Positions 1 to 64,000 of a stretch of DNA of 64,000 bases are shown here, piece by piece. This DNA comes from an uncultured Sulfitobacter sp. (GTDB lineage Bacteria; Pseudomonadota; Alphaproteobacteria; Rhodobacterales; Rhodobacteraceae). The position numbers and the translations under genes are program-made. Position 1 is the first letter of the stretch. Every line of letters starts with the position of its first letter. The stretch is taken from NCBI GenBank assembly GCA_937138475.1, contig CAKZPD010000022.1, forward strand, positions 1 through 64,000. The letters run 5' to 3'. The notes beneath the pieces were generated by a model. It saw only the letters and a list, made by a program, of their open reading frames with translations, had not been told where the DNA came from and ran no database searches.

Positions 1-67
1 CGTAGGGGAATCGAACCCCTCTTTCCAGGTTGAAAACCTGGCGTCCTAACCGATAGACGAACGGGCC
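1..67 (-). tRNA. tRNA-Glu (anticodon TTC), 3' end cut by the window edge
   Basis: Read on the minus strand, this starts with the acceptor arm GGCCCGT at 67-61. A D-arm, a five-base anticodon stem CCAGG/CCTGG and a T-arm with GGTTCGATTCC follow. The seven-base anticodon loop TTTTCAA gives anticodon TTC, so the tRNA carries glutamate. The 3' acceptor strand and any CCA lie to the left of the window. Confidence 0.93.
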
Positions 68-146
68 AGCGCTGCTGAGGGCCTCATTAAGTATATCGGC
101 CACAGGGCGCAAGCGGAAATTTCGAAGTTTCTGCGTTTTTCTGAAA

Positions 147-1886
147 TTAAACTTCGGCGGCATCTTCAAGGCGCAATTGCACGGTTGTGCGCCCTCGAAA
201 GTTGTTAAGTTCCAAGCGTCCAGCCAGATGAAACCGGGCACCGCCATGGCCATCAAGACGTGGTCCAAGCGGGCTGTCAAAGGCCCCAAACGCGATGGCA
301 TCAATGGCCGTGCCCTGGCCATCATCAAAGGCTAGCTTAAGATGGTTGTCGCCAACGCGCTTGGTGTAACGGATGCGCATATCTGGAAAAACAAAGCGCG
401 GGGCAGGGGCGCTGGCTCCAAACGGACCGGCGGCCTCGATTTGCTCGATCAGCTCGACCGTGGCCGCGTCGGGCATCAAGGCGCCGTCCAAACGCAAATC
501 GGCCGGCCCCGCAAGATGGGCATCCTGCCGGGCCATCAATTCGCTAAGCCGGGCCATGGCCGGTTCAATCATCTCTTCGCGCAGGCTCAGGCCGGCGGCC
601 ATCTTGTGCCCGCCACCGGTCAACAACAGCCCTTCGCGCGCCAGCCGCTGAATGGCGGCCCCCAGATCAATTCCCGGCACCGAGCGCCCCGACCCCTTGC
701 CAATACCGTTTTCAATTCCAATGACAATGCTGGGGCGGTTCGACACCTCTTTCAACCGCGAGGCCACGATACCAACGACACCGGGATGCCAACCGGCACC
801 GGCGGTCCAAACCAAGGGGGCATCGAACCCCCTTGATTCGGCTTGGTGCATTGCCGCCGCCCGAACCGAAGCCTCAACATCGCGGCGCTCTGTGTTGAGG
901 GTGTCCAAACGCTCCGCCAAAGCCGCCGCTTCGGCTGGATCGGCGCTGGCCAACAGCCGCGCGCCAAGATCCGCGGCCCCAATTCGCCCCCCCGCGTTTA
1001 CCCGCGGCCCCAAAACAAACCCCAGATGATAACTGCTGGGTGCGCTCTCTAACCGGGCCACATCCGACAGGGCGGCCAGGCCAGGCCGGGCGCGGCGGGC
1101 CATAACCGTTAATCCCTGCCGCACAAACGCCCGATTGACACCAATCAACGGCGCAACATCGGCAACAGTGGCCAGCGCAACCAGATCCAACATCCCGATC
1201 AAATCCGGCCCGGTTTTCCCTGCCTCGCGCAATTGCCGCCCCGCTTCGACCAGCATCAAGAACACCACCCCCGCCGCGCACAAATGGCCCAAAGCGCCGC
1301 TCTCATCCTGGCGATTGGGGTTCACGACAGCCGCGGCCTGGGGCAGAGTTTCTGCCGCCAAATGGTGATCTAAAATGATTACATCGGCGCGTTTGACCGC
1401 CGCGACCGGTTCAAAAGACATCGTGCCACAATCGACGCAAATGATCAGATCATGCGCGGCATCCAGGGCCTCCATTGCGGCGATATTGGGCCCATACCCT
1501 TCCTCAATCCTGTCAGGAACATAAAGGGTCGCGCTGCGCCCCATGTCCCGTAACCAGGATATCAACAGCGCGGCTGAACTGCCGCCATCCACATCGTAAT
1601 CTGCGAATATCGCAATTCGCTCACCGACACGCACGGCTTGCAAAAACCGCTCTGCGGCCGCCTGCATATCCTTCAGCGACCGTGGATCAGGCAACAACTC
1701 TCGCAAAAGCGGCGCCAGAAATCCTGGCACTGCATCCGCCTGGACGTCGCGCCGGGCAAATACCTGGCAAAGCGCCGGCGGCAACTCAAGCTGCTGCGCC
1801 AAAGCCTCTGCCGCGCGCTCGGCGGCGTTATCCGGCCCGACCCAGCGCCGCCCGGTCAAGGACGCCTCAACCCCGAAAAAACTCAC
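147..1886 (-). CDS. recJ: Single-stranded-DNA-specific exonuclease RecJ
   Basis: RecJ degrades single-stranded DNA 5' to 3' in recombination, mismatch repair and rescue of stalled forks. The 579-residue protein has the DHH phosphoesterase signatures: DYDVDG at 96-101, VDCG near 151-154 and DHH at 173-175. A GGGHKMAAG segment follows (DHHA1 domain), then a C-terminal OB-like region, which matches the normal family length. The start is a GTG at 1886, chosen because an AAGGAG ribosome-binding site lies about eight bases upstream. It is the last gene of a hom-glpX-recJ run on the minus strand. A copy of the dispersed 36-bp repeat lies in the 63-bp gap before it. Confidence 0.95.
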   Translation of the reverse strand: MSFFGVEASLTGRRWVGPDNAAERAAEALAQQLELPPALCQVFARRDVQADAVPGFLAPLLRELLPDPRSLKDMQAAAERFLQAVRVGERIAIFADYDVDGGSSAALLISWLRDMGRSATLYVPDRIEEGYGPNIAAMEALDAAHDLIICVDCGTMSFEPVAAVKRADVIILDHHLAAETLPQAAAVVNPNRQDESGALGHLCAAGVVFLMLVEAGRQLREAGKTGPDLIGMLDLVALATVADVAPLIGVNRAFVRQGLTVMARRARPGLAALSDVARLESAPSSYHLGFVLGPRVNAGGRIGAADLGARLLASADPAEAAALAERLDTLNTERRDVEASVRAAAMHQAESRGFDAPLVWTAGAGWHPGVVGIVASRLKEVSNRPSIVIGIENGIGKGSGRSVPGIDLGAAIQRLAREGLLLTGGGHKMAAGLSLREEMIEPAMARLSELMARQDAHLAGPADLRLDGALMPDAATVELIEQIEAAGPFGASAPAPRFVFPDMRIRYTKRVGDNHLKLAFDDGQGTAIDAIAFGAFDSPLGPRLDGHGGARFHLAGRLELNNFRGRTTVQLRLEDAAEV

Positions 1887-1901
1887 GCGCGCGGCTCCTT
1901 G

Positions 1902-1937
1902 CTTCTTTTGTTCTTAAATATCCCCGCCGGAGGCTCC
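1902..1937 (+). repeat. Dispersed intergenic repeat, copy 1
   Basis: This copy reads CTTCTTTTGTTCTTAAATAT, then CCCCGCCGGAGGCTCC. The same string, with few changes, recurs at 16405, 23106 (inverted), 47886 and 48997, with a relative at 44493 (inverted). It lies between glpX and recJ, so it is probably transcribed as the complementary strand. The GCC-GGA-GGC end can form only a short hairpin. The function is unknown. Confidence 0.8.
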
Positions 1938-1949
1938 AACCTTTGCCGC

Positions 1950-2918
1950 TTATACAGCCGCAACCGGTGTGCGATAATTGATCCGCCGCACCGACCCGGT
2001 CTTGGACCGCATGATCAGGGTTTCCGTGGTCATCCAACCAACCTCGCGGCGTACGCCCGGCAAGATCGTGCCGCCCGTGACCCCTGTGGCCGCAAAAATC
2101 ACATCCTCTGTCACCATTTCATCGCGGCTATAAATCTTGTCAAAGTCGCGAATGCCGGCCTTGCTTGCCCGGCCGCGCTCATCATCGTTGCGAAACAGCA
2201 AGCGCCCGAACATCTGCCCGCCCATGCATTTCAACGCCGCGGCGGCCAAAACGCCTTCCGGGGCACCGCCGGCCCCCATATACATATCAATGCCGGTATT
2301 TGGTTCTGCGCAATGCATGACCCCGGCCACATCGCCATCGGTAATCAACCGGATAGACGCCCCGGTCCCGCGCACCAGGCCGATCATCTCTTCATGGCGC
2401 GGGCGCTCCAGGATGCACACGGTGATATCAGACGGCGCACAGCCTTTGGCCTTGGCCAATGCGCGCACCCGTTCATCGGGGGTCATCTCAAGCGACACAA
2501 CCCCATCGGCAAAGCCCGGACCGATGGCCAGCTTGTCCATATAGACATCGGGCGCATGCAGCATCGATCCGCGCGGCCCCATGGCAATCACCGTCAGCGC
2601 ATTTGGCATATCCTTGGCCGTCAGCGTTGTGCCCTCAAGCGGGTCCAGCGCGATATCCACCCCCGGACCGTTCCCCGTGCCGACCTCTTCCCCGATATAC
2701 AGCATCGGGGCTTCGTCGCGCTCGCCTTCTCCGATCACGACCACACCGGCGATATCAAGCAGGTTCAGCTGTTCGCGCATGGCATTGACCGCCGCCTGAT
2801 CCGCGGCCTTTTCGTCGCCGCGACCGATCAGCTTGGCCGAGGCCAAGGCCGCCGCCTCGGACACGCGGGCAAGGCCCAGTGACAGCATACGGTCTTGGAA
2901 TTCTTTGGATGTGGGCAT
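1950..2918 (-). CDS. glpX: Class II fructose-1,6-bisphosphatase GlpX
   Basis: GlpX hydrolyses fructose-1,6-bisphosphate to fructose-6-phosphate in gluconeogenesis, in the cytoplasm and with a divalent metal. The protein shows the class II signatures GEGERDE near 63-69 and DPLEGTT near 92-98, and has the usual length of about 320 residues. An ATG at 2936 is possible. The ATG at 2918 is preferred because AAGGAAA lies seven bases before it, whereas the upstream ATG has no good site. It follows hom at close spacing and precedes recJ; I know this order from Rhodobacteraceae. Many members of this family can also act on sedoheptulose-1,7-bisphosphate, which the sequence cannot decide. Confidence 0.95.
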   Translation of the reverse strand: MPTSKEFQDRMLSLGLARVSEAAALASAKLIGRGDEKAADQAAVNAMREQLNLLDIAGVVVIGEGERDEAPMLYIGEEVGTGNGPGVDIALDPLEGTTLTAKDMPNALTVIAMGPRGSMLHAPDVYMDKLAIGPGFADGVVSLEMTPDERVRALAKAKGCAPSDITVCILERPRHEEMIGLVRGTGASIRLITDGDVAGVMHCAEPNTGIDMYMGAGGAPEGVLAAAALKCMGGQMFGRLLFRNDDERGRASKAGIRDFDKIYSRDEMVTEDVIFAATGVTGGTILPGVRREVGWMTTETLIMRSKTGSVRRINYRTPVAAV

Positions 2919-3014
2919 GGGGATGTTTCCTTGCATTATTGGGCTGTGCCGGTTCAGGCGCGTCTTGGATCAGGGCAAAGGCCGCAGGACAGGCGGTTTT
3001 GACGCCATGCTGCG

Positions 3015-4301
3015 CTAAAGGGATTCGATACGCAAGGCCACGGGCGTGCTGACCAAAACGCCAGTGTCGCGCATCGCTGCCAGGGCCTCGTGCAGGGCGC
3101 TTGCGGCGGTCTTATGGGTCACGATCAGAACCGGGGCTGCTGCATCTTGGTGACCATATTGGCGCATCCGGTCGATTGAAACGCCGGCCTCGCCCAGGGC
3201 CTTGGTGACTTTGGCAAGGGCGCCGGGTTTGTCCTCAAGGGCCATACGCAGATAATAGGGGGCCGGGGCGCCGGCACAGGCCGGGGCGGCGTCTTGCAGG
3301 CTGTGCGCGGGTTGACCGAACACCGGCCCGCGCCAGCCGCGGGCGATATCGCAGATGTCCGACAGGACGGCGCTGGCGGTTGGTCCTTCTCCGGCGCCGG
3401 GGCCACGCAAGACGATCTGGCCAACGCTATCGCCTTCGATCACCACCATGTTTGTCCCGCCCTCCAACTGCGCCAAAGGCGAGGTATCTGGCACCAGGCA
3501 GGGCTGCATCCGCTGCTCAAGCCCGCGCCCGGTCTTTTGCGCCACCCCCAGCAGTTTGATCCGATAGCCCATATCCGCCGCCGCACGAATGTCGTCGATG
3601 CTGATGCAGCCGATGCCTTCAAGGGTAATGCCGTCAAAGTTGACCTTGGTGCCAAAGGCGATTGACGACAAGATCGCCAGCTTATGCGCGGCGTCGATGC
3701 CGCCAACGTCCAGCTCGGGGTCTGCTTCAAGATATCCAAGGGCATCGGCTTCGGCAAAGACCGCCTCATAGCTCAGCCCGGCGCTTTCCATCCGCGTCAG
3801 GATGTAATTGCACGACCCGTTCATCACCCCCATCACGCGGGTGATATCATTGCCGGCCAGCCCTTCGGTCAGGGCTTTGATCACCGGAATACCGCCGGCC
3901 ACGGCCGCTTCGTATCTCAGCAAAACGCCGGTGGCCTCGGCCTGTTCGGCCAGCGCCTGACCATGCATGGCCAACAAGGCCTTATTGGCAGTGACCACAT
4001 GTTTTCCCGCCCCAAGCGCGGCCTCAACGGCGGCTTTGGCGGGGCCATTGTCCCCGCCCATAAGTTCGACGAAAACATCCACATCATCGCGCAGGGCAAG
4101 GGCAACGGGATCGCGCTCCCAGGCATAATTGGACAGGGAAAGACCGCGATCCTTGTCGGGGTCGCGGGCGCAAACGGCAGAAATCACCACCTCGCGCCCG
4201 GTGCGTGCGGCCAGCAATGCCTGATGCTGACGAATGATTTTCACCACCCCAATGCCAACAGTTCCCAATCCGGCGATCCCAAGACGAAGCGGAGCAGACA
4301 T
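3015..4301 (-). CDS. hom: Homoserine dehydrogenase with C-terminal ACT domain
   Basis: The enzyme reduces aspartate semialdehyde to homoserine with NAD(P)H, at the branch leading to threonine and methionine. The N-terminal Rossmann fold shows GLGTVG at 11-16. The family core has the GKHVVTANKALL segment and a GGIPVIKAL stretch. The last 75 or so residues look like an ACT domain, consistent with feedback control by threonine. The length of 428 residues is normal. An AAAGGA site lies about nine bases before the ATG. It heads the hom-glpX-recJ run, and its product feeds MetA, encoded about 34 kb away in this window. Confidence 0.96.
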   Translation of the reverse strand: MSAPLRLGIAGLGTVGIGVVKIIRQHQALLAARTGREVVISAVCARDPDKDRGLSLSNYAWERDPVALALRDDVDVFVELMGGDNGPAKAAVEAALGAGKHVVTANKALLAMHGQALAEQAEATGVLLRYEAAVAGGIPVIKALTEGLAGNDITRVMGVMNGSCNYILTRMESAGLSYEAVFAEADALGYLEADPELDVGGIDAAHKLAILSSIAFGTKVNFDGITLEGIGCISIDDIRAAADMGYRIKLLGVAQKTGRGLEQRMQPCLVPDTSPLAQLEGGTNMVVIEGDSVGQIVLRGPGAGEGPTASAVLSDICDIARGWRGPVFGQPAHSLQDAAPACAGAPAPYYLRMALEDKPGALAKVTKALGEAGVSIDRMRQYGHQDAAAPVLIVTHKTAASALHEALAAMRDTGVLVSTPVALRIESL

Positions 4302-4626
4302 ATGCGGCGGATCCTTTAACCAAAAACGTTTGGCGCGGATGTAACGGGTTCAGGGCCGGCGCGCAATGACGGCTTTGCCTTTTGCATGCCGCTGATGGCT
4401 TGGCGGAATGCAGCTTGGCTGCTCGGGTGCGAAACTGTGCCTTGGCACGGTGCGCGTGCCCGACGTTTGCTGGCCAAACGCCAACCGGGTTTTCGCCCCA
4501 ACCGGCGGCTGACCGATCCGCCTGCCAACCATCCACGCGCCCAAGCCGCCCTGGGCCCAATACGCAGGTGAAATTATTCCCACAGCGGGCTTTGTTTTGA
4601 ACAGCCGTTCAGTTAGACACAGGCCC
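4302..4626. other. 325-bp intergenic region between divergent hom and tetR; no gene found
   Basis: I find no convincing coding frame, RNA gene or rho-independent terminator here. The short open frames in it lack ribosome-binding sites and resemble nothing I know. A small perfect hairpin GTGCC-TT-GGCAC lies near the middle. The right end holds the inverted repeat at 4598-4611. The region must carry the promoters of both hom and the TetR regulator. Confidence 0.6.
4598..4611. promoter_or_regulatory. Candidate TetR operator, TGAAC-N4-GTTCA
   Basis: This is a perfect inverted repeat with five-base arms (TGAAC, spacer AGCC, GTTCA). It ends 15 bases before the ATG of the adjacent TetR-family gene. 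TetR repressors commonly bind such palindromes over their own promoter, so autoregulation is a reasonable inference. The arms are short, so a chance match cannot be excluded. Confidence 0.5.
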
Positions 4627-5214
4627 ATGGCACGCACCACAGGTTCACACTCCGATATCACTGGCCCCCGGCTGCGCCAGGCCGCGCTTGAACTTTTTGC
4701 CGCCCATGGTTTTGCAGCGGTTTCCATGCGCCAGATTGCGGCGCGGGTGGGGGTGCAGGCCGGGGCGCTTTACAACTATACCCCGGACAAGCAGACGCTG
4801 CTGTTCAACCTGATGCAGGATCATATGTTGGAGCTGCTTGACGCTTTCCGCGATGACCCGGACGCGCCGCCGCCCCAGCGGCTGGCGCATTTCGTGCGGT
4901 TTCACATTCAATACCACTTTGATCGCCCGGATGCGGTGTTCATCTCTTACATGGAGCTGCGCAACCTAAGCCCCGAGAATTTCACCGCCATCGAAACCCT
5001 GCGCCGCGCCTATGAGAACAAGCTCGAAGCGATCCTCAGCGCCGGTGTCGCGCGCGGGGATTTTACCGTTCAAGATCCCAAGATCGCCAGCTTTGCAGTG
5101 ATCGCCATGCTGACCGGGGTCAACACATGGTTCAAATCCGGCGGGCGCCTGACGCTTGGCGATGTTCAGGCGCGCTATTGGGATATGGTGCGCAACTGCG
5201 TCGGCGCCGGCTAA
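4627..5214 (+). CDS. TetR/AcrR family transcriptional regulator
   Basis: This is a 195-residue one-domain repressor. The first 50 residues form the TetR helix-turn-helix (AALELFAAHGFAAVSMRQIA followed by GVQAGALYNY). The all-helical C-terminal part (about 60-190) should bind a ligand and dimerise. I chose the ATG at 4627 because a longer reading from a TTG at 4597 would put the palindrome at 4598-4611 inside the gene. The stop overlaps the convergent pirin gene by four bases. The ligand is unknown. Regulators of this type in related bacteria often control acyl-CoA or hydrophobic-compound metabolism, but nothing adjacent proves that here. Confidence 0.85.
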   Translation: MARTTGSHSDITGPRLRQAALELFAAHGFAAVSMRQIAARVGVQAGALYNYTPDKQTLLFNLMQDHMLELLDAFRDDPDAPPPQRLAHFVRFHIQYHFDRPDAVFISYMELRNLSPENFTAIETLRRAYENKLEAILSAGVARGDFTVQDPKIASFAVIAMLTGVNTWFKSGGRLTLGDVQARYWDMVRNCVGAG

Positions 5215-6122
5215 TGCGCCGGCTGGATAAAGGTGCCGTTGTTCAGATCGCGCATCGCCTGGCGTAGCTCGTCGCGGGTGTTCATCACGATCGGCCCATG
5301 CCAGGCAACCGGCTCGTCGATCGGCGCGCCCGAGATCAGCAAGAACCGCGCCCCCTGCGGCCCGGCCTGCACGACGACCTCATCGCCGCTGCCGAAACGG
5401 ATCAAGGTGCGGTCGCCGCTCATGTCGCGGATGTTCAGCTCTTGGCCGGCGACTTCTTTTTCCAACAACACGCCTTGCGGCCCGCTGGCATCGGCAAAGG
5501 CGGCGCTGCCTTCAAAGACATAGGCAAAGGCGCGGCGATAGGTGTCGATCCTAAAGCGCTTCTTGACCCCGGCCGGCACGAAAATATCCAGATACTGCGG
5601 ATCGGCGGCGATCCCGTCGACCGGGCCGCGTTGCCCCCAGAATTCGCCGGTGATCACCTTGACCACCGTGCCGTCATCATCGGTTATCACCGGAATATCG
5701 GCGGCAGTAACGTCTTGATATCGCGGGGTGGTCATCTTCTGGCTGCTGGGCAGATTGCCCCACAGCTGGAACCCGTGCATTTGCCCCGCGGCGTTGCCCT
5801 GCGGCATTTCCTGATGCAAAATGCCGGATCCGGCAGTCATCCATTGCACATCCCCCGCGCCCAACGTGCCGTGATTGCCCAGGGAATCGCCATGCTCAAC
5901 TGTGCCGGCCAGCACATAGGTTATGGTCTCGATCCCGCGATGGGGATGCCAGGGAAACCCCTTGATGAAATCTTCGGGGCGTTCATTGCGAAAATCGTCA
6001 AACAACAAAAAGGGATCCAGTTCGGTGGGATCTTGAAACCCAAAGGCACGGTGCAGCTTGACGCCGGCACCCTCAAGCGTTGGGGTGGCGGGGCGGCTTT
6101 GCAAAACAGGGCGAATGGACAT
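5211..6122 (-). CDS. Pirin family protein (bicupin)
   Basis: Pirins are two-domain cupins that bind a metal. Bacterial members include quercetin 2,3-dioxygenases and proteins that modulate metabolic enzymes. The 303-residue product shows the pirin pattern: FPWHPHRGIETITYVLAG (metal-binding histidines), then EHGDSLGNHGTLGAGDVQWMTAGSGILHQEMP with two further ligands (His and Glu). A second, degenerate cupin domain follows. The ATG at 6122 has AAGGGGA just upstream; an in-frame extension of 49 residues to 6269 looks non-coding. The gene converges on the TetR gene and diverges from the dehydrogenase at 6314. The substrate is not known. Confidence 0.88.
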   Translation of the reverse strand: MSIRPVLQSRPATPTLEGAGVKLHRAFGFQDPTELDPFLLFDDFRNERPEDFIKGFPWHPHRGIETITYVLAGTVEHGDSLGNHGTLGAGDVQWMTAGSGILHQEMPQGNAAGQMHGFQLWGNLPSSQKMTTPRYQDVTAADIPVITDDDGTVVKVITGEFWGQRGPVDGIAADPQYLDIFVPAGVKKRFRIDTYRRAFAYVFEGSAAFADASGPQGVLLEKEVAGQELNIRDMSGDRTLIRFGSGDEVVVQAGPQGARFLLISGAPIDEPVAWHGPIVMNTRDELRQAMRDLNNGTFIQPAH

Positions 6123-6201
6123 GGTGTCCCCTTTCGTTGATGATCTGCACAGAACATAGTTGAACCGTAGCCGCACAGAAATACGAAATATTCCCCATCT
6201 A

Positions 6202-6219
6202 ATGTGCAATATCGCACAT
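6202..6219. promoter_or_regulatory. Candidate operator ATGTGC-N6-GCACAT between divergent genes
   Basis: This inverted repeat has perfect six-base arms (ATGTGC / GCACAT) around AATATC. It lies about 80 bp from the pirin start and 95 bp from the dehydrogenase start. Its position between two divergent oxidative or catabolic genes suggests a shared operator. I cannot assign a regulator; no regulator gene is directly attached. Confidence 0.4.
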
Positions 6220-6313
6220 AGGGCGGCGTTCTTCTGTCCTGCGGTCGCAAACGGACAAGACGGCGCCATGCAGATCGCCGCTTGTAAGGGAAAATATCAA
6301 AAGGGGCTATGGT

Positions 6314-7252
6314 ATGAAGGTTGGATTTATTGGGCTTGGCAATGTCGGTGGCAAGCTGTCTGGATCGCTGCTGCGCAACGGTGTTGACCTGTGGGTGCAT
6401 GATCTAGATGCGACTTTGGTTGACAAAAAGGCCGCGCAGGGGGCCATCAAGGCGGGATCACCGCGCCGGATGATGCAGGCGTGCGATGTGGTTATCACCT
6501 GTTTGCCCAGCCCGGCGGCCTCGGCGCTTGTGCTTGAGGAAATGATGCCCGAGATCGGACCGGGGAAGATCTGGCTTGAGATGTCAACCACCGACGCGGC
6601 CGAGGTCAAGCGTCTGGGCGCCATGGTTATTGCCCAAGGCGGGGCGGCGATTGATTGCCCCGTTTCGGGGGGGTGCCACCGCGCCGATACCGGGAACATC
6701 TCGATATTTGCCGGGTGCGACCGGGCCAGTTTTGAACAAATCCTGCCCCTGCTGACGATCATGGGACGCCGGGTCTTGCATACCGGCGCATTGGGCAGCG
6801 CCAGCGTGCTGAAGGTGATGACCAATTATTTGGCCACCACGCATTTGGTGGCGCTGTGCGAGGCGCTGACCGTCATGAAGGCCGCCGGCATGGATTTGGG
6901 CATTACCTTTGAGGCGATTTCAATGTCTTCGGGCACATCGTTTGTGCATGAAACCGAAAGCCAGCTGATCCTTTCAGGCGCGCGCGATGTTAATTTCACC
7001 ATGGATCTAGTGCAAAAGGATATCGGGCTGTTTCAAAAAATCGCTGACGACACCGGCGTGCCGCTTGAGATATCGCCCAAAGTGATTGAGATCATGACCG
7101 ATGGGCAACGCCGCTATGGCGCGCGCGCGCAATCAGATCGCATCATTGAGCGCCTGGAAGAGGCCACCGGCCTGAATATTTTGGCCGATGGCTTCCCGCA
7201 GGAACTGATTGACGACGAACCCGAGGAACGTGGCTATGAGGTGCGCCGTTAG
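6314..7252 (+). CDS. NAD(P)-dependent oxidoreductase, 3-hydroxyisobutyrate dehydrogenase family
   Basis: This family oxidises beta-hydroxyacids such as 3-hydroxyisobutyrate, tartronate semialdehyde derivatives or 6-phosphogluconate analogues. The N-terminal Rossmann motif is GLGNVG at 7-12. The substrate loop [13 protein letters not shown] matches the family DAPVSGG region. The conserved catalytic lysine is in SVLKVMTNY near residue 167. The length of 312 residues is slightly above the usual 290-300, with an acidic tail. AAGGGG lies seven bases before the ATG. The stop overlaps the convergent serS by four bases. The substrate cannot be assigned from sequence alone. Confidence 0.87.
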
Positions 7253-8541
7253 GCCAGATCGCCCTGCACGGTCAGGGTGGTCTTGCCCCCCAGATAGGGC
7301 GCCAGAACCGCAGGCAGCAGCACCGATCCATCGGCTTGTTGCCCGTTTTCCAGCACGGCGATAAGGCATCGCCCAACCGCCAGACCTGATCCGTTCAGGG
7401 TATGCACGAACTGCGGCTTGCCGCCGTCGGCGGGCTTGAACCGGGCGTTCATGCGCCGGGCTTGAAAATCGCCAGTGGTTGAGACGCTTGATATCTCGCG
7501 ATAGCTGTTTTGACCGGGCAGCCAGGCCTCGATGTCAAAGGTGCGCCGGGCGCCGAACCCCATGTCGCCGGTGCACAAAACCACCGTGCGATATGGCACG
7601 CCCAGACGTTCAAGCAGATCCTCGGCACAGCGCAGCATCCGCTTTTGTTCCGCGTCGCTTTCATCGGGGTGGGTGATTGAAACCATTTCCACCTTTTCAA
7701 ACTGGTGCTGGCGCAGCATGCCGGCAGTGTCGCGCCCGGCCGATCCGGCCTCGGAGCGGAAGCACAAGGTATGGGCGGTCATGCGGCGTGGCAGGCTGGA
7801 TTCGTCCAGCACATCGCCGGCCACGGAATAGGTCAGCGTGACTTCTGATGTGGGAATCAGCCACCACCCGTTGGTGGTCTGATAGCTGTCGTCGCCAAAT
7901 TTGGGCAGTTTATCCGTGCCATACATGGCCTCGTCCCGGACCAGCACGGGGGTCATGTGCTCTTGCAGGCCGTTGTGATCGACATGGGTGTCGACCATGA
8001 ATTGCGCCAGCGCCCGGTGGATGCGGGCCACCGCGCCTTTCAGCATGACAAACCGCGCGCCAGAGATCTTGCCGGCTGTCTCAAAATCCATCGAGGCCGC
8101 AACTGCGGGAATCTCAAAATGCTCTTTGGCTGGAAAGTCAAAGCTGGGCAAATCGCCCCAGCGGTTGATCTCAAGGTTGTCGTTTTCGTCTGCGCCGTCC
8201 GGCACGTCATCGGCGGGCAGATTGGCGATTCGCGCCAGCATGTCGGTCAGGCGGGCATCCAGGTCCTTGGCATCGGCCTGCATTTGGGCCACTTCGGCCT
8301 TTTTCGCGGCAACCAGCGTGCGCAGGCGCTCAAACTCGGCCTCGTCGCCGCTGGCCTTGGCGGCGCCCACCGCCTTAGAGGCCTTGTTTTGTTCGGCCTG
8401 GGCTGTTTCTGCGGCGTTGATCTTGGCGCGGCGGGCCTCATCCAGGGCCAGAATATCGGCGGAAACAGGGGCGTCATTGCGTCGGGCCAAGGCGGCGTCA
8501 AAGGCTGTTGGGTTCTCGCGGATGGCACGAATATCATGCAT
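7249..8541 (-). CDS. serS: Serine-tRNA ligase
   Basis: SerRS charges tRNA-Ser with serine in the cytoplasm. The 430-residue protein has an N-terminal helical hairpin arm (about 25-110, rich in Ala, Glu and Lys) that grips the long variable arm of tRNA-Ser. The class II core follows: motif 2 is in [21 protein letters not shown] and motif 3 in [22 protein letters not shown] lies about seven bases before the ATG. The length and domain order are standard. Confidence 0.97.
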
Positions 8542-8590
8542 GGGGCAATCCTAATCGGTCTGTGTGAATCGTCTTGGCCAGCCTTATGGC

Positions 8591-9361
8591 CTAGTTTTGC
8601 ACCGATCGTAACTGTTTCGTTGCGGACCCCTGGGTGGTTTTGTGGCGGGCGCGGGATTTTGCGGCCTCGATCAGCACCCAATCGGGGATGGCCGCTGCCA
8701 ATGACCGCGCCTTGGCCGCGGGGCCAATGGTGGCGGTCACCACGGCCACCACCCGCCAGCCTTGCGGGGTTTGCACAAGAACCGGTGCCCCGGAATTGCC
8801 GCTGATGACCGGGCAATCCAGAATCAGCGTATCGGCCTGGGCGGGATTGGTGCGATTGCAATCAAAACGTCCCGACAAAAGATAGGGCCGAAACCGCGAA
8901 TAACCGACAATGGCAAAGGGCCCGGCTTGCGCGCGCAAGCCGTCGCTGACGGGCAGGGGGGTCAACTGATCGGTGATGATCGGATGATCCAGCCGGATCA
9001 ACGCGATGTCATAGCGAAACTGGCGGTTGCCGCTGACCAGATCATAGGCCGGGTGGCGCATCACCTGGGTTGATTTGGCATGGGCCAAATAGCGATCCAG
9101 CGTCAATCCGGCAACAAAATGCCGGGCCTTGCCGCTGGTCGGATCGCCAACGCAATGGGCCGCCGTCAGCACCAGGTCGGGGGCAATCAACGTGCCTGTG
9201 CAAGACACTTTGACCTTGAAACCTGCCATATTGACCGCGCCAACCGCCCCCCAATCGCCGCGCTGGGTCTTGTTCAACAGCGGCAGCATATCCCCGCCCA
9301 TGGCCGCGCCGGCCATCAAGATCACCATCGCAAAAGACGTTTTGACGCTGTTCCATCCCAT
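8591..9361 (-). CDS. Exported trypsin-like serine protease
   Basis: The 256-residue product begins with a signal-like hydrophobic stretch (about residues 8-22). It carries a complete chymotrypsin-fold triad: His69 in LTAAHC, Asp118 in YDIALIRLD and Ser190 in SGNSGAP. Paired cysteines suggest a disulfide-bonded periplasmic or secreted enzyme. I took the ATG at 9361 because it places the signal peptide at the N-terminus; a 23-residue extension to 9430 would bury it. The substrate is unknown. It lies downstream of nothing obvious and reads toward serS. Confidence 0.85.
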   Translation of the reverse strand: MGWNSVKTSFAMVILMAGAAMGGDMLPLLNKTQRGDWGAVGAVNMAGFKVKVSCTGTLIAPDLVLTAAHCVGDPTSGKARHFVAGLTLDRYLAHAKSTQVMRHPAYDLVSGNRQFRYDIALIRLDHPIITDQLTPLPVSDGLRAQAGPFAIVGYSRFRPYLLSGRFDCNRTNPAQADTLILDCPVISGNSGAPVLVQTPQGWRVVAVVTATIGPAAKARSLAAAIPDWVLIEAAKSRARHKTTQGSATKQLRSVQN

Positions 9362-9569
9362 TGCACAGCCCACCCTGTTGCCCTTGCCGACCGCTTGGAC
9401 GATCTTGCGCGATTTGCCTGGGCAAGCCAAATCACATGCTTGGGGGGATGTTTCGCCTGGATCGGGTCACAGCGCCTTGCAAACCCGCACGTCTGACCCT
9501 AGGTTCTGCCGAACTTCGCGGCGGCACCCGAATGCGGTGGCGCCAGACAGACACAAAGGACACACTCTC

Positions 9570-9848
9570 ATGGAAGCCATCGGCCAATTCGTGCCACTTA
9601 TCCTGATTTTCGGGATCATGTATTTTCTGCTTATCCGGCCCCAGCAAAAGAAGGTCAAAGACCATCAGGCCATGGTCAAGGCATTGCGTCGCGGCGATCA
9701 GGTTGTGACCCAGGGCGGGCTGATCGGCAAGGTTGCCAAGGTCAAAGACGACGGCGAGGTCGAGGTGGAAATCGCCGAGGGCGTCAAAGTGCGCGTGGTT
9801 CAATCGACCATCGCATCCGTTGTGTCCAAGACAGAACCGGCAAAGTAA
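9570..9848 (+). CDS. yajC: Preprotein translocase accessory subunit YajC
   Basis: YajC is a small single-span membrane protein that associates with SecD and SecF and with the SecYEG channel. The 92-residue product has a short N-terminus, one transmembrane segment (about 6-22, ending in FLLIRPQQKK) and a soluble domain with GDQVVTQGGLIGKV. Both strings are family hallmarks. The ATG at 9570 follows AAAGGA by about nine bases; longer in-frame extensions have no support. It is the first gene of the plus-strand run yajC-secD-secF. Confidence 0.95.
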   Translation: MEAIGQFVPLILIFGIMYFLLIRPQQKKVKDHQAMVKALRRGDQVVTQGGLIGKVAKVKDDGEVEVEIAEGVKVRVVQSTIASVVSKTEPAK

Positions 9849-9881
9849 CTTCGGCCTGTAATCCGCTGAAAAGGCGTAAAA

Positions 9882-11543
9882 ATGCTCCAGATTGATTTAT
9901 GGAAACGCGTGTCCATCTGGCTGCTGTGTGCAGTCGGTGTCTGGTGCGCATTGCCCAACGCCTTTTACACGCGGGTCGAACAGCACAATGACGCTGTGGC
10001 TGCCCTTGCACAGGGCAGCACCGATGCCGGGCTGGCCGCTGACCGGGCGGCCTGGCCGTCTTTTATGGCGTCGGGGCTGGTTAATCTGGGGCTGGATCTG
10101 CGCGGCGGTGCGCATCTGCTGGCCGAGGTCCGCGTGGCAGACGTTTACAACAGCCGGATGCAGGCGGCCTGGCCGGAAATCCGCGACGCGCTGCGCCCCG
10201 AGCGCGCGACCGTCGGCACCATCCGCTTGCAGCCTGCCCCCGAAGGCCAGCTGCGTATCCGTATTTCCCAACCCGAAGGGATGGCGCGGGCGCTTGAGGT
10301 GGTGCGGGGGCTGGCCCGTCCGGTTCAGTCCCTGACCGGCGCGGGTTCCAACGATCTTGAGGTCAGCGCCCAGGGCGATCTGCTGACGGTCACCCTGTCC
10401 GAGGCAGAAAAGCTGGCCACAGATGAGCGCACGGTGCAGCAAAGCCTTGAAATCATTCGGCGCCGGATCGACGAAGTCGGCACCCGAGAGCCAACGATTC
10501 AACGCCAGGGCGCCGACCGGATCTTGATCCAGGTGCCCGGTGTCGGTTCTGCCGCCGAGTTGAAAGACATTATTGGCACCACCGCCCAGCTGACCTTTAA
10601 CCCGGTCGTGGCGCGCGGCACCGACCCGGATGCCAATCCGGGCATTGGCAACAAGCTGGTTGCGTCATTGGATGATGCCGGGGTGTATTACACGATCGAG
10701 GCGGCCCCGGTTGTCACGGGCGAACAGTTGGTTGATGCGCAGCCCTCGTTCGATCAAAACGGTGGCCCGGCGGTGTCTTTCCGCTTTAACACATCCGGCG
10801 CGCGCAAGTTTGGCGATTACACCGCCGAGAACATCGGGGCGCCCTTTGCCATCGTGCTGGACAACGAGGTGGTCAGCGCCCCAACAATCCAAAGCCATAT
10901 TGCCGGGGGATCGGGGATCATCACCGGGCGTTTTACCGTCGAGGAATCGACCAAGCTGGCGGTGCTGCTGCGGGCCGGGGCCTTGCCGGCCGGGCTGGAT
11001 TTTCTGGAAGAGCGCACGATCGGCCCGGAATTGGGACAAGACAGCATTGATGCGGGCAAGATTGCCACCATCATTGCCTTTGCGGCGGTGCTGATTTTCA
11101 TGGTGCTCAGCTATGGGTTGTTCGGGCTTTTTGCCAATGTCGCGCTGACCCTGAATATCGCGATGATTTTCGGTTTGCTCAGCTTGATGGGGGCCACGTT
11201 GACCTTGCCGGGCATCGCCGGGATCGTGCTGACCGTGGGCATGGCGGTGGATGCCAATGTGCTGGTGTTCGAACGCATCAAAGAAGAGCTGCAATCGGCC
11301 AAGGGCCCGGCCCGCGCGATTGAGCTTGGCTATGAAAAAGCCATGAGCGCAATCCTTGACGCCAATATCACCACCTTCATCACGGCGGTGATCTTGTTCG
11401 CCATGGGCTCTGGTCCGGTGCGCGGCTTTGCCATCACGCTGGGGTTGGGGATCCTGACCTCGGTGTTCACAGCGATTTTCGTAACGCGTCTGATGGTGGT
11501 GATGTGGTTTGAACGCCGTCGCCCCAAATCAATCGAAGTATAG
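9882..11543 (+). CDS. secD: Protein translocase subunit SecD
   Basis: SecD works with SecF to pull preproteins out of the SecYEG channel on the periplasmic side, driven by the proton gradient. The 553-residue protein has one N-terminal transmembrane helix and then NLGLDLRGGAHL, the SecD signature. A large periplasmic region (about 80-370) follows, then five more helices at the C-terminus with VLTVGMAVDANVLVFERIKEEL. It starts 33 bp after yajC and ends 14 bp before secF, so co-transcription is very likely. Confidence 0.97.
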   Translation: MLQIDLWKRVSIWLLCAVGVWCALPNAFYTRVEQHNDAVAALAQGSTDAGLAADRAAWPSFMASGLVNLGLDLRGGAHLLAEVRVADVYNSRMQAAWPEIRDALRPERATVGTIRLQPAPEGQLRIRISQPEGMARALEVVRGLARPVQSLTGAGSNDLEVSAQGDLLTVTLSEAEKLATDERTVQQSLEIIRRRIDEVGTREPTIQRQGADRILIQVPGVGSAAELKDIIGTTAQLTFNPVVARGTDPDANPGIGNKLVASLDDAGVYYTIEAAPVVTGEQLVDAQPSFDQNGGPAVSFRFNTSGARKFGDYTAENIGAPFAIVLDNEVVSAPTIQSHIAGGSGIITGRFTVEESTKLAVLLRAGALPAGLDFLEERTIGPELGQDSIDAGKIATIIAFAAVLIFMVLSYGLFGLFANVALTLNIAMIFGLLSLMGATLTLPGIAGIVLTVGMAVDANVLVFERIKEELQSAKGPARAIELGYEKAMSAILDANITTFITAVILFAMGSGPVRGFAITLGLGILTSVFTAIFVTRLMVVMWFERRRPKSIEV

Positions 11544-11557
11544 GAGCACCCGTCCAC

Positions 11558-12526
11558 ATGCGTCTGAGACTGGTCAAACAAAACACAAGCTTCGATTTTT
11601 TCAAGCGCTGGCAGCTCTGGCTGGGGATTTCCGGGGTGATGATGGTTGTCGCCTTTGCCTCGTTTTTGCTGCAAGGCCTGAATTATGGCATTGATTTCCG
11701 GGGCGGCACGACAATCCGCACCCAAAGCGCGCAGCCGGTCGATATCGGTCTGTATCGCGACGCCATCGCCGCGCTGGATCTGGGCGATGTCACCATCACC
11801 GAGGTCTTTGACCCATCCTTTGCTGCCGATCAGAATGTGGCGATGATCCGCATTCAGGCGCAAGACGGTCACGAGGCCGTGACCTCGGACATGATCCGCA
11901 ACGTCGAGGCGGCCTTGGCGCAGGTGCGCCCGGACATCAAATTTGTTTCGGTGGAATCGGTTGGCCCCAAAGTATCGGGCGAGTTGATAAAGACCGCGGC
12001 GATTGCCGTGGTCCTCGCGATTGGTGCGGTGTTGGTCTATATTTGGCTGCGTTTTGAATGGCAGTTCGCCTTGGGGGCGGTGCTGGCGCTGGTGCATGAT
12101 GTTGTGCTGACCATCGGAATTTTTTCGGAAATCCAGATACGCTTTGATCTGGCGATCATCGCGGCGCTGTTGACCATTGTTGGGTATTCACTGAACGATA
12201 CCGTGGTGGTTTTTGATCGCGTGCGGGAAAACTTGCGGAAATACAAGAAAAGACCCCTGAGCGAAGTGCTGAACCTGTCGATAAACGAAACCCTAAGCCG
12301 AACCTTTATGACATCCTTTACCACGCTGTTGGCGCTTGTGGCGCTGTTTGTTCTGGGCGGTGATGTCATTCGCGGATTTGTCTTTGCGATGATCTGGGGC
12401 GTGGTGATCGGCACCTATAGTTCGATCTTTGTTGCGTCGTCGATCCTGCTGTATCTGGGGGTCAAGCGCGATTGGTCCAAGCCTGACGCCAACGCGGGAA
12501 ATCAATACGCCAACATTGATGCCTGA
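11558..12526 (+). CDS. secF: Protein translocase subunit SecF
   Basis: SecF is the partner of SecD in the inner-membrane secretion motor. The 322-residue protein has an N-terminal membrane helix, the GIDFRGGTTI motif near 44-53, a short periplasmic domain and a C-terminal bundle with SLNDTVVVFDRVREN. The ATG follows GGAGCACC. The last eight bases overlap the start of the next gene, a TauE/SafE permease, which implies translational coupling. Confidence 0.97.
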   Translation: MRLRLVKQNTSFDFFKRWQLWLGISGVMMVVAFASFLLQGLNYGIDFRGGTTIRTQSAQPVDIGLYRDAIAALDLGDVTITEVFDPSFAADQNVAMIRIQAQDGHEAVTSDMIRNVEAALAQVRPDIKFVSVESVGPKVSGELIKTAAIAVVLAIGAVLVYIWLRFEWQFALGAVLALVHDVVLTIGIFSEIQIRFDLAIIAALLTIVGYSLNDTVVVFDRVRENLRKYKKRPLSEVLNLSINETLSRTFMTSFTTLLALVALFVLGGDVIRGFVFAMIWGVVIGTYSSIFVASSILLYLGVKRDWSKPDANAGNQYANIDA

Positions 12527-13274
12527 CCTGATCCGCGAGGCCCTGGCCACGCCGGGGCTGGGGTGGCTGATGGCCGCCGTTTTTGTCGCGGGGCTGGTGC
12601 GTGGCTTTGCTGGATTTGGCAGCGCCATGATCATCATGTCTGTGGCCAGCTCGGTGTTGTCGCCGATTGCGGCGCTGACCTTCTTGGTGCTGGCGGAAAT
12701 TCCCGGCCCTTTGCCAAACTTGCCCGCTGCTTTGCGCGATGGGCGCCCACGGGATGCGGGGCGCATGTTGATTGGGGCGGCGCTTTTGTTGCCGGTGGGT
12801 CTGTGGTTCGCATCCACAATCGACGCAGAAACATTTTCGTGGATGATCTCGGGGGTTGTGTCGCTCTTGCTGGGGCTGAGCATCTGGGGCTGGCGGTTTC
12901 ACGGGCATCTGTCACGTCCCCTGACCGTGGCGGTTGGCGGCCTGGGCGGATTTCTGGGCGGGATCGCCGGGATTCCCGGTCCGCCGGTGATCATGTTTTA
13001 CATCTCGTCGGCGCTGCCTGCGATGGTGATCCGGGCGAATCTACTGTTGTATCTGCTGGGCATTGATCTGGTGTTTATTCCGGTGTTGCTGGCGTTGGGG
13101 GAATTCCAACCCGCCGCTGCGGTGCTGGGGTTGATCGCCGCTGTGCCAAATGTGATTGCCAATATGCTGGGGGCAAGATTGTTCAACCCACAGTCCGAAG
13201 CCCGCTTTCGCAGCATCGCCTATGTTGTCATTGCCATGTCGGTTGTTGTTGGCCTGCCACTCTGGAGAGGATAG
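12519..13274 (+). CDS. TauE/SafE-family sulfite/anion exporter
   Basis: This 251-residue integral membrane protein has about seven to eight hydrophobic segments. It carries the repeated family pattern seen in VRGFAGFGSAMIIM (first half) and GGLGGFLGGIAGIPGPPVIMFY (second half). TauE/SafE proteins export small organic or inorganic sulfur anions or other carboxylates. The ATG lies inside the last codons of secF, giving an eight-base overlap. The substrate cannot be inferred. Its placement between secF and the heme-export genes may be only operon hitch-hiking. Confidence 0.88.
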   Translation: MPDLIREALATPGLGWLMAAVFVAGLVRGFAGFGSAMIIMSVASSVLSPIAALTFLVLAEIPGPLPNLPAALRDGRPRDAGRMLIGAALLLPVGLWFASTIDAETFSWMISGVVSLLLGLSIWGWRFHGHLSRPLTVAVGGLGGFLGGIAGIPGPPVIMFYISSALPAMVIRANLLLYLLGIDLVFIPVLLALGEFQPAAAVLGLIAAVPNVIANMLGARLFNPQSEARFRSIAYVVIAMSVVVGLPLWRG

Positions 13275-13283
13275 AACTGCGTT

Positions 13284-13637
13284 ATGCAGCTGAACGAAGT
13301 CATTTTCAAAGATGTCGTGCCCGTTGATGGGTATGGGCCGGGGTTTTTCCGCATCGGCGGCACCGTGGTCTCGGGCCATGTGATCGCCAGCCCCGAGGGG
13401 GTGCGAACCTGGGGTGGGTATACCGATGACGCCCCCTTGCTGGCTTTGGCGGCACAGATTGATGTGCTGTTCATTGGCACAGGGGCACAGATCGCGCATA
13501 TCCCGGCCACGTTGCGGGAGCGCCTTGAGGCGGCCGGCATCGGGGTCGAAATCATGCCTTCGCCGGCGGCTTGCCGGACATATAATATCCTGCTCAGCGA
13601 AGGGCGGCGCATTGCTTTGGCGCTGATCACCGTTTGA
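13284..13637 (+). CDS. Mth938-like domain protein
   Basis: The 117-residue product belongs to the small Mth938/DUF498 alpha-beta fold family, related to the mitochondrial complex I assembly factor NDUFAF3. Recognisable features are GPGFFRIGG, GHVIASPEGV and the IDVLFIGTGAQ strand-loop. In alphaproteobacteria such a gene is often placed beside secDF, which fits here. Its biochemical role is not established. Its stop overlaps the possible TTG start of ccmA, so the two are coupled. Confidence 0.85.
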   Translation: MQLNEVIFKDVVPVDGYGPGFFRIGGTVVSGHVIASPEGVRTWGGYTDDAPLLALAAQIDVLFIGTGAQIAHIPATLRERLEAAGIGVEIMPSPAACRTYNILLSEGRRIALALITV

Positions 13638-14269
13638 CCGTGACGGCGGCCAAAGCGCTCTTGCAGGTGCGCGGGCTGGGGGTCGCGCGGGGCGGGGTGC
13701 CGCTGTTGTCGGGGATTGATTTCACCCTGCACGCCGGGCAGGCAATGGTGGTGCGCGGCCCGAACGGGGCCGGCAAAACCACCTTGTTGCGCACGTTGGC
13801 CGGGTTACAACCGCCCAGTCAGGGACAGATCACGATTGCCCCAGACGATGCGGTCTATGCGGCCCATCTGGATGGGGTCAAGGCGATGCTGACGGTTCAG
13901 GAAAACCTGGATTTTTGGTGCAAGATCTATGACCAACCGGCCGGTGATGCGCTGGCGCAGATGAACCTTGCGGCCCTTGGATCGCGCCTTGCCGGAACCC
14001 TGTCTGCGGGCCAAAAGCGGCGCCTTGGCCTGGCGCGGTTGCTGGTATGCGGGCGCAAGCTGTGGATTTTGGATGAACCGACGGTATCGCTGGATGCCGC
14101 CTCGGTGGCGCTTCTTGAGGGGGCCGTGCAGCGGCATCTGGCCGGGCAGGGCGCTGCAATCATCGCCACACATGTGGATTTTGCCGTCCCCGCCCAGCTG
14201 CTGGATGTATCCAGACACCCGGCTTTGGCACACCCGTTCGATCCGGGCCAAGACGAGGTCTTTCTATGA
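13634..14269 (+). CDS. ccmA: Heme exporter ATP-binding protein CcmA
   Basis: CcmA is the ATPase of the CcmABCD complex, which frees holo-CcmE for cytochrome c maturation. The 211-residue protein has Walker A GPNGAGKTTL (about 38-47), the signature LSAGQKRRLGLARLL and Walker B LWILDEPT. The start is either TTG at 13634 or GTG at 13640. Both overlap or abut the preceding gene, and I cannot separate them by ribosome-binding site. The stop overlaps the ccmB ATG (ATGA). Confidence 0.95.
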   Translation: MTVTAAKALLQVRGLGVARGGVPLLSGIDFTLHAGQAMVVRGPNGAGKTTLLRTLAGLQPPSQGQITIAPDDAVYAAHLDGVKAMLTVQENLDFWCKIYDQPAGDALAQMNLAALGSRLAGTLSAGQKRRLGLARLLVCGRKLWILDEPTVSLDAASVALLEGAVQRHLAGQGAAIIATHVDFAVPAQLLDVSRHPALAHPFDPGQDEVFL

Positions 14270-14922
14270 TTGCCTTGCTGTCGCGCGATATGAAGCTGGC
14301 GCTGCGCGCGGGGGGGGGCTTTGGCCTGGGCATGGTGTTCTTTTTGATTCTGACGGTGCTGGTGCCTTTTGGGATCGGGCCGCGCCCCGATTTGCTGGCC
14401 GCCACGGCGCCGGGGGTCTTGTGGCTGGGGGCGCTGTTGGCTTGCCTGTTGTCTTTGGACCGCCTGTTGGCGCTTGATTACGAAGACGGAACACTGGACG
14501 TTCTGGCCACCGCCCCCTTGCCGCTGGAAGGGGCGCTGTTCATCAAGGGGCTGGCGCATTGGCTGACAACCGGCTTGCCCTTGGTGGTGTTGTCGCCGGT
14601 GCTTGGGGTGCTGCTGCAACTGCCGCCGCAGGGCTATAGCTGGGTCTTTGTGTCGCTGTTGATCGGCACGCCGGCCCTGTCGATGATCGGGGCCTTTGGC
14701 GCCGCCTTGACGGTTGGGATCAAACGGGGCGGGCTTTTGCTGTCGCTGCTGGTGCTGCCGCTTTATATTCCGACGTTGATATTTGGCGCCGATGTCGCCC
14801 GCCGCGGCCTGGCCGGGCAAGAGGTGCTTTCGCCTGTGCTGATGCTTGCCGGGATCACCCTGGGGGTGATTGCCGTGATGCCCTATGCGGCGGCAACCGT
14901 GCTGCGCATGAACCTGCGATAA
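14266..14922 (+). CDS. ccmB: Heme exporter permease CcmB
   Basis: CcmB is the six-helix permease partner of CcmA. The 218-residue protein starts with LLSRDMKLALRAGGGFGLG, typical of the family. Regular hydrophobic segments follow, with YEDGTLDVLATAPLPLEGALFIKGLAHW in the middle. It overlaps ccmA by four bases and precedes ccmC by a 44-bp gap. The length matches the family. Confidence 0.95.
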   Translation: MIALLSRDMKLALRAGGGFGLGMVFFLILTVLVPFGIGPRPDLLAATAPGVLWLGALLACLLSLDRLLALDYEDGTLDVLATAPLPLEGALFIKGLAHWLTTGLPLVVLSPVLGVLLQLPPQGYSWVFVSLLIGTPALSMIGAFGAALTVGIKRGGLLLSLLVLPLYIPTLIFGADVARRGLAGQEVLSPVLMLAGITLGVIAVMPYAAATVLRMNLR

Positions 14923-14966
14923 TTTGCCCATTGAGCAACCGCCCGCAAGGACTTAGGAACAACGCC

Positions 14967-15695
14967 ATGACACTTTGGGAATACGCAAATCCGGTCAAAT
15001 TCCTGCGCCTCAGCGAACGCGTGCTGCCGGTGCTTTGGCCGCTGGCTGCTGGGTTTCTGGCCTTGGGGCTGATCTGGGGGTTCTTCTTCACGCCCGATGA
15101 CTATCGTCAGGGCGCCACGGTCAAGATCATCTATCTGCACGTCCCGGCCGCGCTCTTGGCGATCAATGCGTGGTTCATGATGCTGCTGGGGGCGCTCATC
15201 TGGCTGATCCGCCGGCACCACGTCAGCGCCCTGGCCGCCAAGGCCGCCGCGCCGGTCGGTGCGGTCATGACCGTTATCGCCCTTGTCACGGGGGCGCTTT
15301 GGGGGCAACCGATGTGGGGCACCTGGTGGGCCTGGGATCCACGCCTGACCTCGTTCTTGATCCTGTTTCTATTTTATCTCGGCTACATAGCGCTCTGGCA
15401 GGCCATCGAAGACCCCGATACAGCGGCGGACCTCACCTCGGTGCTTTGCCTTGTCGGGTCGGTCTTTGCCGTCTTGTCACGCTATGCGGTCAATTTCTGG
15501 AACCAGGGGCTGCATCAGGGCGCCTCTTTGTCGCTGGACAAAGAGGAAAACGTCGCAGATGTGTTCTACATCCCGCTTTTGGTGGCGATCACCGGCTTTG
15601 TGCTGCTGTTTGTGGCCCTGGTGCTGTATCGTACCGGCACCGAAATCCGCCTGCGACGTGCGCGGGCGCTGCAACTGCGCAGGAACCGCCAATAA
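14967..15695 (+). CDS. ccmC: Heme-handling protein CcmC
   Basis: CcmC presents heme to CcmE in the membrane. The 242-residue protein has six helices. The tryptophan-rich WWD motif (GQPMWGTWWAWDPRLTS) is flanked by conserved histidines (IYLHVPAA and ALWQ regions) that hold heme. I took the ATG at 14967, preceded by AGGA, giving the usual N-terminus LWEYANPVKF; a TTG at 14931 would add 12 residues. The stop codon shares a base with the ccmD ATG. Confidence 0.96.
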   Translation: MTLWEYANPVKFLRLSERVLPVLWPLAAGFLALGLIWGFFFTPDDYRQGATVKIIYLHVPAALLAINAWFMMLLGALIWLIRRHHVSALAAKAAAPVGAVMTVIALVTGALWGQPMWGTWWAWDPRLTSFLILFLFYLGYIALWQAIEDPDTAADLTSVLCLVGSVFAVLSRYAVNFWNQGLHQGASLSLDKEENVADVFYIPLLVAITGFVLLFVALVLYRTGTEIRLRRARALQLRRNRQ

Positions 15696-15850
15696 TGCCT
15701 GACTTGGGAAAATACGCCTTTGCGGTGCTTGCCGCCTATGCCAGCAGCCTCAGCTTGATTGCTCTGCTGGTGCTGATCTCACTGCGCCAGAACCGCCGGG
15801 CCAAGGCCTTGCTCCGCGCCCTCCAAACCAAAGAGGACCCCTCGCGATGA
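15695..15850 (+). CDS. ccmD: Heme exporter protein CcmD
   Basis: This 51-residue single-span protein has a helix at about 8-28, followed by a basic cytoplasmic tail (RQNRRAKALL). That is the normal CcmD layout. CcmD is needed to release holo-CcmE from CcmABC. The gene starts one base inside the ccmC stop, and its own stop overlaps the ccmG ATG. Sequence conservation in this family is low, so the call rests mainly on size, topology and position. Confidence 0.9.
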   Translation: MPDLGKYAFAVLAAYASSLSLIALLVLISLRQNRRAKALLRALQTKEDPSR

Positions 15851-16398
15851 TCCGGCCGCTGATGCTGGCCCCGCCGCTGATCTTCGGGGCTTTTGTGGTG
15901 CTCGCGGCGCTTGGCATGTCCCGCGATGATCCCCAGGCGCTGCCCTCCACCTTGATCGGTGCCCCCGCACCACAGATGACCCAGGCCCCGCTGCGCGGCT
16001 ATGCGCCTATCACCCGCCAGGATCTGGCCAACGGCCAGGTAACCTTGGTGAACTTCTGGGCCAGCTGGTGCCCGCCTTGCCGCGCCGAACATCCCAGGCT
16101 TTTGGCGCTTCAGGCGCAGGGCCTGCCCATCCTTGGGGTGAACTTCAAAGACAGCGAAACCGCTGCGACCGGATATCTCGACCAATCGGGCAACCCGTTT
16201 CAGGCCGTGGCCTTCGACCCCAAAGGCCGCAGCGCCATCGACTGGGGCGTCACCGCACCGCCTGAAACCTTTATCCTGGACGGCGCCGGCACCGTGCTTT
16301 TCCGGTTTGCCGGCCCCCTGATCGGCAGCGACTATGAACAACGCTTTCTGCCTGCCCTGAACGCGGCCCTCCAGGCTGCCGCGCCAGACAAAAACTGA
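15847..16398 (+). CDS. ccmG: Thiol:disulfide interchange protein CcmG/DsbE
   Basis: CcmG is a membrane-tethered periplasmic thioredoxin that keeps apocytochrome c cysteines reduced for heme attachment. The 183-residue protein has an N-terminal membrane anchor (about 5-24) and the active site WCPPC with Cys75 and Cys78. GVTAPPETFILDGAG, with the cis-proline region, lies near the end. It is the last gene of the plus-strand run that began at yajC. A dispersed repeat copy follows seven bases after the stop. Confidence 0.96.
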   Translation: MIRPLMLAPPLIFGAFVVLAALGMSRDDPQALPSTLIGAPAPQMTQAPLRGYAPITRQDLANGQVTLVNFWASWCPPCRAEHPRLLALQAQGLPILGVNFKDSETAATGYLDQSGNPFQAVAFDPKGRSAIDWGVTAPPETFILDGAGTVLFRFAGPLIGSDYEQRFLPALNAALQAAAPDKN

Positions 16399-16404
16399 TC
16401 GCCC

Positions 16405-16438
16405 CTTCTTTTGTTCTTAAATATCCTCGCCGAAGGCG
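16405..16438 (+). repeat. Dispersed intergenic repeat, copy 2
   Basis: This copy reads CTTCTTTTGTTCTTAAATAT, then CCTCGCCGAAGGCG. Here the GC-rich end is a better hairpin than in other copies: TCGCC-GAA-GGCGA, five pairs with a three-base loop. It lies seven bases after the ccmG stop, in the same direction as ccmG. The compensating change relative to copy 1 may mean that the fold matters, but one copy is weak evidence. Confidence 0.8.
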
Positions 16439-16491
16439 AAATACTTTCCCATGCGCCCGCCCGGCGTTCAGCGATCAGGCCACCCCAGAAA

Positions 16492-16522
16492 CAAAAAAAG
16501 CCCCCGCAATCGCAGGGGCTTT
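16492..16522 (-). terminator. Rho-independent terminator of acnA
   Basis: The inverted repeat AAAGCCCC / GGGGCTTT has eight pairs, plus an inner GC/GC pair. On the minus strand it is followed by a run of seven T residues (16499-16493). It lies 24 bases after the acnA stop. The plus-strand reading has only three T residues after the stem, so it should act mainly on acnA transcripts. Confidence 0.85.
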
Positions 16523-16545
16523 CGTTCAGTTTGGGGGTGGCTGCC

Positions 16546-19233
16546 TTAGGCCGCGCGCGCCAGATTGCGCAGCACATAATGCAGCACGCCGCCATGTTCG
16601 ATGTATTCGATCTCAATCGCGGTATCGATGCGGCACTTCAGTGTGATCACCTTGACGGTGCCATCGGCCATGGTGATCGAACAGGGCACCTCTTGCAGCG
16701 GGGTGATGCTGTCCAGCCCGGCGATGGAAACGCTTTCCTCTCCGGTCAGCCCCAGCGATTTGCGGGTGTCGCCGCCGGTGAATTCAAACGGGATGACACC
16801 CATGCCAACCAGGTTCGACCGGTGGATGCGCTCAAAGGATTCCGCGATCACCGCCTTGACGCCCAAAAGGGCCGTGCCCTTGGCCGCCCAGTCGCGCGAC
16901 GATCCCGCCCCATATTGTTCGCCGCCAAAGATCACCAAAGGCGTGCCCGCAGCCTGATAGGCCATCGCCGCGTCATAGATCGAGGTCTGCGCGCCATCGG
17001 GGCCTTTGGTATAGCCGCCCTCGACACCTTCCAGCATTTCGTTCTTGATCCGGATGTTGGCAAAGGTGCCGCGCATCATCACCTCGTGATTGCCGCGCCG
17101 CGATCCGTACGAGTTGAATTCGCGCACCGGCACCTGACGTTCGATCAGATATTGCCCGGCCGGGGTGGTGTCCTTGAACGATCCGGCGGGGGAAATATGG
17201 TCGGTGGTGATCATATCGCCAAGAATGGCCAGCACCTTGGCGCCGTCGATGTTGGTGATCACGCCCGGCTCTTGGCCCATGCCGCGGAAATAGGGCGGGT
17301 TTTGCACATAGGTCGATGACACCGGCCAGTCATAGGTCTTGCTGTCCGTGGTTTGCACGCCCTGCCATTTTTCATCGCCTTTGAACACATCGGCGTATTT
17401 GGTCTGGAACGCCTCGCGGGTGACGGTGGCCTCGACCAGCTCTGCGACCTCTTGGCTGCTGGGCCAGATGTCGCTCAGGTAAACGTCGTTGCCGTCCTTG
17501 TCCTGCCCGATGGCGTCGCTGGCCAGGTTGATGTCCAATGTGCCGGCCAGGGCATAGGCCACCACCAGCGGCGGAGAGGCCAGGTAATTGGCGCGCACGT
17601 CCGGGCTGATCCGGCCTTCAAAGTTGCGGTTGCCCGACAGGACCGATGTTGCCACCAGATCGCCGCCCGCAATCGCGTCCGAGATTTCCTTTTGGATCGG
17701 GCCCGAGTTGCCGATGCAGGTGGTGCAGCCATAGCCCACAAGGTTGAACCCGATGGCATCCAGATCCTCTTGCAGATCGGCCGCCTCAAGATAGGCGGAT
17801 ACCACCTGTGATCCCGGTGCCAGCGAGGTCTTGACCCATGGTTTGCGCGTCAGGCCAAGCGCGCGCGCCTTGCGGGCGACCAGGCCTGCGCCAATCATCA
17901 CATAGGGGTTGGATGTATTGGTGCACGAGGTGATGGAGGCAATCACGACCTTGCCGCTTTCCATGGTGTAATCTTCGCCCTCGACGGGCACCTCTTTGCC
18001 CATGGGGCGCTTGAAGGTGTTTTCCATTTCCTTGCGGAAGGCGGTCTGCCCCTCGGTCAGGGCGACATAGTCCTGCGGGCGTTTGGGGCCCGAGATCGCC
18101 GGAACGATCGTGCCCATGTCCAGATGCAGCGTGTCGGTATAGATCGGCGCATAGGACGCATCGCGCCAAAAGCCGTTTTCCTTGGCATAGGCTTCGACCA
18201 GGGCAATCCGGTCTTCGTCGCGGCCGGTGTTGCGCAGATACCGCAGGGTTTCCCCGTCAATCGGGAAGAACCCGCAGGTGGCCCCGTATTCGGGCGCCAT
18301 ATTGGCGATGGTGGCGCGATCGGCCAGCGGCAGGCGATCAAGGCCCTCGCCATAGAATTCCACGAATTTGCCGACAACGCCCTTGGCGCGCAGCATTTCA
18401 ACGACCTTCAGAACCAGATCGGTGCCGGTGGTGCCTTCCATCATCGAGCCGGTCAGCTCAAAGCCGATCACCTCGGGGATCAGCATGGAAATCGGCTGGC
18501 CCAGCATCGCGGCCTCGGCCTCGATCCCGCCAACGCCCCAGCCCAGAACCGCCGCGCCATTCACCATGGTGGTGTGGCTGTCGGTGCCGACCAGCGTATC
18601 GGGATAGGCGACTTGCGCGCCGTTTTGGTCGGTGTCGGTCCAGACGGTTTGCGACAGGTATTCCAGGTTGACCTGGTGGCAGATGCCGGTTCCGGGGGGA
18701 ACCACGCGGAAATTGTCAAACGCCTTTTGACCCCATTTCAGAAAGGTATAGCGTTCCATGTTGCGTTCATATTCGCGGTCCACGTTCATCTGAAACGCGC
18801 GCGGGTTGCCAAATTCGTCGATCATCACCGAATGGTCGATAACCAGATCCACAGGGTTCAGCGGGTTGATCTTGTCCGCGTTGCCACCCAGCGAAATGAT
18901 CGCATCGCGCATCGCCGCCAGATCGACAACGGCCGGAACGCCGGTGAAATCCTGAAGCAGCACACGCGCCGGGCGATAGGCGATTTCGCGCGGGTTCTTG
19001 CCGCCTTTGGCGCCCCATTCCGCAAAGGCGCGGATATCGTCCACGGTGACAGTCTTGCCATCTTCAAAGCGCAGCATGTTTTCCAGAACCACTTTCAGCG
19101 CCGCCGGCAGGTTGGAAAAATCCCCAAGCCCCGCAGCCTGCGCCGCCGGAATGGAATAATAATCTATGCTTTGCGCGCCAACGCTGAGTGTTTTGCGCGT
19201 TTTTGATGTATCGTGTCCAACTGTGATGGGCAT
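16546..19233 (-). CDS. acnA: Aconitate hydratase AcnA
   Basis: Aconitase isomerises citrate to isocitrate in the TCA cycle using a [4Fe-4S] cluster. The 895-residue length fits the AcnA/IRP1-type family. The cluster cysteines are in SCTNTSNPYVM (near 430) and YGCTTCIGNSG (near 500). Further signatures are LVGTDSHTTMVNG and the C-terminal swivel segment GSSRDWAAKG. The ATG at 19233, with AAGGA seven bases upstream, is preferred over an ATG nine codons earlier. It is monocistronic, with its own terminator. Confidence 0.97.
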   Translation of the reverse strand: MPITVGHDTSKTRKTLSVGAQSIDYYSIPAAQAAGLGDFSNLPAALKVVLENMLRFEDGKTVTVDDIRAFAEWGAKGGKNPREIAYRPARVLLQDFTGVPAVVDLAAMRDAIISLGGNADKINPLNPVDLVIDHSVMIDEFGNPRAFQMNVDREYERNMERYTFLKWGQKAFDNFRVVPPGTGICHQVNLEYLSQTVWTDTDQNGAQVAYPDTLVGTDSHTTMVNGAAVLGWGVGGIEAEAAMLGQPISMLIPEVIGFELTGSMMEGTTGTDLVLKVVEMLRAKGVVGKFVEFYGEGLDRLPLADRATIANMAPEYGATCGFFPIDGETLRYLRNTGRDEDRIALVEAYAKENGFWRDASYAPIYTDTLHLDMGTIVPAISGPKRPQDYVALTEGQTAFRKEMENTFKRPMGKEVPVEGEDYTMESGKVVIASITSCTNTSNPYVMIGAGLVARKARALGLTRKPWVKTSLAPGSQVVSAYLEAADLQEDLDAIGFNLVGYGCTTCIGNSGPIQKEISDAIAGGDLVATSVLSGNRNFEGRISPDVRANYLASPPLVVAYALAGTLDINLASDAIGQDKDGNDVYLSDIWPSSQEVAELVEATVTREAFQTKYADVFKGDEKWQGVQTTDSKTYDWPVSSTYVQNPPYFRGMGQEPGVITNIDGAKVLAILGDMITTDHISPAGSFKDTTPAGQYLIERQVPVREFNSYGSRRGNHEVMMRGTFANIRIKNEMLEGVEGGYTKGPDGAQTSIYDAAMAYQAAGTPLVIFGGEQYGAGSSRDWAAKGTALLGVKAVIAESFERIHRSNLVGMGVIPFEFTGGDTRKSLGLTGEESVSIAGLDSITPLQEVPCSITMADGTVKVITLKCRIDTAIEIEYIEHGGVLHYVLRNLARAA

Positions 19234-19334
19234 GTGAAATCCTTGTGGTTGGAGTGGCAAAAAAGAGGCTTGGCAGTTCCATGCCTCAGGAAACTTGGCG
19301 GATCAACTGCTATTTCCATGGTTTCTGCATTTTT

Positions 19335-19350
19335 GTATACCATTGTGCAC
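19335..19350. promoter_or_regulatory. Paired GTRYAC hexamers between acnA and the DUF1223 gene
   Basis: Two six-base palindromes, GTATAC at 19335-19340 and GTGCAC at 19345-19350, start ten bases apart (one helical turn). They sit in the divergent promoter region about 100 bp upstream of acnA. GTATAC cores occur in operators of GntR-type regulators, but no such gene is adjacent, so this is only a candidate site. Confidence 0.3.
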
Positions 19351-19460
19351 CGAAAATATCCAGCCGGGTGTTTTTTGTCTCAAGAAAGCTTGATTGGTCA
19401 TTCCAAATCCCTGCCTTTAGGGGTGATATACCCCTTTTATGGAACCAGTTTGGGAATCAT

Positions 19461-20156
19461 ATGAAACGTCTCATGCTTGGCTTGATCGCCTGGGCGGTGC
19501 TGAACGGGCCGGTATCGGCGCAGGGCGCCCCCGTGGTGGTCGAGCTTTATACATCGCAAGGCTGTTCGTCCTGCCCGCCCGCTGATGCCATGCTGCACGA
19601 TCTGGCCCAGCTTGACGGGGTGATCGCCTTGGCGCTGCATGTGGATTACTGGGACTATATCGGATGGAAGGATGAATTCGCCGATCCGGCCCATGCCAAA
19701 CGCCAGCGCAGCTATGCGGCGGTGGCGGGGCGGCGGTCGGTTTATACCCCCCAGATGATTATCAACGGCACCAGCGATATCGTCGGGGGCCGCAAGGCCG
19801 AGGTGCTGGATGTGATCGCGCGCCACGCGGCGGTGCCACCGATGGTGCATTTGGATGTGCAGCGTGCCGGGGATGTTCTGACGATCAAGGCGCGGTTGCG
19901 CGGACCGGCGCCCGGCCCGATGGTGGTTCAGATGTTGCGCTTTCAGCCGATGCGTAAATCCCGCATCACTCGCGGTGAAAATGCGGGGAAACTGCTTGAA
20001 TACGCCAATATCGTGCAGGATTTGCGCATCTTGACCGGCTGGGACGGGCATGACGCCTTTACCTTTGATACGGAAATCACCGGCGATTTGCCGGCGGTGG
20101 TGTTGATACAAGGGGCGCGGATGGGGCCGATTTTTGCCGCACAGGTTGTGCGGTGA
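19461..20156 (+). CDS. DUF1223 thioredoxin-like exported protein
   Basis: The 231-residue product has a signal peptide (MKRLMLGLIAWAVL, cleavage near GPVSAQG). A thioredoxin-like domain with ELYTSQGCSSCPPAD follows at about 30-45, which is the DUF1223 hallmark with a CxxC pair. The conserved LHVDYWDYIGWKDEF and RRSVYTPQMIINGT segments come after it. The role is not established; a periplasmic redox or copper-related function has been suggested for relatives but is unproven. GGGA lies seven bases before the ATG. It is divergent from acnA and convergent with the acyltransferase gene. Confidence 0.88.
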   Translation: MKRLMLGLIAWAVLNGPVSAQGAPVVVELYTSQGCSSCPPADAMLHDLAQLDGVIALALHVDYWDYIGWKDEFADPAHAKRQRSYAAVAGRRSVYTPQMIINGTSDIVGGRKAEVLDVIARHAAVPPMVHLDVQRAGDVLTIKARLRGPAPGPMVVQMLRFQPMRKSRITRGENAGKLLEYANIVQDLRILTGWDGHDAFTFDTEITGDLPAVVLIQGARMGPIFAAQVVR

Positions 20157-20175
20157 TGGCGCGGCGCTGATCCGG

Positions 20176-21057
20176 TCACGGGCGCCAGCGACGGTGCACC
20201 CAGAACCATTGACCGGGGTCGGCCTTGATCCGCGCCGCCAGGCTGTCGCTTAGGGCCTGGGTCATGGTTCTTGCATCTGTATGTGGCACCGGCGCCTCAA
20301 GCACCAAATCAAATGACAACCCATCCGCCCTGCGCAGGCCATAAAACGGGATCAGCTCTGCACCATATCGCAGGGCCAGATCCGCAGCCGAGGTGGCAGT
20401 ATTGGCCGGCTGACCCAGAAAATCAAAGCTGGGCGCGCCAAAGACATGTTGGTCGAACAGCAAAACCAATTGGCCGCCGCTGCGCAAGTGCCGCACAAAG
20501 CCGGCGGTGCCCCGGCGCCCCTGGGCAAATACCGGCCCGCCAAAGGCCTGCATGGTCTTGACGTAATGGGCGTTGAAAAAGGGGTTGGCCATCTCGCGGT
20601 AAAGCCCGCCGACATCGAAACCCTGGGCGGCCAATGCGGCGCGCACCGCTTCGTAATTCCCATAGTGACCTGTGACTAAGATCACCGGCTTTTTGCTTTG
20701 CGCCGCTTGGCGCAGGGCCTGAACCCCCTTGCCTTGCAGCGGGGTGTTCCCAAGGCGTGCGGCAAAGGTCTGGCCGGAATAGTTTTCGATAAAGGTGCGC
20801 CCGGCGTTGTTCAGACAGGCCGCCGCGATGGCATTGATTTGTGCCTTGGGCAGGCCCGGCCAAATCAGCCGCAGATGGGCGCGGGCGCGGGTTTGGTATC
20901 CGGCCAGTGGCCCGATGATCCGCTGCATCACCCAGCCGATGAACCGCACACGCATTGCATAGGGCAACAAAAGCGCCAGCCCGATCAGGCCGACGATCAC
21001 CAGATTGCTTAGGTAATGGCCCAGACGACGGCTTAGCCGGTAAAGGGGGGTGGGCAT
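20176..21057 (-). CDS. Lysophospholipid/lauroyl acyltransferase (LpxL/HtrB family)
   Basis: This 293-residue membrane-associated enzyme has an N-terminal hydrophobic helix (about 18-34). The H-x4-E catalytic motif is HYGNYE at 131-136. A GGLYREMANPFFN stretch and the C-terminal WFWVHRRW, typical of lipid A late acyltransferases, are also present. It should transfer an acyl chain to a lipid A precursor, or in some alphaproteobacteria to a lyso-lipid such as lyso-ornithine lipid. The exact acceptor is not decided by sequence. It lies downstream of metF on the same strand, with a 140-bp gap. Confidence 0.85.
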   Translation of the reverse strand: MPTPLYRLSRRLGHYLSNLVIVGLIGLALLLPYAMRVRFIGWVMQRIIGPLAGYQTRARAHLRLIWPGLPKAQINAIAAACLNNAGRTFIENYSGQTFAARLGNTPLQGKGVQALRQAAQSKKPVILVTGHYGNYEAVRAALAAQGFDVGGLYREMANPFFNAHYVKTMQAFGGPVFAQGRRGTAGFVRHLRSGGQLVLLFDQHVFGAPSFDFLGQPANTATSAADLALRYGAELIPFYGLRRADGLSFDLVLEAPVPHTDARTMTQALSDSLAARIKADPGQWFWVHRRWRP

Positions 21058-21197
21058 CGCGCGGACCTTTGCGTTGCGGCTGGGCCCGCGAGGCGGGCTT
21101 GGGGCGGATCATTCCCGCGCAGACATAAAGCCCGGCCCCCATGATCACAAGGCCCTGCAATTCATCTGGCAACCCATCGGCCCGGTCCGGCGGCGGC

Positions 21198-22067
21198 CTA
21201 GGCCACGTTGGACAGCCCCTCGATCTGCGGCGTCAGCCCCAATGCGGTGCACACCCGCCGGGTCAACCGCGCGTTGTTCAGCGTATAGAAATGCAAACTG
21301 TCCACGCCTTCGTCGATCAGGGTGCTGCACAATTCGCTGCACAACGCCTCGGCCAGCAGATCGTGGCGATCGTCGCGGGTTGCGGCGGCAAAGGCCTGAT
21401 CCAGCCATTGTGGCACGCTTGCCCCGCAGCGCAGCGCCGTGGCGCGGCATTTCTGCCAATGGGTGATGGGCAGGATGCCCGGCGTGATCGGCGCGGTGAT
21501 CCCGGCCTTGGCGCAGGCATCACGAAACCGCAAAAAGGTGTCGGCCTCGAAAAAGAACTGGGTTATTGCCTCGGTTGCGCCGGCGTCGATCTTGGCTTTG
21601 AGCCAATCAATATTGGCCGCACCGTTGGCTGCGTCGGGATGGCTTTCGGGATAGGCGCCGACACGAATGTCAAACCTTGCGGTTTTGGCCAGCGCCTCAA
21701 TCAATGCGATGCTGTTGTCAAAACCGTCTGGATGCGGGGCAAAGGCGCCCTGACCGTGCAACGGATCACCGCGCAGGGCGACGATGTTGCGGATCCCGGC
21801 CTGGGCAAAGCTTTGGGCGGTGGCAAGGGTTTGGGCCTTGCTGGCGCCGACACAGGTTAAATGGGCGGCCACCGGCAGGCCTGATGCGCGGTGCAAGGCC
21901 AGCGCGGCGTCCTGGGTCAGGTCGCGCGTGGTGCCGCCGGCGCCATATGTAACCGAGAAGAACCGCGGATTGAGCGGCGCCAGCGCCTGGGCCGTTGCCG
22001 CCAGCTTGAACGCGGCATCAATAGAGCGGGGCGGAAAAACTTCGAATGAAACGGCGGGCAATGGCAT
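21198..22067 (-). CDS. metF: 5,10-Methylenetetrahydrofolate reductase
   Basis: MetF reduces 5,10-methylene-THF to 5-methyl-THF, the methyl donor for methionine synthesis. The FAD-dependent TIM-barrel protein shows VSFEVFPPR at the start, FFSVTYGAGG, LTCVGA and the flavin motif VALRGDP. The length of about 290 residues is normal. I prefer the ATG at 22067, nine bases after AAGGA; the ATG two codons earlier is too close to the site. It is divergent from metR, with a perfect MetR box between them. It may draw on methylene-THF made by sarcosine oxidase. Confidence 0.96.
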   Translation of the reverse strand: MPLPAVSFEVFPPRSIDAAFKLAATAQALAPLNPRFFSVTYGAGGTTRDLTQDAALALHRASGLPVAAHLTCVGASKAQTLATAQSFAQAGIRNIVALRGDPLHGQGAFAPHPDGFDNSIALIEALAKTARFDIRVGAYPESHPDAANGAANIDWLKAKIDAGATEAITQFFFEADTFLRFRDACAKAGITAPITPGILPITHWQKCRATALRCGASVPQWLDQAFAAATRDDRHDLLAEALCSELCSTLIDEGVDSLHFYTLNNARLTRRVCTALGLTPQIEGLSNVA

Positions 22068-22115
22068 GATCATATTTCCTTGTTGATTTTCCTTCTTGTG
22101 TCACAAAGCATAAAG

Positions 22116-22128
22116 TGAAACAAATTCA
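22116..22128. promoter_or_regulatory. MetR box TGAA-N5-TTCA in the metF-metR intergenic region
   Basis: The 13-mer TGAA-ACAAA-TTCA matches the Escherichia coli MetR consensus exactly (TGAA, five bases with A or T in the centre, TTCA). It lies 49 bp from the metF start and 33 bp from the metR start, the expected place for a divergent LysR-type regulator. A further half-site-like TTCATCTTCA follows at 22134. Confidence 0.75.
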
Positions 22129-22160
22129 TAAAATTCATCTTCAACATGAGGATTGCTTGA

Positions 22161-23066
22161 TTGCATATCGAATTTCGCCATTTACGCACCATTCAGGCCA
22201 TTCATTTGGCAGGCGGGCTGGCCCGCGCCGCCGAGCAGTTGCACATTACCCAGTCAGCGCTGAGCCATCAGATCAAAGGGCTGGAGGATCAGGCCGGGGT
22301 TGAGCTTTTTGTGCGGCGCTCCAAACCGCTGAAGCTGTCGCCGGCCGGGCTGCGGTTGCTGGCGCTGGCGCAGCAGGTCCTGCCGCAGGTCGAAGCCTTG
22401 CAGGACGAATTTTCGGGTCTGCGGGCCGGCAGCCATGGCCGCATGCATATCGCGATTGAATGCCACGCCTGTTTTGAATGGCTGTTCCCGGTGCTGGAGC
22501 GGTTTCGCCAAGCCTGGCCGGATGTGGATGTGGACATTCGACCGGGCCTGGCCTTTGAGGCCCTGCCGGCCTTGCTGAGGGAAGAGGTCGATCTGGTGGT
22601 GTCGTCGGACCCCGAGGACCTGCCGGGGGTGACATTTGTTGAGCTGTTTGATTATGCCCCGGTTTTTGTCGCGGCGCAAAACCATCCGCTGGCCGCCAAA
22701 CCCTTTATCGAGGCGGCGGATTTTCGCGCCGAGACGTTGATTACCTATCCGGTGGAGCGCAGCCGTCTGGATGTGTTTTCGCAACTGTTGATCCCGAACA
22801 AGGTGGAACCGGCCGCCATTCGGCAGGTGGAACTGACGGCGGTGATCTTGCTTTTGGTGGCGTCAAATCGCGGGGTGTCGGTGTTGCCCGATTGGGTGGT
22901 GCGCGAGGTCAAATACAGCTCAGATTATGTCACCCGCCCGCTGACCAAGGCCGGGATTACCCGGCGGCTTTATGCGGCGGTGCGCGAGGACGACAGGGGC
23001 AAGCCGTTCATGGAGAGTTTGTTGCAATTGGCCGGGCAAGAGGCGCGCAAGCTTCAGGCGCAATGA
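22161..23066 (+). CDS. metR: LysR-family regulator, probably MetR
   Basis: This 301-residue regulator has an N-terminal winged helix (RHLRTIQAIHLAGGLARAAEQLHITQSALSHQIKGLE, about 6-42) and a periplasmic-binding-protein-like effector domain (about 90-295). MetR senses homocysteine and controls methionine genes. The assignment rests on divergence from metF, the perfect MetR box between the genes, and overall resemblance to MetR (for example LSHQIKGLEDQ and VELFVRRSKPLKLSPAG). The start is a TTG at 22161, directly before HIEFRHL. A dispersed repeat copy lies just after the gene. Confidence 0.85.
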   Translation: MHIEFRHLRTIQAIHLAGGLARAAEQLHITQSALSHQIKGLEDQAGVELFVRRSKPLKLSPAGLRLLALAQQVLPQVEALQDEFSGLRAGSHGRMHIAIECHACFEWLFPVLERFRQAWPDVDVDIRPGLAFEALPALLREEVDLVVSSDPEDLPGVTFVELFDYAPVFVAAQNHPLAAKPFIEAADFRAETLITYPVERSRLDVFSQLLIPNKVEPAAIRQVELTAVILLLVASNRGVSVLPDWVVREVKYSSDYVTRPLTKAGITRRLYAAVREDDRGKPFMESLLQLAGQEARKLQAQ

Positions 23067-23105
23067 CGCGCGGGGCCGCAGGCGGCAGCGATGGGCGCGG
23101 GGGCG

Positions 23106-23140
23106 GGGCCTCCGGCGGGGATATTTAAGAACAAAAGAAA
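23106..23140 (-). repeat. Dispersed intergenic repeat, copy 3 (inverted)
   Basis: On the minus strand this reads TTTCTTTTGTTCTTAAATAT, then CCCCGCCGGAGGCCCC, almost identical to copies 1 and 6. It lies between the 3' ends of the convergent metR and DUF1289 genes, four bases from the DUF1289 stop. Confidence 0.8.
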
Positions 23141-23144
23141 GGGT

Positions 23145-23375
23145 TCAGGGCGCGCGCCGTGCCGCGCGGCCACCGCGCCGTTTGGTCAGGGTGCTGCGCC
23201 GGCCGGGCAAATCCTGGATGATGGTGCGGCGTGCCTCGGGGGTGAGTTTTGACCAGGTGGTGATTTCGTCAATCGACCGCAGGCAGCCGGTGCACAGGCG
23301 TGCGGCCGGGTGGATCACGCAGATTTTGATGCAGGGGCTGTCGATTTCGTCGCGCACCCAGATGTCTTCGGTCAT
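23145..23375 (-). CDS. DUF1289 small cysteine-rich protein
   Basis: The 76-residue product has the DUF1289 pattern: SPCIKICVIHPAARLCTGCLRSIDEI, four cysteines that could bind a metal such as zinc or an iron-sulfur centre. A W-x3-TPEARR segment and a basic tail follow. The function is unknown. It is the last gene of the ccmI-ruvX-DUF1289 minus-strand group, 10 bp after ruvX, an order I associate with Rhodobacteraceae. Confidence 0.85.
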   Translation of the reverse strand: MTEDIWVRDEIDSPCIKICVIHPAARLCTGCLRSIDEITTWSKLTPEARRTIIQDLPGRRSTLTKRRGGRAARRAP

Positions 23376-23385
23376 GCCTGTGTTC

Positions 23386-23871
23386 CTATTGATTGCGGTT
23401 TATGACGGCCAGCCGGTCGAGCGCCCCTTGCAGGATATACCCGGCGGCGACGTGGTCGATCACCTGGGCGCGACGTTTTCGTGACGTATCCGCCTCGAGC
23501 AGGGCGCGTTCTGCTGCGACGGTGCTGAGGCGTTCGTCCCAGAAGGTGATCGGGGTTTGCGCAAAGGCGGGCAGGCGCAGCAGGTTGCGAGCGAAGGCGC
23601 GGGTGGATTGGCAGCGCGGGCCTTCGCTGCCGTCCATGTTGCGGGGCAGGCCGAGGATCAGCCCGCCGATGCTGCGGTCCTGGACGATTTTGGCCAAGGC
23701 GTCGGCATCGAGCGAGAATTTGCGCCGGCGGATGGTTTCAAGCGGGGTGGCGATGCTGAGCCAGGTGTCGCTGACGGCGACGCCGATGGTTTTGTCGCCA
23801 AGGTCAAGGCCGGCCAGGGCCTGAAATCGGGGCAAGGCGGCTGAGAGCTGTTCGAGATCGTCGTAGATCAT
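23386..23871 (-). CDS. ruvX: RuvX/YqgF family RNase H-fold nuclease
   Basis: YqgF proteins are RNase H-fold nucleases implicated in 16S rRNA 5'-end processing and annotated as putative Holliday junction resolvases. The 161-residue protein shows GLDLGDKTIGVAVSD (first acidic residue), IGGLILGLPRNMDGSEG, the DERLSTVAAE strand and a late acidic residue in VIDHVAAGYIL. The ATG at 23871 overlaps the ccmI stop by four bases, so the genes are coupled. A 49-residue extension upstream is out of character. Confidence 0.92.
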   Translation of the reverse strand: MIYDDLEQLSAALPRFQALAGLDLGDKTIGVAVSDTWLSIATPLETIRRRKFSLDADALAKIVQDRSIGGLILGLPRNMDGSEGPRCQSTRAFARNLLRLPAFAQTPITFWDERLSTVAAERALLEADTSRKRRAQVIDHVAAGYILQGALDRLAVINRNQ

Positions 23872-25070
23872 TCGCCAAGGCCCGCCTGCTGTGCGGCCTG
23901 GGACAAGATGGCTTGGGCCTGGGCGTCGTCTTTGAAGGCCTGTTGCGCGTCGGTCAGCACGGCTTGGGCCTCGGGGAGGCGGTTCAGCACCGCCAGCGCG
24001 GTGATCAGCTGGGCCCATTTTTGCACCGGGCCACCCCGATCCGAGAGTTCGTCCGACAGGCCGCGCACCATGGCATTGATCATGGCGCTGCGATCGCTGG
24101 CGCTTAGATCTTGTGCGGCGGCGATATCGCTGGCGTCCGGGCCTTTGGTCGGGGGGGTATACTCTGCCCCGGCCAGCGCGGCGATCTGTTCTATCTGGGC
24201 GCGAATCGGGGCCACCCAGACATCGGTTTCGGCGCTGCTGCGCAGGAGGGTGTTCCAGATGCGAAAGGCCATATCGGGGCGGCCGGTCTGGGCCATCATC
24301 AGCCCCATATAATAGCGTGCGGTGCCGTTGTTTTGGTCAAGGGCCAGCGCGCGGGTCAGGATGTCTTCGGCCTGGGGCGAAACCAGACCGCCGGCGGCGA
24401 TCACCATCATATCGGCCTGGTTGACCAGATCGGCGGGGGTCGCGGCGTCGCCCTTGATACGCGTGATCTGGGCCAGGGCGCGGGCGGCGGCGGCATAATT
24501 GCCAAGGTTTGCTTCGTTTCGGGCGAGGAGTTCATGGCCTTGCAGATCATCGGGGCGGGATTGGACCGCTTGGCGCAGCTGATCCACAAGCGCCTGATAT
24601 TCAGGGCTGGGCGTGGCGGGGGCCGCCGCGGGCAGCGCCGCCTCAAGGGCGCTTTGCGAGGGGCGGCTTGCGCGGCGTTCCTGGGCCTGTGCCTTGCGCG
24701 CGGCCAGCGGCTGATCGGCATAGCCGGGCGCCCCCATCTGTTGATAAAGCCCAACGGCCAGCACCAGAAGTATGGCGGCCACCGCCGCACCAATCAGCCC
24801 TGCCCGCTGCGGTGACAGGGCGACCTGTGGGCGGGGGCTGGCGGCATCGGCGGCCAAAAGGCGCCGCGAAATTTCAAGGCGCAGGCGCTCGGCCTCGGCC
24901 GGCGAGATCAGCTTGCGGGCGATGTCGCGTTCGGTGTCGCGCAACTGGGCGCGGTATACATTCACATCATGGGCCGGGCGCGGGCCGTCATCGCGGGCGT
25001 GCCGCAGGGCCTTTGCCAGCACCCAAGCCACACAGAGCGTCAACCCCAGGGCGATTATCCAAAACGTCAT
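23868..25070 (-). CDS. ccmI: Cytochrome c biogenesis protein CcmI (CycH)
   Basis: CcmI is a membrane chaperone that holds apocytochrome c for the heme lyase. The 400-residue protein has an N-terminal helix (FWIIALGLTLCVAWVLAKA). A short cytoplasmic loop has the family string DVNVYRAQLRDTERD. A second helix lies near 100-115, and a long TPR-rich periplasmic part follows. The ATG at 25070 has AAGGAAA six bases upstream. It is 7.5 kb from the ccmABCDG run and on the opposite strand, so the maturation genes are split. Confidence 0.92.
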   Translation of the reverse strand: MTFWIIALGLTLCVAWVLAKALRHARDDGPRPAHDVNVYRAQLRDTERDIARKLISPAEAERLRLEISRRLLAADAASPRPQVALSPQRAGLIGAAVAAILLVLAVGLYQQMGAPGYADQPLAARKAQAQERRASRPSQSALEAALPAAAPATPSPEYQALVDQLRQAVQSRPDDLQGHELLARNEANLGNYAAAARALAQITRIKGDAATPADLVNQADMMVIAAGGLVSPQAEDILTRALALDQNNGTARYYMGLMMAQTGRPDMAFRIWNTLLRSSAETDVWVAPIRAQIEQIAALAGAEYTPPTKGPDASDIAAAQDLSASDRSAMINAMVRGLSDELSDRGGPVQKWAQLITALAVLNRLPEAQAVLTDAQQAFKDDAQAQAILSQAAQQAGLGE

Positions 25071-25159
25071 GGTCTTTCCTTTTGTTGCCAACAGATGTAG
25101 CGGTGGCGGCGCTGGCGCAAAAGGGTCAAATCGCCGCTGATGCTGAAGAAATGGATCAA

Positions 25160-25196
25160 TTGCGACATCTGTCGCAAAAGCAGTGATTTATGTCGC
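25160..25196. promoter_or_regulatory. Candidate operator of the sox operon: TTGCGACA-TC-TGTCGCAA plus a further TGTCGC
   Basis: A perfect 18-bp palindrome (eight-base arms, centre TC) lies at 25160-25177. A third TGTCGC copy at 25191-25196 starts 21 bases after the one at 25170, two helical turns on the same face. All lie in the 207-bp gap between ccmI and soxB, 80-120 bp before the soxB ATG. The layout suits a dimeric activator or repressor of sarcosine catabolism; the protein is not identified here. Confidence 0.55.
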
Positions 25197-25277
25197 GCTG
25201 AGTATCCTCTTTTTCGGTATGGGGCGCAGAAGAGGCTTAGCCACTGCGTGTTCACGAATCCATTCCGGGGTGCCGAT

Positions 25278-26522
25278 ATGAAACGATATTCTGCTTTTGC
25301 CGTTGCCCGAGAGGCAGCCCGATTTCACACGGGATGGGAGCGCGCCTGGCGCAACCCGGCCCCCAAATCCAGATACGATGTGATAATCATCGGTGCAGGC
25401 GGGCATGGATTGGCCACGGCCTATTACCTGGGCAAGAATTTCGGCATCAAGAATGTCGCGATTATTGAAAAGGGCTGGCTCGGGGGCGGGAACACCGGGC
25501 GGAACACCACGATTATCCGGTCCAATTATTTGCAAGATCCGTCCGCGGCGCTTTATGAAAAATCGCGCAGCCTGTTTGAGACGATGTCCCAGGATCTGAA
25601 CTATAACGTGATGTTCAGCCCGCGCGGGGTGATCATGTTGGCCCAAACCCAGCACGAGGTGCGCGGCTATCAGCGCACCGCCCATGCCAATGCCCTGCAA
25701 GGGGTCAAAACCGAATTCATCAACCCGCAGCGGGTCAAGGAACTGGTGCCGATCATCAATCTGGATGGGCCGCGCTATCCGGTTCTGGGCGGTCTGTGGC
25801 AGGCGCGCGGCGGATCGGCGCGCCATGACGCGGTGGCCTGGGGCTATGCGCGGGCCTGTTCCGACATGGGCATGGATGTGATCCAGCAGTGCGAAGTCAC
25901 GGCCGTGCGCCGCGATGGCGGCAAGGTTGTCGGTGTCAGCACCACCAAGGGCGACATTGATTGTGACAAGCTGGGCATCGTGGTGGCGGGAAATTCCGGC
26001 CATGTGGCCGGGATGGCCGGTTTCCGTCTGCCGATCGAATCCGTGGCGCTTCAGGCGCTGGTGTCAGAGCCGATCAAACCCTGCATGGACGTGGTGGTGA
26101 TGGCCAACACGGTGCATGGCTACATGAGCCAGTCCGACAAGGGCGAGATGGTGATCGGCGGCGGCACCGATGGGTATAACAACTATACCCAGCGCGGCAG
26201 TTTCCATCATATCGAGGAAACCGTGCGCGCCCTTGTTGAAACCTTTCCGATGGTGTCGCGCCTGAAAATGCTGCGCCAGTGGGGCGGGATCGTCGATATC
26301 ACCGGGGATCGGTCGCCGATCCTGTCCAAGACGCCGGTCGAAAACGTCTTTATCAACTGTGGTTGGGGCACGGGCGGCTTTAAGGCGACGCCCGGTTCGG
26401 GCTGGGCCATGGCGGAATTGATGGCCAAGGGGCACGGGCCTTTGACCGATGCCTTTGGGATGGAACGCTTCCGCGAGGGTCGGTTCATCGACGAAAGCGT
26501 TGCGGCCGGGGTGGCGCACTGA
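25278..26522 (+). CDS. soxB: Sarcosine oxidase subunit beta
   Basis: SoxB is the catalytic flavoprotein subunit of heterotetrameric sarcosine oxidase, which demethylates sarcosine to glycine with hydrogen peroxide and methylene-THF as products. The 414-residue protein has the FAD motif IIIGAGGHGLATAYYLG (about 36-52) and GWLGGGNTGRNTTIIRSNY. The GGSARHD segment includes His183, the likely covalent FMN attachment site by comparison with characterised enzymes. The ATG at 25278 gives the usual N-terminus. It heads soxBDAG. Confidence 0.95.
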   Translation: MKRYSAFAVAREAARFHTGWERAWRNPAPKSRYDVIIIGAGGHGLATAYYLGKNFGIKNVAIIEKGWLGGGNTGRNTTIIRSNYLQDPSAALYEKSRSLFETMSQDLNYNVMFSPRGVIMLAQTQHEVRGYQRTAHANALQGVKTEFINPQRVKELVPIINLDGPRYPVLGGLWQARGGSARHDAVAWGYARACSDMGMDVIQQCEVTAVRRDGGKVVGVSTTKGDIDCDKLGIVVAGNSGHVAGMAGFRLPIESVALQALVSEPIKPCMDVVVMANTVHGYMSQSDKGEMVIGGGTDGYNNYTQRGSFHHIEETVRALVETFPMVSRLKMLRQWGGIVDITGDRSPILSKTPVENVFINCGWGTGGFKATPGSGWAMAELMAKGHGPLTDAFGMERFREGRFIDESVAAGVAH

Positions 26523-26607
26523 TGGCCCATATGACCCCCCCGCTTTTCCCAGCCCAACCCAAGTCACAATCCGCCCGGCGCGCGGAGCAACCCAAAGGAG
26601 CACACCC

Positions 26608-26937
26608 ATGTTGATTTTGACTTGCCCCATGTGCGGTGTGACCGCCGAGGAAACAGAATTCCATGGCGGCGGCGAAGCGCATCTGAAACGCTTTGGCCCC
26701 GGATCATCCGAGGATGAATTCGAAGGCTATCTGTTCATGCGCGAAAACCCCAAGGGCGTGCATTTTGAACGCTGGCGCCATGCCAATGGCTGCGGCAAGT
26801 GGTTCCATGCTGCGCGGTGCACCACCACGCTTGAGGTGTTTGGCACCTATGCGGCCCAAACCTATGAGCCACCCGCCGAGATCAAGGCGGTGATTTCCGA
26901 CAAGCGGCCCGGCTGGCGCTGGAGAGAACATTCATGA
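26608..26937 (+). CDS. soxD: Sarcosine oxidase subunit delta
   Basis: This small zinc-binding subunit of sarcosine oxidase has 109 residues. The zinc ligands are visible as Cys6 and Cys9 (CPMC) together with His58 and Cys62 (HANGC), the spacing known from the heterotetrameric enzyme. ERWRHANGCGKWFHAARCTTT is the family core. AAAGGAG lies eight bases before the ATG. It lies 85 bp after soxB and 45 bp before soxA. Confidence 0.95.
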   Translation: MLILTCPMCGVTAEETEFHGGGEAHLKRFGPGSSEDEFEGYLFMRENPKGVHFERWRHANGCGKWFHAARCTTTLEVFGTYAAQTYEPPAEIKAVISDKRPGWRWREHS

Positions 26938-26982
26938 TCGCCGCCGCTTTCCCAATGTTAACCTCGCATCGAGGGTTCTGAT

Positions 26983-29900
26983 ATGAGCACACGTCTTGCT
27001 ACTGGTGGTCGCTTGCTGACCAAAGATAAACCTGTCACTTTCCGCTTTAACGGCAAACAATTGCGCGGCTATGAAGGTGATACGCTGGCCTCGGCTTTGC
27101 TGGCCAATGACCAGATGTTGGTTGGCCGATCGTTCAAATACCACCGTCCGCGCGGCATCGTTGCCTCGGGCGCGGAAGAACCCAATGGGTTGGTCAATAT
27201 GGGCGACGAGGGCAAATTCGAACCCAACCAGCGCGTAACCACCACCGAACTGTTTGACGGGCTAAGCGCGACAAGCCAAAACCACTGGCCCAGCCTTGAA
27301 TTCGACGTGGGCGTGATCAACAAATATATGTCGCGCTTTATGCCGGCTGGGTTTTATTACAAAACCTTCATGTATCCGCGCGCCTTCTGGAAACATGTAT
27401 ACGAGCCGTTCATCCGTCAGGCCGCCGGTCTGGGCAAGGCGCCCAAGGCGCGCGATGTCGATACATATGAGCATTATCATGCCTTTTGCGATGTGCTGGT
27501 CATTGGCGGCGGTGTTGCCGGCCTGCTGGCGGCAAAAACGGCGGCGCAATCTGGCGCCAAGGTGATGCTGATCGAACAGACCGCCCATTGGGGTGGACGT
27601 GCCCCGGTTGATGGCGGCACCGTTGACGGCGATCCGGTCGAAGACTTTGTTGAAAAAACCGTGGCCGAGCTGGCGTCGATGGAAAATGTCACGCTGCGCA
27701 ACCGCACCATGGGGGCCGGGGTTTACGACCACGGTTATGTGCTGGGCTATGAGCGTCTGACAGATCACGCGCCCGAGGCCGCAGGACCGCGCCACCGTTT
27801 GTGGCGGGTGCGGGCCGGGCATATCATCACCGCGACGGGGGCCATTGAACGGCCGCTGTCCTTTGCGGGCAATGATATTCCGGGGGTCATGTTGGCGTCA
27901 GCCGTGCGCGACTATGTGGCCAATTGGGGCGTGTCGATTGGCGACCGCACGGTGATCGTCACCAACAATGATGATGCGTATCTGACCGCCTTTGCGTTGA
28001 AATTTGCCGGTCTTGAGGTGCCCGCAATCGTCGATGCCCGCCCCGCGGGCGATGAAAGCCCGGCGATGGCGCAGGCCAAGGCGCTGGGCCTGCGGGTGCT
28101 GCATGGCCACGGCATCGCCAAGGTCAAGGGCAACAAGCGCGTCACCGGCGTTGCCATCTGTGCCCAGGCCGGCGAAGGCGCCGTGCTTGAGGAAATCACC
28201 TGTGATGCGGTGGCTATGTCGGGCGGCTGGTCGCCGGTTGTTCACCTGTGGTCCCATTGCGGCGGCAAGCTGGCCTGGGATGACGCCCAGGCGTTCTTTA
28301 AACCTGATCGCGACAAGGCGCCAACCGGTGCGGATGGCGCCGGCTTTGTCACGGCGGCGGGCGCGGCCAGTGGCGCGTTGATCCTGTCTGATGCGTTGGG
28401 CGATGCCCATGCAGCCGGTCAGGCCGCAGCCAAGGCGGCGGGATTTACTGCGCGCAAAACCAAGGCCCCCAAGGGCGAAACCCCGGCCGAGGCACCGATG
28501 CTGCCGGTGTGGATGATGCCGCAGGGCGCCAGCGCCCCGCTGCGCGCCAAGGCGTGGCTGGATTACCAGAACGATGTCAAGGTGTCTGACGTGCAGCTGG
28601 CTGCGCGCGAAGGGTTTGAGAGCGTCGAACACGCCAAGCGCTATACCACGTTGGGCATGGCGACAGATCAAGGAAAGCTTAGCAATATCAACGGTCTTGC
28701 GACGCTTGCCGGGGCATTGGATACGCCTATCCCGCAGGTCGGCACCACCACATTCCGCCCGCCCTATACGCCCATTTCCATGGGCGCGATCGGCGGCGAG
28801 GCCCGCGCCGAGGTGTTTCAGCCCATTCGCCGCACACCGATGCACGATTGGCATGACACCAACGGCGCGGATTGGGAACCTGTCGGCCATTGGCGGCGTC
28901 CCTATGCCTTTGTGCGCGATGGCGAAAGCACCCATGACGCGGTCATGCGTGAGGTGGTGAACACCCGCCAGAACCTGGGGCTGCTCGATGCGTCAACCCT
29001 GGGCAAGCTGGTCGTCAAGGGACCAGACGCCGGTAAATTTCTCGACATGCTCTATACCAATATGATGAGCACCCTAAAGCCGGGAAAATGCCGCTATGGG
29101 CTGATGTGTTCCGAAAACGGGTTCTTGATTGACGACGGCGTTGTGGCGCGGATCGACGAGGATACATTCCTGTGTCACACCACCACCGGCGGCGCCGAGC
29201 GCATTCACGGCCATATGGAAGAATGGCTGCAAACCGAATGGTGGGATTGGAAGGTCTATGTCGCCAATGTGACCGAGCAATATGCACAGGTTGCCGTTGT
29301 CGGCCCGAACGCCCGCAAGGTTCTGGAAAAGCTGGGCGGCATGGATGTCTCGAAAGAGGCGCTTGGCTTCATGGAATGGGCCGATGGCGAAATCGGCGGG
29401 TTCAAGGCGCGGGTTTACCGGATTTCATTCTCGGGCGAGCTGTCTTACGAAATCGCCGTGGACGCGGGGCAGGGCCAGGCGTTTTGGGATGCCCTGATGG
29501 CTGCGGGTGCAGAATTTGGCGCCATGCCTTATGGCACGGAATGCCTGCATATTCTGCGCGCCGAAAAAGGCTTTATCATGATCGGGGATGAAACGGACGG
29601 CACCATCATTCCCCAGGATCTGGGCCTGAACTGGGCGATTTCCAAGAAAAAAGAGGATTATCTGGGCAAACGCGCGCAGGCGCGTTCGCATATGACCGAT
29701 CCTGAGCGGTGGAAGCTGGTCGGGCTTGAGACGGTGGATGGATCGACCCTGCCTGATGGCGCTTATGCGGCGGGCGAGGGGGTCAATGCCAACGGTCAGC
29801 GCAATGTGATTGGGCGGGTAACATCGACCTATCATTCGCCGACGCTGGGCCGCGGCATTGCCATGGGCCTTGTCCTGCATGGACCCGACCGCATGGGCGA

Positions 29901-29997
29901 GGTCATAAGCTTTCCCGGCACCGACGGCAAAACCTATGAGGCGCGGATTGTCGATCCGGTCTTCTATGACAAAGAAGGGGAAAAGCAAAATGTCTGA
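26983..29997 (+). CDS. soxA: Sarcosine oxidase subunit alpha
   Basis: SoxA is the 1004-residue scaffold subunit. The N-terminal part has the ferredoxin-like segment VTFRFNGKQLRGYEGDTLASAL. A dinucleotide-binding domain with VIGGGVAGLLAAKTAAQSGA (about 170-190, NAD) follows. The C-terminal 400 or so residues are an aminomethyltransferase (GcvT-like) domain that binds tetrahydrofolate and captures the one-carbon unit. The length is normal. Its last codons overlap soxG by eight bases. Confidence 0.96.
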   Translation: MSTRLATGGRLLTKDKPVTFRFNGKQLRGYEGDTLASALLANDQMLVGRSFKYHRPRGIVASGAEEPNGLVNMGDEGKFEPNQRVTTTELFDGLSATSQNHWPSLEFDVGVINKYMSRFMPAGFYYKTFMYPRAFWKHVYEPFIRQAAGLGKAPKARDVDTYEHYHAFCDVLVIGGGVAGLLAAKTAAQSGAKVMLIEQTAHWGGRAPVDGGTVDGDPVEDFVEKTVAELASMENVTLRNRTMGAGVYDHGYVLGYERLTDHAPEAAGPRHRLWRVRAGHIITATGAIERPLSFAGNDIPGVMLASAVRDYVANWGVSIGDRTVIVTNNDDAYLTAFALKFAGLEVPAIVDARPAGDESPAMAQAKALGLRVLHGHGIAKVKGNKRVTGVAICAQAGEGAVLEEITCDAVAMSGGWSPVVHLWSHCGGKLAWDDAQAFFKPDRDKAPTGADGAGFVTAAGAASGALILSDALGDAHAAGQAAAKAAGFTARKTKAPKGETPAEAPMLPVWMMPQGASAPLRAKAWLDYQNDVKVSDVQLAAREGFESVEHAKRYTTLGMATDQGKLSNINGLATLAGALDTPIPQVGTTTFRPPYTPISMGAIGGEARAEVFQPIRRTPMHDWHDTNGADWEPVGHWRRPYAFVRDGESTHDAVMREVVNTRQNLGLLDASTLGKLVVKGPDAGKFLDMLYTNMMSTLKPGKCRYGLMCSENGFLIDDGVVARIDEDTFLCHTTTGGAERIHGHMEEWLQTEWWDWKVYVANVTEQYAQVAVVGPNARKVLEKLGGMDVSKEALGFMEWADGEIGGFKARVYRISFSGELSYEIAVDAGQGQAFWDALMAAGAEFGAMPYGTECLHILRAEKGFIMIGDETDGTIIPQDLGLNWAISKKKEDYLGKRAQARSHMTDPERWKLVGLETVDGSTLPDGAYAAGEGVNANGQRNVIGRVTSTYHSPTLGRGIAMGLVLHGPDRMGEVISFPGTDGKTYEARIVDPVFYDKEGEKQNV

Positions 29998-30571
29998 GCA
30001 AGCAACACTGTCGCAGACAGCTTTGGGCGGCGCGCGTTATGATGCGGGGATTGCCACGATTGTCGAAGCCCCCCTGCAAGGGATGATCACCCTGCGCGGT
30101 GATTTGGCCAGCGCCAAGGTCAAGAACGCCGCCACCGGGGTGGCCGGGGTGGACATGCCCGGTCAGCGCCAGGTCAATTGTGTTGAACAAAGCGGCATCG
30201 CCTGGATGTCGCCGGATGAATTGCTGGTGCTGTGCCCCTATGCGGATGTGGCCGCGAATATGGCAAAGATGCAAAAGACGCTGGGCAAGGGCCATGCGTT
30301 GGCGGTGAATGTGTCGGATGCCCGCGCCATGTTCCACCTTGGCGGAACCCATGCGCGCGATGTGATGGCAAAATTGGCGCCGGTGGATCTGCGGCGCGAT
30401 CAATTCACCCCCGGCATGATCCGGCGCACCCGGATGGCACAGGTGGCCGCAGCCTTTTGGGTTGATGGCGATGACCGCTTCAGCATCATCTGTTTCCGCA
30501 GCCAGGCGCAATATGTCTTTGACCTGCTCAAGATCGCCGCTCAGCCCGGATCCGAGGTGGGGCATATCTGA
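29990..30571 (+). CDS. soxG: Sarcosine oxidase subunit gamma
   Basis: The 193-residue gamma subunit completes the heterotetramer. It has a GcvT-like fold without catalytic residues. Typical strings are WMSPDELLVLCP, GHALAVNVSDARAMFHLGG and the C-terminal ICFRSQAQYVFDLL. The ATG lies within the end of soxA. It is followed 30 bp later by a strong terminator that closes the operon. Unlike some sox operons, no folate-recycling gene such as purU, glyA or folD is attached. Confidence 0.94.
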   Translation: MSEQATLSQTALGGARYDAGIATIVEAPLQGMITLRGDLASAKVKNAATGVAGVDMPGQRQVNCVEQSGIAWMSPDELLVLCPYADVAANMAKMQKTLGKGHALAVNVSDARAMFHLGGTHARDVMAKLAPVDLRRDQFTPGMIRRTRMAQVAAAFWVDGDDRFSIICFRSQAQYVFDLLKIAAQPGSEVGHI

Positions 30572-30601
30572 TCGCCTCTGATCTTGTCTGCATCGCAAGG
30601 C

Positions 30602-30630
30602 GCAGCCTGCCATCCCGGCAGGCTGCTTTT
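30602..30630 (+). terminator. Rho-independent terminator of soxBDAG
   Basis: This is a perfect ten-pair stem GCAGCCTGCC / GGCAGGCTGC with the loop ATCCC, followed directly by TTTTGTTT. It starts 31 bp after the soxG stop. Confidence 0.92.
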
Positions 30631-30779
30631 GTTTGGGCGGTTCGTTGGCCCCGGTGGCTGACCACGGTCCGCCGGCCCTGATGCAAAAAATCCGCCGATA
30701 TGGGCGCTTGCCCCTTGAAGTTCATGGCCGATGCGCTTCATGTGAGGCATACCCAACTTAATTCGAAAAGGGGCCCAAA

Positions 30780-31379
30780 ATGGCTTTTGAACTTCCTGAT
30801 CTTCCCTATGCCCATGACGCATTGGCGGCAAAAGGCATGTCCGCCGAGACCTTGGAATATCACCACGATCTGCATCACAATGCCTATGTCACCAATGGCA
30901 ATGCGGCGATCAAGGGCACCGAATGGGATGGCAAAAGCCTGGAAGAGATCATCACCGGCACCTATAACCCCACAGCCGTTGCGCAAAACGGAATTTTCAA
31001 CAACATCAGCCAGTTGTGGAACCACAACCAGTTTTGGGAAATGATGGGCCCCGGCGCAAGCGCCATGCCCGGCGAATTGGAAAAGGCACTGGTGGAAAGC
31101 TTTGGGTCGGTTGATCAGTTCAAGGCCGATTTTTCGGCGGCCGGCGCCGGTCAGTTCGGGTCAGGCTGGGCTTGGCTGGTCAAGGACAAAGACGGCAGCC
31201 TGAAAGTGACCAAAACGGAAAACGGCGTGAACCCGCTGTGCTTTGGTCAAACGGCGCTGTTGGGCTGTGATGTGTGGGAACATTCCTATTATATCGATTT
31301 CCGCAACAAACGCCCGGCCTATCTGACCAATTTCCTGGACAACCTGGTCAATTGGGAAAACGTCGCGTCGCGGATGTAA
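30780..31379 (+). CDS. sodB: Superoxide dismutase, iron type
   Basis: The enzyme converts superoxide to hydrogen peroxide and oxygen in the cytoplasm. The 199-residue protein has metal ligands in LEYHHDLHHNAYV, NISQLWNHNQFW and DVWEHSYYIDFRN. The glutamine in NISQLWNH is at the position that marks iron rather than manganese dismutases. GGGGCCCAAA precedes the ATG without a strong Shine-Dalgarno match. It is monocistronic, with its own terminator, directly after the peroxide-producing sarcosine oxidase operon; the adjacency need not be functional. Confidence 0.96.
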   Translation: MAFELPDLPYAHDALAAKGMSAETLEYHHDLHHNAYVTNGNAAIKGTEWDGKSLEEIITGTYNPTAVAQNGIFNNISQLWNHNQFWEMMGPGASAMPGELEKALVESFGSVDQFKADFSAAGAGQFGSGWAWLVKDKDGSLKVTKTENGVNPLCFGQTALLGCDVWEHSYYIDFRNKRPAYLTNFLDNLVNWENVASRM

Positions 31380-31404
31380 ACGCCGCCCAACGTTGAACGC
31401 GCTG

Positions 31405-31433
31405 CGCCCTGCCGGAATTTGGCGGGGCGTTTT
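31405..31433 (+). terminator. Rho-independent terminator of sodB
   Basis: A nine-pair stem CGCCCTGCC / GGCGGGGCG (one G-U pair in RNA) with a seven-base loop is followed by TTTT. It lies 26 bp after the sodB stop. Confidence 0.8.
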
Positions 31434-31504
31434 GCGTATTAGGGCTTGGCCTTGGCATGGGCTTGCGTCACAAGCTTGGCAGACCCCCTGCAAAGGCCAA
31501 ACTT

Positions 31505-32425
31505 ATGCTGTCCGATCAAGCCAAAGGCGTTGCCGCCACCCTTGCTGCGGCATCCATTTGGGGGCTTTCGACGCTTTTTTACAAAGAACTGGCCGGGGTG
31601 CCACCGCTTGAGGTGCTGTCGCATCGCACCGTTTGGTCTTTGGCGTTCTTTCTGTTGGTTTTGGCCTATCAGCGACGCCTGGGGGATGTGCGGCGGGCCT
31701 TTGCCGCCCCGCGCAACATGGTGGTGATCTTTTTGGCATCGGTGATGATCGCGGCCAATTGGTTTGTGTTCATCTGGGCGATTCAGATCGGCCGCGCCAC
31801 GCAAAGCTCGCTTGGGTATTACATCTTTCCGTTGGTTGCGGTGTTTTTGGGGCGGATATTCTTTGCCGAACGCCTTAGCCGCGCGCAATGGGCGGCGGTC
31901 GGTTTGGCGGCGCTGGCGGTCAGCGTCTTGACCTTTGGTCTGGGGCAGGCGCCTTGGATCGCCCTGTTGTTGGCGGTGACCTTTGGTCTTTATGGGTTGT
32001 TCAAAAAACAGCTTGAGCTGGGCCCGGTGGTTTCCGTCACCGCCGAGGTCTTGCTGATTTCGCCGGTCGCGGTCTTGCTGTTGTGGCAAAGCCATGCCGG
32101 CGGGCAGTCAAGCTTTGGCAGCGATATGTGGCACAGCGCCTTGCTGGTTTTGTCCGGGCCGCTGACCGCCATGCCCCTGATTTTGTTCAGCTTTGCCGCC
32201 AAACGTCTGACCATGGCCACCTGCGGGCTGTTGCTTTATCTGAACCCGACCATTCAATTCGCCGTTGCGGTCTTTGTCTTTGGCGAAGCCTTCGGAGGCT
32301 GGCACTTTCTGGCCTTTGCGATGATCTGGACGGCGCTTGCGATTTATTCTGCGTCGGCGCTGGGGCGTGAAAAGGCCCGCCGCAAAGCGTTAAGCGCACA
32401 TCCGGCATCGGGCACGATCGTATAA
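31505..32425 (+). CDS. rarD: RarD-type EamA (drug/metabolite) permease
   Basis: The 306-residue protein has about ten transmembrane helices in two EamA repeats. The RarD strings are SIWGLSTLFYKEL, EVLSHRTVWSL and ANWFVFIWAIQIGRATQSSLGYYIFPL. RarD is annotated as a chloramphenicol-sensitive or amino-acid-type exporter; its true substrate is unknown. The ATG at 31505 has AAAGG eight bases upstream. The last 82 bp overlap the convergent LOG-family gene, an unusually long overlap. Confidence 0.88.
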   Translation: MLSDQAKGVAATLAAASIWGLSTLFYKELAGVPPLEVLSHRTVWSLAFFLLVLAYQRRLGDVRRAFAAPRNMVVIFLASVMIAANWFVFIWAIQIGRATQSSLGYYIFPLVAVFLGRIFFAERLSRAQWAAVGLAALAVSVLTFGLGQAPWIALLLAVTFGLYGLFKKQLELGPVVSVTAEVLLISPVAVLLLWQSHAGGQSSFGSDMWHSALLVLSGPLTAMPLILFSFAAKRLTMATCGLLLYLNPTIQFAVAVFVFGEAFGGWHFLAFAMIWTALAIYSASALGREKARRKALSAHPASGTIV

Positions 32426-32916
32426 TAATCCAGCAAGCTGGCGTCGGCAAAGCCTTGGGCGACAACATGCTCCAGCATGGTCAGCAGCGGATCCCAAAAG
32501 CCATGGGTGTTAACGATGATCACCGGCTTTTCATGCAGGCCCAGTTGCCGCCATGTCAGAACTTCGAACAGCTCGTCCAGGGATCCGGCGCCGCCGGGCA
32601 GAACGATCACCGCATCGCTGTTCATGAACATGACTTTTTTACGTTCGTGCATGGTTTCGGTGACAATGTATTGGGTCAGATCGGTCTTGCCGACCTCCCA
32701 ATCGACCAAATGCTGGGGAATCACCCCAAAGGTGGTGCCCCCGGCGGCCTGGGCGGCGCGCGCCACGGTGCCCATCAATCCCACATCCCCGGCGCCATAA
32801 ACCAACCGCCAGTTGTTTTGCGCCAGCAAATCGCCCAAATCTTGTGCGGTTTTCTTGAACGCCGGGTCGTTCCCAAAGCGCGAGCCGCAATAAACACAGA
32901 CAGATTTTTCAAACAT
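32344..32916 (-). CDS. LOG family nucleotide 5'-monophosphate phosphoribohydrolase
   Basis: This Rossmann-fold protein of 190 residues has the LOG (lysine decarboxylase-like) signature. GGAGSLDE lies at 108-115 (family PGGxGTxxE, with Ser for Thr), and ERKKVMF lies shortly before it. Such enzymes split nucleoside monophosphates, including cytokinin ribotides, into base and ribose phosphate. The old lysine decarboxylase label is not supported. The C-terminal 27 codons run antisense to the end of rarD. It is divergent from the LysM gene. Confidence 0.88.
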   Translation of the reverse strand: MFEKSVCVYCGSRFGNDPAFKKTAQDLGDLLAQNNWRLVYGAGDVGLMGTVARAAQAAGGTTFGVIPQHLVDWEVGKTDLTQYIVTETMHERKKVMFMNSDAVIVLPGGAGSLDELFEVLTWRQLGLHEKPVIIVNTHGFWDPLLTMLEHVVAQGFADASLLDYYTIVPDAGCALNALRRAFSRPSADAE

Positions 32917-33041
32917 TTCAGGGCTCCGGCTTGGGAATTATGCTTTTGGAAAGCTTGGGTTTTGACCCCTGATAGCGCGCTTGCTATATGGGCTCAATGT
33001 TTCCCGCCAAATGCGGGTCGTTTTGGGACGGGAAGGTCACG

Positions 33042-34643
33042 ATGAACAAGGAAAACACAGCCGCCGGTTCGGGCCGCATGTGGTGGATCGCTGCTGGGGC
33101 GGCCGGGTTGCTGGCGTTTGGCGGGGTCATGACCCTGCGGGCCCCAGCGCCAGAGCAAACCGCACAGACCGATACCGCCCCCCAGACACAGCCACAGGCC
33201 CCCGCCGCCGCCACGCCTGATGCCAAGCCCGCGCCAGCGGCAAAGCCCCAGGCAAACGCCGAGCCCCAGGCCAAAGCGCAAGATGAAGCCAGCCCCGAAC
33301 CGGCCGCCCCGATTGTTATCCCCAGCATCGACGAGGTGCGCTTGGAAGATGACGGTCTGGTGGTGATCGCCGGGCGCGGCGCGGTGGGTGCGCAGATTGC
33401 GGTGTTGCTGGACCAGGTCGAAATCGCCAGTGCCATTGTTGATGACAGCGGCGCCTTTGCGGCGATCGCCTTTCTTGAGCCAAGCGCCGACCCGCGTGTG
33501 CTGAGCATCCGCCAAACCCACGCCGGCGCGCAGCAGCTTTCTGCCGCGGATGTGATCTTGGCGCCGCTTGATGTGGCGCCGACCGATGTGGCGACTGCGG
33601 ATGCCGCGTCGACCAAGGCGGCGACAGCTGATGTGTCGCCCTCTGATCTGGCCCAGGCAGAAGCGGCGCCGGCCACCCCGGTCCAGGAAACGCCCGCGCC
33701 CAAGGCGGAACAAACCCCGGCAGCACCCGCGCCGGCCCCCATGCCTGCGCCAGTCGAAACCGCCCAAGTTGCGCCCGCCGCGCCTGCGGCCCAGCCGCAA
33801 TCCCAAGGCACGCAAACCCAAGCCGCCGCCGCGCCGCAGAACGCGCCGACTGAAGCCGCCCAAGATATGACCGCCTCGGCCGACGCTGATGACGACACAG
33901 CGGCTGACAAGCCCGAGAAAGATCAGCCCGCGCAAACCGAAAACGCCGCCACTTTGCCAGATGCAGGCGTGCAAACCACCGCAAGTTCCGACCCAGCGGA
34001 ACCCCAGCCATCTGCGTCCGGGCAATCACAATCCACCGTCTCTGATGCCGGGCAATCCAGCCCAAGCCAAGCCGCCCCCAGCCAAGCAGAACCTGCGCAA
34101 ACGGAAGCCCGGGCGCCACGGGTTGCGGTGCTTAAATCGTCGGAAACAGGGGTTGAGCTGTTGCAAGACGATGCCGCGGTGCAGGTCATAACCTTGGACA
34201 CCATCGGTTATTCCGAGGCAGGGGACGTGCGCTTGACCGGCCGTGCACAGGCTGGCACCGGCCAGGTGCGGCTGTATCTGGACAATGCCCTGGTGCAGAC
34301 CCTTGCGGTGCAAGACGGCGGCAGATGGCGCGGCATTTTGCCGAATATAGCGCCGGGGGATTACATGCTGCGCGTTGATGCGGTTGATGCTGCGGGCAAA
34401 ATGCTCAGCCGGATTGAAACGCCGCTGCGGCGGGAATCGCCGCAGGTTTTGGCCGAGGCCAGCGCCAAAACCAACAAACCGATCGAGGCAATTACCGTCC
34501 AGAAAGGTCATACGCTTTGGGCGATTGCCCGCGCCCGCTATGGCGATGGGCTGCTCTATGTCAAAGTGTTCGAGGCCAACAAGAACGCCATCCGTGACCC
34601 CGATTTGATCTATCCGGGGCAGGTGTTCGACCTGCCTGACTAA
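33042..34643 (+). CDS. LysM-domain envelope protein with long Ala/Pro-rich linker
   Basis: The 533-residue product has an N-terminal membrane anchor (MWWIAAGAAGLLAFGGVM, about 11-28). A low-complexity Ala/Pro/Gln/Thr region is split by a folded segment near 85-175 (Ig-like, with VRLEDDGLVVIAGRGAVGAQIAV). A second beta-rich segment lies near 385-455, and a C-terminal LysM domain (about 483-533, VQKGHTLWAIARARYG) ends the protein. LysM domains bind peptidoglycan, so the protein probably spans the periplasm. The two beta segments look alike (both describe strand-rich repeats with LDN/LDQ turns). The ATG at 33042 follows GGAAGG. Confidence 0.82.
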   Translation: MNKENTAAGSGRMWWIAAGAAGLLAFGGVMTLRAPAPEQTAQTDTAPQTQPQAPAAATPDAKPAPAAKPQANAEPQAKAQDEASPEPAAPIVIPSIDEVRLEDDGLVVIAGRGAVGAQIAVLLDQVEIASAIVDDSGAFAAIAFLEPSADPRVLSIRQTHAGAQQLSAADVILAPLDVAPTDVATADAASTKAATADVSPSDLAQAEAAPATPVQETPAPKAEQTPAAPAPAPMPAPVETAQVAPAAPAAQPQSQGTQTQAAAAPQNAPTEAAQDMTASADADDDTAADKPEKDQPAQTENAATLPDAGVQTTASSDPAEPQPSASGQSQSTVSDAGQSSPSQAAPSQAEPAQTEARAPRVAVLKSSETGVELLQDDAAVQVITLDTIGYSEAGDVRLTGRAQAGTGQVRLYLDNALVQTLAVQDGGRWRGILPNIAPGDYMLRVDAVDAAGKMLSRIETPLRRESPQVLAEASAKTNKPIEAITVQKGHTLWAIARARYGDGLLYVKVFEANKNAIRDPDLIYPGQVFDLPD

Positions 34644-34737
34644 GACCTTGGCCAAGGGCGCGGATATTCTGTGCCTTTGGCTGGTGCATTGCGGGGCAGG
34701 GGCTTATGTAAAGCGCAGAGCAGCTTTAGGATAAGTT

Positions 34738-36630
34738 ATGGCCCCCAATTCCGCCACGCCCCAGACCCCGCCCAGCACACAGGCCGCAGACGTGCCGGGC
34801 GATGCCCAAACCGCCGCAAAGACCGATGCAAAGACAGACAAGGCCTTTGCCCGCGCCGAGCGCAGCTCGGGGTGGCGGACGATTCGCAAGGTTATGCCCT
34901 ATCTGTGGCCGGCGGATATGCCCTGGGTGCGGCGGCGCGTGACCATCGCCATGGCGCTGCTGCTTTTGGCCAAGCTGGTGTCGGTCATCACACCCATGCT
35001 GTATAAAGAAGCGGTGGACAGTCTGGCCCCCGAGGGCAGCTCGACCTTGATGCTGGGGGCGGTTGGCCTGACCGTGGCCTATGGTCTGGCGCGGCTTATG
35101 ACGGTTGGGTTCCAGCAATTGCGCGATGCGGTATTCGCCCGCGTGGGGCAACGCGCCCTGCGGATGCTGGCGCTGGAAACCTTTGAACACATTCATAAAT
35201 TGTCTATGCGCTATCACATCACGCGCAAAACCGGGGGGCTTAGCCGGATCATTGAACGCGGCGTCAAAGGCGTTGATTTCCTGCTGCGGTTCATGCTGTT
35301 TTCGATCGGCCCGCTGGTGCTTGAGCTGCTATTGATCGGCATTATCCTGACGGTTCTGTTTGATGCGCGCTATCTGCTGGTCGTGTCGGTGACGATTGCG
35401 CTTTATGTATGGTTTACCTTTGCCGTCACAGAATGGCGGGTCAAATTGCGCCGCCAGATGAACGATCAGGACACAGATGCCAATCAAAAGGCCATCGACA
35501 GCCTGCTGAATTTCGAAACGGTCAAATATTTCGGCGCCGAAGCCCGCGAAGCCCGCAGGTATGATGCGGCCATGGCCCAATATGAAATCGCTGCGATCAA
35601 GACCAATTATTCCCTGGCATTCCTGAACTTTGGGCAATCGCTTTTGATCACCTGCGGTTTGGTTGGTGTGATGATCCTGGCGGCGATCGGGGTTCAGGAT
35701 GGCACGTTGACGGTGGGCGATTTCGTTATGGTGAACGCCTATATGCTGCAAATTACCTTGCCGTTGAACTTTTTGGGCACGGTGTATCGCGAAATCCGTC
35801 AAGCCTTGGTCGATATGGGCGAGATGTTTGAATTGCTGGGGCAACCCTCTGAGATAAAAGACGACACAGACGCCAAACCGCTGCGCGTCAGCGGCGGAGA
35901 GGTCACATTGGATAATATCCGCTTTGGCTATGATCCGGCGCGGCCGATCCTGCGGGGCATCAGTTTGACCGCCAAGCCGGGGCAAATGGTGGCGATTGTC
36001 GGATCGACGGGGTCAGGGAAATCGACCATCGGGCGGTTGTTGTTTCGGTTTTATGATGTGTCGGATGGGGCGCTGCGGATTGATGGGCAAGACGTGCGCA
36101 GGGTCACGCAATCCAGCCTGCATGCCGCCATTGGTGTGGTGCCGCAGGACACGGTGCTGTTCAACGACACGATCCGTTACAATATCGCCTATGGGCGCGA
36201 TGGCGCCACCCAGAGCGAGATCGAAGCCGCAGCAAAAGCCGCGCAAATTCACAGCTTTATCGAAAGCCTGCCCGAAGGGTATGACACCCAGGTCGGAGAG
36301 CGGGGCCTTAAACTGTCGGGCGGGGAAAAGCAGCGGGTGGGGATTGCGCGCACCTTGCTGAAGGATCCGCCGATCCTGCTTTTGGACGAAGCCACCAGCG
36401 CGTTGGACAGCGAAACCGAGCAAGACATAAAAGAGGCATTGATTCAGGCCGGTCGGGGCCGCACGGTGCTGACCATTGCCCATCGTCTGTCAACCATCGC
36501 CGAGGCCGATTTGATCGTGGTGCTGGAACAGGGCGAGATCGTCGAACAGGGCACCCATGACGCGCTTTTGGCGCAATCCGGACGCTATGCTCAGCTTTGG
36601 CATCGCCAGCAATCGGAAACCGCCAGCTAG
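34738..36630 (+). CDS. Atm1/HMT1-type ABC exporter (fused permease-ATPase)
   Basis: This is a 630-residue half-transporter. A polar, Ala/Thr-rich N-terminus is followed by six transmembrane helices (about 65-350) and an ATPase domain with Walker A GSTGSGKST (near 421-429), signature LSGGEKQRVGIART and Walker B ILLLDEATSALD. The cytoplasmic string SLLNFETVKYFGAEAREARRYD is characteristic of Atm1-like exporters, which move glutathione-linked sulfur or metal conjugates. The exact cargo is not shown by sequence. The gene follows the LysM gene by 94 bp. Confidence 0.9.
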   Translation: MAPNSATPQTPPSTQAADVPGDAQTAAKTDAKTDKAFARAERSSGWRTIRKVMPYLWPADMPWVRRRVTIAMALLLLAKLVSVITPMLYKEAVDSLAPEGSSTLMLGAVGLTVAYGLARLMTVGFQQLRDAVFARVGQRALRMLALETFEHIHKLSMRYHITRKTGGLSRIIERGVKGVDFLLRFMLFSIGPLVLELLLIGIILTVLFDARYLLVVSVTIALYVWFTFAVTEWRVKLRRQMNDQDTDANQKAIDSLLNFETVKYFGAEAREARRYDAAMAQYEIAAIKTNYSLAFLNFGQSLLITCGLVGVMILAAIGVQDGTLTVGDFVMVNAYMLQITLPLNFLGTVYREIRQALVDMGEMFELLGQPSEIKDDTDAKPLRVSGGEVTLDNIRFGYDPARPILRGISLTAKPGQMVAIVGSTGSGKSTIGRLLFRFYDVSDGALRIDGQDVRRVTQSSLHAAIGVVPQDTVLFNDTIRYNIAYGRDGATQSEIEAAAKAAQIHSFIESLPEGYDTQVGERGLKLSGGEKQRVGIARTLLKDPPILLLDEATSALDSETEQDIKEALIQAGRGRTVLTIAHRLSTIAEADLIVVLEQGEIVEQGTHDALLAQSGRYAQLWHRQQSETAS

Positions 36631-36671
36631 GCGTCTGGCCATGGGGTTGGCCCGCGCCGATTGGGCGCTGG

Positions 36672-37724
36672 CTATTCTTCTTCGACCAGCAGCAGATCGC
36701 CGTTCGCCTCCATCTCTCGGATGCGGCTGACGATCTGCGACATGGCCCCTTCGACATCGGCCGGCTTGGGCGTGCCCAATTCAGCCATTTCTTCGCGCAG
36801 TTGGTCGGCCATGCGTCCGCTCATGTTTTCCAAAATGAAATCGGCCGAGGGTTGCAGATTGTTCTGCCCGGCCCCAGCCAAAGCGACAACCAATTGTTTT
36901 TGATCAATTTCCCGAACGATACGGGCGATGTCGCGGGGGGCGATGCGTTGCGGGATATTGGCAAAGGTAAAGATGGCCTTGCGCACCAGATCGGCAAAGC
37001 CCTGATCCGTCTGCTCTAACCCCTCAAGAACATCGTCGCGGGTGACCGAGGTGGTGGAATTAAGGATCGCACCGACCCGCTGGACCGGGTCATTGTCAAA
37101 GGCGCGGATCGGCTCTGCGTCCAGCTGTGCGGCCAGCGACAGGCCAATGCGGTCGACCGCCGCCGGGGTGACGGCGCCAGTCTGCGAGACGGCATAAGTG
37201 ATTTTGCGTGCTTGGGGCCCAGGCAGCAGGCCCAGCAGTTCGGCCGCCCGCGGCACCGACAGTTTGGACAACAAAACGGCCGCCACCTCGGTGCTTTCGC
37301 TTTGCAACACGGGCAACAGCTTTTGCGCGCCCATCTCGCAGAGGCGCGGCCAAGGATCGCCTTGCCGCTTGACGCCGGCCTCGTTGCGCAGGCGCGCGGC
37401 GGTTTGCGGTGAAATTCGGCCATCCAGCGCCTCTAACGCGCCGGCAATGCCGCCGGGGAAGGACAGGCCGATGCCGTCCAGCTCCTGTGCAAATTCGTCA
37501 ATCACGGCGCCAAGGGTCGCGCGGTCAACAAACCGCATCGACCCCATCTGTTGGGTCAACTGCGCCTGCAAATCCTCAGGCAGGTCTTCCAGCGGGATAT
37601 CGGCGCCTTCATTCAGCAGCAGCCGCACGACAATCGCCGCCTTGGCGCGCCGCGTCAGATTGGCCGGGGCGGGGGAATTAAGGTCGGGCAACCCCATCGG
37701 GGCCAAAGGCGCAAGGTCTGTCAT
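36672..37724 (-). CDS. fliG: Flagellar motor switch protein FliG (isolated gene)
   Basis: The 350-residue protein has the three-domain FliG layout. The C-terminal torque-generating part is clear: DLVRKAIFTFANIPQRIAPRDIARIVREIDQKQLVVALAGA, then ILENMSGRMADQLREEMAELG and a final VEGAMSQIVSRIREMEANGDL. The N-terminal third is more divergent. FliG forms the rotor ring that contacts the stators. No other flagellar gene is in the window. The ATG at 37724 gives the N-terminus MTDLAPLAPM, with GGGGA close upstream. Confidence 0.85.
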   Translation of the reverse strand: MTDLAPLAPMGLPDLNSPAPANLTRRAKAAIVVRLLLNEGADIPLEDLPEDLQAQLTQQMGSMRFVDRATLGAVIDEFAQELDGIGLSFPGGIAGALEALDGRISPQTAARLRNEAGVKRQGDPWPRLCEMGAQKLLPVLQSESTEVAAVLLSKLSVPRAAELLGLLPGPQARKITYAVSQTGAVTPAAVDRIGLSLAAQLDAEPIRAFDNDPVQRVGAILNSTTSVTRDDVLEGLEQTDQGFADLVRKAIFTFANIPQRIAPRDIARIVREIDQKQLVVALAGAGQNNLQPSADFILENMSGRMADQLREEMAELGTPKPADVEGAMSQIVSRIREMEANGDLLLVEEE

Positions 37725-37787
37725 TCCATCCCCGTTGTTCAAGGTGCCCAAGGTATAGGCCGGCAATGGTGAACAAAGATTGAACGC

Positions 37788-38411
37788 CTAGCTGCAATCA
37801 TCCGGTCCAATCAGGCCCAGCCCGCGCAGATAAATACCGATGCCGCTTTCCAACAAATCGTCGGCGGGAAAGGGGCTGGCGCGACCGGGGGAATTGCGTG
37901 CAAACAATTCGACAACACCGTGGCTTAGCGCCCAGATATGGGCGCTGAACATCGCGGCGGGGGGGCGTTTGTCGGCCGGGATGTGCTGGCTTAGATCGGT
38001 GGCGGCCTTTTCCAACACCTGGCTGGCGCGGGCAGACACAGCCGACAGTTTCGGCGTGCGATTGACGGAAATTCCGCTTTCGAACATTGCGATATAATGG
38101 CCGGGGTATTTCCGCGCAAAGGCCAGATAGGCCCGGCCGGTGGCCTCAAAGGCGGCCAGGGCGGAAGGTTGCCCGGATTGATAGGCATATTCCATCAAAT
38201 CTGCAAAAATATCATAGCCTTGGATGGCCGCCTCGGCGATCAGGTCTTCGCGGCCTTCAAAGTGGCGATAGACCGCCGCCGGGGTAACGCCTGCCTGTTT
38301 CGCCGCCTCGGACAGGGTGAACCCGGTGGGGCCTTTGGCCTCGATCAGGTCAAGCGCCGCGTCAATCAACGCTTGCCGCAGGTTCCCATGGTGATAGCCG
38401 CGTTTGGTCAT
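37788..38411 (-). CDS. TetR family transcriptional regulator (WHG-type C-terminal domain)
   Basis: The 207-residue regulator has a clear TetR helix-turn-helix (GPTGFTLSEAAKQAGVTPAAVYRHFEGREDLI, about 29-60). Its C-terminal domain, with AYLAFARKYPGHYIAMFESG and IWALSHGVVELFAR, resembles the WHG/TetR_C_33 type. The ligand and targets are unknown. It lies 76 bp downstream of metA on the same strand and 63 bp before fliG. I see no good palindrome in the gap upstream of it. Confidence 0.87.
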   Translation of the reverse strand: MTKRGYHHGNLRQALIDAALDLIEAKGPTGFTLSEAAKQAGVTPAAVYRHFEGREDLIAEAAIQGYDIFADLMEYAYQSGQPSALAAFEATGRAYLAFARKYPGHYIAMFESGISVNRTPKLSAVSARASQVLEKAATDLSQHIPADKRPPAAMFSAHIWALSHGVVELFARNSPGRASPFPADDLLESGIGIYLRGLGLIGPDDCS

Positions 38412-38487
38412 CCAAGCCTTTCCACTGTCGCTGTCGGCGATGCCATCAATATGGGTCCAGCCGGCGCGATGCGCAAATATTGCCGTG

Positions 38488-39405
38488 CTAACGCCCGATC
38501 TGGTTCAGATCAAACGGGGTGGATTGATAGATCTGGTTGATCCAATTGCCATACAACAGATGGGCATGGCTGCGCCAGCGGTTCATCGGGGTGCGGCTTG
38601 GGTCATCATCGGGGTAATAGTTGACCGGCACATTGATTGGGCTGCCGCCGGCCACGTCCCGGTCATATTCCTGTTTAAGCGTGTCACTGTCATATTCGAA
38701 ATGATTAAAAATATAGAGCGCCCGATGCGCCGGATCTTCGACCAGGCAAGGGCCGGCCACATCGCTGCCCAGCAACGTCACCAGGCCAGAGTTTTGGTCG
38801 ATCTCGGGTTGGCGCATTTCGGTCCATCGTGACACGGGAATGACGCAATCGTCTGAAAACCCGCGCAAATATGGCGATGCAGGGGCCAGGTTCCGATGCC
38901 GGTAACAGCCGAAAATCTTGGCGTCCAGGATATGTTTCTTGACCCCATGAAAATGGTTGATCATCGCCATGCCGCCCCAACAGACGCCAAAGGTCGAATG
39001 AACGTGGCTTTGGGTCCAGTCCATGATTTTAACCAGCTCGGGCCAATAGGTCACATCCTCAAACGGCAGATGTTCAATCGGTGCCCCGGTGATGATCAAC
39101 CCGTCGAACTTTTCCGCCTGCACCTCTTCGAAGGGGCGGTAAAAGCTTTCCATGTGTTCGGCGGCGGTGTTGCGGGTTTGATGTTCCGACATGCGGATCA
39201 GCGACAGCTCGATCTGCAAGGGGGTGGCGCCGATCAACCGGGCGAATTGGTTTTCCGTCTGGATCTTTTTGGGCATCAGATTAAGCAGACCAATCCGCAA
39301 CGGGCGGATATCCTGACGGGATGCCAGCTCATCATCCAGCACCATCACGCCTTCTTTTTTCAGCAGCTCAAAAGCAGGCAAGGTGGCGGGCAATTTGATT
39401 GGCAT
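38488..39405 (-). CDS. metA: Homoserine O-acetyltransferase, MetA family
   Basis: MetA activates homoserine for methionine synthesis. The 305-residue protein has the catalytic Cys142 (FGVCWGG), His235 and Glu237 (NHFEYD). Residue 111 is Glu (GAPIEHLPF) rather than the Gly of Escherichia coli. Work on this family links Glu111 to acetyl-CoA and Gly111 to succinyl-CoA, so acetyl transfer is the better call despite the usual succinyltransferase label. AAGGA lies eight bases before the ATG. I looked for a SAM-II riboswitch in the 59-bp upstream gap and did not find one. Confidence 0.94.
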
Positions 39406-39464
39406 GGGTTTGGTCCTTGGTCGTTGTCGTCAAAAGGGGCGGCGGCGGGCCACCCAGCGCTTGG

Positions 39465-40313
39465 TTACAAACAGTGGGCAATCAGCGCATCAAAATCTTG
39501 CGTGCAGGTCAGCGCGCTGACTTGGTCGGCGGTGATCGTCACCCCCCACCGCGCCATATCTGCATAGCGTGGCTGCCGGTGTGCCAAGGCTTTGGCATAG
39601 GCAAAGCGGATGAACTGATCGGGGTCGACCTGATCTGGGGTCGCGCCGGTCTGGGCCAGATAATCGGCCCAGCTGCGCGCCAGGAACGCCGGCTGATAGG
39701 CCATCGGCTTGGGCGCGCGGTCGAAACGGCGGATCAGCTCTTGGGTGTGGGCGTCACTGCCTTTGATCCACACCAACAGGCAATGTTTCGACAGTTCGGT
39801 CAAAAGCGGGTCGTTGGGATCGCTTGGATCGACCCACTCGCAGATGGATCCGCCGGTGTCACAGATAAAATGCGGATAGCCATAAAGCCGCTGCGCGCGT
39901 TGCAGAAAATAGGCGGTGTCATTCAGCGCGGCGATTTCGGCTTTGCGGAACTGATCCTGACGCCGGGTGTATTCGTCCATATCAAGCCCGCCCAGCGCCG
40001 GGTTTCCGGGCTTGCCCAGATAACTGGCCACCGGGGACAGGTTTTCAAACGTGATGTTTGAGCCGATATAAATGCTGTCGCTAAGCAAAAGATCGCGCAG
40101 GAACGGCACTTTCATCGCCTCGGCCTTGGCGTTATCGGCGATATATTCGCCCATGTAACGGGTGCCGATGCGGTAATCGATCGAGTAATGGAACCAATCC
40201 CCGCTGCTGCGCAGGATCTGCGACATATGGGTTTTGCCCAGCCCGGACATCCCGAACACCAGGACAGATTTTCGCGCTGCCGCGCGCCACGAGGTTGCAG
40301 AGGTATAAAGCAT
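39465..40313 (-). CDS. P-loop ATPase/kinase-like protein of unknown function
   Basis: The 282-residue protein carries a Walker A motif GMSGLGKTH near 21-29 right after a short N-terminus, followed by a region rich in Tyr, Asp and Arg. Segments such as DYRIGTRYMGEYIADNAK and FICDTGGSICEWVD look conserved in character, but I cannot assign a known enzyme. The size and single P-loop suggest a small-molecule kinase or sulfotransferase-like fold. It lies upstream of metA on the same strand (59-bp gap) and downstream of an EamA permease, so it may be co-transcribed with metA. Confidence 0.75.
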   Translation of the reverse strand: MLYTSATSWRAAARKSVLVFGMSGLGKTHMSQILRSSGDWFHYSIDYRIGTRYMGEYIADNAKAEAMKVPFLRDLLLSDSIYIGSNITFENLSPVASYLGKPGNPALGGLDMDEYTRRQDQFRKAEIAALNDTAYFLQRAQRLYGYPHFICDTGGSICEWVDPSDPNDPLLTELSKHCLLVWIKGSDAHTQELIRRFDRAPKPMAYQPAFLARSWADYLAQTGATPDQVDPDQFIRFAYAKALAHRQPRYADMARWGVTITADQVSALTCTQDFDALIAHCL

Positions 40314-40351
40314 AAAAAGGACGGCCCGCTGGCTGAAAGATCGCCCAAGTC

Positions 40352-41290
40352 CTAGCTTTGGCGACGGGCGCGGTCAATCGCCTGGCGCCATTTGATCCGC
40401 GCCAGCAACCGCCCGTCCAGCACCAAAAGACCCAGCGCCAACAAGCCGAACCCGGCATAGGCGCCCGCCGCCAGGGTTTCATCACGCAAAGCCGCGCCCA
40501 GAACGATGGCCACCGGCGCCACCAGCAGCGTTACCAACATCAGATTGCCGCTGCCGGCCACGGCCAAAATTCGGTAATACAGCAGATAAGCCCCCGCCGT
40601 GGCAAAAACCGCATAATATCCAATCGCGGCAATGCTGCGCACGCCAAGCTGCGGCGAAATCGGGCCCTCAAGCCACCAGGCCAGCGGCACGGCCACGGCA
40701 GCGGCGGCGCTTAGCATACCGGCCGCCGCTGTCTGGGGCGGCAGGTGCCCCAGGGTTTTGCGGGCCCAGACCCCGGCCAGGGCATAAGACAGCGTTCCGG
40801 CAATCACCGCCAGTTGGGCGGCGCTGCGCAAATCGAAATTGCGCAGATTCTCAAGCCCAATAGCGGTCGCCACACCCAGAAACCCAAGGCTGACACCGAT
40901 GGCTTTGCGTTTTGTCATCCGCTCATCGGCAAAAAAGATCGCCGCCGCAAGCACGCCGAAAATCGCCGTGGCCGCGTTCAAAATTGAGGTCAGGCCGCTG
41001 GCGATATAAAGCTGCCCCCAGGCCATCAGGCCAAACGGCAGCACGTTGTTCAATATCCCCATGACCAGGAAGGCGCCCCATGTGCGCCGATCGCGTGGCA
41101 CCGCAAGGCCGCGGATCGCAATCACCAGCCACAGCACCAGCGCCGCCCAAAACACCCGGTGCGCCACGGCCGTCAGGGGGCCGATTTCGTCCAATGCAAT
41201 GCGAATGGATACAAAAGAGCCGCCCCAGATTAATGCCAACAGCATCAATTGGGCCCAAGCGGCATGGGATATGTCTTTCTGAGCGCTCAT
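40352..41290 (-). CDS. EamA-family (DMT) permease 1
   Basis: The 312-residue protein has ten predicted helices in two EamA repeats. The family strings are LALIWGGSFVSIRIALDEIGPLTAVAHRV and LLVAPVAIVLGAALRDETL. These permeases move amino acids, nucleobases or similar metabolites. The substrate is unknown. It is followed 38 bp later by the P-loop gene and preceded by a second, unrelated-looking EamA permease on the same strand. Confidence 0.88.
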   Translation of the reverse strand: MSAQKDISHAAWAQLMLLALIWGGSFVSIRIALDEIGPLTAVAHRVFWAALVLWLVIAIRGLAVPRDRRTWGAFLVMGILNNVLPFGLMAWGQLYIASGLTSILNAATAIFGVLAAAIFFADERMTKRKAIGVSLGFLGVATAIGLENLRNFDLRSAAQLAVIAGTLSYALAGVWARKTLGHLPPQTAAAGMLSAAAAVAVPLAWWLEGPISPQLGVRSIAAIGYYAVFATAGAYLLYYRILAVAGSGNLMLVTLLVAPVAIVLGAALRDETLAAGAYAGFGLLALGLLVLDGRLLARIKWRQAIDRARRQS

Positions 41291-41341
41291 CCCGGTTATC
41301 TAATCACTGGGATGGCAAAGGCGCGATCCGTTTCTTGCGCA

Positions 41342-42211
41342 TTACGCAACACGGCGGGTTTCGGCGGTTATGTTGATGTAATTGCCGGTGAAAATCACCA
41401 TCGCCCCCAGGAAAACCCAGATATCCAAGGCTTCTTGATACAGGGCCATTCCGACGATGGCGATGGTCGGAAGACGAATGAAATCTATGGGCACGACGAC
41501 GGTCGCCGGGGCAATCGCCAGCGCATTGGTCAGGCAGTAATGCGCCAAAAGCCCCGCCAGACCGATCAAAACAACATAGGGCAGATGCGCCAAATCCGGC
41601 AACGCCATATCGCCGTCATACCCCGCGCAAACAAAGCCCAGCACCAGTTGCATCCCGGTCAGGAAAAACAGGATTTCGGTGATGCTTTGATCGCGGGTCA
41701 AACGTTTGGTCAGCATGATGGTGATGGCAAAAAAGATCGCCGCGCTGGCTGCGCTGATGACCCCGGCATTGATCCCCTCAACGGTGGGGCGGGCAACGAT
41801 CAAAATACCGATAAACCCCATGCCGGCCGCCAGGGCCCGCACCGGGGTCAGACGCTCTTGCAGGATCAGCGGCGACAGCACAATCACCCAAAGAGGCGAG
41901 GTAAACTCAAGCGCAAACACCTGTGCCAGGGGAATGACCGTCACGGCATAGAACCAAAGGTTTTGCCCGGTAAAATGCGCGACATTGCGCAAAAGATGCG
42001 TCGTCAGGTTCTGGGCGCGGATCAGGCGCAGATGTCCGGTCACCTGGGCAACAAGGATCACGATCAAAAAGCCGCATAAGCTGCGATAGGCCATGATCTC
42101 GAATGTGTCCAACTGGCCTGATACCTCGCGCCCGGCCACAGCCATGGCCGAAAACGACGCGATTGAGCCGCTCATCCAAAGCGCGGCCCGCAGGACAGGG
42201 GAAAGGCTCAT
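41342..42211 (-). CDS. EamA-family (DMT) permease 2
   Basis: This is a 289-residue ten-helix permease with FEIMAYRSLCGFLIVILVAQ in the first repeat and VVVPIDFIRLPTIAIVGMALYQEALDIWVFLGAMVIF near the end. The latter is close to the S-adenosylmethionine/riboflavin-type EamA subgroup, though the substrate is not assigned. The ATG at 42211 begins the first helix; a longer frame upstream (to 42472) overlaps the neighbouring gene and looks non-coding. The ribosome-binding site is weak. Confidence 0.87.
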   Translation of the reverse strand: MSLSPVLRAALWMSGSIASFSAMAVAGREVSGQLDTFEIMAYRSLCGFLIVILVAQVTGHLRLIRAQNLTTHLLRNVAHFTGQNLWFYAVTVIPLAQVFALEFTSPLWVIVLSPLILQERLTPVRALAAGMGFIGILIVARPTVEGINAGVISAASAAIFFAITIMLTKRLTRDQSITEILFFLTGMQLVLGFVCAGYDGDMALPDLAHLPYVVLIGLAGLLAHYCLTNALAIAPATVVVPIDFIRLPTIAIVGMALYQEALDIWVFLGAMVIFTGNYINITAETRRVA

Positions 42212-42329
42212 AAATGGTGCACCGCACGGTTGTTGATCGCTGCAAGGATCAAAACCACCATTGCACCGAAATAGCCAGCCCGTATTGCACCACCCACCGA
42301 TACGTTGGCGTGGGTGCGCGCCGGTGGCA

Positions 42330-42839
42330 TCAGCCCAGCAGGGTTGGGCGCAGGCGGCGCAGGCGGGCGCGCACGGCGGCGCGGGTTGCGGTTTTTTCAA
42401 ACCGGTCAAAGGTCTTGGCCAGATCATTGGGGTGATGGGCTGCGACAAATCGCAGGCAATATTCCACCGCATAGGCCGCGACGATGGCGCTTTTGTCGGT
42501 GGTCATCGGCAGGGCCATCTGATGCAGCTGTTTGTCAAAACAGGGGTCGATCAAAGCAATGCGCAGGAAATTTTCACGGGCTTCGAACTGAGGAAAGCTT
42601 GACAGGTGGCGCGTGCAGAACTCTAGGCTGCGCGCCCGCAGGGCCGGATCGCTTAGGCTGGCCTCTTTGAGGACGTAAAACCCATGCGCAACCAAGGTGC
42701 CATCCGTGGCCCCATCCTTGAGCACCTGCAAGACGTCATCCAGTTGCTGGGGCTGCCGCAGCAACAGCGCCGCGCCCTCTTTGGCTTGGCCCAGGGCCTT
42801 GCGTTCCCCCTGTCGCAACAGATCGGCCCAATTGGTCAT
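42330..42839 (-). CDS. Hypothetical all-helical protein downstream of guaA
   Basis: I do not recognise this 169-residue protein. It is predicted almost wholly helical, with repeated Leu/Ala/Arg patterns (LLRQPQQLDDVLQVLKDGATDGTLVAHGFYVLKEA, then a HLSSFPQFEARENFLRIALIDP turn and an Arg-rich C-terminus) that suggest a HEAT-like or solenoid fold. There is no signal peptide or membrane helix. The ATG is 19 bases downstream of the guaA stop on the same strand, so it is probably co-transcribed with guaA. The codon use resembles its neighbours, which supports a real gene. Confidence 0.72.
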   Translation of the reverse strand: MTNWADLLRQGERKALGQAKEGAALLLRQPQQLDDVLQVLKDGATDGTLVAHGFYVLKEASLSDPALRARSLEFCTRHLSSFPQFEARENFLRIALIDPCFDKQLHQMALPMTTDKSAIVAAYAVEYCLRFVAAHHPNDLAKTFDRFEKTATRAAVRARLRRLRPTLLG

Positions 42840-42857
42840 TTCCGCACCAATCGGGGG

Positions 42858-44432
42858 TTATTCCCACTCGATCGTGCCGGGGGGTTTGGAGGTGATGTCA
42901 TAGGTGACACGGTTGATGCCGGGGATTTCGTTGATGATCCGGGTGGCCGTTTCACCAAGGAATTCATGGGTGAAGGGGTAATAATCCGCCGTCATGCCGT
43001 CGACAGATGTCACCGCGCGCAGGGCGCAGGCGAAATCATAGGTGCGCCCGTCGCCCATGACGCCAACCGTGCGCACCGGCAGGATTGCGACAAAGGCTTG
43101 CCAGATTTCATCATAAAGCCCGTGTTTGCGGATCTGGTCGATATAGACCGCGTCGGCCTCGCGCAGGATATCCAGCTTTTCACGGGTGATTTCGCCGGGG
43201 CAGCGGATGGCCAAACCGGGACCGGGAAACGGGTGACGGCCGATAAAGCTGGGGGGCAGGCCCAGTTCAACGCCCAGGGCGCGGACTTCGTCTTTGAACA
43301 GCTCACGCAGGGGTTCGACCAGCTGCATGTTCATGCGTTCCGGCAGGCCGCCGACGTTGTGATGCGATTTGATCGTGACCGATGGGCCGCCGGAAAAGCT
43401 GACGGATTCGATCACATCAGGATACAGCGTGCCCTGGGCCAGGAAATCGGCGCCGCCAATGGCCTTGGCATGTTTTTCGAACACTTCGATGAACAGCCCG
43501 CCAATGATCTTGCGCTTGGTTTCGGGATCGCTGACCCCTTCGAGACGGCCAAGAAACAGATCGGATTCATCGGCGTGGATCAGCGGCAGGTTATAATGCT
43601 CGCGGAACATCGAGACGACTTCTTGGCTTTCGTTTTTGCGCATCAGGCCGTGATCGACATAGACGCAGGTCAGCTGTTCGCCGATGGCCTCGTGGATCAA
43701 AACCGCCGCGACCGAGGAATCCACCCCGCCCGACAGTGCGCAAATCACCTTGCCATCGCCCACCTGCGCGCGGATGCGTGCGATGGCCTCTTCGCGATAG
43801 GCGCCCATGGTCCAATCGCCTTTGAAACCGGCAATCTTGACGAAATTTTCAAAGAGCTTGGGGCCCTTGGGGCTGTGGTGGACCTCGGGGTGGAATTGCA
43901 CGGCATAAAAGCGTCTGGCCGGATCGGCGGTGATGGCAAAAGGGGCATTGGGCGAGGTGCCATAAACGGCAAAGCCCGGCGCGATCTGGCTGACGTGGTC
44001 GCCGTGGCTCATCCAGACTTGTTCGCGGGCCGGGGGCGTTGCGGCGTCAAACCAGCCTGCAAGCAGATCCAGCGGATCGGCGGCAGGTGTAACAAAGGCG
44101 CGGCCGAATTCAGCGGTGCCATGGCCGCGTTCAACCTTGCCGCCCAGCATGTGCATCATGACCTGTTGACCATAGCAGATGCCCAAAACCGGCACGCCGA
44201 GATCAAAGACCAAAGCGGGGGGCTTGGGGGCACCATCGGCAAAGACCGAGGCCGGCCCCCCCGACAAGATCACCGCCTTGGGTGCGAAGGCGTGCAAGAA
44301 CGCATCGTCCACCGCATTAAACGGGTGAATTTCGCAATAGACGTGCAATTCGCGCAAGCGGCGGGCGATCAGCTGAGTGACCTGGCTGCCGAAGTCTATG
44401 ATGAGGAGGCGGTCGTGTTCTGTGGTGCTCAT
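42858..44432 (-). CDS. guaA: GMP synthase, glutamine-hydrolysing
   Basis: GuaA makes GMP from XMP with ATP and glutamine. The 524-residue protein has an N-terminal class I glutamine amidotransferase (Cys86 in GICYGQQ, later FHPEVHHS with the catalytic His). The ATP-pyrophosphatase domain has the PP-loop [10 protein letters not shown] near 233-242. The C-terminal dimerisation domain ends in PPGTIEWE. The length is standard. The ATG has no clear Shine-Dalgarno sequence. A repeat-hairpin composite lies 43 bp upstream. Confidence 0.97.
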
Positions 44433-44474
44433 GCGGGGGGATTAGACAAGCGGGGCGCCTGAGGCAAGAGGTTA

Positions 44475-44519
44475 CTGGGGCGCTGCCCCAGACCCCGGGA
44501 TATTTTTGAACATAAGAAG
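44475..44519 (-). repeat. Divergent copy of the dispersed repeat joined to a GC-rich hairpin
   Basis: On the minus strand this reads CTTCTTATGTTCAAAAATAT, then CCCGGGG. The first 12 bases differ from the consensus at one position. Instead of the GCCGGAGGC end it is followed by a perfect seven-pair hairpin CTGGGGC-GCT-GCCCCAG (44475-44491). It lies between the divergent guaA and mttB genes, the only copy found at two 5' ends. Confidence 0.65.
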
Positions 44520-44619
44520 GGCGGCATGTCGTTTTTTTCCCGCGATGGCCGCAAATCGGGAGCGCAGGGCAGCGGGGATGGGGTAGCTAGGCGGCAATCA
44601 TGACATCAAGGGGATTTCC

Positions 44620-46161
44620 ATGTCAGAAGCTGAACGCAGACGGGGACGCGGGGGTGGCGGGGCCGCCCGCCGGGCCGCCCGCAGTGCCGTATCTTTTGAA
44701 ACGGCGCGGTATATTGAGCGCAACATTCCCAATTTCGAGGTTTTGACCGAGGAGGCGCTGGAGATTATCGAGACCAACGCCGAGACGATCCTGGCCGAGG
44801 TGGGGGTGAACTTTGTCGAGAACCCCGCCGCGTTGCAGCGCTGGCGGGATGCGGGCGCGGATGTGGATGGTGAGCGGGTGCGCATTCCGCGCGGCCTGGC
44901 GCGCCAGCTGTGCAAGACGGCGCCTTCGGTCTTTACCCAGCATGCGCGCAATCCTGAGCGGAATGTGGTCATCGGCGGGCGCAACCTGGTGCTGGCGCCG
45001 GTCTATGGGCCGCCATTCGTGCGCGACGCCGAGGGCGGTCGGCGTTATGCGACCATGGAGGATTTCCGCAAGTTTGTTAAGCTGGGCTATATGTCCAAGT
45101 GGTTGCACCATTCTGGCGGCACGGTGTGCGAGCCAACAGATGTGCCGGTGAACAAGCGGCATCTGGATATGCTGCATGCGCATATGACGCTGAGCGACAA
45201 GCCTTTCATGGGCTCGGTTACTGAGCCAAGCCGCGCGCAGGATTCCGTTGAGATGTGCGAAGTTCTGTTTGGCAAGGAATTCGTGCAGCAAAACACCGTG
45301 ATGACATCGCTGATCAACATCAACTCGCCCATGACATTTGACGATGTGATGATGGGCGCGCTTGAGGTTTATGCCGCGAACAATCAGGCTTGCATCATTT
45401 CCCCCTTTATCGTTGGCGGGGCCATGGCGCCGGTGTCGGTTGCGGGCACGTTGACGCAGGTTCTGGCCGAGGTTCTGGCCGGCATCGCCTATTCGCAACT
45501 GATCCGTCCCGGTGCGCCGGTGATTTTTGGCGCCTTTGTGACGTCGATTGACATGAATTCAGGCGCGCCGACCTTTGGCACGCCCGAGGCGTCGCATATC
45601 ACCTATGGTGCGGGTCAGCTGGCCCGGCGGATGGGGCTGCCGTTCCGGTCGGCCGGATCCTTCTGTGGTTCCAAGCTGCCGGACGCGCAGGCTGCCTATG
45701 AAACCGCCAACAGTCTGAACATGGGGCTGTTGTCGGGCGTCAACTTTATGCTGCATTCCTGTGGCTGGCTTGAGGGCGGTTTGGTTTCATCCTTTGAGAA
45801 ATTCGTCATGGACGCCGATCAGCTGGGCACCCTGCATCATCTGGCACAGGGTGTTGCCGTCGATGACAATGCCCAGGCCATGGGCGCAATCCGCGAGGTG
45901 GGGCCCGGCGGGCATTACCTGGGATGCGAGCATACGCAAAACAACTTTAAGACCGCGTTTTGGAAGTCTGATTTGCTTGACTATAAGCCCTATGAAACCT
46001 GGGAGGACGAAGGCGCACGCGATACGCAGGCGCTGGCGGCCTTGCGGGTCAAGAAGCTTTTGGCCGATTATCAGCAACCGGCGATGGATCCGGCAATCTC
46101 TGAGGCGCTGACCGAATATGTCGCCCGCAAAAAGGCGGCCGAGCCTGACAGCTTTATGTAA
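44620..46161 (+). CDS. MttB-family methyltransferase, non-pyrrolysine type
   Basis: The 513-residue protein belongs to the trimethylamine methyltransferase superfamily, which in bacteria includes glycine betaine (MtgB-like) and related quaternary-amine demethylases using a corrinoid partner. The frame is uninterrupted, so no pyrrolysine codon is used. Family strings are TEEALEIIETNAETILAEVGV near the start, then KWLHHSGGTVCEPTDV, NSPMTFDDVMMGALEVYAANNQ and MNSGAPTFGTPEASHITYGAGQLARR. The N-terminus is a short Arg/Gly-rich tail. No corrinoid protein gene is adjacent. The substrate is unproven. Confidence 0.88.
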   Translation: MSEAERRRGRGGGGAARRAARSAVSFETARYIERNIPNFEVLTEEALEIIETNAETILAEVGVNFVENPAALQRWRDAGADVDGERVRIPRGLARQLCKTAPSVFTQHARNPERNVVIGGRNLVLAPVYGPPFVRDAEGGRRYATMEDFRKFVKLGYMSKWLHHSGGTVCEPTDVPVNKRHLDMLHAHMTLSDKPFMGSVTEPSRAQDSVEMCEVLFGKEFVQQNTVMTSLININSPMTFDDVMMGALEVYAANNQACIISPFIVGGAMAPVSVAGTLTQVLAEVLAGIAYSQLIRPGAPVIFGAFVTSIDMNSGAPTFGTPEASHITYGAGQLARRMGLPFRSAGSFCGSKLPDAQAAYETANSLNMGLLSGVNFMLHSCGWLEGGLVSSFEKFVMDADQLGTLHHLAQGVAVDDNAQAMGAIREVGPGGHYLGCEHTQNNFKTAFWKSDLLDYKPYETWEDEGARDTQALAALRVKKLLADYQQPAMDPAISEALTEYVARKKAAEPDSFM

Positions 46162-46167
46162 ATCGTC

Positions 46168-46470
46168 CTAGCGGAACGATATATCCAGTTGCGAGGTGCG
46201 CAGGATGCGCGCCTCGCCGACCAAGGCGATCAGAACATCGACATGGCGCACCAAGCTATAGCTTGAATCGTTGTCCAGCCGCTGTGCGTTCAAGTCGGCC
46301 TCTAACTCAATGAGTTTCATCATGGTTTTCCCCTGCGGGGGCAGCTTGCCATGGCCCAGAAGACGGTGCAGATGGCTGTCGCGCCGATAGTCTTCGGCGC
46401 CGATACGGGCGGCGCGCATCAACAGGCGTGGGCGATGCAGCGCATGCAGCATTGAAAGCAAATCTTGCAT
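46168..46470 (-). CDS. DUF6477-type small protein
   Basis: This is a 100-residue soluble protein, MQDLLSMLHALHRPRLLMRAARIGAEDYRR and onward, ending in LDNDSSYSLVRHVDVLIALVGEARIL. I recognise it as the DUF6477 type found in Rhodobacteraceae; the function is unknown. The ATG at 46470 has GAGAGGA eight bases upstream, whereas an extension to 46611 adds low-quality sequence. It converges on mttB (six-base gap) and diverges from the DUF6456 helix-turn-helix gene, with a 267-bp regulatory region between. Confidence 0.78.
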   Translation of the reverse strand: MQDLLSMLHALHRPRLLMRAARIGAEDYRRDSHLHRLLGHGKLPPQGKTMMKLIELEADLNAQRLDNDSSYSLVRHVDVLIALVGEARILRTSQLDISFR

Positions 46471-46687
46471 ATATTTCAATCCTCTCTTGGGGGCTGCGCG
46501 GGGCGCGCCAGCCGCTTTTGCAGGGGATGTATGGCATGGGCTTTGACCCTGTTGCGCCGCCAAGCTCTGGGCCGAACGATCGCTTAAACTGTGTTTATTA
46601 TTTAGAAACAATGCTTAGCGGGCCGTTCTTGTTAATCAAAGGGTAACGATTACAGCTTTAAGTTGTGCTCGTAACTTGGGGAAAACT

Positions 46688-46696
46688 TGTGGATAA
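46688..46696 (-). promoter_or_regulatory. Perfect DnaA box (TTATCCACA) upstream of the DUF6456 gene
   Basis: The 9-mer reads TTATCCACA on the minus strand, identical to the strict DnaA-box consensus. It lies 42 bp before the chosen ATG. Two loose matches to the CtrA pattern (TTAA-N7-TTAT and TTAA-N7-GTAA) lie further upstream. A single 9-mer can occur by chance, so binding is only a possibility. Confidence 0.4.
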
Positions 46697-46737
46697 CTGC
46701 GTCACCTAGCCTGACAGAAGAAAGGTCATGCGATCAG

Positions 46738-47877
46738 ATGCCTGCCAATGCTGCCACATCTTCGATGCCAAATTGGGTGCCGCCCGCGGCCCTTGCCTAT
46801 CTGGTGCATACCGAAACGGGGCAACCGATCCGGGCCTTGGCCCGCGCCCTTGGGTGCCATGCCTCGACCGTGCTGCGACAAATCCGGCGGATCGAGCAGC
46901 GCCGCGATGATCCCCTTGTTGATTCGGCGCTCAGAACGTTGGGCGCGGCGCATTTTCAGCCCCGCGCCAATGCGGACCTATTGCAGAAAAAGGATGCTGT
47001 TCGAATGAATTCTCAACCCACGCCAAACCCGGGGCCCACCGACACGCCCGACGAATCTGCGATCCTGGCCCAGGCCGGCCGTATCCTGCGGCGCCTGTGT
47101 GAAACCGGCGCCGTGCTGGCCGTCGCGACGGATATGGAAAAGGCGGTGATTGTCCGCGACGGGCCGGGGGGGCAGACAACCCGCACCGGGGTCGTGCCGC
47201 GCAAAATCGCCGAGGCCCTTGCCCTCAAGGATTGGATCAGCACCGACAAGGTCGGGCGCATCACACGCTATAAGATCACCTCGTCGGGGCGTGCGGCACT
47301 GGAAACCATGCTGGGCCATGACACGGCCGAGACGCCGGGTTTTGCCGACAGCATGACCCCATTTGCCGACCAGCACCGCAGCTGGGGCGAAAAACAGCTG
47401 ATTGAACCTGAAACCGGCCGGCCGCGACGGATGCGCTATAACCTGGCCGAAAGCCCGCTGACGGCGCTGGCCCGGCGGCGCGACAAGAATGGCGCCGCAT
47501 TCCTGACCGACGACCAGGTCACCGCCGGAGAGCGCCTGCGCGAAGACTTTGAGCTGGCGCAAATGGGACCGCGCGTCGCCCAAAACTGGGACCGCTTTCT
47601 GACCGCCGGCGGACGCGGCAGCTTCGTCCCGGACAGCGGCGTGGGCGATGGCCCAACCAAGGCCCGCGCCCGCGTTGCCGCGGCGTTGACCGATCTGGGG
47701 CCGGGCCTGTCGGACGTGGTTCTGCGCTGTTGCTGCTATCTCGAAGGGCTGGAACGCGCCGAGAAAAAGCTCGGCTGGTCGGCGCGCTCAGGCAAGATCG
47801 TGCTGCGCATCGCGTTGACCCGGCTGCACCGCCACTATGCGGAAACCACCGGGCCGGGCGGGCCGCTCATCGGCTGA
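46738..47877 (+). CDS. DUF6456 helix-turn-helix protein
   Basis: The 379-residue protein has an N-terminal helix-turn-helix-like segment (RALARALGCHASTVLRQIRRIEQRRDDPL, about 33-61). A variable linker leads to a winged-helix-like middle (LALKDWISTDKVGRITRYKITSSGRAALE) and the C-terminal DUF6456 region (FELAQMGPRVAQNWDRFLTAGG and SDVVLRCCCYLEGLERAEKKLGWSARSGKIVLRIAL). It is probably a DNA-binding regulator; its targets are unknown. The start is uncertain. ATG 46738 is used, but 46765 or a TTG at 46687 (inside the DnaA box) are possible. It diverges from the DUF6477 gene. Confidence 0.82.
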   Translation: MPANAATSSMPNWVPPAALAYLVHTETGQPIRALARALGCHASTVLRQIRRIEQRRDDPLVDSALRTLGAAHFQPRANADLLQKKDAVRMNSQPTPNPGPTDTPDESAILAQAGRILRRLCETGAVLAVATDMEKAVIVRDGPGGQTTRTGVVPRKIAEALALKDWISTDKVGRITRYKITSSGRAALETMLGHDTAETPGFADSMTPFADQHRSWGEKQLIEPETGRPRRMRYNLAESPLTALARRRDKNGAAFLTDDQVTAGERLREDFELAQMGPRVAQNWDRFLTAGGRGSFVPDSGVGDGPTKARARVAAALTDLGPGLSDVVLRCCCYLEGLERAEKKLGWSARSGKIVLRIALTRLHRHYAETTGPGGPLIG

Positions 47878-47885
47878 CACTGCGG

Positions 47886-47920
47886 TTCTTTTGTTCGCAA
47901 ATATCCCTGCCGGAGGCCCC
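47886..47920 (+). repeat. Dispersed intergenic repeat, copy 4
   Basis: This copy reads TTCTTTTGTTCGCAAATATC, then CCTGCCGGAGGCCCC. It differs from the consensus at CG for TT and T for C. It starts eight bases after the DUF6456 gene stop, in the same direction, and about 120 bp before lipA. Confidence 0.8.
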
Positions 47921-48039
47921 GCCCAATTTCCGCGCCACCGTTGGCAAGCACAAATAACACCCAAAGGCGCCGCCGCTCTTTCCCCGCCGGACAAATATGC
48001 TAAACAAAGGCACCCCAAGTTTGTGCAAAGGCCGCCCAT

Positions 48040-48990
48040 ATGCGTGATCTCAAGATCCCTGAACAACGCCACCCGGAAAAGGCGCGCCGCCCCGACAATG
48101 CCCAGCCCAAGAAACCCGACTGGATCCGCGTGCGCGCCCCCGGCGGTCAGGGCTATGCCGAAACCGCCCGGATCATGCGCGACAACAAATTGGTCACAGT
48201 CTGCGAAGAGGCCGGCTGCCCCAATGTCGGCGAATGCTGGAGCCAAGGCCACGCCACCATGATGATCATGGGCGAGGTCTGCACCCGCGCCTGCACCTTT
48301 TGCAACATTGCCACCGGCAAACCCCCCCAGGATCTCGACAGCTTTGAACCCGGCCGCGTCGCCCATGCGGTCGAAAAGCTGGGCCTGAACCATGTGGTCA
48401 TTACCTCGGTGGATCGCGATGATATCGAAGACGGCGGCGCCGAACATTTTGCCCAGACCATCCGCGCGGTGCGGCACCGCTCACCGGCCACAACCATCGA
48501 AATCCTCACACCCGATTTCATCAAATGCGCCCCAACTGCGCTGGAACAGGTCGTCGAGGCCCGCCCCGATGTCTTTAACCACAACCTTGAAACCGTCCCC
48601 GGACTTTATCCCGAGGTGCGTCCCGGCGCGCGTTATTTCCACTCGCTGCGCCTGCTGCAACGGGTCAAGGAACTTGACCCGGCCATGTTTACCAAATCGG
48701 GCATCATGGTGGGCTTGGGCGAAAATCGTCAGGCGGTCTTGCAGGTCATGGACGATATGCGCGCCGCCGATATCGACTTTCTGACCATCGGCCAATACCT
48801 GCAACCCACCCCCAAACACCACGCCGTGGATCGCTTTGTGCATCCCGATGAATTTGCCGCCTATGAAAAAGCCGCCTTTGGCAAAGGCTTTCTGATGGTC
48901 TCGGCCACGCCGCTGACCCGTTCCTCTTACCACGCCGGCGACGACTTTGCCCGCCTGCGCGCCGCAAGAAACCGCAAGCTGGGGCGCTAA
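48040..48990 (+). CDS. lipA: Lipoyl synthase
   Basis: LipA is a radical SAM enzyme that inserts two sulfur atoms into octanoyl groups on lipoyl domains. The 316-residue protein has the auxiliary cluster cysteines Cys55, Cys60 and Cys66 ([12 protein letters not shown]). The radical SAM motif CTRACTFC has Cys81, Cys85 and Cys88. A conserved C-terminal [10 protein letters not shown] arginine-serine-serine segment supplies a further cluster ligand. The length is standard. The gene has an upstream gap of 162 bp and a dispersed repeat on each side. Confidence 0.97.
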
Positions 48991-48996
48991 ACGCCG

Positions 48997-49033
48997 CTTC
49001 TTTTGTTCTTAAATATCCCCGCCGGAGGCCCCA
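48997..49033 (+). repeat. Dispersed intergenic repeat, copy 5
   Basis: This copy reads CTTCTTTTGTTCTTAAATAT, then CCCCGCCGGAGGCCCC, identical to copy 1 except at the last few bases. It starts six bases after the lipA stop and lies between the 3' ends of the convergent lipA and hpt genes. Confidence 0.82.
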
Positions 49034-49064
49034 CCTTGGCCCAGACCGGCACCGCTTGCGGCTC

Positions 49065-49607
49065 TTACGTCTCCAGAAACCGCACCTTGCCGATAAACGG
49101 CAGGTTGCGATTGCGCTGCGCGAAATCAATACCGTAACCGACGACAAATTCGTCAGGGATTTCAAAACCAATCCAGTCGGCCTTGATCTCGACCTCGCGG
49201 CGGCTGGGTTTGTCCAACAGGGCAATGGTCTTCAAACGGCGCGGCTGACGGCTCTCCAGCAGGTGGCGCACATGGGTCAGCGTGTGGCCGGTGTCGACGA
49301 TATCTTCCACCACCAGCACGTCGCGCCCCTCGATGGCGCCGCGCAAATCTTTCAATATCCGCACTTCGCGGCTCGATACGGTCGAATCGCCATAGCTTGA
49401 CGCCTCAAGGAAATCGACTTCGATCGGCAGGGCCAGCTCGCGCACCAGATCGGCGATGAACACGAAACTGCCCCGCAGCAATCCAACCACGATCAACTTG
49501 TCGGTGTCTTTGAATTCTTGCTGGATCTCGCGCGACAGGTCTTCGATACGCGCAGCAATGGCCTTGGCCGAGATCATTTCATCTATCACATGGGGGCGTG
49601 TTGGCAC
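49065..49607 (-). CDS. hpt: Hypoxanthine phosphoribosyltransferase
   Basis: The enzyme salvages hypoxanthine (and often guanine) to IMP/GMP with PRPP. The 180-residue protein has the PRPP motif [32 protein letters not shown] lies in the N-terminal half, and a [18 protein letters not shown] segment binds the base. The start is a GTG at 49607 with AAGGA seven bases upstream; a longer frame to 49676 would cover that site. It is divergent from the RatA/COQ10 gene. Confidence 0.94.
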
Positions 49608-49675
49608 GGGAATATCCTTGCGTTCAGGGGGCAGGCATAGGAAAGGTTGCCTACCTTTCCTAACGCGACAAATCA

Positions 49676-50134
49676 ATGCCTACCCACTCCGAGACCCGAA
49701 CCCTGCCGTACACCGCCGCGCAAATGTATGATCTGGTGGCCGATGTGGCGGCCTATCCACAGTTCTTGCCATGGTGCGCGGCGGCGCGCGTCCGCTCGGT
49801 GGTGCCACAGGGCCGCACCCAAGTGATGGAGGCCGATCTGGTGATCAGCTTCAAGGTTTTTCGCGAACGCTTCACCAGCCGCGTCGTCTTGATCCCGGAC
49901 AATCATCGCATTGAAACAGATTATCTTGATGGTCCGTTCAAATACATGAAATCCCATTGGCAGTTCCAAGACGTGCCAGGCGGCGTCGATGTGTCCTTTC
50001 ATGTGGATTTCGCCTTTCGCAACATCGTGTTGCAAAAGCTGATTGGCGTGGTGTTCAACGAAGCGATGCAGCGTATCGTTCGGGCCTTTGAGGATCGGGC
50101 CAAGGGGCTTTATCGCCCCGTGGGCTCCAGCTGA
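49676..50134 (+). CDS. RatA/COQ10-family START-like protein
   Basis: This 152-residue protein has the polyketide cyclase/START fold of the COQ10-RatA family: [21 protein letters not shown], then [13 protein letters not shown] and a helix [18 protein letters not shown]-like end. In mitochondria COQ10 binds coenzyme Q, while in Escherichia coli RatA is proposed to block ribosome association. For alphaproteobacteria the ubiquinone-binding role is more likely. I see no linked RatB gene, so a toxin label is not supported. Confidence 0.88.
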
Positions 50135-50182
50135 TCCCGCCCGATTGGGGCCAGGCGCAATCGGGCGTCAGCTGCTCTGGCG

Positions 50183-51364
50183 TCAGCTGCTCAGGTCATA
50201 AGCCCGCTCGCCGTGTACCTCAAGATCCAGGCCATTGGTTTCGACCTCGGGGCTGACACGCAGCGGTGCCACCTGCCGCAGGATCAGCACCAAAACAGTG
50301 GTCACGCCAAAGGTATAGGCGCCAACAATCAAAAGCCCGCCCAGCTGCGCCGCCCAGGCGCCGGCGCCAAAGACGGCAATCATCAGCGTGCCAAAGATGC
50401 CGCCGACCCCATGCACTGCAAACACATCCAGCGTGTCATCAATCCGCAGGCGATTGCGGATCATCACCACTGCTTCTTGGCACAGCACCCCGGCGATGGC
50501 GCCGATGCACAGCGCCTCAAGCGGGCCAACGAACCCCGATGCCGGCGTAATCGACGCCAATCCGGCGATGGTTCCGGTCACAAGGCCCACCAATGACGCC
50601 TTGCCGAACTTGAACAATTCCCACGCGACCCAGCTCAGCGATGCTGCCGCCGCCGATATATGGGTCACGGTGATCGCCATGGCGGCGCCGCCATCCGCCG
50701 CCAGTTGCGAGCCGCCGTTAAATCCAAACCATCCAACCCACAGCATCCCGGCGCCGATCATCACCATGCCGGGGTTGTGGGGCGGCGTGGTTTGCACTTT
50801 GCGTGGGCCCAGAAACACCGCCAGGATCAGCGCCGCCAACCCGGCGGTTTCATGCACCACGATGCCGCCGGCAAAATCCCGCACGCCAATTTCACCGAAA
50901 ATGCCGCCATCCGACAAAAACCCGCCGCCCCAAATCCAATGCACCACCGGCGCATAGCACAGCAGCATCCACAGACCGGAAAACAGCAGCACGAACCCAA
51001 ACCCGATCCGCTCCACATAGGCCCCGACAATCAGGGCGGGGGTGATGATCGCAAAGGTCATCTGAAAGGCAAAGAACAACACCTCGGGCAGGGTGCCGCT
51101 CAGGCTGTCGGCGGTCACACCGCGCAGCCCGATTTTGCCCAATCCGCCCCAGATACCGCCGCTGCCGTCGCCAAAGGCGATGCTATAGCCCAGGGCGAAC
51201 CAAAGCAGGCTCATCAAGCAAGCAATCGCATAGCAATGCATAAAGACGCTCAGCACGTTGCGCGCCCGCACCAGCCCGCCATAAAAAAGCGCAAGCCCCG
51301 GCAGGGTCATAAACAGGACCAGGGCGGTGGCGGTGATAATCCAGGCGGTATCGGCGGCGTTCAT
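50183..51364 (-). CDS. amt: Ammonium transporter Amt
   Basis: The 393-residue membrane protein has eleven predicted helices and the Amt motifs: LPGLALFYGGLVR near 21-33, DFAGGIVVHETAGLAALILA and VHGVGGIFGTL (conserved His of the pore). It conducts ammonium or ammonia. The ATG at 51364 has AAAAGGA upstream; a 23-codon extension to 51433 is not supported. Unlike many amt genes, it has no adjacent glnK. It lies 2.5 kb from the ntr operon on the other strand, so NtrC control is possible, but I see no clear NtrC box upstream. Confidence 0.94.
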   Translation of the reverse strand: MNAADTAWIITATALVLFMTLPGLALFYGGLVRARNVLSVFMHCYAIACLMSLLWFALGYSIAFGDGSGGIWGGLGKIGLRGVTADSLSGTLPEVLFFAFQMTFAIITPALIVGAYVERIGFGFVLLFSGLWMLLCYAPVVHWIWGGGFLSDGGIFGEIGVRDFAGGIVVHETAGLAALILAVFLGPRKVQTTPPHNPGMVMIGAGMLWVGWFGFNGGSQLAADGGAAMAITVTHISAAAASLSWVAWELFKFGKASLVGLVTGTIAGLASITPASGFVGPLEALCIGAIAGVLCQEAVVMIRNRLRIDDTLDVFAVHGVGGIFGTLMIAVFGAGAWAAQLGGLLIVGAYTFGVTTVLVLILRQVAPLRVSPEVETNGLDLEVHGERAYDLSS

Positions 51365-51509
51365 GTTGGATGTCCTTTTGGTATTCTCGGGCGCAGCAAA
51401 GGCGGTTTTTGCGGCGCGCTGCAAAGGGATCAAAGCGAAACGGGCCGATTTGATGGGCTGTCTGGGAAAATTTCAGGCAGAATGCCGCGATTTTGCGCGC
51501 TGTGCCTAT

Positions 51510-51998
51510 TTATTCAGCAGCTTGGAAAGGCGGGTCAAGCCGCGCCAACATCAAGCCCAAGGCGTGGTCACGGGCGGCAAGGCGCACGTTTTCGCGGCCC
51601 AACGCGCCGAATTCAACGGTTTGTGTGGTCAGTTGGTCGCCAAAGGCCAGGCCAAAGCACACGCGCCCTTCGGGTTTATGGTCTGACCCACCCGGCCCGG
51701 CGATGCCGGTGATGGACACGGCCATCTGCACCTGCGCCGCCCGCTGTGCGCCGCGGGCCATCTGGGCGGCGGTTTCCTCCGATACGGCGCCAAAGCGCGC
51801 CAGGGTTTGATCGCTGACACCCAGCATCTGCATTTTGGCGGCGTTGCTATAGGTGACAAAGCCCCGGTCAAACACCGCCGAGGCCCCGGCAATATCGGTC
51901 AGGGCGGCGGCCAGCATCCCACCGGTGCAGCTTTCGGCACAGCTGATGGTCAGGCCACGGTCGCGGCACAGCGCCACAATCTGGGCGGCCGGGCTCAT
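51510..51998 (-). CDS. CinA C-terminal-domain protein (nicotinamide-nucleotide amidohydrolase type)
   Basis: The 162-residue protein matches the C-terminal CinA domain, which in PncC deamidates NMN to nicotinic acid mononucleotide for NAD recycling. Signatures are TISCAESCTGGMLAAALTDIAGAS, VFDRGFVTYSN and VSITGIAGPGGSDHKPEG. It lacks the N-terminal molybdopterin-like domain of full CinA, which is common for the stand-alone form. The start is ATG 51998 or a GTG at 52004 that overlaps the pgpA stop. It is the last gene of an ispDF-pgpA-cinA operon. Confidence 0.9.
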   Translation of the reverse strand: MSPAAQIVALCRDRGLTISCAESCTGGMLAAALTDIAGASAVFDRGFVTYSNAAKMQMLGVSDQTLARFGAVSEETAAQMARGAQRAAQVQMAVSITGIAGPGGSDHKPEGRVCFGLAFGDQLTTQTVEFGALGRENVRLAARDHALGLMLARLDPPFQAAE

Positions 51999-52000
51999 GG

Positions 52001-52495
52001 TCACAGGCCGTGATACAGCGCTGCGGCGATCATCACGCCGATGGCGGCAAAGACGCCGGCGATGACATCGTCAAGGATCACCCCCAGCGCGTCGCCACGC
52101 CGATCGGCCCATCCCACCAGCCATGGCTTCCAGATATCGAACAGCCGGAACAACACAAAGGCGGTGATCCACCCCGGCCACAGCACCAGCACATCCAACC
52201 CCCGCGACCAGGCCACATAAGACAGCGGCAACAGGGCGATCCACTGGCCAATCAGCTCGTCCACGACGATTTCTGACGGATCGTGATCGGTTTGCCCTTT
52301 GGTCATGATCGGAATGGCCCACATGCCCTTGGCAAAGGCGACGGCAATTCCCAGCAACAACAACGGAAAGCCGCCGACCACATGCAAAAGCCACCCCCAC
52401 GGCAGGGCGATCAACGATCCCCAGGTGCCGGGCGCCGGGCGCAAATACCCCACACCCAGAACAGTCGCGATCCAGCGGGCCAATGTCTGTTTCAT
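52001..52495 (-). CDS. pgpA: Phosphatidylglycerophosphatase A
   Basis: PgpA removes the phosphate from phosphatidylglycerophosphate to give phosphatidylglycerol. The 164-residue membrane protein begins with [23 protein letters not shown], the PgpA hallmark. [22 protein letters not shown] (conserved acidic residues) and about four hydrophobic segments follow. It overlaps ispDF by four bases (ATGA) and shares its 3' end with the start of the CinA-like gene. Confidence 0.94.
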
Positions 52496-53670
52496 GATTT
52501 CACCAAAAGCGCCGTTGCGATACAGGCGATCCCCTCTTGCCGGCCGGTAAAGCCCAAGCGCTCGGATGTGGTGGCCTTGACAGAAACGCGCCCTGGCTCA
52601 AGCCCAAGGATCTGGGCCAGGTTTTGCCGCATGGCCTGGGCGTGGGGGCCAATTTTCGGGGTCTCGCAGATCAGCGTGCAGTCAATATTCGACAGCTCAA
52701 AGCCGCGGTCGGCGGCGCGCCCGGCCGCATGGCGCAAAAAGATATCGCTGGCGGCGCCTTTCCACTGGGGGTCGCTGGGGGGGAAATGCTGACCGATATC
52801 GCCATCCGCCAGCGCGCCAAAGATCGCATCGGTGATGGCGTGCATCGCCACATCGGCATCGGAATGCCCCACCAGCCCGCGATCATGCGGCACCTTTACG
52901 CCGCATAGGGTCACGGAATCGCCCGGCCCAAAGGCATGGACATCGAACCCATTGCCAAGGCGGATATCAGGAACAGTGTTCATGTGTTTTCTCACTATTT
53001 GCGCGGCACGTTCAAAATCCTGGGGGTGGGTGATCTTGATATTGTCTTCATCGCCCATGGTGATCTGAACGTCAATTCCGGCCCGGCGGGCAATGTCCAC
53101 ATCATCGGCCGCTGGCGTGGCATTCGGGCTGTGCGCGGCCTGTAGGTGGGCCTGTTGGTGGGCCTGTAAAATGGACTGAAAATCAAACCCCTGCGGCGTT
53201 TGTGCCCGATACAGCCCCTGCCGGTCTTGCGCCGCCTGCACCTGTCCGTCGGCGCCGCGCCACAACGCATCGCTAAGCATCAGCGCCGGGGCCGCGCCGG
53301 GCGCATCGGCCAGCGCGGCAATGACATCGTCGATGACCTGCGGACGCAGGCAAGGGCGGGCGACATCATGGATCAGCACCAGATCGGGGGCAAAGGGCAC
53401 CAGCGCTTGCAACCCACAGCGCACCGAGGCGGCCCGTTCGGCGCCGCCGGGGGTTATCAGCACCTTGTCTTGTGGCCACAGCCGCGATTTATCTGCGATA
53501 TCATCGGGGTGCAGCACCAGCATGATATGATCAATGCGCGGGTGATCCAGAAATTGCCCCACCGTGTGTTCGGCGATGGTCCGGCCCAGCAGGTCTTGCC
53601 ATTGTTTGGGGTGCGGGCCGCCGGCGCGGCTGCCGCGCCCGGCTGCAACAATCAGCGCCGCGATTTTCAT
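52492..53670 (-). CDS. ispDF: Bifunctional IspD/IspF of the MEP isoprenoid pathway
   Basis: This is a fused enzyme of 392 residues. The N-terminal IspD part (about 1-225; [19 protein letters not shown] and [11 protein letters not shown]) makes CDP-methylerythritol. The C-terminal IspF part (about 235-392; [38 protein letters not shown]) makes the cyclodiphosphate. The fusion is common in alphaproteobacteria. The ATG at 53670 has AAGGGGA about six bases upstream; a 33-codon extension to 53769 is Lys/Arg-rich and unsupported. It is divergent from dusB. Confidence 0.96.
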
Positions 53671-53782
53671 ACCGATCCCCTTTGCTTTGGCCACCGTTTT
53701 GGCCTGCGCATTGCTTGGCCTTGGCCTTTGTTCTTTGCGCTTCTTCCTTAGGGGCTTTGGCGTGATCATTCAATTGGCGGCT

Positions 53783-53803
53783 ATTGCCTAAAATTTAGGC
53801 AAT
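53783..53803. promoter_or_regulatory. 21-bp palindrome with NtrC-box geometry upstream of dusB-ntrBC
   Basis: Ten-base perfect arms ATTGCCTAAA and TTTAGGCAAT surround a single central A. The outer TGC and GCA are 11 bases apart, the same spacing as in enterobacterial NtrC sites. It lies 90 bp upstream of the dusB start, in the 223-bp divergent gap with ispDF. Control of the operon by its own NtrC is a plausible inference. Confidence 0.6.
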
Positions 53804-53893
53804 TGGCCGTTCGGGCCGGGCGCAAAGCCGCATATTTATTGAGCCTGCGGGGTTTGATGGCTACAAGGGCGCATCTGCACAAGGATTAAGCAT

Positions 53894-54868
53894 GTGAACC
53901 TGCCGTTCGATCTGACCCCACCGGTGCTTTTGGCGCCGATGGCCGGGATAACCGATTTGCCGTTCCGCGCGCTGGTGGCGCGCTTTGGCGCCGGATTGGT
54001 CACATCCGAGATGGTGGCATCGGTTGATATGATCAACGCGCGCAGCGGCACCCGCGAAAAAGCCGAGCTGGGCCTGGATGTGGCGGGCACGGCGGTGCAG
54101 CTGGCGGGCCGCGAGGCGGCGCCAATGGCCCAAGCCGCGCGGATGGTCGAAGCAGGCGGCGCGCGTATCATTGATATCAACATGGGTTGCCCGGCCAAAA
54201 AGGTTACGCAGGGGCTGTCGGGGTCGGCGCTGATGAAAACGCCGGATCATGCGCTGCGCCTGATTGATGCGGTGGTCAAGGCGGTAAAGGTTCCGGTCAC
54301 CCTTAAGATGCGGCTGGGGTGGGATGACGATCTGCGCAATGCCCCCGATATCGCCGCCCGCGCGCGCGATGCCGGGGTGTGTATGATCACCATCCACGGG
54401 CGCACCCGCTGTCAGTTCTATAAGGGGCAGGCCGATTGGGCCGCAATCGCCCACACCAAGCGCGCAGTGGATATTCCGGTGATCGCCAATGGCGACATCA
54501 CCAACAGCGCAACCGCGCGCCAAGCTTTGCAGCAATCGGGCTGTGACGGGGTGATGATCGGGCGCGGGGCGCAGGGGCGCCCATGGATATTGGCCCAGGT
54601 GGCCCATACGCTTTTTGGGACGCCGGCGCCGGTGATACCGCAAGGGGCGGCCTTTGCCGATATGGTGCAACAGCATTATGCCAGCATCGTTGCGTTCTAT
54701 GGCGGGGATCTGGCCCTGCGCGTGGCGCGCAAGCATCTGGGGTGGTATATGGATTATTGCGCCACACCGGCGGATCTGCGCCGCGCGGTTTTGACCGCAG
54801 AGAGTTCGGCCCAGGTACACCACCTGATTGGGCGCGCCTGCCATGGCCCAGAGCGCCTTGCCGCATGA
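53894..54868 (+). CDS. dusB: tRNA-dihydrouridine synthase DusB (NifR3)
   Basis: The FMN enzyme reduces specific uridines in tRNA. The 324-residue TIM-barrel protein has VLLAPMAGITDLPFRALV at the N-terminus, the catalytic Cys in INMGCPAKKV, KMRLGWD and HGRTRCQFYKGQADW. DGVMIGRGAQGRPW binds flavin phosphate. The GTG start at 53894 follows GGATTAAGC. It leads the operon with ntrB, the arrangement first named nifR3-ntrB-ntrC in Rhodobacter. The stop overlaps the ntrB start (ATGA). Confidence 0.96.
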   Translation: MNLPFDLTPPVLLAPMAGITDLPFRALVARFGAGLVTSEMVASVDMINARSGTREKAELGLDVAGTAVQLAGREAAPMAQAARMVEAGGARIIDINMGCPAKKVTQGLSGSALMKTPDHALRLIDAVVKAVKVPVTLKMRLGWDDDLRNAPDIAARARDAGVCMITIHGRTRCQFYKGQADWAAIAHTKRAVDIPVIANGDITNSATARQALQQSGCDGVMIGRGAQGRPWILAQVAHTLFGTPAPVIPQGAAFADMVQQHYASIVAFYGGDLALRVARKHLGWYMDYCATPADLRRAVLTAESSAQVHHLIGRACHGPERLAA

Positions 54869-56001
54869 AGCGCAGGATGACAGGGGCCGAAGGGGTAGGG
54901 GCCGAGGCGACGGGGGCCGAGGCAACGGGGGGCAACCGCATATGGACCAGCCTGCCGGTGCCGGCCTTTGTCATCGGCGCCGATGCGGTGATCCATGATG
55001 TGAACCCCGCCGCAGAAGGGTTTTTGAATGTCTCGTCCCGCAGCCTGATCGGCGTGCCGCTGTGGCAGGTGTTGCGCGCGGATGCGGCGTTGATGCTGGC
55101 GGCCGGGCGCGCCCGTGATGCCGGCACGCCGCTGTTTGTCAACGATGTCGACATCGCCGTGCCGCCGCGCCCGCCCATGATGTGCAACCTGCAACTGGCG
55201 CCACTGCCCGGCCCCCGCTCCGAGATGATTGTGCTGATCGCCCCGCGCGAGCTGGCGGGCCAGATGGGGCCGGGGCACGGGGCCAATGCGGCGGCCAAAT
55301 CCGCCATCGGCATGGCCGAGATGCTGGCGCATGAGATCAAGAACCCGCTGGCCGGCATCACCGGCGCCGCGCAGCTGCTTGGGATGAACCTTGGCGCCGA
55401 AGATCGTGCCCTGACCGATTTGATCGTCGCGGAATGCCGGCGGGTGGTAAAACTGTTGGAGCAAGTCGAGCAATTTGGTAACCTGAACCCGCCACGGCGG
55501 GGTCCGGTCAATCTGCATGACGTTCTGGACCGGGCGCGCCGATCGGCTTTGCTTGGCTTTGGCGCAGCGATGCAAATCATCGAAGAATACGACCCGTCGT
55601 TGCCTTTGGCGATGGGGGATGCCGATCAGCTGCTTCAGGTCGTGCAAAACCTGCTGCGCAACGCCAGCGAGGCAGCCGGAGCAAAGGGCGGTGTGATCCG
55701 AATGCGCACCTATTATGCCCATTCCTTCCGGTTGCGCCGGGCGGATGGCGGGGGGGCGGCGCTGCCGCTTCAGATCGAGATCATCGACAACGGGCCGGGG
55801 CTGCCGGATGCAATCCGGGACGCGGTGTTCGATCCGTTCGTGTCGGGCCGGGAAAACGGCACCGGTCTGGGGCTGGCGCTGGTCAGCAAGATCGTCTCGG
55901 ATCTGGGGGGGTGGATTTCGGTAACTTCTGTGCCGGGGGAAACCTGCTTTCGCATTTCCTTGGCGCGGGCCGGTCAGTCGGATGGGGACAGTAAGGGGTA
56001 A
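54865..56001 (+). CDS. ntrB: Nitrogen-regulation sensor kinase NtrB
   Basis: NtrB phosphorylates and dephosphorylates NtrC under PII control. The 378-residue protein has a PAS-like N-terminal sensor part (about 25-135, LPVPAFVIGADAVIHDVNPAAEGFLN). The H-box is AHEIKNPLAGITGAAQLLG, with N-box NLLRNASEA and G-boxes DNGPGLP and GTGLGLALV. No membrane helix is present, as expected. The first 25 residues contain three five-residue repeats (GAEGV, GAEAT, GAEAT). It overlaps dusB and is four bases before ntrC. Confidence 0.95.
   Translation: MKRRMTGAEGVGAEATGAEATGGNRIWTSLPVPAFVIGADAVIHDVNPAAEGFLNVSSRSLIGVPLWQVLRADAALMLAAGRARDAGTPLFVNDVDIAVPPRPPMMCNLQLAPLPGPRSEMIVLIAPRELAGQMGPGHGANAAAKSAIGMAEMLAHEIKNPLAGITGAAQLLGMNLGAEDRALTDLIVAECRRVVKLLEQVEQFGNLNPPRRGPVNLHDVLDRARRSALLGFGAAMQIIEEYDPSLPLAMGDADQLLQVVQNLLRNASEAAGAKGGVIRMRTYYAHSFRLRRADGGGAALPLQIEIIDNGPGLPDAIRDAVFDPFVSGRENGTGLGLALVSKIVSDLGGWISVTSVPGETCFRISLARAGQSDGDSKG
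54883..54927 (+). repeat. Three tandem 15-bp units in the 5' end of ntrB
   Basis: Units at 54883-54897, 54898-54912 and 54913-54927 share GGGGCCGA-type starts and encode GAEGV, GAEAT and GAEAT. The repeat number may vary between strains without breaking the frame. It lies ahead of the PAS domain, so a structural role is unlikely. Confidence 0.8.
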
Positions 56002-56004
56002 AAC

Positions 56005-57342
56005 ATGGATGGAACGATCTTGGTCGCCGATGACGATCGCACAATTCGCACCGTTCTGACACAGGCCTTGACGCGGGCCGGTTGCAAGGTGCACGCAACC
56101 TCAAGCCTGACAACGCTGATGCGCTGGGTTGGTGAAGGGATCGGCGACGTTGTTATATCGGACGTGGCGATGCCCGACGGTAACGGGCTTGAGATGTTGC
56201 CCAAGATCGCGTTGGACCGGCCCGATTTGCCGGTGATCGTGATTTCGGCGCAAAACACCATCATGACGGCGATCAAAGCCGCCGAGGCCGAGGCCTTTGA
56301 TTATCTGCCCAAACCGTTCGATTTGCCTGACTTGATGAAACGCACAGCAATCGCGCTTGAGCGGCGCGGACGCCCGGCGAAACCTGCCCCGCGCAAGCGC
56401 CCGCCGCCAGGGGATTTGCCGTTGATCGGGCGCAGCGCCCCGATGCAGGCGCTGTATCGGCAGGTGGCAGGGGCGGTGAATGCGGCGGAACCTTTGTTGA
56501 TCATGGGGGAATCAGGCACCGGCAAGACCTTGCTCGCGCGCAGCCTGCATCACCTGAGCGAGCGCAGCGAAGGGCCGCTGGTGGTGGTCGGCCCCGATGA
56601 TCTGACGGCCGAGCGCGCCGCCGCGCTGGTGCGATCGCCTCAGGCCACCGTCCTGATCGAAGCGCTGGGCGATTTGCCGCTGGCGGTTCAGGGCATCTTG
56701 GTGCGGATGATGGATGCAGGCGGCGCACCTGGGCCGCGGTTTATCGCCACCGCCCTTGGCCCGCTTGACGCCCAGCTTGAGGCCGGAACCCTGCGCCGGG
56801 ATTTGTATTATCGGATCAGCGCCATGCAGTTGCACCTGCCGCCGCTGCGCGCCCGCCCCGAGGACATCGCCCTGTTGGCCGATCACTTCTTGGCCCGTCT
56901 GGACCCGGCGCCCGGTCTTGAGGACCCCGCCCTTGAGGCGCTGCGCCATTGCGCATGGCCCGGCAACGTGCGCCAGCTTGAGAACACGATCAACGCCTTG
57001 GCCGCTCAGGCGCAGGGGGGGGTGATTACGGCGGATCAGGTCACACAGACCCTTGGCCGCCAGGCCCCGCAGGCGGCGATTGGCCGGGCCGAGCCGCTGT
57101 CGGATGCGGTCGCGCGGCACATTCAGCGCTATTTTGATCTGCACGAGCATATCTTGCCGCCCGCGGGTCTGTATCAGCGTATTCTACGCGAAGTCGAAGC
57201 GCCGCTGATTGACATCGCCCTAAGCGAAACCGGCGGAAATCAGGCGAAATGTGCCGCGCTGCTGGGGATCAACCGCAATACCCTGCGAAAGAAAATTCTT
57301 GAGCTGGATATAGAGGTGACACGGCGTCGCAAATTGATGTAA
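56005..57342 (+). CDS. ntrC: Nitrogen regulator NtrC lacking the GAFTGA loop (sigma-70 type)
   Basis: The 445-residue response regulator has phospho-acceptor Asp53 ([10 protein letters not shown]). The AAA+ domain has Walker A GESGTGKT at 168-175, and the C-terminal Fis-type helix-turn-helix is [22 protein letters not shown]. The segment after Walker A is shortened. The ELFGHEKGAFTGA region that touches sigma-54 is absent, and the Walker B DE is replaced ([11 protein letters not shown]). The same loss is known in Rhodobacter capsulatus NtrC, which acts with the housekeeping RNA polymerase. Confidence 0.94.
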
Positions 57343-57444
57343 AACCGCCACAGTCAACGTGACCAATGGGGGACACCTCTTGCGGTCATCCACAGTATCC
57401 TGCGGTTCACCGCTTTGCTTAACACAAGATCAGTAGGGGGACGG

Positions 57445-59700
57445 GTGGCACCCCGGACACGCAATTCTCGCTGGCTCAAGCTGGGACAGATGCGCCGGAT
57501 GCGCAGGCTGCGCAATGCGGCGACCCTGGGTTTGGTGCTGCTGGCGCCGGTTCTGGCGCTGACGACCTATTTGGTTCTGGGGCCGTTGGGGCAGGCGGGC
57601 AATACCGTTGGGCTGCGGCTGATTTTGCTGGTGGATTTTATCTATGTGCTGCTGGTTGCCGGTCTGGTGCTGGCGCAGGTCGGGCGTCTGGTGGTGGCGC
57701 GGCGGGCCAAATCGGCCGGCTCGCGGCTGCATTTGCGGCTGACCGGGGCCTTTGCGCTTTTGGCGCTTTTGCCGACGGTTTCCGTGGCGGTCTTTGCCGG
57801 GTTGACGGTTAATTTCGGGCTTGAGGGCTGGTTCTCGGAGCGGGTCCGCGAGGTGGTGGGATCATCCTTGGCGGCGGCGCAGGCCTATGAGTCCGAACAA
57901 CGGGTTGATCTGGCCGAAGACGCGCTGGCGCTGGCGCGGGCCATTGATCAGGCCCGCCGCGCCGGCATCAACAAACCCGACAGCGAGGTGTTGGCCGATG
58001 GCCAACGCAAGATCCAGCGCGGCCTGCGCGAAGCCTATCTGATTGACGGAACGGCCACCATCCGTGCCCGTGGCGATCGGTCGTATCTGTTCGATTACGA
58101 AGCCCCCCCCCAGACCGACCTTGAAGGGGCGGATGCCCAGGACATCATCATCATCGAAGACTGGCCCAACAACGAATTCCGGGCCTTGGTGCGGCTGGAC
58201 AGTTTTGTGGATCGGTTCTTGTATGTCAGCCGCGATGTCGATGGTGAAATCCTGTCGCTGTTGGATGAAACCAAGGAAACCGCCCGGCTTTATCAGCAAT
58301 TGGAAAGCGACCGTGGGCGGCTTTTGTTTGAATTTGGCCTTTTGTATCTGGGGTTTGCGGTGATCTTGATCCTGGGGGCGATCTGGCTGGGGCTGTGGTA
58401 TGCCGAACGGCTGTCTGGCCCGATTGGCCGCCTTGCGGGCGCGGCGCAACAGGTCGGGGCCGGTGATCTGGATGTGCGGGTGCGCGAAGAGGCCGGCGAT
58501 GATGAAATCGCCATGTTGGGGCGGTATTTCAACCAGATGATCAGCCAGCTGAAAGGCCAGCGCGACACGTTGGTGGATAACACCCGCCAGATCGAACGCC
58601 GCCGCAGGCTGTTTGATTCGGTGCTCAGCTCTGTCACCTCGGGGGTGGTCGGGCTTGACCCCGAGGGGCGCGTGGCCTTTGTCAATCGCTCGGCCGAGCG
58701 ACTTTTGGACTGGCACGAGGACCAGCAATCATTGGATTTATCCGTATCGGTGCCCGAGTTTGCGCCGCTGTTCGAGGGCCTTGTGCAGGGCGGATCAGAG
58801 GTGGCCCAGGCCGAAATCAAGGTCTCGCGGCAGGGCCGGCTTGAGAACCTTTTGGTGCGTATGGCCACCCGGCGCAGCGAGGACGGCCGGCTGGAGGGAT
58901 ACGTCGTTGCCTTTGATGATGTGACTGATCTGGTCAGCGCCCAGCGGATGGCCGCCTGGGGGGATGTGGCGCGGCGGATCGCCCATGAAATCAAGAACCC
59001 GCTGACCCCCATCCAGCTGTCGGCCGAACGCATAAAACGCAAATTTGCCCCCAAGCTGGGCGCCGACAGCGATACCCTTGAGCAAATGACCAGCGTGATC
59101 GTGCGTCAGACCCAGGACCTGCGGCGTATCGTGGATGAGTTTTCAAAATTCGCCCGCATGCCCGAGCCGGAAAAGCGCAGCGAAAATCTGGTGACATTGG
59201 TGCGCGATGCCGTCTTGTTGCAGCAAACAGGGCAACCCGGCGTGCGCATCGGTTTTGCCGCGCCAGATACGCCGGTGCGCAGTGATCTGGATGGCACGAT
59301 GATTTCTCAGGCGTTAACAAATCTGATTAAGAACGCAGGTGAGGCCATTGAAACTTTGCAAAAAAATGGCGTTCCTGATGGCTATGATCCGCAGATTTTC
59401 GTGCAGTTGGCCAGCGATGGCGTGCGGGCCGATATCCGCATTTGCGACAACGGGATCGGCCTGCCCGAGGACCGCGCCCGGTTGTTTGAGCCCTATGTGA
59501 CGACGCGCAGCGAAGGCACCGGGCTGGGCCTGCCGATTGTGAAAAAGATTATCGAAGAACATGGGGGGACGCTGGTGCTTGAGACCGCCCCCCTGTTCGA
59601 CGGACAAACCCACGCGGGGGCGATGGCGCATATCACGCTGCCCTTGATGACCATGGATGCCCCGAAATATCCGGGGCTTGAAAAGGACAAGGATCAATGA
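57445..59700 (+). CDS. ntrY: Nitrogen-regulation sensor kinase NtrY
   Basis: This is a 751-residue membrane sensor kinase. Helices lie near 25-50, 55-75 and 95-120, with a periplasmic segment and a further helix near 300-320. A HAMP domain (RLAGAAQQVGAGDLDVRVREEAGDDEIAMLGRYFNQM) and a PAS domain (VLSSVTSGVVGLDPEGRVAFVNRSAERLL) follow. The kinase core has AHEIKNPLTPIQLSAERIKRKF, NLIKNAGEAIE, DNGIGLPED and GTGLGLPIVKK. The GTG at 57445 has GGGGG nearby; TTG 57415 is possible. The stop overlaps the ntrX start. Confidence 0.94.
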   Translation: MAPRTRNSRWLKLGQMRRMRRLRNAATLGLVLLAPVLALTTYLVLGPLGQAGNTVGLRLILLVDFIYVLLVAGLVLAQVGRLVVARRAKSAGSRLHLRLTGAFALLALLPTVSVAVFAGLTVNFGLEGWFSERVREVVGSSLAAAQAYESEQRVDLAEDALALARAIDQARRAGINKPDSEVLADGQRKIQRGLREAYLIDGTATIRARGDRSYLFDYEAPPQTDLEGADAQDIIIIEDWPNNEFRALVRLDSFVDRFLYVSRDVDGEILSLLDETKETARLYQQLESDRGRLLFEFGLLYLGFAVILILGAIWLGLWYAERLSGPIGRLAGAAQQVGAGDLDVRVREEAGDDEIAMLGRYFNQMISQLKGQRDTLVDNTRQIERRRRLFDSVLSSVTSGVVGLDPEGRVAFVNRSAERLLDWHEDQQSLDLSVSVPEFAPLFEGLVQGGSEVAQAEIKVSRQGRLENLLVRMATRRSEDGRLEGYVVAFDDVTDLVSAQRMAAWGDVARRIAHEIKNPLTPIQLSAERIKRKFAPKLGADSDTLEQMTSVIVRQTQDLRRIVDEFSKFARMPEPEKRSENLVTLVRDAVLLQQTGQPGVRIGFAAPDTPVRSDLDGTMISQALTNLIKNAGEAIETLQKNGVPDGYDPQIFVQLASDGVRADIRICDNGIGLPEDRARLFEPYVTTRSEGTGLGLPIVKKIIEEHGGTLVLETAPLFDGQTHAGAMAHITLPLMTMDAPKYPGLEKDKDQ

Positions 59701-61094
59701 GCGACATTCTGATCGTTGACGATGAACGCGACATCCGAGAGCTGATCTCGGATATTTTGCAAGACGAGGGCTATGCCACGCGGATGGCGGGCAATTCGGA
59801 TGATGCGATGAGCGCGGTCAACGATGATCCGCCGGCGCTGATGATCCTGGATATCTGGCTTAAGGACAGCCGGATGGACGGGATCGACATTCTAAAGGCC
59901 GTCAAACGTGATAACCCTGATGTGCCGGTGGTGATCATTTCCGGCCATGGCAATATTGAAATTGCGGTCGCAGCGATCAAGCAGGGCGCCTATGACTTTA
60001 TTGAAAAGCCGTTCAATATCGATCAGCTGTTGGTGGTGATCCGCCGGGCGATGGAAACCTCGCGGTTGCGGCGGGAAAACCAAAGTCTGCGCCGCAAAGA
60101 CACCCAAAAAGCCGAGATGATCGGCAATGCCCCGGCCTATCGCGCCATGTTGGGACAGTTGGACAAAGTGACCAAATCCAATGGCCGGGTGATGTTGACC
60201 GGACCTGCGGGCGCCGGAAAAGAGGTTGCCGCGCGCTATATTCACGGACATTCAAGCCGCGCCGATGCGCCTTTTGTCGTGGTCAATTGCGCCGGCGTTG
60301 CCCCCGAACGCATGGAAGAGGTTCTGTTTGGCCGCGAAAGCGCCGAGCGCGGTCTTGAGCCGGGCCTGCTGGAAGAGGCCCACGGGGGGGTGATCTATTT
60401 TGACGAGGTCGCCGACATGCCGATCGGCACCCAATCCAAGATTTTGCGGGTTCTGGTTGATCAGCAATTTCAACGGGTTGGCGGTGCCGACAAGGTGCGT
60501 GTCGATCTGAGGGTTATTTCAAGCACCAGCCGCGATCTTGAACAAGCGATCCAGGCCCAAACCTTTCGGGAAGAGCTGTATCACCGTCTGAACGTGGTGC
60601 CGATCGCGGTGCCCGCGCTCGAGGATCGCCGCGAGGATATTCCGCTGTTGGCGGCGCATTTCATTGCTGCGATGAACGCCCATCAGGGCTTGCCCCTGCG
60701 GGAATTGTCGGACGAGGCAAGCGCCCTGATGCAAACCATGTCCTGGCCGGGGAATGTGCGCCAACTGAAGAACCTGATTGAACGGGTGTTGATCCTTGGT
60801 GACAGCACCGGCCCGATTGAGGCGCGCGAACTGCCCGGTGACGACGACAGCGCCGCCGATGGCGGGCGGGTGATCTTGTCGGGCAGTTTGGCCAGCCTGC
60901 CGCTGCGCGAGGCCCGCGAAGCGTTCGAGCGCGAATATCTGCTGACCCAGATCAACCGGTTTGGTGGCAACATCAGCCGCACGGCGCATTTCGTCGGAAT
61001 GGAGCGCAGCGCCCTGCACCGCAAGTTGAAATCACTGGGGGTGGTGACGACGGTCAAATCCGGCAGCCGCGTCGCCCAGACCGAGGACGACTAG
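59697..61094 (+). CDS. ntrX: Nitrogen-regulation response regulator NtrX
   Basis: The 465-residue NtrC-family regulator is paired with NtrY. It has phospho-acceptor Asp52 (LMILDIWLKDSRMDG), Walker A TGPAGAGKE, Walker B GGVIYFDEVADMP and a C-terminal Fis-like helix-turn-helix (GGNISRTAHFVGMERSALHRKLK). Like other NtrX proteins it lacks GAFTGA (GRESAERGLEPG instead), but it keeps the Walker B DE that NtrC here has lost. In relatives NtrYX responds to nitrogen, redox or envelope signals. The next plus-strand gene is trkA, after a two-gene insertion on the other strand. Confidence 0.95.
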   Translation: MSDILIVDDERDIRELISDILQDEGYATRMAGNSDDAMSAVNDDPPALMILDIWLKDSRMDGIDILKAVKRDNPDVPVVIISGHGNIEIAVAAIKQGAYDFIEKPFNIDQLLVVIRRAMETSRLRRENQSLRRKDTQKAEMIGNAPAYRAMLGQLDKVTKSNGRVMLTGPAGAGKEVAARYIHGHSSRADAPFVVVNCAGVAPERMEEVLFGRESAERGLEPGLLEEAHGGVIYFDEVADMPIGTQSKILRVLVDQQFQRVGGADKVRVDLRVISSTSRDLEQAIQAQTFREELYHRLNVVPIAVPALEDRREDIPLLAAHFIAAMNAHQGLPLRELSDEASALMQTMSWPGNVRQLKNLIERVLILGDSTGPIEARELPGDDDSAADGGRVILSGSLASLPLREAREAFEREYLLTQINRFGGNISRTAHFVGMERSALHRKLKSLGVVTTVKSGSRVAQTEDD

Positions 61095-61155
61095 CCCCGG
61101 CGCCGGCGCGCCTGCACATCAACCCCGGCCCCCGGTGATCACGCCGGCCCGATGC

Positions 61156-62205
61156 TTAGGGGTTTAGATCCGCCAGCACATCGACGCCCAGCATCTTCAT
61201 GAAGTGCAGCATGTCGATGAATATCCAGTTCTCGGCCAGTTTGTCGCCGGCGCGGCGATAAATATCGACCACGCGCATATCGGCGCGGGTGTCGCTGATT
61301 GGCAGGCCCATGAACCCATTGGTGTTGGTCAGGGTCAGGTTGGGCCAGCCAAAGAACCCGCCATAATGCCCTTCGGCCATCCGGCACAGGTGGCCGTTAA
61401 AGCTGCGATCCGACAGCCCCTTGCGGAACGGTTGCTGATGCTGCTGGATATAACGATCAATGGTATAGGTCGCGCCAATTCCGGCCGGCCCCCACCAGAT
61501 CATGTCGTCATGCCAATCTTGCTGTAATTCCTCTTGGGGGGTCAGTGGCTTGGGATCTGCATTGGCGCGGTCAATCGACCCGATCATGGCATGAATGCGG
61601 TCCAGGGTCTTGCGCCCCTCGGCGGGGTCTTGGGGATCGCTTAGCATTCCATCATGGGTCATTGGCCCCGGCTGCACCAGATGCGCGGCGGTTTGCGGCG
61701 CCTTCAGCGGGTTCAGCCCGGCCTGCAGCATCAAATGCAACAGGTCGACAAAAAGCGCGGTCTGGGTGATTTTGCCGTTCTCGACCTTGTTGAATTCCGC
61801 ATAGCGCAAAAAGGCCATTTTCCCCGTGGCCGGTATGCCCAGAAAGGGCGCGTCGAACAGCCCCATCAGATGCCCCATTGAGGCCGCCCACTGGCCTGCG
61901 TTCTGGCCTGCGTTCTGGCTTGGGTCATTGTCGATACAGTTCAGGCCGGCGAAAAAGATATCCTGCCGCCGCTGCACCCGCGAAAAAGCGCGCAAAAGGG
62001 GCTGCCAAAAGCTGTTTGCGATGGCCGCCGGGCCGCATTGTTCGTTGAAAGGGTGCATGCCATACCACTGACACTCCCCCGAGACGCGCTTTTCCAGAAT
62101 GGATTGCACTGTCTGCGGTGTGGCGCGGGCCATGTCATGATAATGGGCTTGGACAAGGGCCTTGGTGGCGGCGAAATCAGCGGCGGGGGAATCATTTTGT
62201 GTCAT
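61156..62205 (-). CDS. Protein with two NTF2-like (SnoaL-type) domains
   Basis: The 349-residue protein looks like two NTF2/SnoaL-fold domains in tandem. The first is MHPFNEQCGPAAIANSFWQPLLRAFSRVQRR through ENGKITQTALFVDLLHLMLQAG. The second is DWHDDMIWWGPAGIGATYTIDRYIQQHQQPF through GDKLAENWIFIDMLHFMKMLG. Such proteins are ester cyclases, hydrolases or binding proteins; the reaction is unknown. There is no signal peptide. A 12-bp tandem duplication encodes QNAGQNAG. It lies on the minus strand between ntrX and trkA. Confidence 0.82.
   Translation of the reverse strand: MTQNDSPAADFAATKALVQAHYHDMARATPQTVQSILEKRVSGECQWYGMHPFNEQCGPAAIANSFWQPLLRAFSRVQRRQDIFFAGLNCIDNDPSQNAGQNAGQWAASMGHLMGLFDAPFLGIPATGKMAFLRYAEFNKVENGKITQTALFVDLLHLMLQAGLNPLKAPQTAAHLVQPGPMTHDGMLSDPQDPAEGRKTLDRIHAMIGSIDRANADPKPLTPQEELQQDWHDDMIWWGPAGIGATYTIDRYIQQHQQPFRKGLSDRSFNGHLCRMAEGHYGGFFGWPNLTLTNTNGFMGLPISDTRADMRVVDIYRRAGDKLAENWIFIDMLHFMKMLGVDVLADLNP
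61891..61919 (-). repeat. 12-bp tandem repeat inside the NTF2-like gene
   Basis: CTGGCCTGCGTT occurs at 61891-61902 and again at 61903-61914, followed by a partial third CTGGCT. On the minus strand it encodes repeated QNAG. The duplication keeps the frame. Confidence 0.8.
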
Positions 62206-62255
62206 GCCAAAGATTTACGCCAAGGCCCAGCCACACGCCAGAGCGGTTGATCACC

Positions 62256-62720
62256 TTATGGGGCAGGGGCGCCGATCTGCCATTTGCCCCCCGGTTGAGG
62301 GATCAGGCAGCTTTGCGGAGACAAGGCGGGCAAAACGCCGTCTGCGGGCAGGGGCACGGGCGCCGCGCCGGCACAGCGCGGCAGAGCAATCAGCCCGTAA
62401 CCGCGCCGTTCCATGCAATCTTGGGTCACTTTGGCCCGCAGGGCGGTATTTGCGTCCTCGGTAAAGATCGCGCCCGGAATATAAAATCCGGCCTGCTGCA
62501 CACAGGTTCCGCTGCTGTCACAGACGACCGCGCCGGGAATATATTCGGGGGGATCACGCCGCAGGACGGTTGCGATGGGCACCGCTTCAAGGGCGCTGAC
62601 CTCGCAGCGCAAAAGGTCGGATTGCATCTGTGCGGGGGTGGCCCCGGCGCGGTAAAAGACCGGTGGCGGGGCACAGCCGCAAAGCACAACCAACAAGGTT
62701 GCGGTAATGGCGTGTTTCAT
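62256..62720 (-). CDS. Small lipoprotein of unknown function
   Basis: The 154-residue product starts with a lipoprotein signal (MKHAITATLLVVLCGCAPP); the lipobox LCGC makes the second cysteine the likely acylation site. The mature part holds four further cysteines (LRCEVS, VCDSSGTCV, QDCMERRGYG) that could form disulfides, and a YIPGA repeat. I do not recognise a family. It lies 50 bp upstream of the NTF2-like gene on the same strand and is divergent from trkA. The ATG at 62720 is chosen to start the signal peptide. Confidence 0.78.
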   Translation of the reverse strand: MKHAITATLLVVLCGCAPPPVFYRAGATPAQMQSDLLRCEVSALEAVPIATVLRRDPPEYIPGAVVCDSSGTCVQQAGFYIPGAIFTEDANTALRAKVTQDCMERRGYGLIALPRCAGAAPVPLPADGVLPALSPQSCLIPQPGGKWQIGAPAP

Positions 62721-62820
62721 CCGGTAATTGTGCCTGAAATCCCGGCGCCAGACAATTGAATTGACCACCCGTTGTGCGCATGCCATTCAGAAGGCCCTAA
62801 AGATTTGAAGGACATGCCCG

Positions 62821-64000
62821 ATGAAGGTCATTATCTGCGGCGCCGGCCAAGTTGGCTGGCAGATCGCGCGGCATCTTTCAGGCGAGCGCAATGACGTGAC
62901 GGTTGTGGACAACAATCCCGAATTGGTGCGCCGGGCGACAGATACCTTGGATGTGCAGGGGATTGCCGGGTTTGCCAGCTATCCTGATGTTTTGGCCCGC
63001 GCCGGGGCCCGCGATGCCGATATGATCATCGCCGCCACCCATTCGGACGAGGTAAATATGGTCACCTGTCAGGTGGCCCATTCGGTGTTTGGTATCACCC
63101 GCAAGATCGCCCGGTTGCGCAGTCAGTCGTATCTGGATGCGATTTATTCGGATCTGTATCGGCGTGATCATATGCCCATCGACGTGGTGATCAGCCCCGA
63201 ACGCGAAGTCGCCGCGGCGGCGTTGCAGCGGCTGTCAGCGCCGTCGGCCTTTGATACCGAGGTGTTCATGGGCGGGCGCGCCCAGCTGCTGGGGATCACC
63301 ATCGAAGACAGCTGCCCGGTGGTCAACACCCCCTTACGGCAGTTGACCGATCTGTTCTCCACCCTGCGTGCGGTGGTGGTTGGTGTGCGCCGCGAAGGCA
63401 CGCTGTTCGCCCCCGAGGCCAATGATCAGCTGCTGGTGGGGGATGATTGCTATGTCTTTACCCATGCCGATGATACCTCGCGCACCATGGAGATTTTCGG
63501 CAAGCAGGTCCGCAAGCAAGAGCGCGTGGTGCTGGTGGGGGGGGGCAATGTCGGGCTGACCGTGGCCCAGACCCTTGAGGCGCGCGCCAAACGTATTCGC
63601 GCCAAGGTGATAGAAAAGAATATCGTCATTGCCGAACGCGCCGCCGAGGCGCTGGAGCGCACGATTGTGCTGAATGGCGATGGGCTTGACGCGGCCCTGC
63701 TGGCCGAGGCCGGCATAAGCCGCGCCGATGCGATGATGTCGGTCACGGATGATGACAAGACAAATATGTTGGCCTGTGTGCGCGCCAAGGCCGAAGGCTG
63801 CCCCTATGTGATTGCCTTGATCAATGATCCAACCTTGGTGCCGTTGATGACCCCGCTGGGGATTGATGCCTATATCAATCCGCGCGCCACCACGGTCAGT
63901 TCCATCTTGCGTCATATCCGCCACGGCCGGGTTCGGGCGGTTTATTCCATCGGGGACGCCGAAGCCGAAGTGATCGAGGCCGAGGTGCTGTCGACATCAC
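62821..64000 (+). CDS. trkA: Trk system potassium uptake protein TrkA (3' end outside the window)
   Basis: TrkA is the cytoplasmic NAD-binding regulator of the Trk potassium channel. The 393 residues in the window show the first KTN domain (MKVIICGAGQVGWQIARHLS, Rossmann GxGxxG), a TrkA-C linker, then a second KTN domain (VVLVGGGNVGLTVAQTLE). The normal length is about 458, so about 65 residues are missing at the edge. AAGGA lies seven bases before the ATG. In relatives trkA follows ntrYX directly; here two minus-strand genes lie between. Confidence 0.95.
   Translation, partial: MKVIICGAGQVGWQIARHLSGERNDVTVVDNNPELVRRATDTLDVQGIAGFASYPDVLARAGARDADMIIAATHSDEVNMVTCQVAHSVFGITRKIARLRSQSYLDAIYSDLYRRDHMPIDVVISPEREVAAAALQRLSAPSAFDTEVFMGGRAQLLGITIEDSCPVVNTPLRQLTDLFSTLRAVVVGVRREGTLFAPEANDQLLVGDDCYVFTHADDTSRTMEIFGKQVRKQERVVLVGGGNVGLTVAQTLEARAKRIRAKVIEKNIVIAERAAEALERTIVLNGDGLDAALLAEAGISRADAMMSVTDDDKTNMLACVRAKAEGCPYVIALINDPTLVPLMTPLGIDAYINPRATTVSSILRHIRHGRVRAVYSIGDAEAEVIEAEVLSTS

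Follow-up and report, generated by a model that had tools for sequence, protein, structure and literature searches.

What protein, if any, recognizes the symmetrical sequence that stands in front of the sarcosine oxidase operon soxBDAG in this uncultured Sulfitobacter? The whole stretch of DNA analysed here (the window, 64,000 nucleotides) carries TTGCGACA-TC-TGTCGCAA, that is TTGCGACATCTGTCGCAA, at 25160-25177. A further TGTCGC follows 21 bases after the first one (25170-25175). These letters were read directly in the window, and they are just where the preliminary description had placed them. The site lies upstream of soxB (ATG 25278), between it and a minus-strand gene (23868-25091). Two readings had been offered: a dimer sitting on the palindrome with an additional monomer on the third half-site, or an AraC-type activator that uses the direct repeats. 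We argue for the latter. The feature is probably the operator of a trans-acting activator of the GATase1-type AraC family, related to GbdR and SouR.

Table 1. Positions in the window of the sites and genes discussed in the text.
Feature	Position	Strand	Remarks
Left palindrome arm TTGCGACA	25160..25167	.	judged coincidental
Distal half-site TGTCGCAA of direct repeat	25170..25177	+	TGTCG core: G, T, C, G invariant in 81/81 fitted sites, T in 77
Proximal half-site TGTCGC, 21 bp downstream	25191..25196	+	G, C, G of YGNCGY invariant in 81/81 fitted sites
GTATCC block right after repeat	25202..25207	+	columns +32 and +33: 0.66 and 0.53 bit in the 81-site alignment
Possible -10 region, CAGAAG	25227..25232	+	columns +58, +59, +61: C 56, A 66, A 60 of 81
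soxB, sarcosine oxidase beta subunit	25278..26522	+	TIGR01373, 632 bits, over cut-off
soxD, delta subunit (start by eye)	26608..26937	+	PF04267 over cut-off
soxA, alpha subunit	26983..29997	+	GCV_T, SO_alpha_A3, Fer2_4 over cut-off
soxG, gamma subunit (start by eye)	29990..30571	+	PF04268 over cut-off
Weaker candidate site TGTCGT-N14-GGCCGC, 20 bp spacing	44527..44552	+	93 nt before mtgB-like ATG
MttB/MtgB-family methyltransferase (mtgB-like) gene	44620..46161	+	63% identical to the G019 MttB-family protein near soxB and regulator

Symmetry and repetition in front of soxB

The gapped 18-mer has a single exact match in the 2.82 Mb genome. Perfect 8-2-8 palindromes number 2 in the window, while 25 shuffles give 1.64 on average and 5 at most. 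If loops of 0 to 6 are allowed there are 22, against a shuffle mean of 14.9 (range 7-25, 25 shuffles). Since the 8-2-8 counts match those of the shuffles, the palindrome is not above chance. Elsewhere in the window the perfect inverted repeat ATTGCCTAAAATTTAGGCAAT (53783-53803), with arms of 8 to 10 bp and an AT-rich centre, lies between an ORF that ends at 53769 and one that starts at 53836.

Conservation is a separate line of reasoning. The upstream regions of 80 soxB orthologues, the best of a longer match list and 84-93% identical, were aligned with that of the window to give 81 regions. None of the 80 orthologous sites has kept the left palindrome arm intact, and the closest are three sites with mismatches at 2 of 8 positions. 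None of its eight columns holds more than 0.19 bit in the 81-site alignment. A palindromic operator of a dimeric repressor should have both arms conserved, and that is not what is found among these orthologues. We reject the palindrome as an operator on both counts, the unconserved left arm and the chance rate of 8-2-8 palindromes, and the suggestion that a dimer occupies the palindrome and a monomer the third half-site finds no support. The mirror-image pattern looks like a coincidence.

The direct repeat is a different matter. The fitted alignment consists of (A)TGTCGCAA, 13 bases and YGNCGY, and it is found at -89 to -145 in all 81 regions, with a matrix that was fitted on the same 81 sequences it describes. 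A regular expression that is independent of the fit finds the 21 bp repeat in 58/81 soxB upstream regions, with 0-12 at the remaining spacings between 14 and 30 bp. Across orthologues the repeat clearly exceeds what chance would give. This comparison of orthologous sox promoters had been proposed as the check, with absence of the motif as the refuting outcome. Within the family the absence did not occur, and it is the repeat and not the palindrome that is present. Outside the family only 3/26 soxB loci score at least 10, and the site there is mostly not recognisable.

Two conserved blocks follow the repeat, GT at +32/+33 (within a block from +32 to +36) and CA[AT]A at +58 to +61, and they may mark the promoter. 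The GTATCC block of the window is a possible second contact of the proximal monomer and/or a -35 region. CAGAAG is a candidate -10 region, and it must be noted that it matches the conserved CA[AT]A block poorly. Downstream of the operon, on the same strand after soxG, is an ORF (30780-31379) that by eye resembles an iron/manganese superoxide dismutase. Hydrogen peroxide is a product of sarcosine oxidase.

A candidate regulator encoded at a distance

The preliminary description held that a regulator would act in trans. This is correct for the host genome, where the candidate regulator is unlinked to sox. A LysR gene (22161-23066) adjoins metF and is two genes from sox. The genome encodes four GbdR-like AraC proteins (L101, L102, L103 and L104). 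L104 is the one we favor. It is truncated by the end of contig C2 and its remainder is found at the start of C29, and given the identical overlap of 25 residues the two contigs probably join at this gene. L104, the sole paralogue run against Pfam, has a DJ-1/PfpI domain (PF01965) and an HTH_18 domain (PF12833), the pair of DJ-1/PfpI and AraC HTH domains that was sought in a candidate regulator. Of the four it also comes closest to the GbdR model, with 328.6 bits for the fragment. This does not reach the 480-bit cut-off of the GbdR equivalog (NCBIfam NF052371), and neither do full-length orthologues from the family (374.9 and 377.5) or relatives of L104 that are adjacent to soxB (421.5 and 433).

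The regulator and the site tend to occur together, with exceptions. Orthologues of L104, 66-83% identical, are present in 50/50 of the site-bearing genomes tested, a sample of the 80 loci that was hand-picked and leans to isolates. In 29/50 there is no second match of the L104 type at E <= 1e-60, a cut-off too strict to detect proteins like L102 and L103. The set of 80 loci overlaps the set of family genomes, as L095's genome and G002 have identical regulator coordinates. The L095 record, which shares these coordinates with G002, is titled Enemella evansiae TN21-6 and bears a sox locus of the Rhodobacteraceae type; its title may be a misnomer. Apart from a fragment at the edge of L091, no AraC gene of the L104 type lies beside sox in the flanks of the 80 loci, which extend to at most 6 kb and less where a contig ends. 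There is little sign of autoregulation among the family orthologue loci L166-L182, where only L175 has an upstream site scoring above 20.

The 19 family genomes (G000-G018) can be considered one by one. An L104 orthologue is found in 17 and a soxB site scoring at least 10 in 14. Three of the 17 with the regulator (G010, G016 and G017) have no soxB site at that score. The genomes without L104 are G008 (82% complete) and G012 (99%), and both are among the five without a soxB site of at least 10. Both are without the 21 bp site; G012 retains the two half-sites at a spacing of 20 bp and also a serC site. The soxB site of G011 (L200) is GGTCGC-N15-GGTCGC, identical to the CdhR sequence, and this genome has a single match to the L104 type of regulator.

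A relative of L104 is found at E <= 1e-80 in 35 of 289 class-wide genomes. In 9/35 it is divergently oriented beside soxB with a gap of 231-445 nt (G251, G177, G183, G055, G281, G046, G135, G240 and G025), and these nine cases span five families. The relative is within 2.2 kb of soxB in 12/35. Good matches to the repeat occur in 2/8 of the regulator-soxB spacers scanned, G046 being left out (G025, score 20.3; G177, score 17.0). In a tree 7/8 of the soxB-adjacent relatives group with the L104 family clade (support 85/94), with G251 as the exception. L102 and L103 lie outside the soxB-adjacent group, while L101, on a long branch, is near the family clade. In G019 a stretch of about 22 kb contains soxB and the regulator together with an MttB-family gene and genes like mtgC and ramA, and the spacer between regulator and mtgC has TGTCGC-N15-TGTCGT (score 8.7).

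The suggested AraC-type activator on direct repeats is supported by the repeat (58/81), the co-occurring candidate (50/50) and the relatives adjacent to soxB (9/35). Taken as a whole, the earlier reading keeps its direct repeats and loses its palindromic dimer plus monomer.

We infer the following scenario. The protein encoded at the end of C2 and the start of C29 would act in trans, and two monomers of it would probably bind head to tail on the TGTCGC half-sites, which are separated by 21 bp (two helical turns) and immediately precede the sox promoter. The bound activator would help RNA polymerase to start soxBDAG. The trigger would be a product of glycine-betaine breakdown, either betaine, dimethylglycine or sarcosine. 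The same protein probably also controls ramA, serC and the mtgC-like gene, as well as the mtgB-like gene by way of a variant with 20 bp spacing.

Other promoters and competing explanations

The exact pattern occurs at only two places in the genome, soxB and serB/serC. With one mismatch there are 41 places (22 forward and 19 reverse), against 42 (17 and 25) in a reversed control, so pattern matches alone prove nothing about a regulon. The ramA-like activase gene has an upstream repeat scoring 20.7, and the mtgC-like corrinoid gene has an upstream site of 17.5 with a weak second half-site. The site of the window's mtgB-like gene fits the relaxed form only (GNCG..GNCG). Most of the genes with similar repeats belong to the B12-dependent glycine-betaine pathway described in 2025.

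Each promoter set was drawn from 18 family genomes (left out were G013 for ramA, where the gene is in two pieces, and G008 for mtgB, at a contig edge, and for serC, without a match). Strict 21 bp repeats are found before ramA in 9/18, against a maximum of 3 in 300 forward shuffle runs. Before serC they are found in 4/18 on the forward strand and 8/18 on either strand, and the forward shuffle maximum is 2 (300 runs). The mtgB promoters peak at 20 bp, with 7/18 by the strict regular expression against a forward shuffle maximum of 2 (300 runs), and 12/18 by GNCG..GNCG. At 21 bp they give 0/18 on the forward strand. R. pomeroyi has no site scoring above 15 in 400 kb of sequence that include the regulator gene as well as ramA, mtgB and mtgC. 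At lower scores it has a 21 bp repeat at ramA (11.8), a 20 bp repeat at mtgB and one clear half-site only at mtgC.

Some further sites in the genome are candidates by matrix score. These are C36:116278 (19.6), C33:119024 (16.8), C33:184100 (16.1, inside an ORF), C32:13516 (19.5, inside a sulfatase-like ORF) and C30:75754 (13.4). Another site, L383 (G000:C33:123715-123741), scores 20.6 and is about 145 nt before a gene resembling a DppB-type ABC permease. L303 (C22:125486-125512) scores 12.8. It falls within the longest ORF reading, just before the point (C22:125565) where a second MttB-family gene is matched. Some of the ORFs are presumably those of RuvC, a DppB-like permease and a sulfatase. 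One that we take to be ccmI-like has a sub-cut-off match to CcmH TPR in Pfam.

The site in front of soxB is of a known kind, and a new regulon is plausible and partly supported. Our tentative proposal is that a single GbdR/SouR-like activator, present in nearly all marine Rhodobacteraceae, brings the B12-dependent conversion of glycine betaine to one-carbon units (mtgB, mtgC, ramA and soxBDAG) and serine synthesis (serC) under common control. It would use a 20 bp operator variant at mtgB and would supply the regulator that the betaine/methionine-synthase pathway of 2025 has lacked. The 2025 paper on the B12-dependent betaine enzymes names no regulator in a whole-text term search. Ocean bacteria get nitrogen and one-carbon units from the breakdown of betaine. 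If the proposal is true, marine Rhodobacteraceae use one protein as the switch for sarcosine oxidase, corrinoid methyltransfer and serine synthesis.

One can imagine other scenarios. The palindrome could be the operator of a dimeric repressor of the GntR, TetR or MarR type, and the third half-site would then be incidental. It is perfect and unique in the genome, but this scenario has to accept a left arm that none of the 80 orthologues keeps and a size of palindrome that occurs at the chance rate in the window, and it leaves the conserved proximal half-site unexplained. We find it barely credible. Another scenario does without an AraC operator altogether and treats the repeat as a conserved promoter or RNA feature, or as a result of shared promoter ancestry. 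The conserved blocks after the repeat, from +32 to +36 and from +58 to +61, would suit that. However, the spacing and the half-site match a footprinted site of a GATase1-AraC protein (PMC5806209), and the spacing peaks recur before ramA, serC and mtgB, at serC on either strand. We consider such an origin very improbable.

It is also worth considering that the operator is of the AraC type and that the regulator is another one, either a paralogue (L101, L102 or L103) or a TmaR-like AraC protein. The genome does have four GbdR-like proteins, the tree places L101 close to the L104 family clade, and G012 has half-sites yet lacks L104. TmaR, moreover, activates methylated-amine genes in R. pomeroyi (PMC13390433). 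Against this, 29/50 site-bearing genomes have the L104 orthologue only, at a threshold that misses L102- and L103-like proteins, L102 and L103 themselves are outside the soxB-adjacent group, and 7/8 of the soxB-adjacent relatives are with the L104 clade. We consider a different regulator unlikely, and L104 remains our choice.

Comparison with known systems

TmaR of R. pomeroyi belongs to the AraC type and activates methylated-amine genes (PMC13390433), and like the regulator proposed here it serves methylated-amine catabolism in a Roseobacter. It differs in that it belongs to another gene cluster, and it is set beside L104 by description only. The words "motif" and "binding site" are absent from the text of PMC13390433. 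Betaine demethylation by MtgBCD and RamA in Ruegeria pomeroyi resembles the present case in its genes: the ramA-, mtgC- and mtgB-like genes bear candidate sites here. In that organism growth on N-osmolytes raises the levels of the MtgB, MtgC, MtgD and RamA proteins and of the predicted steps for dimethylglycine and sarcosine, according to the excerpted text of PMC12478193. A whole-text term search of PMC12478193 finds "regulator" once, in the title of a reference, and neither "AraC" nor "promoter". Judging by titles and the openings of abstracts, the papers found describe no regulator for the sox or mtg genes of Rhodobacteraceae.

GbdR and SouR of Pseudomonas aeruginosa are activators required for transcription of gbc, dgc and soxBDAG (PMC12093977). 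There soxBDAG transcription needs both and is induced by betaine/dimethylglycine and by sarcosine (PMC12093977). The likeness is that they are activators of soxBDAG, as proposed for L104, and that the L104 type is nearest to the GbdR model. The differences are that L104 and its relatives score 329-433 bits against the 480-bit GbdR cut-off, and that the pathway in the host, going by the genes found, would be the corrinoid MtgBCD route and not GbcAB.

The closest parallel to the site itself is the operator of CdhR at caiX in P. aeruginosa, footprinted as GGTCGC-N15-GGTCGC (PMC5806209). The same source, as excerpted, calls the CdhR site very similar to those of GbdR, SouR and ArgR (PMC5806209). 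The half-sites here are mostly TGTCGCAA and YGNCGY instead, the target is soxBDAG, and the regulator is unlinked in the host genome. In both cases direct GTCGC half-sites with a 21 bp period stand upstream of the promoter of a betaine-related catabolic operon, with a GATase1-AraC protein as the regulator, established for CdhR and proposed here. The site before soxB has what operators of the GbdR/CdhR/SouR/ArgR type have: two direct GTCGC-type half-sites and a period of 21 bp, with N15 between the 6-mers.
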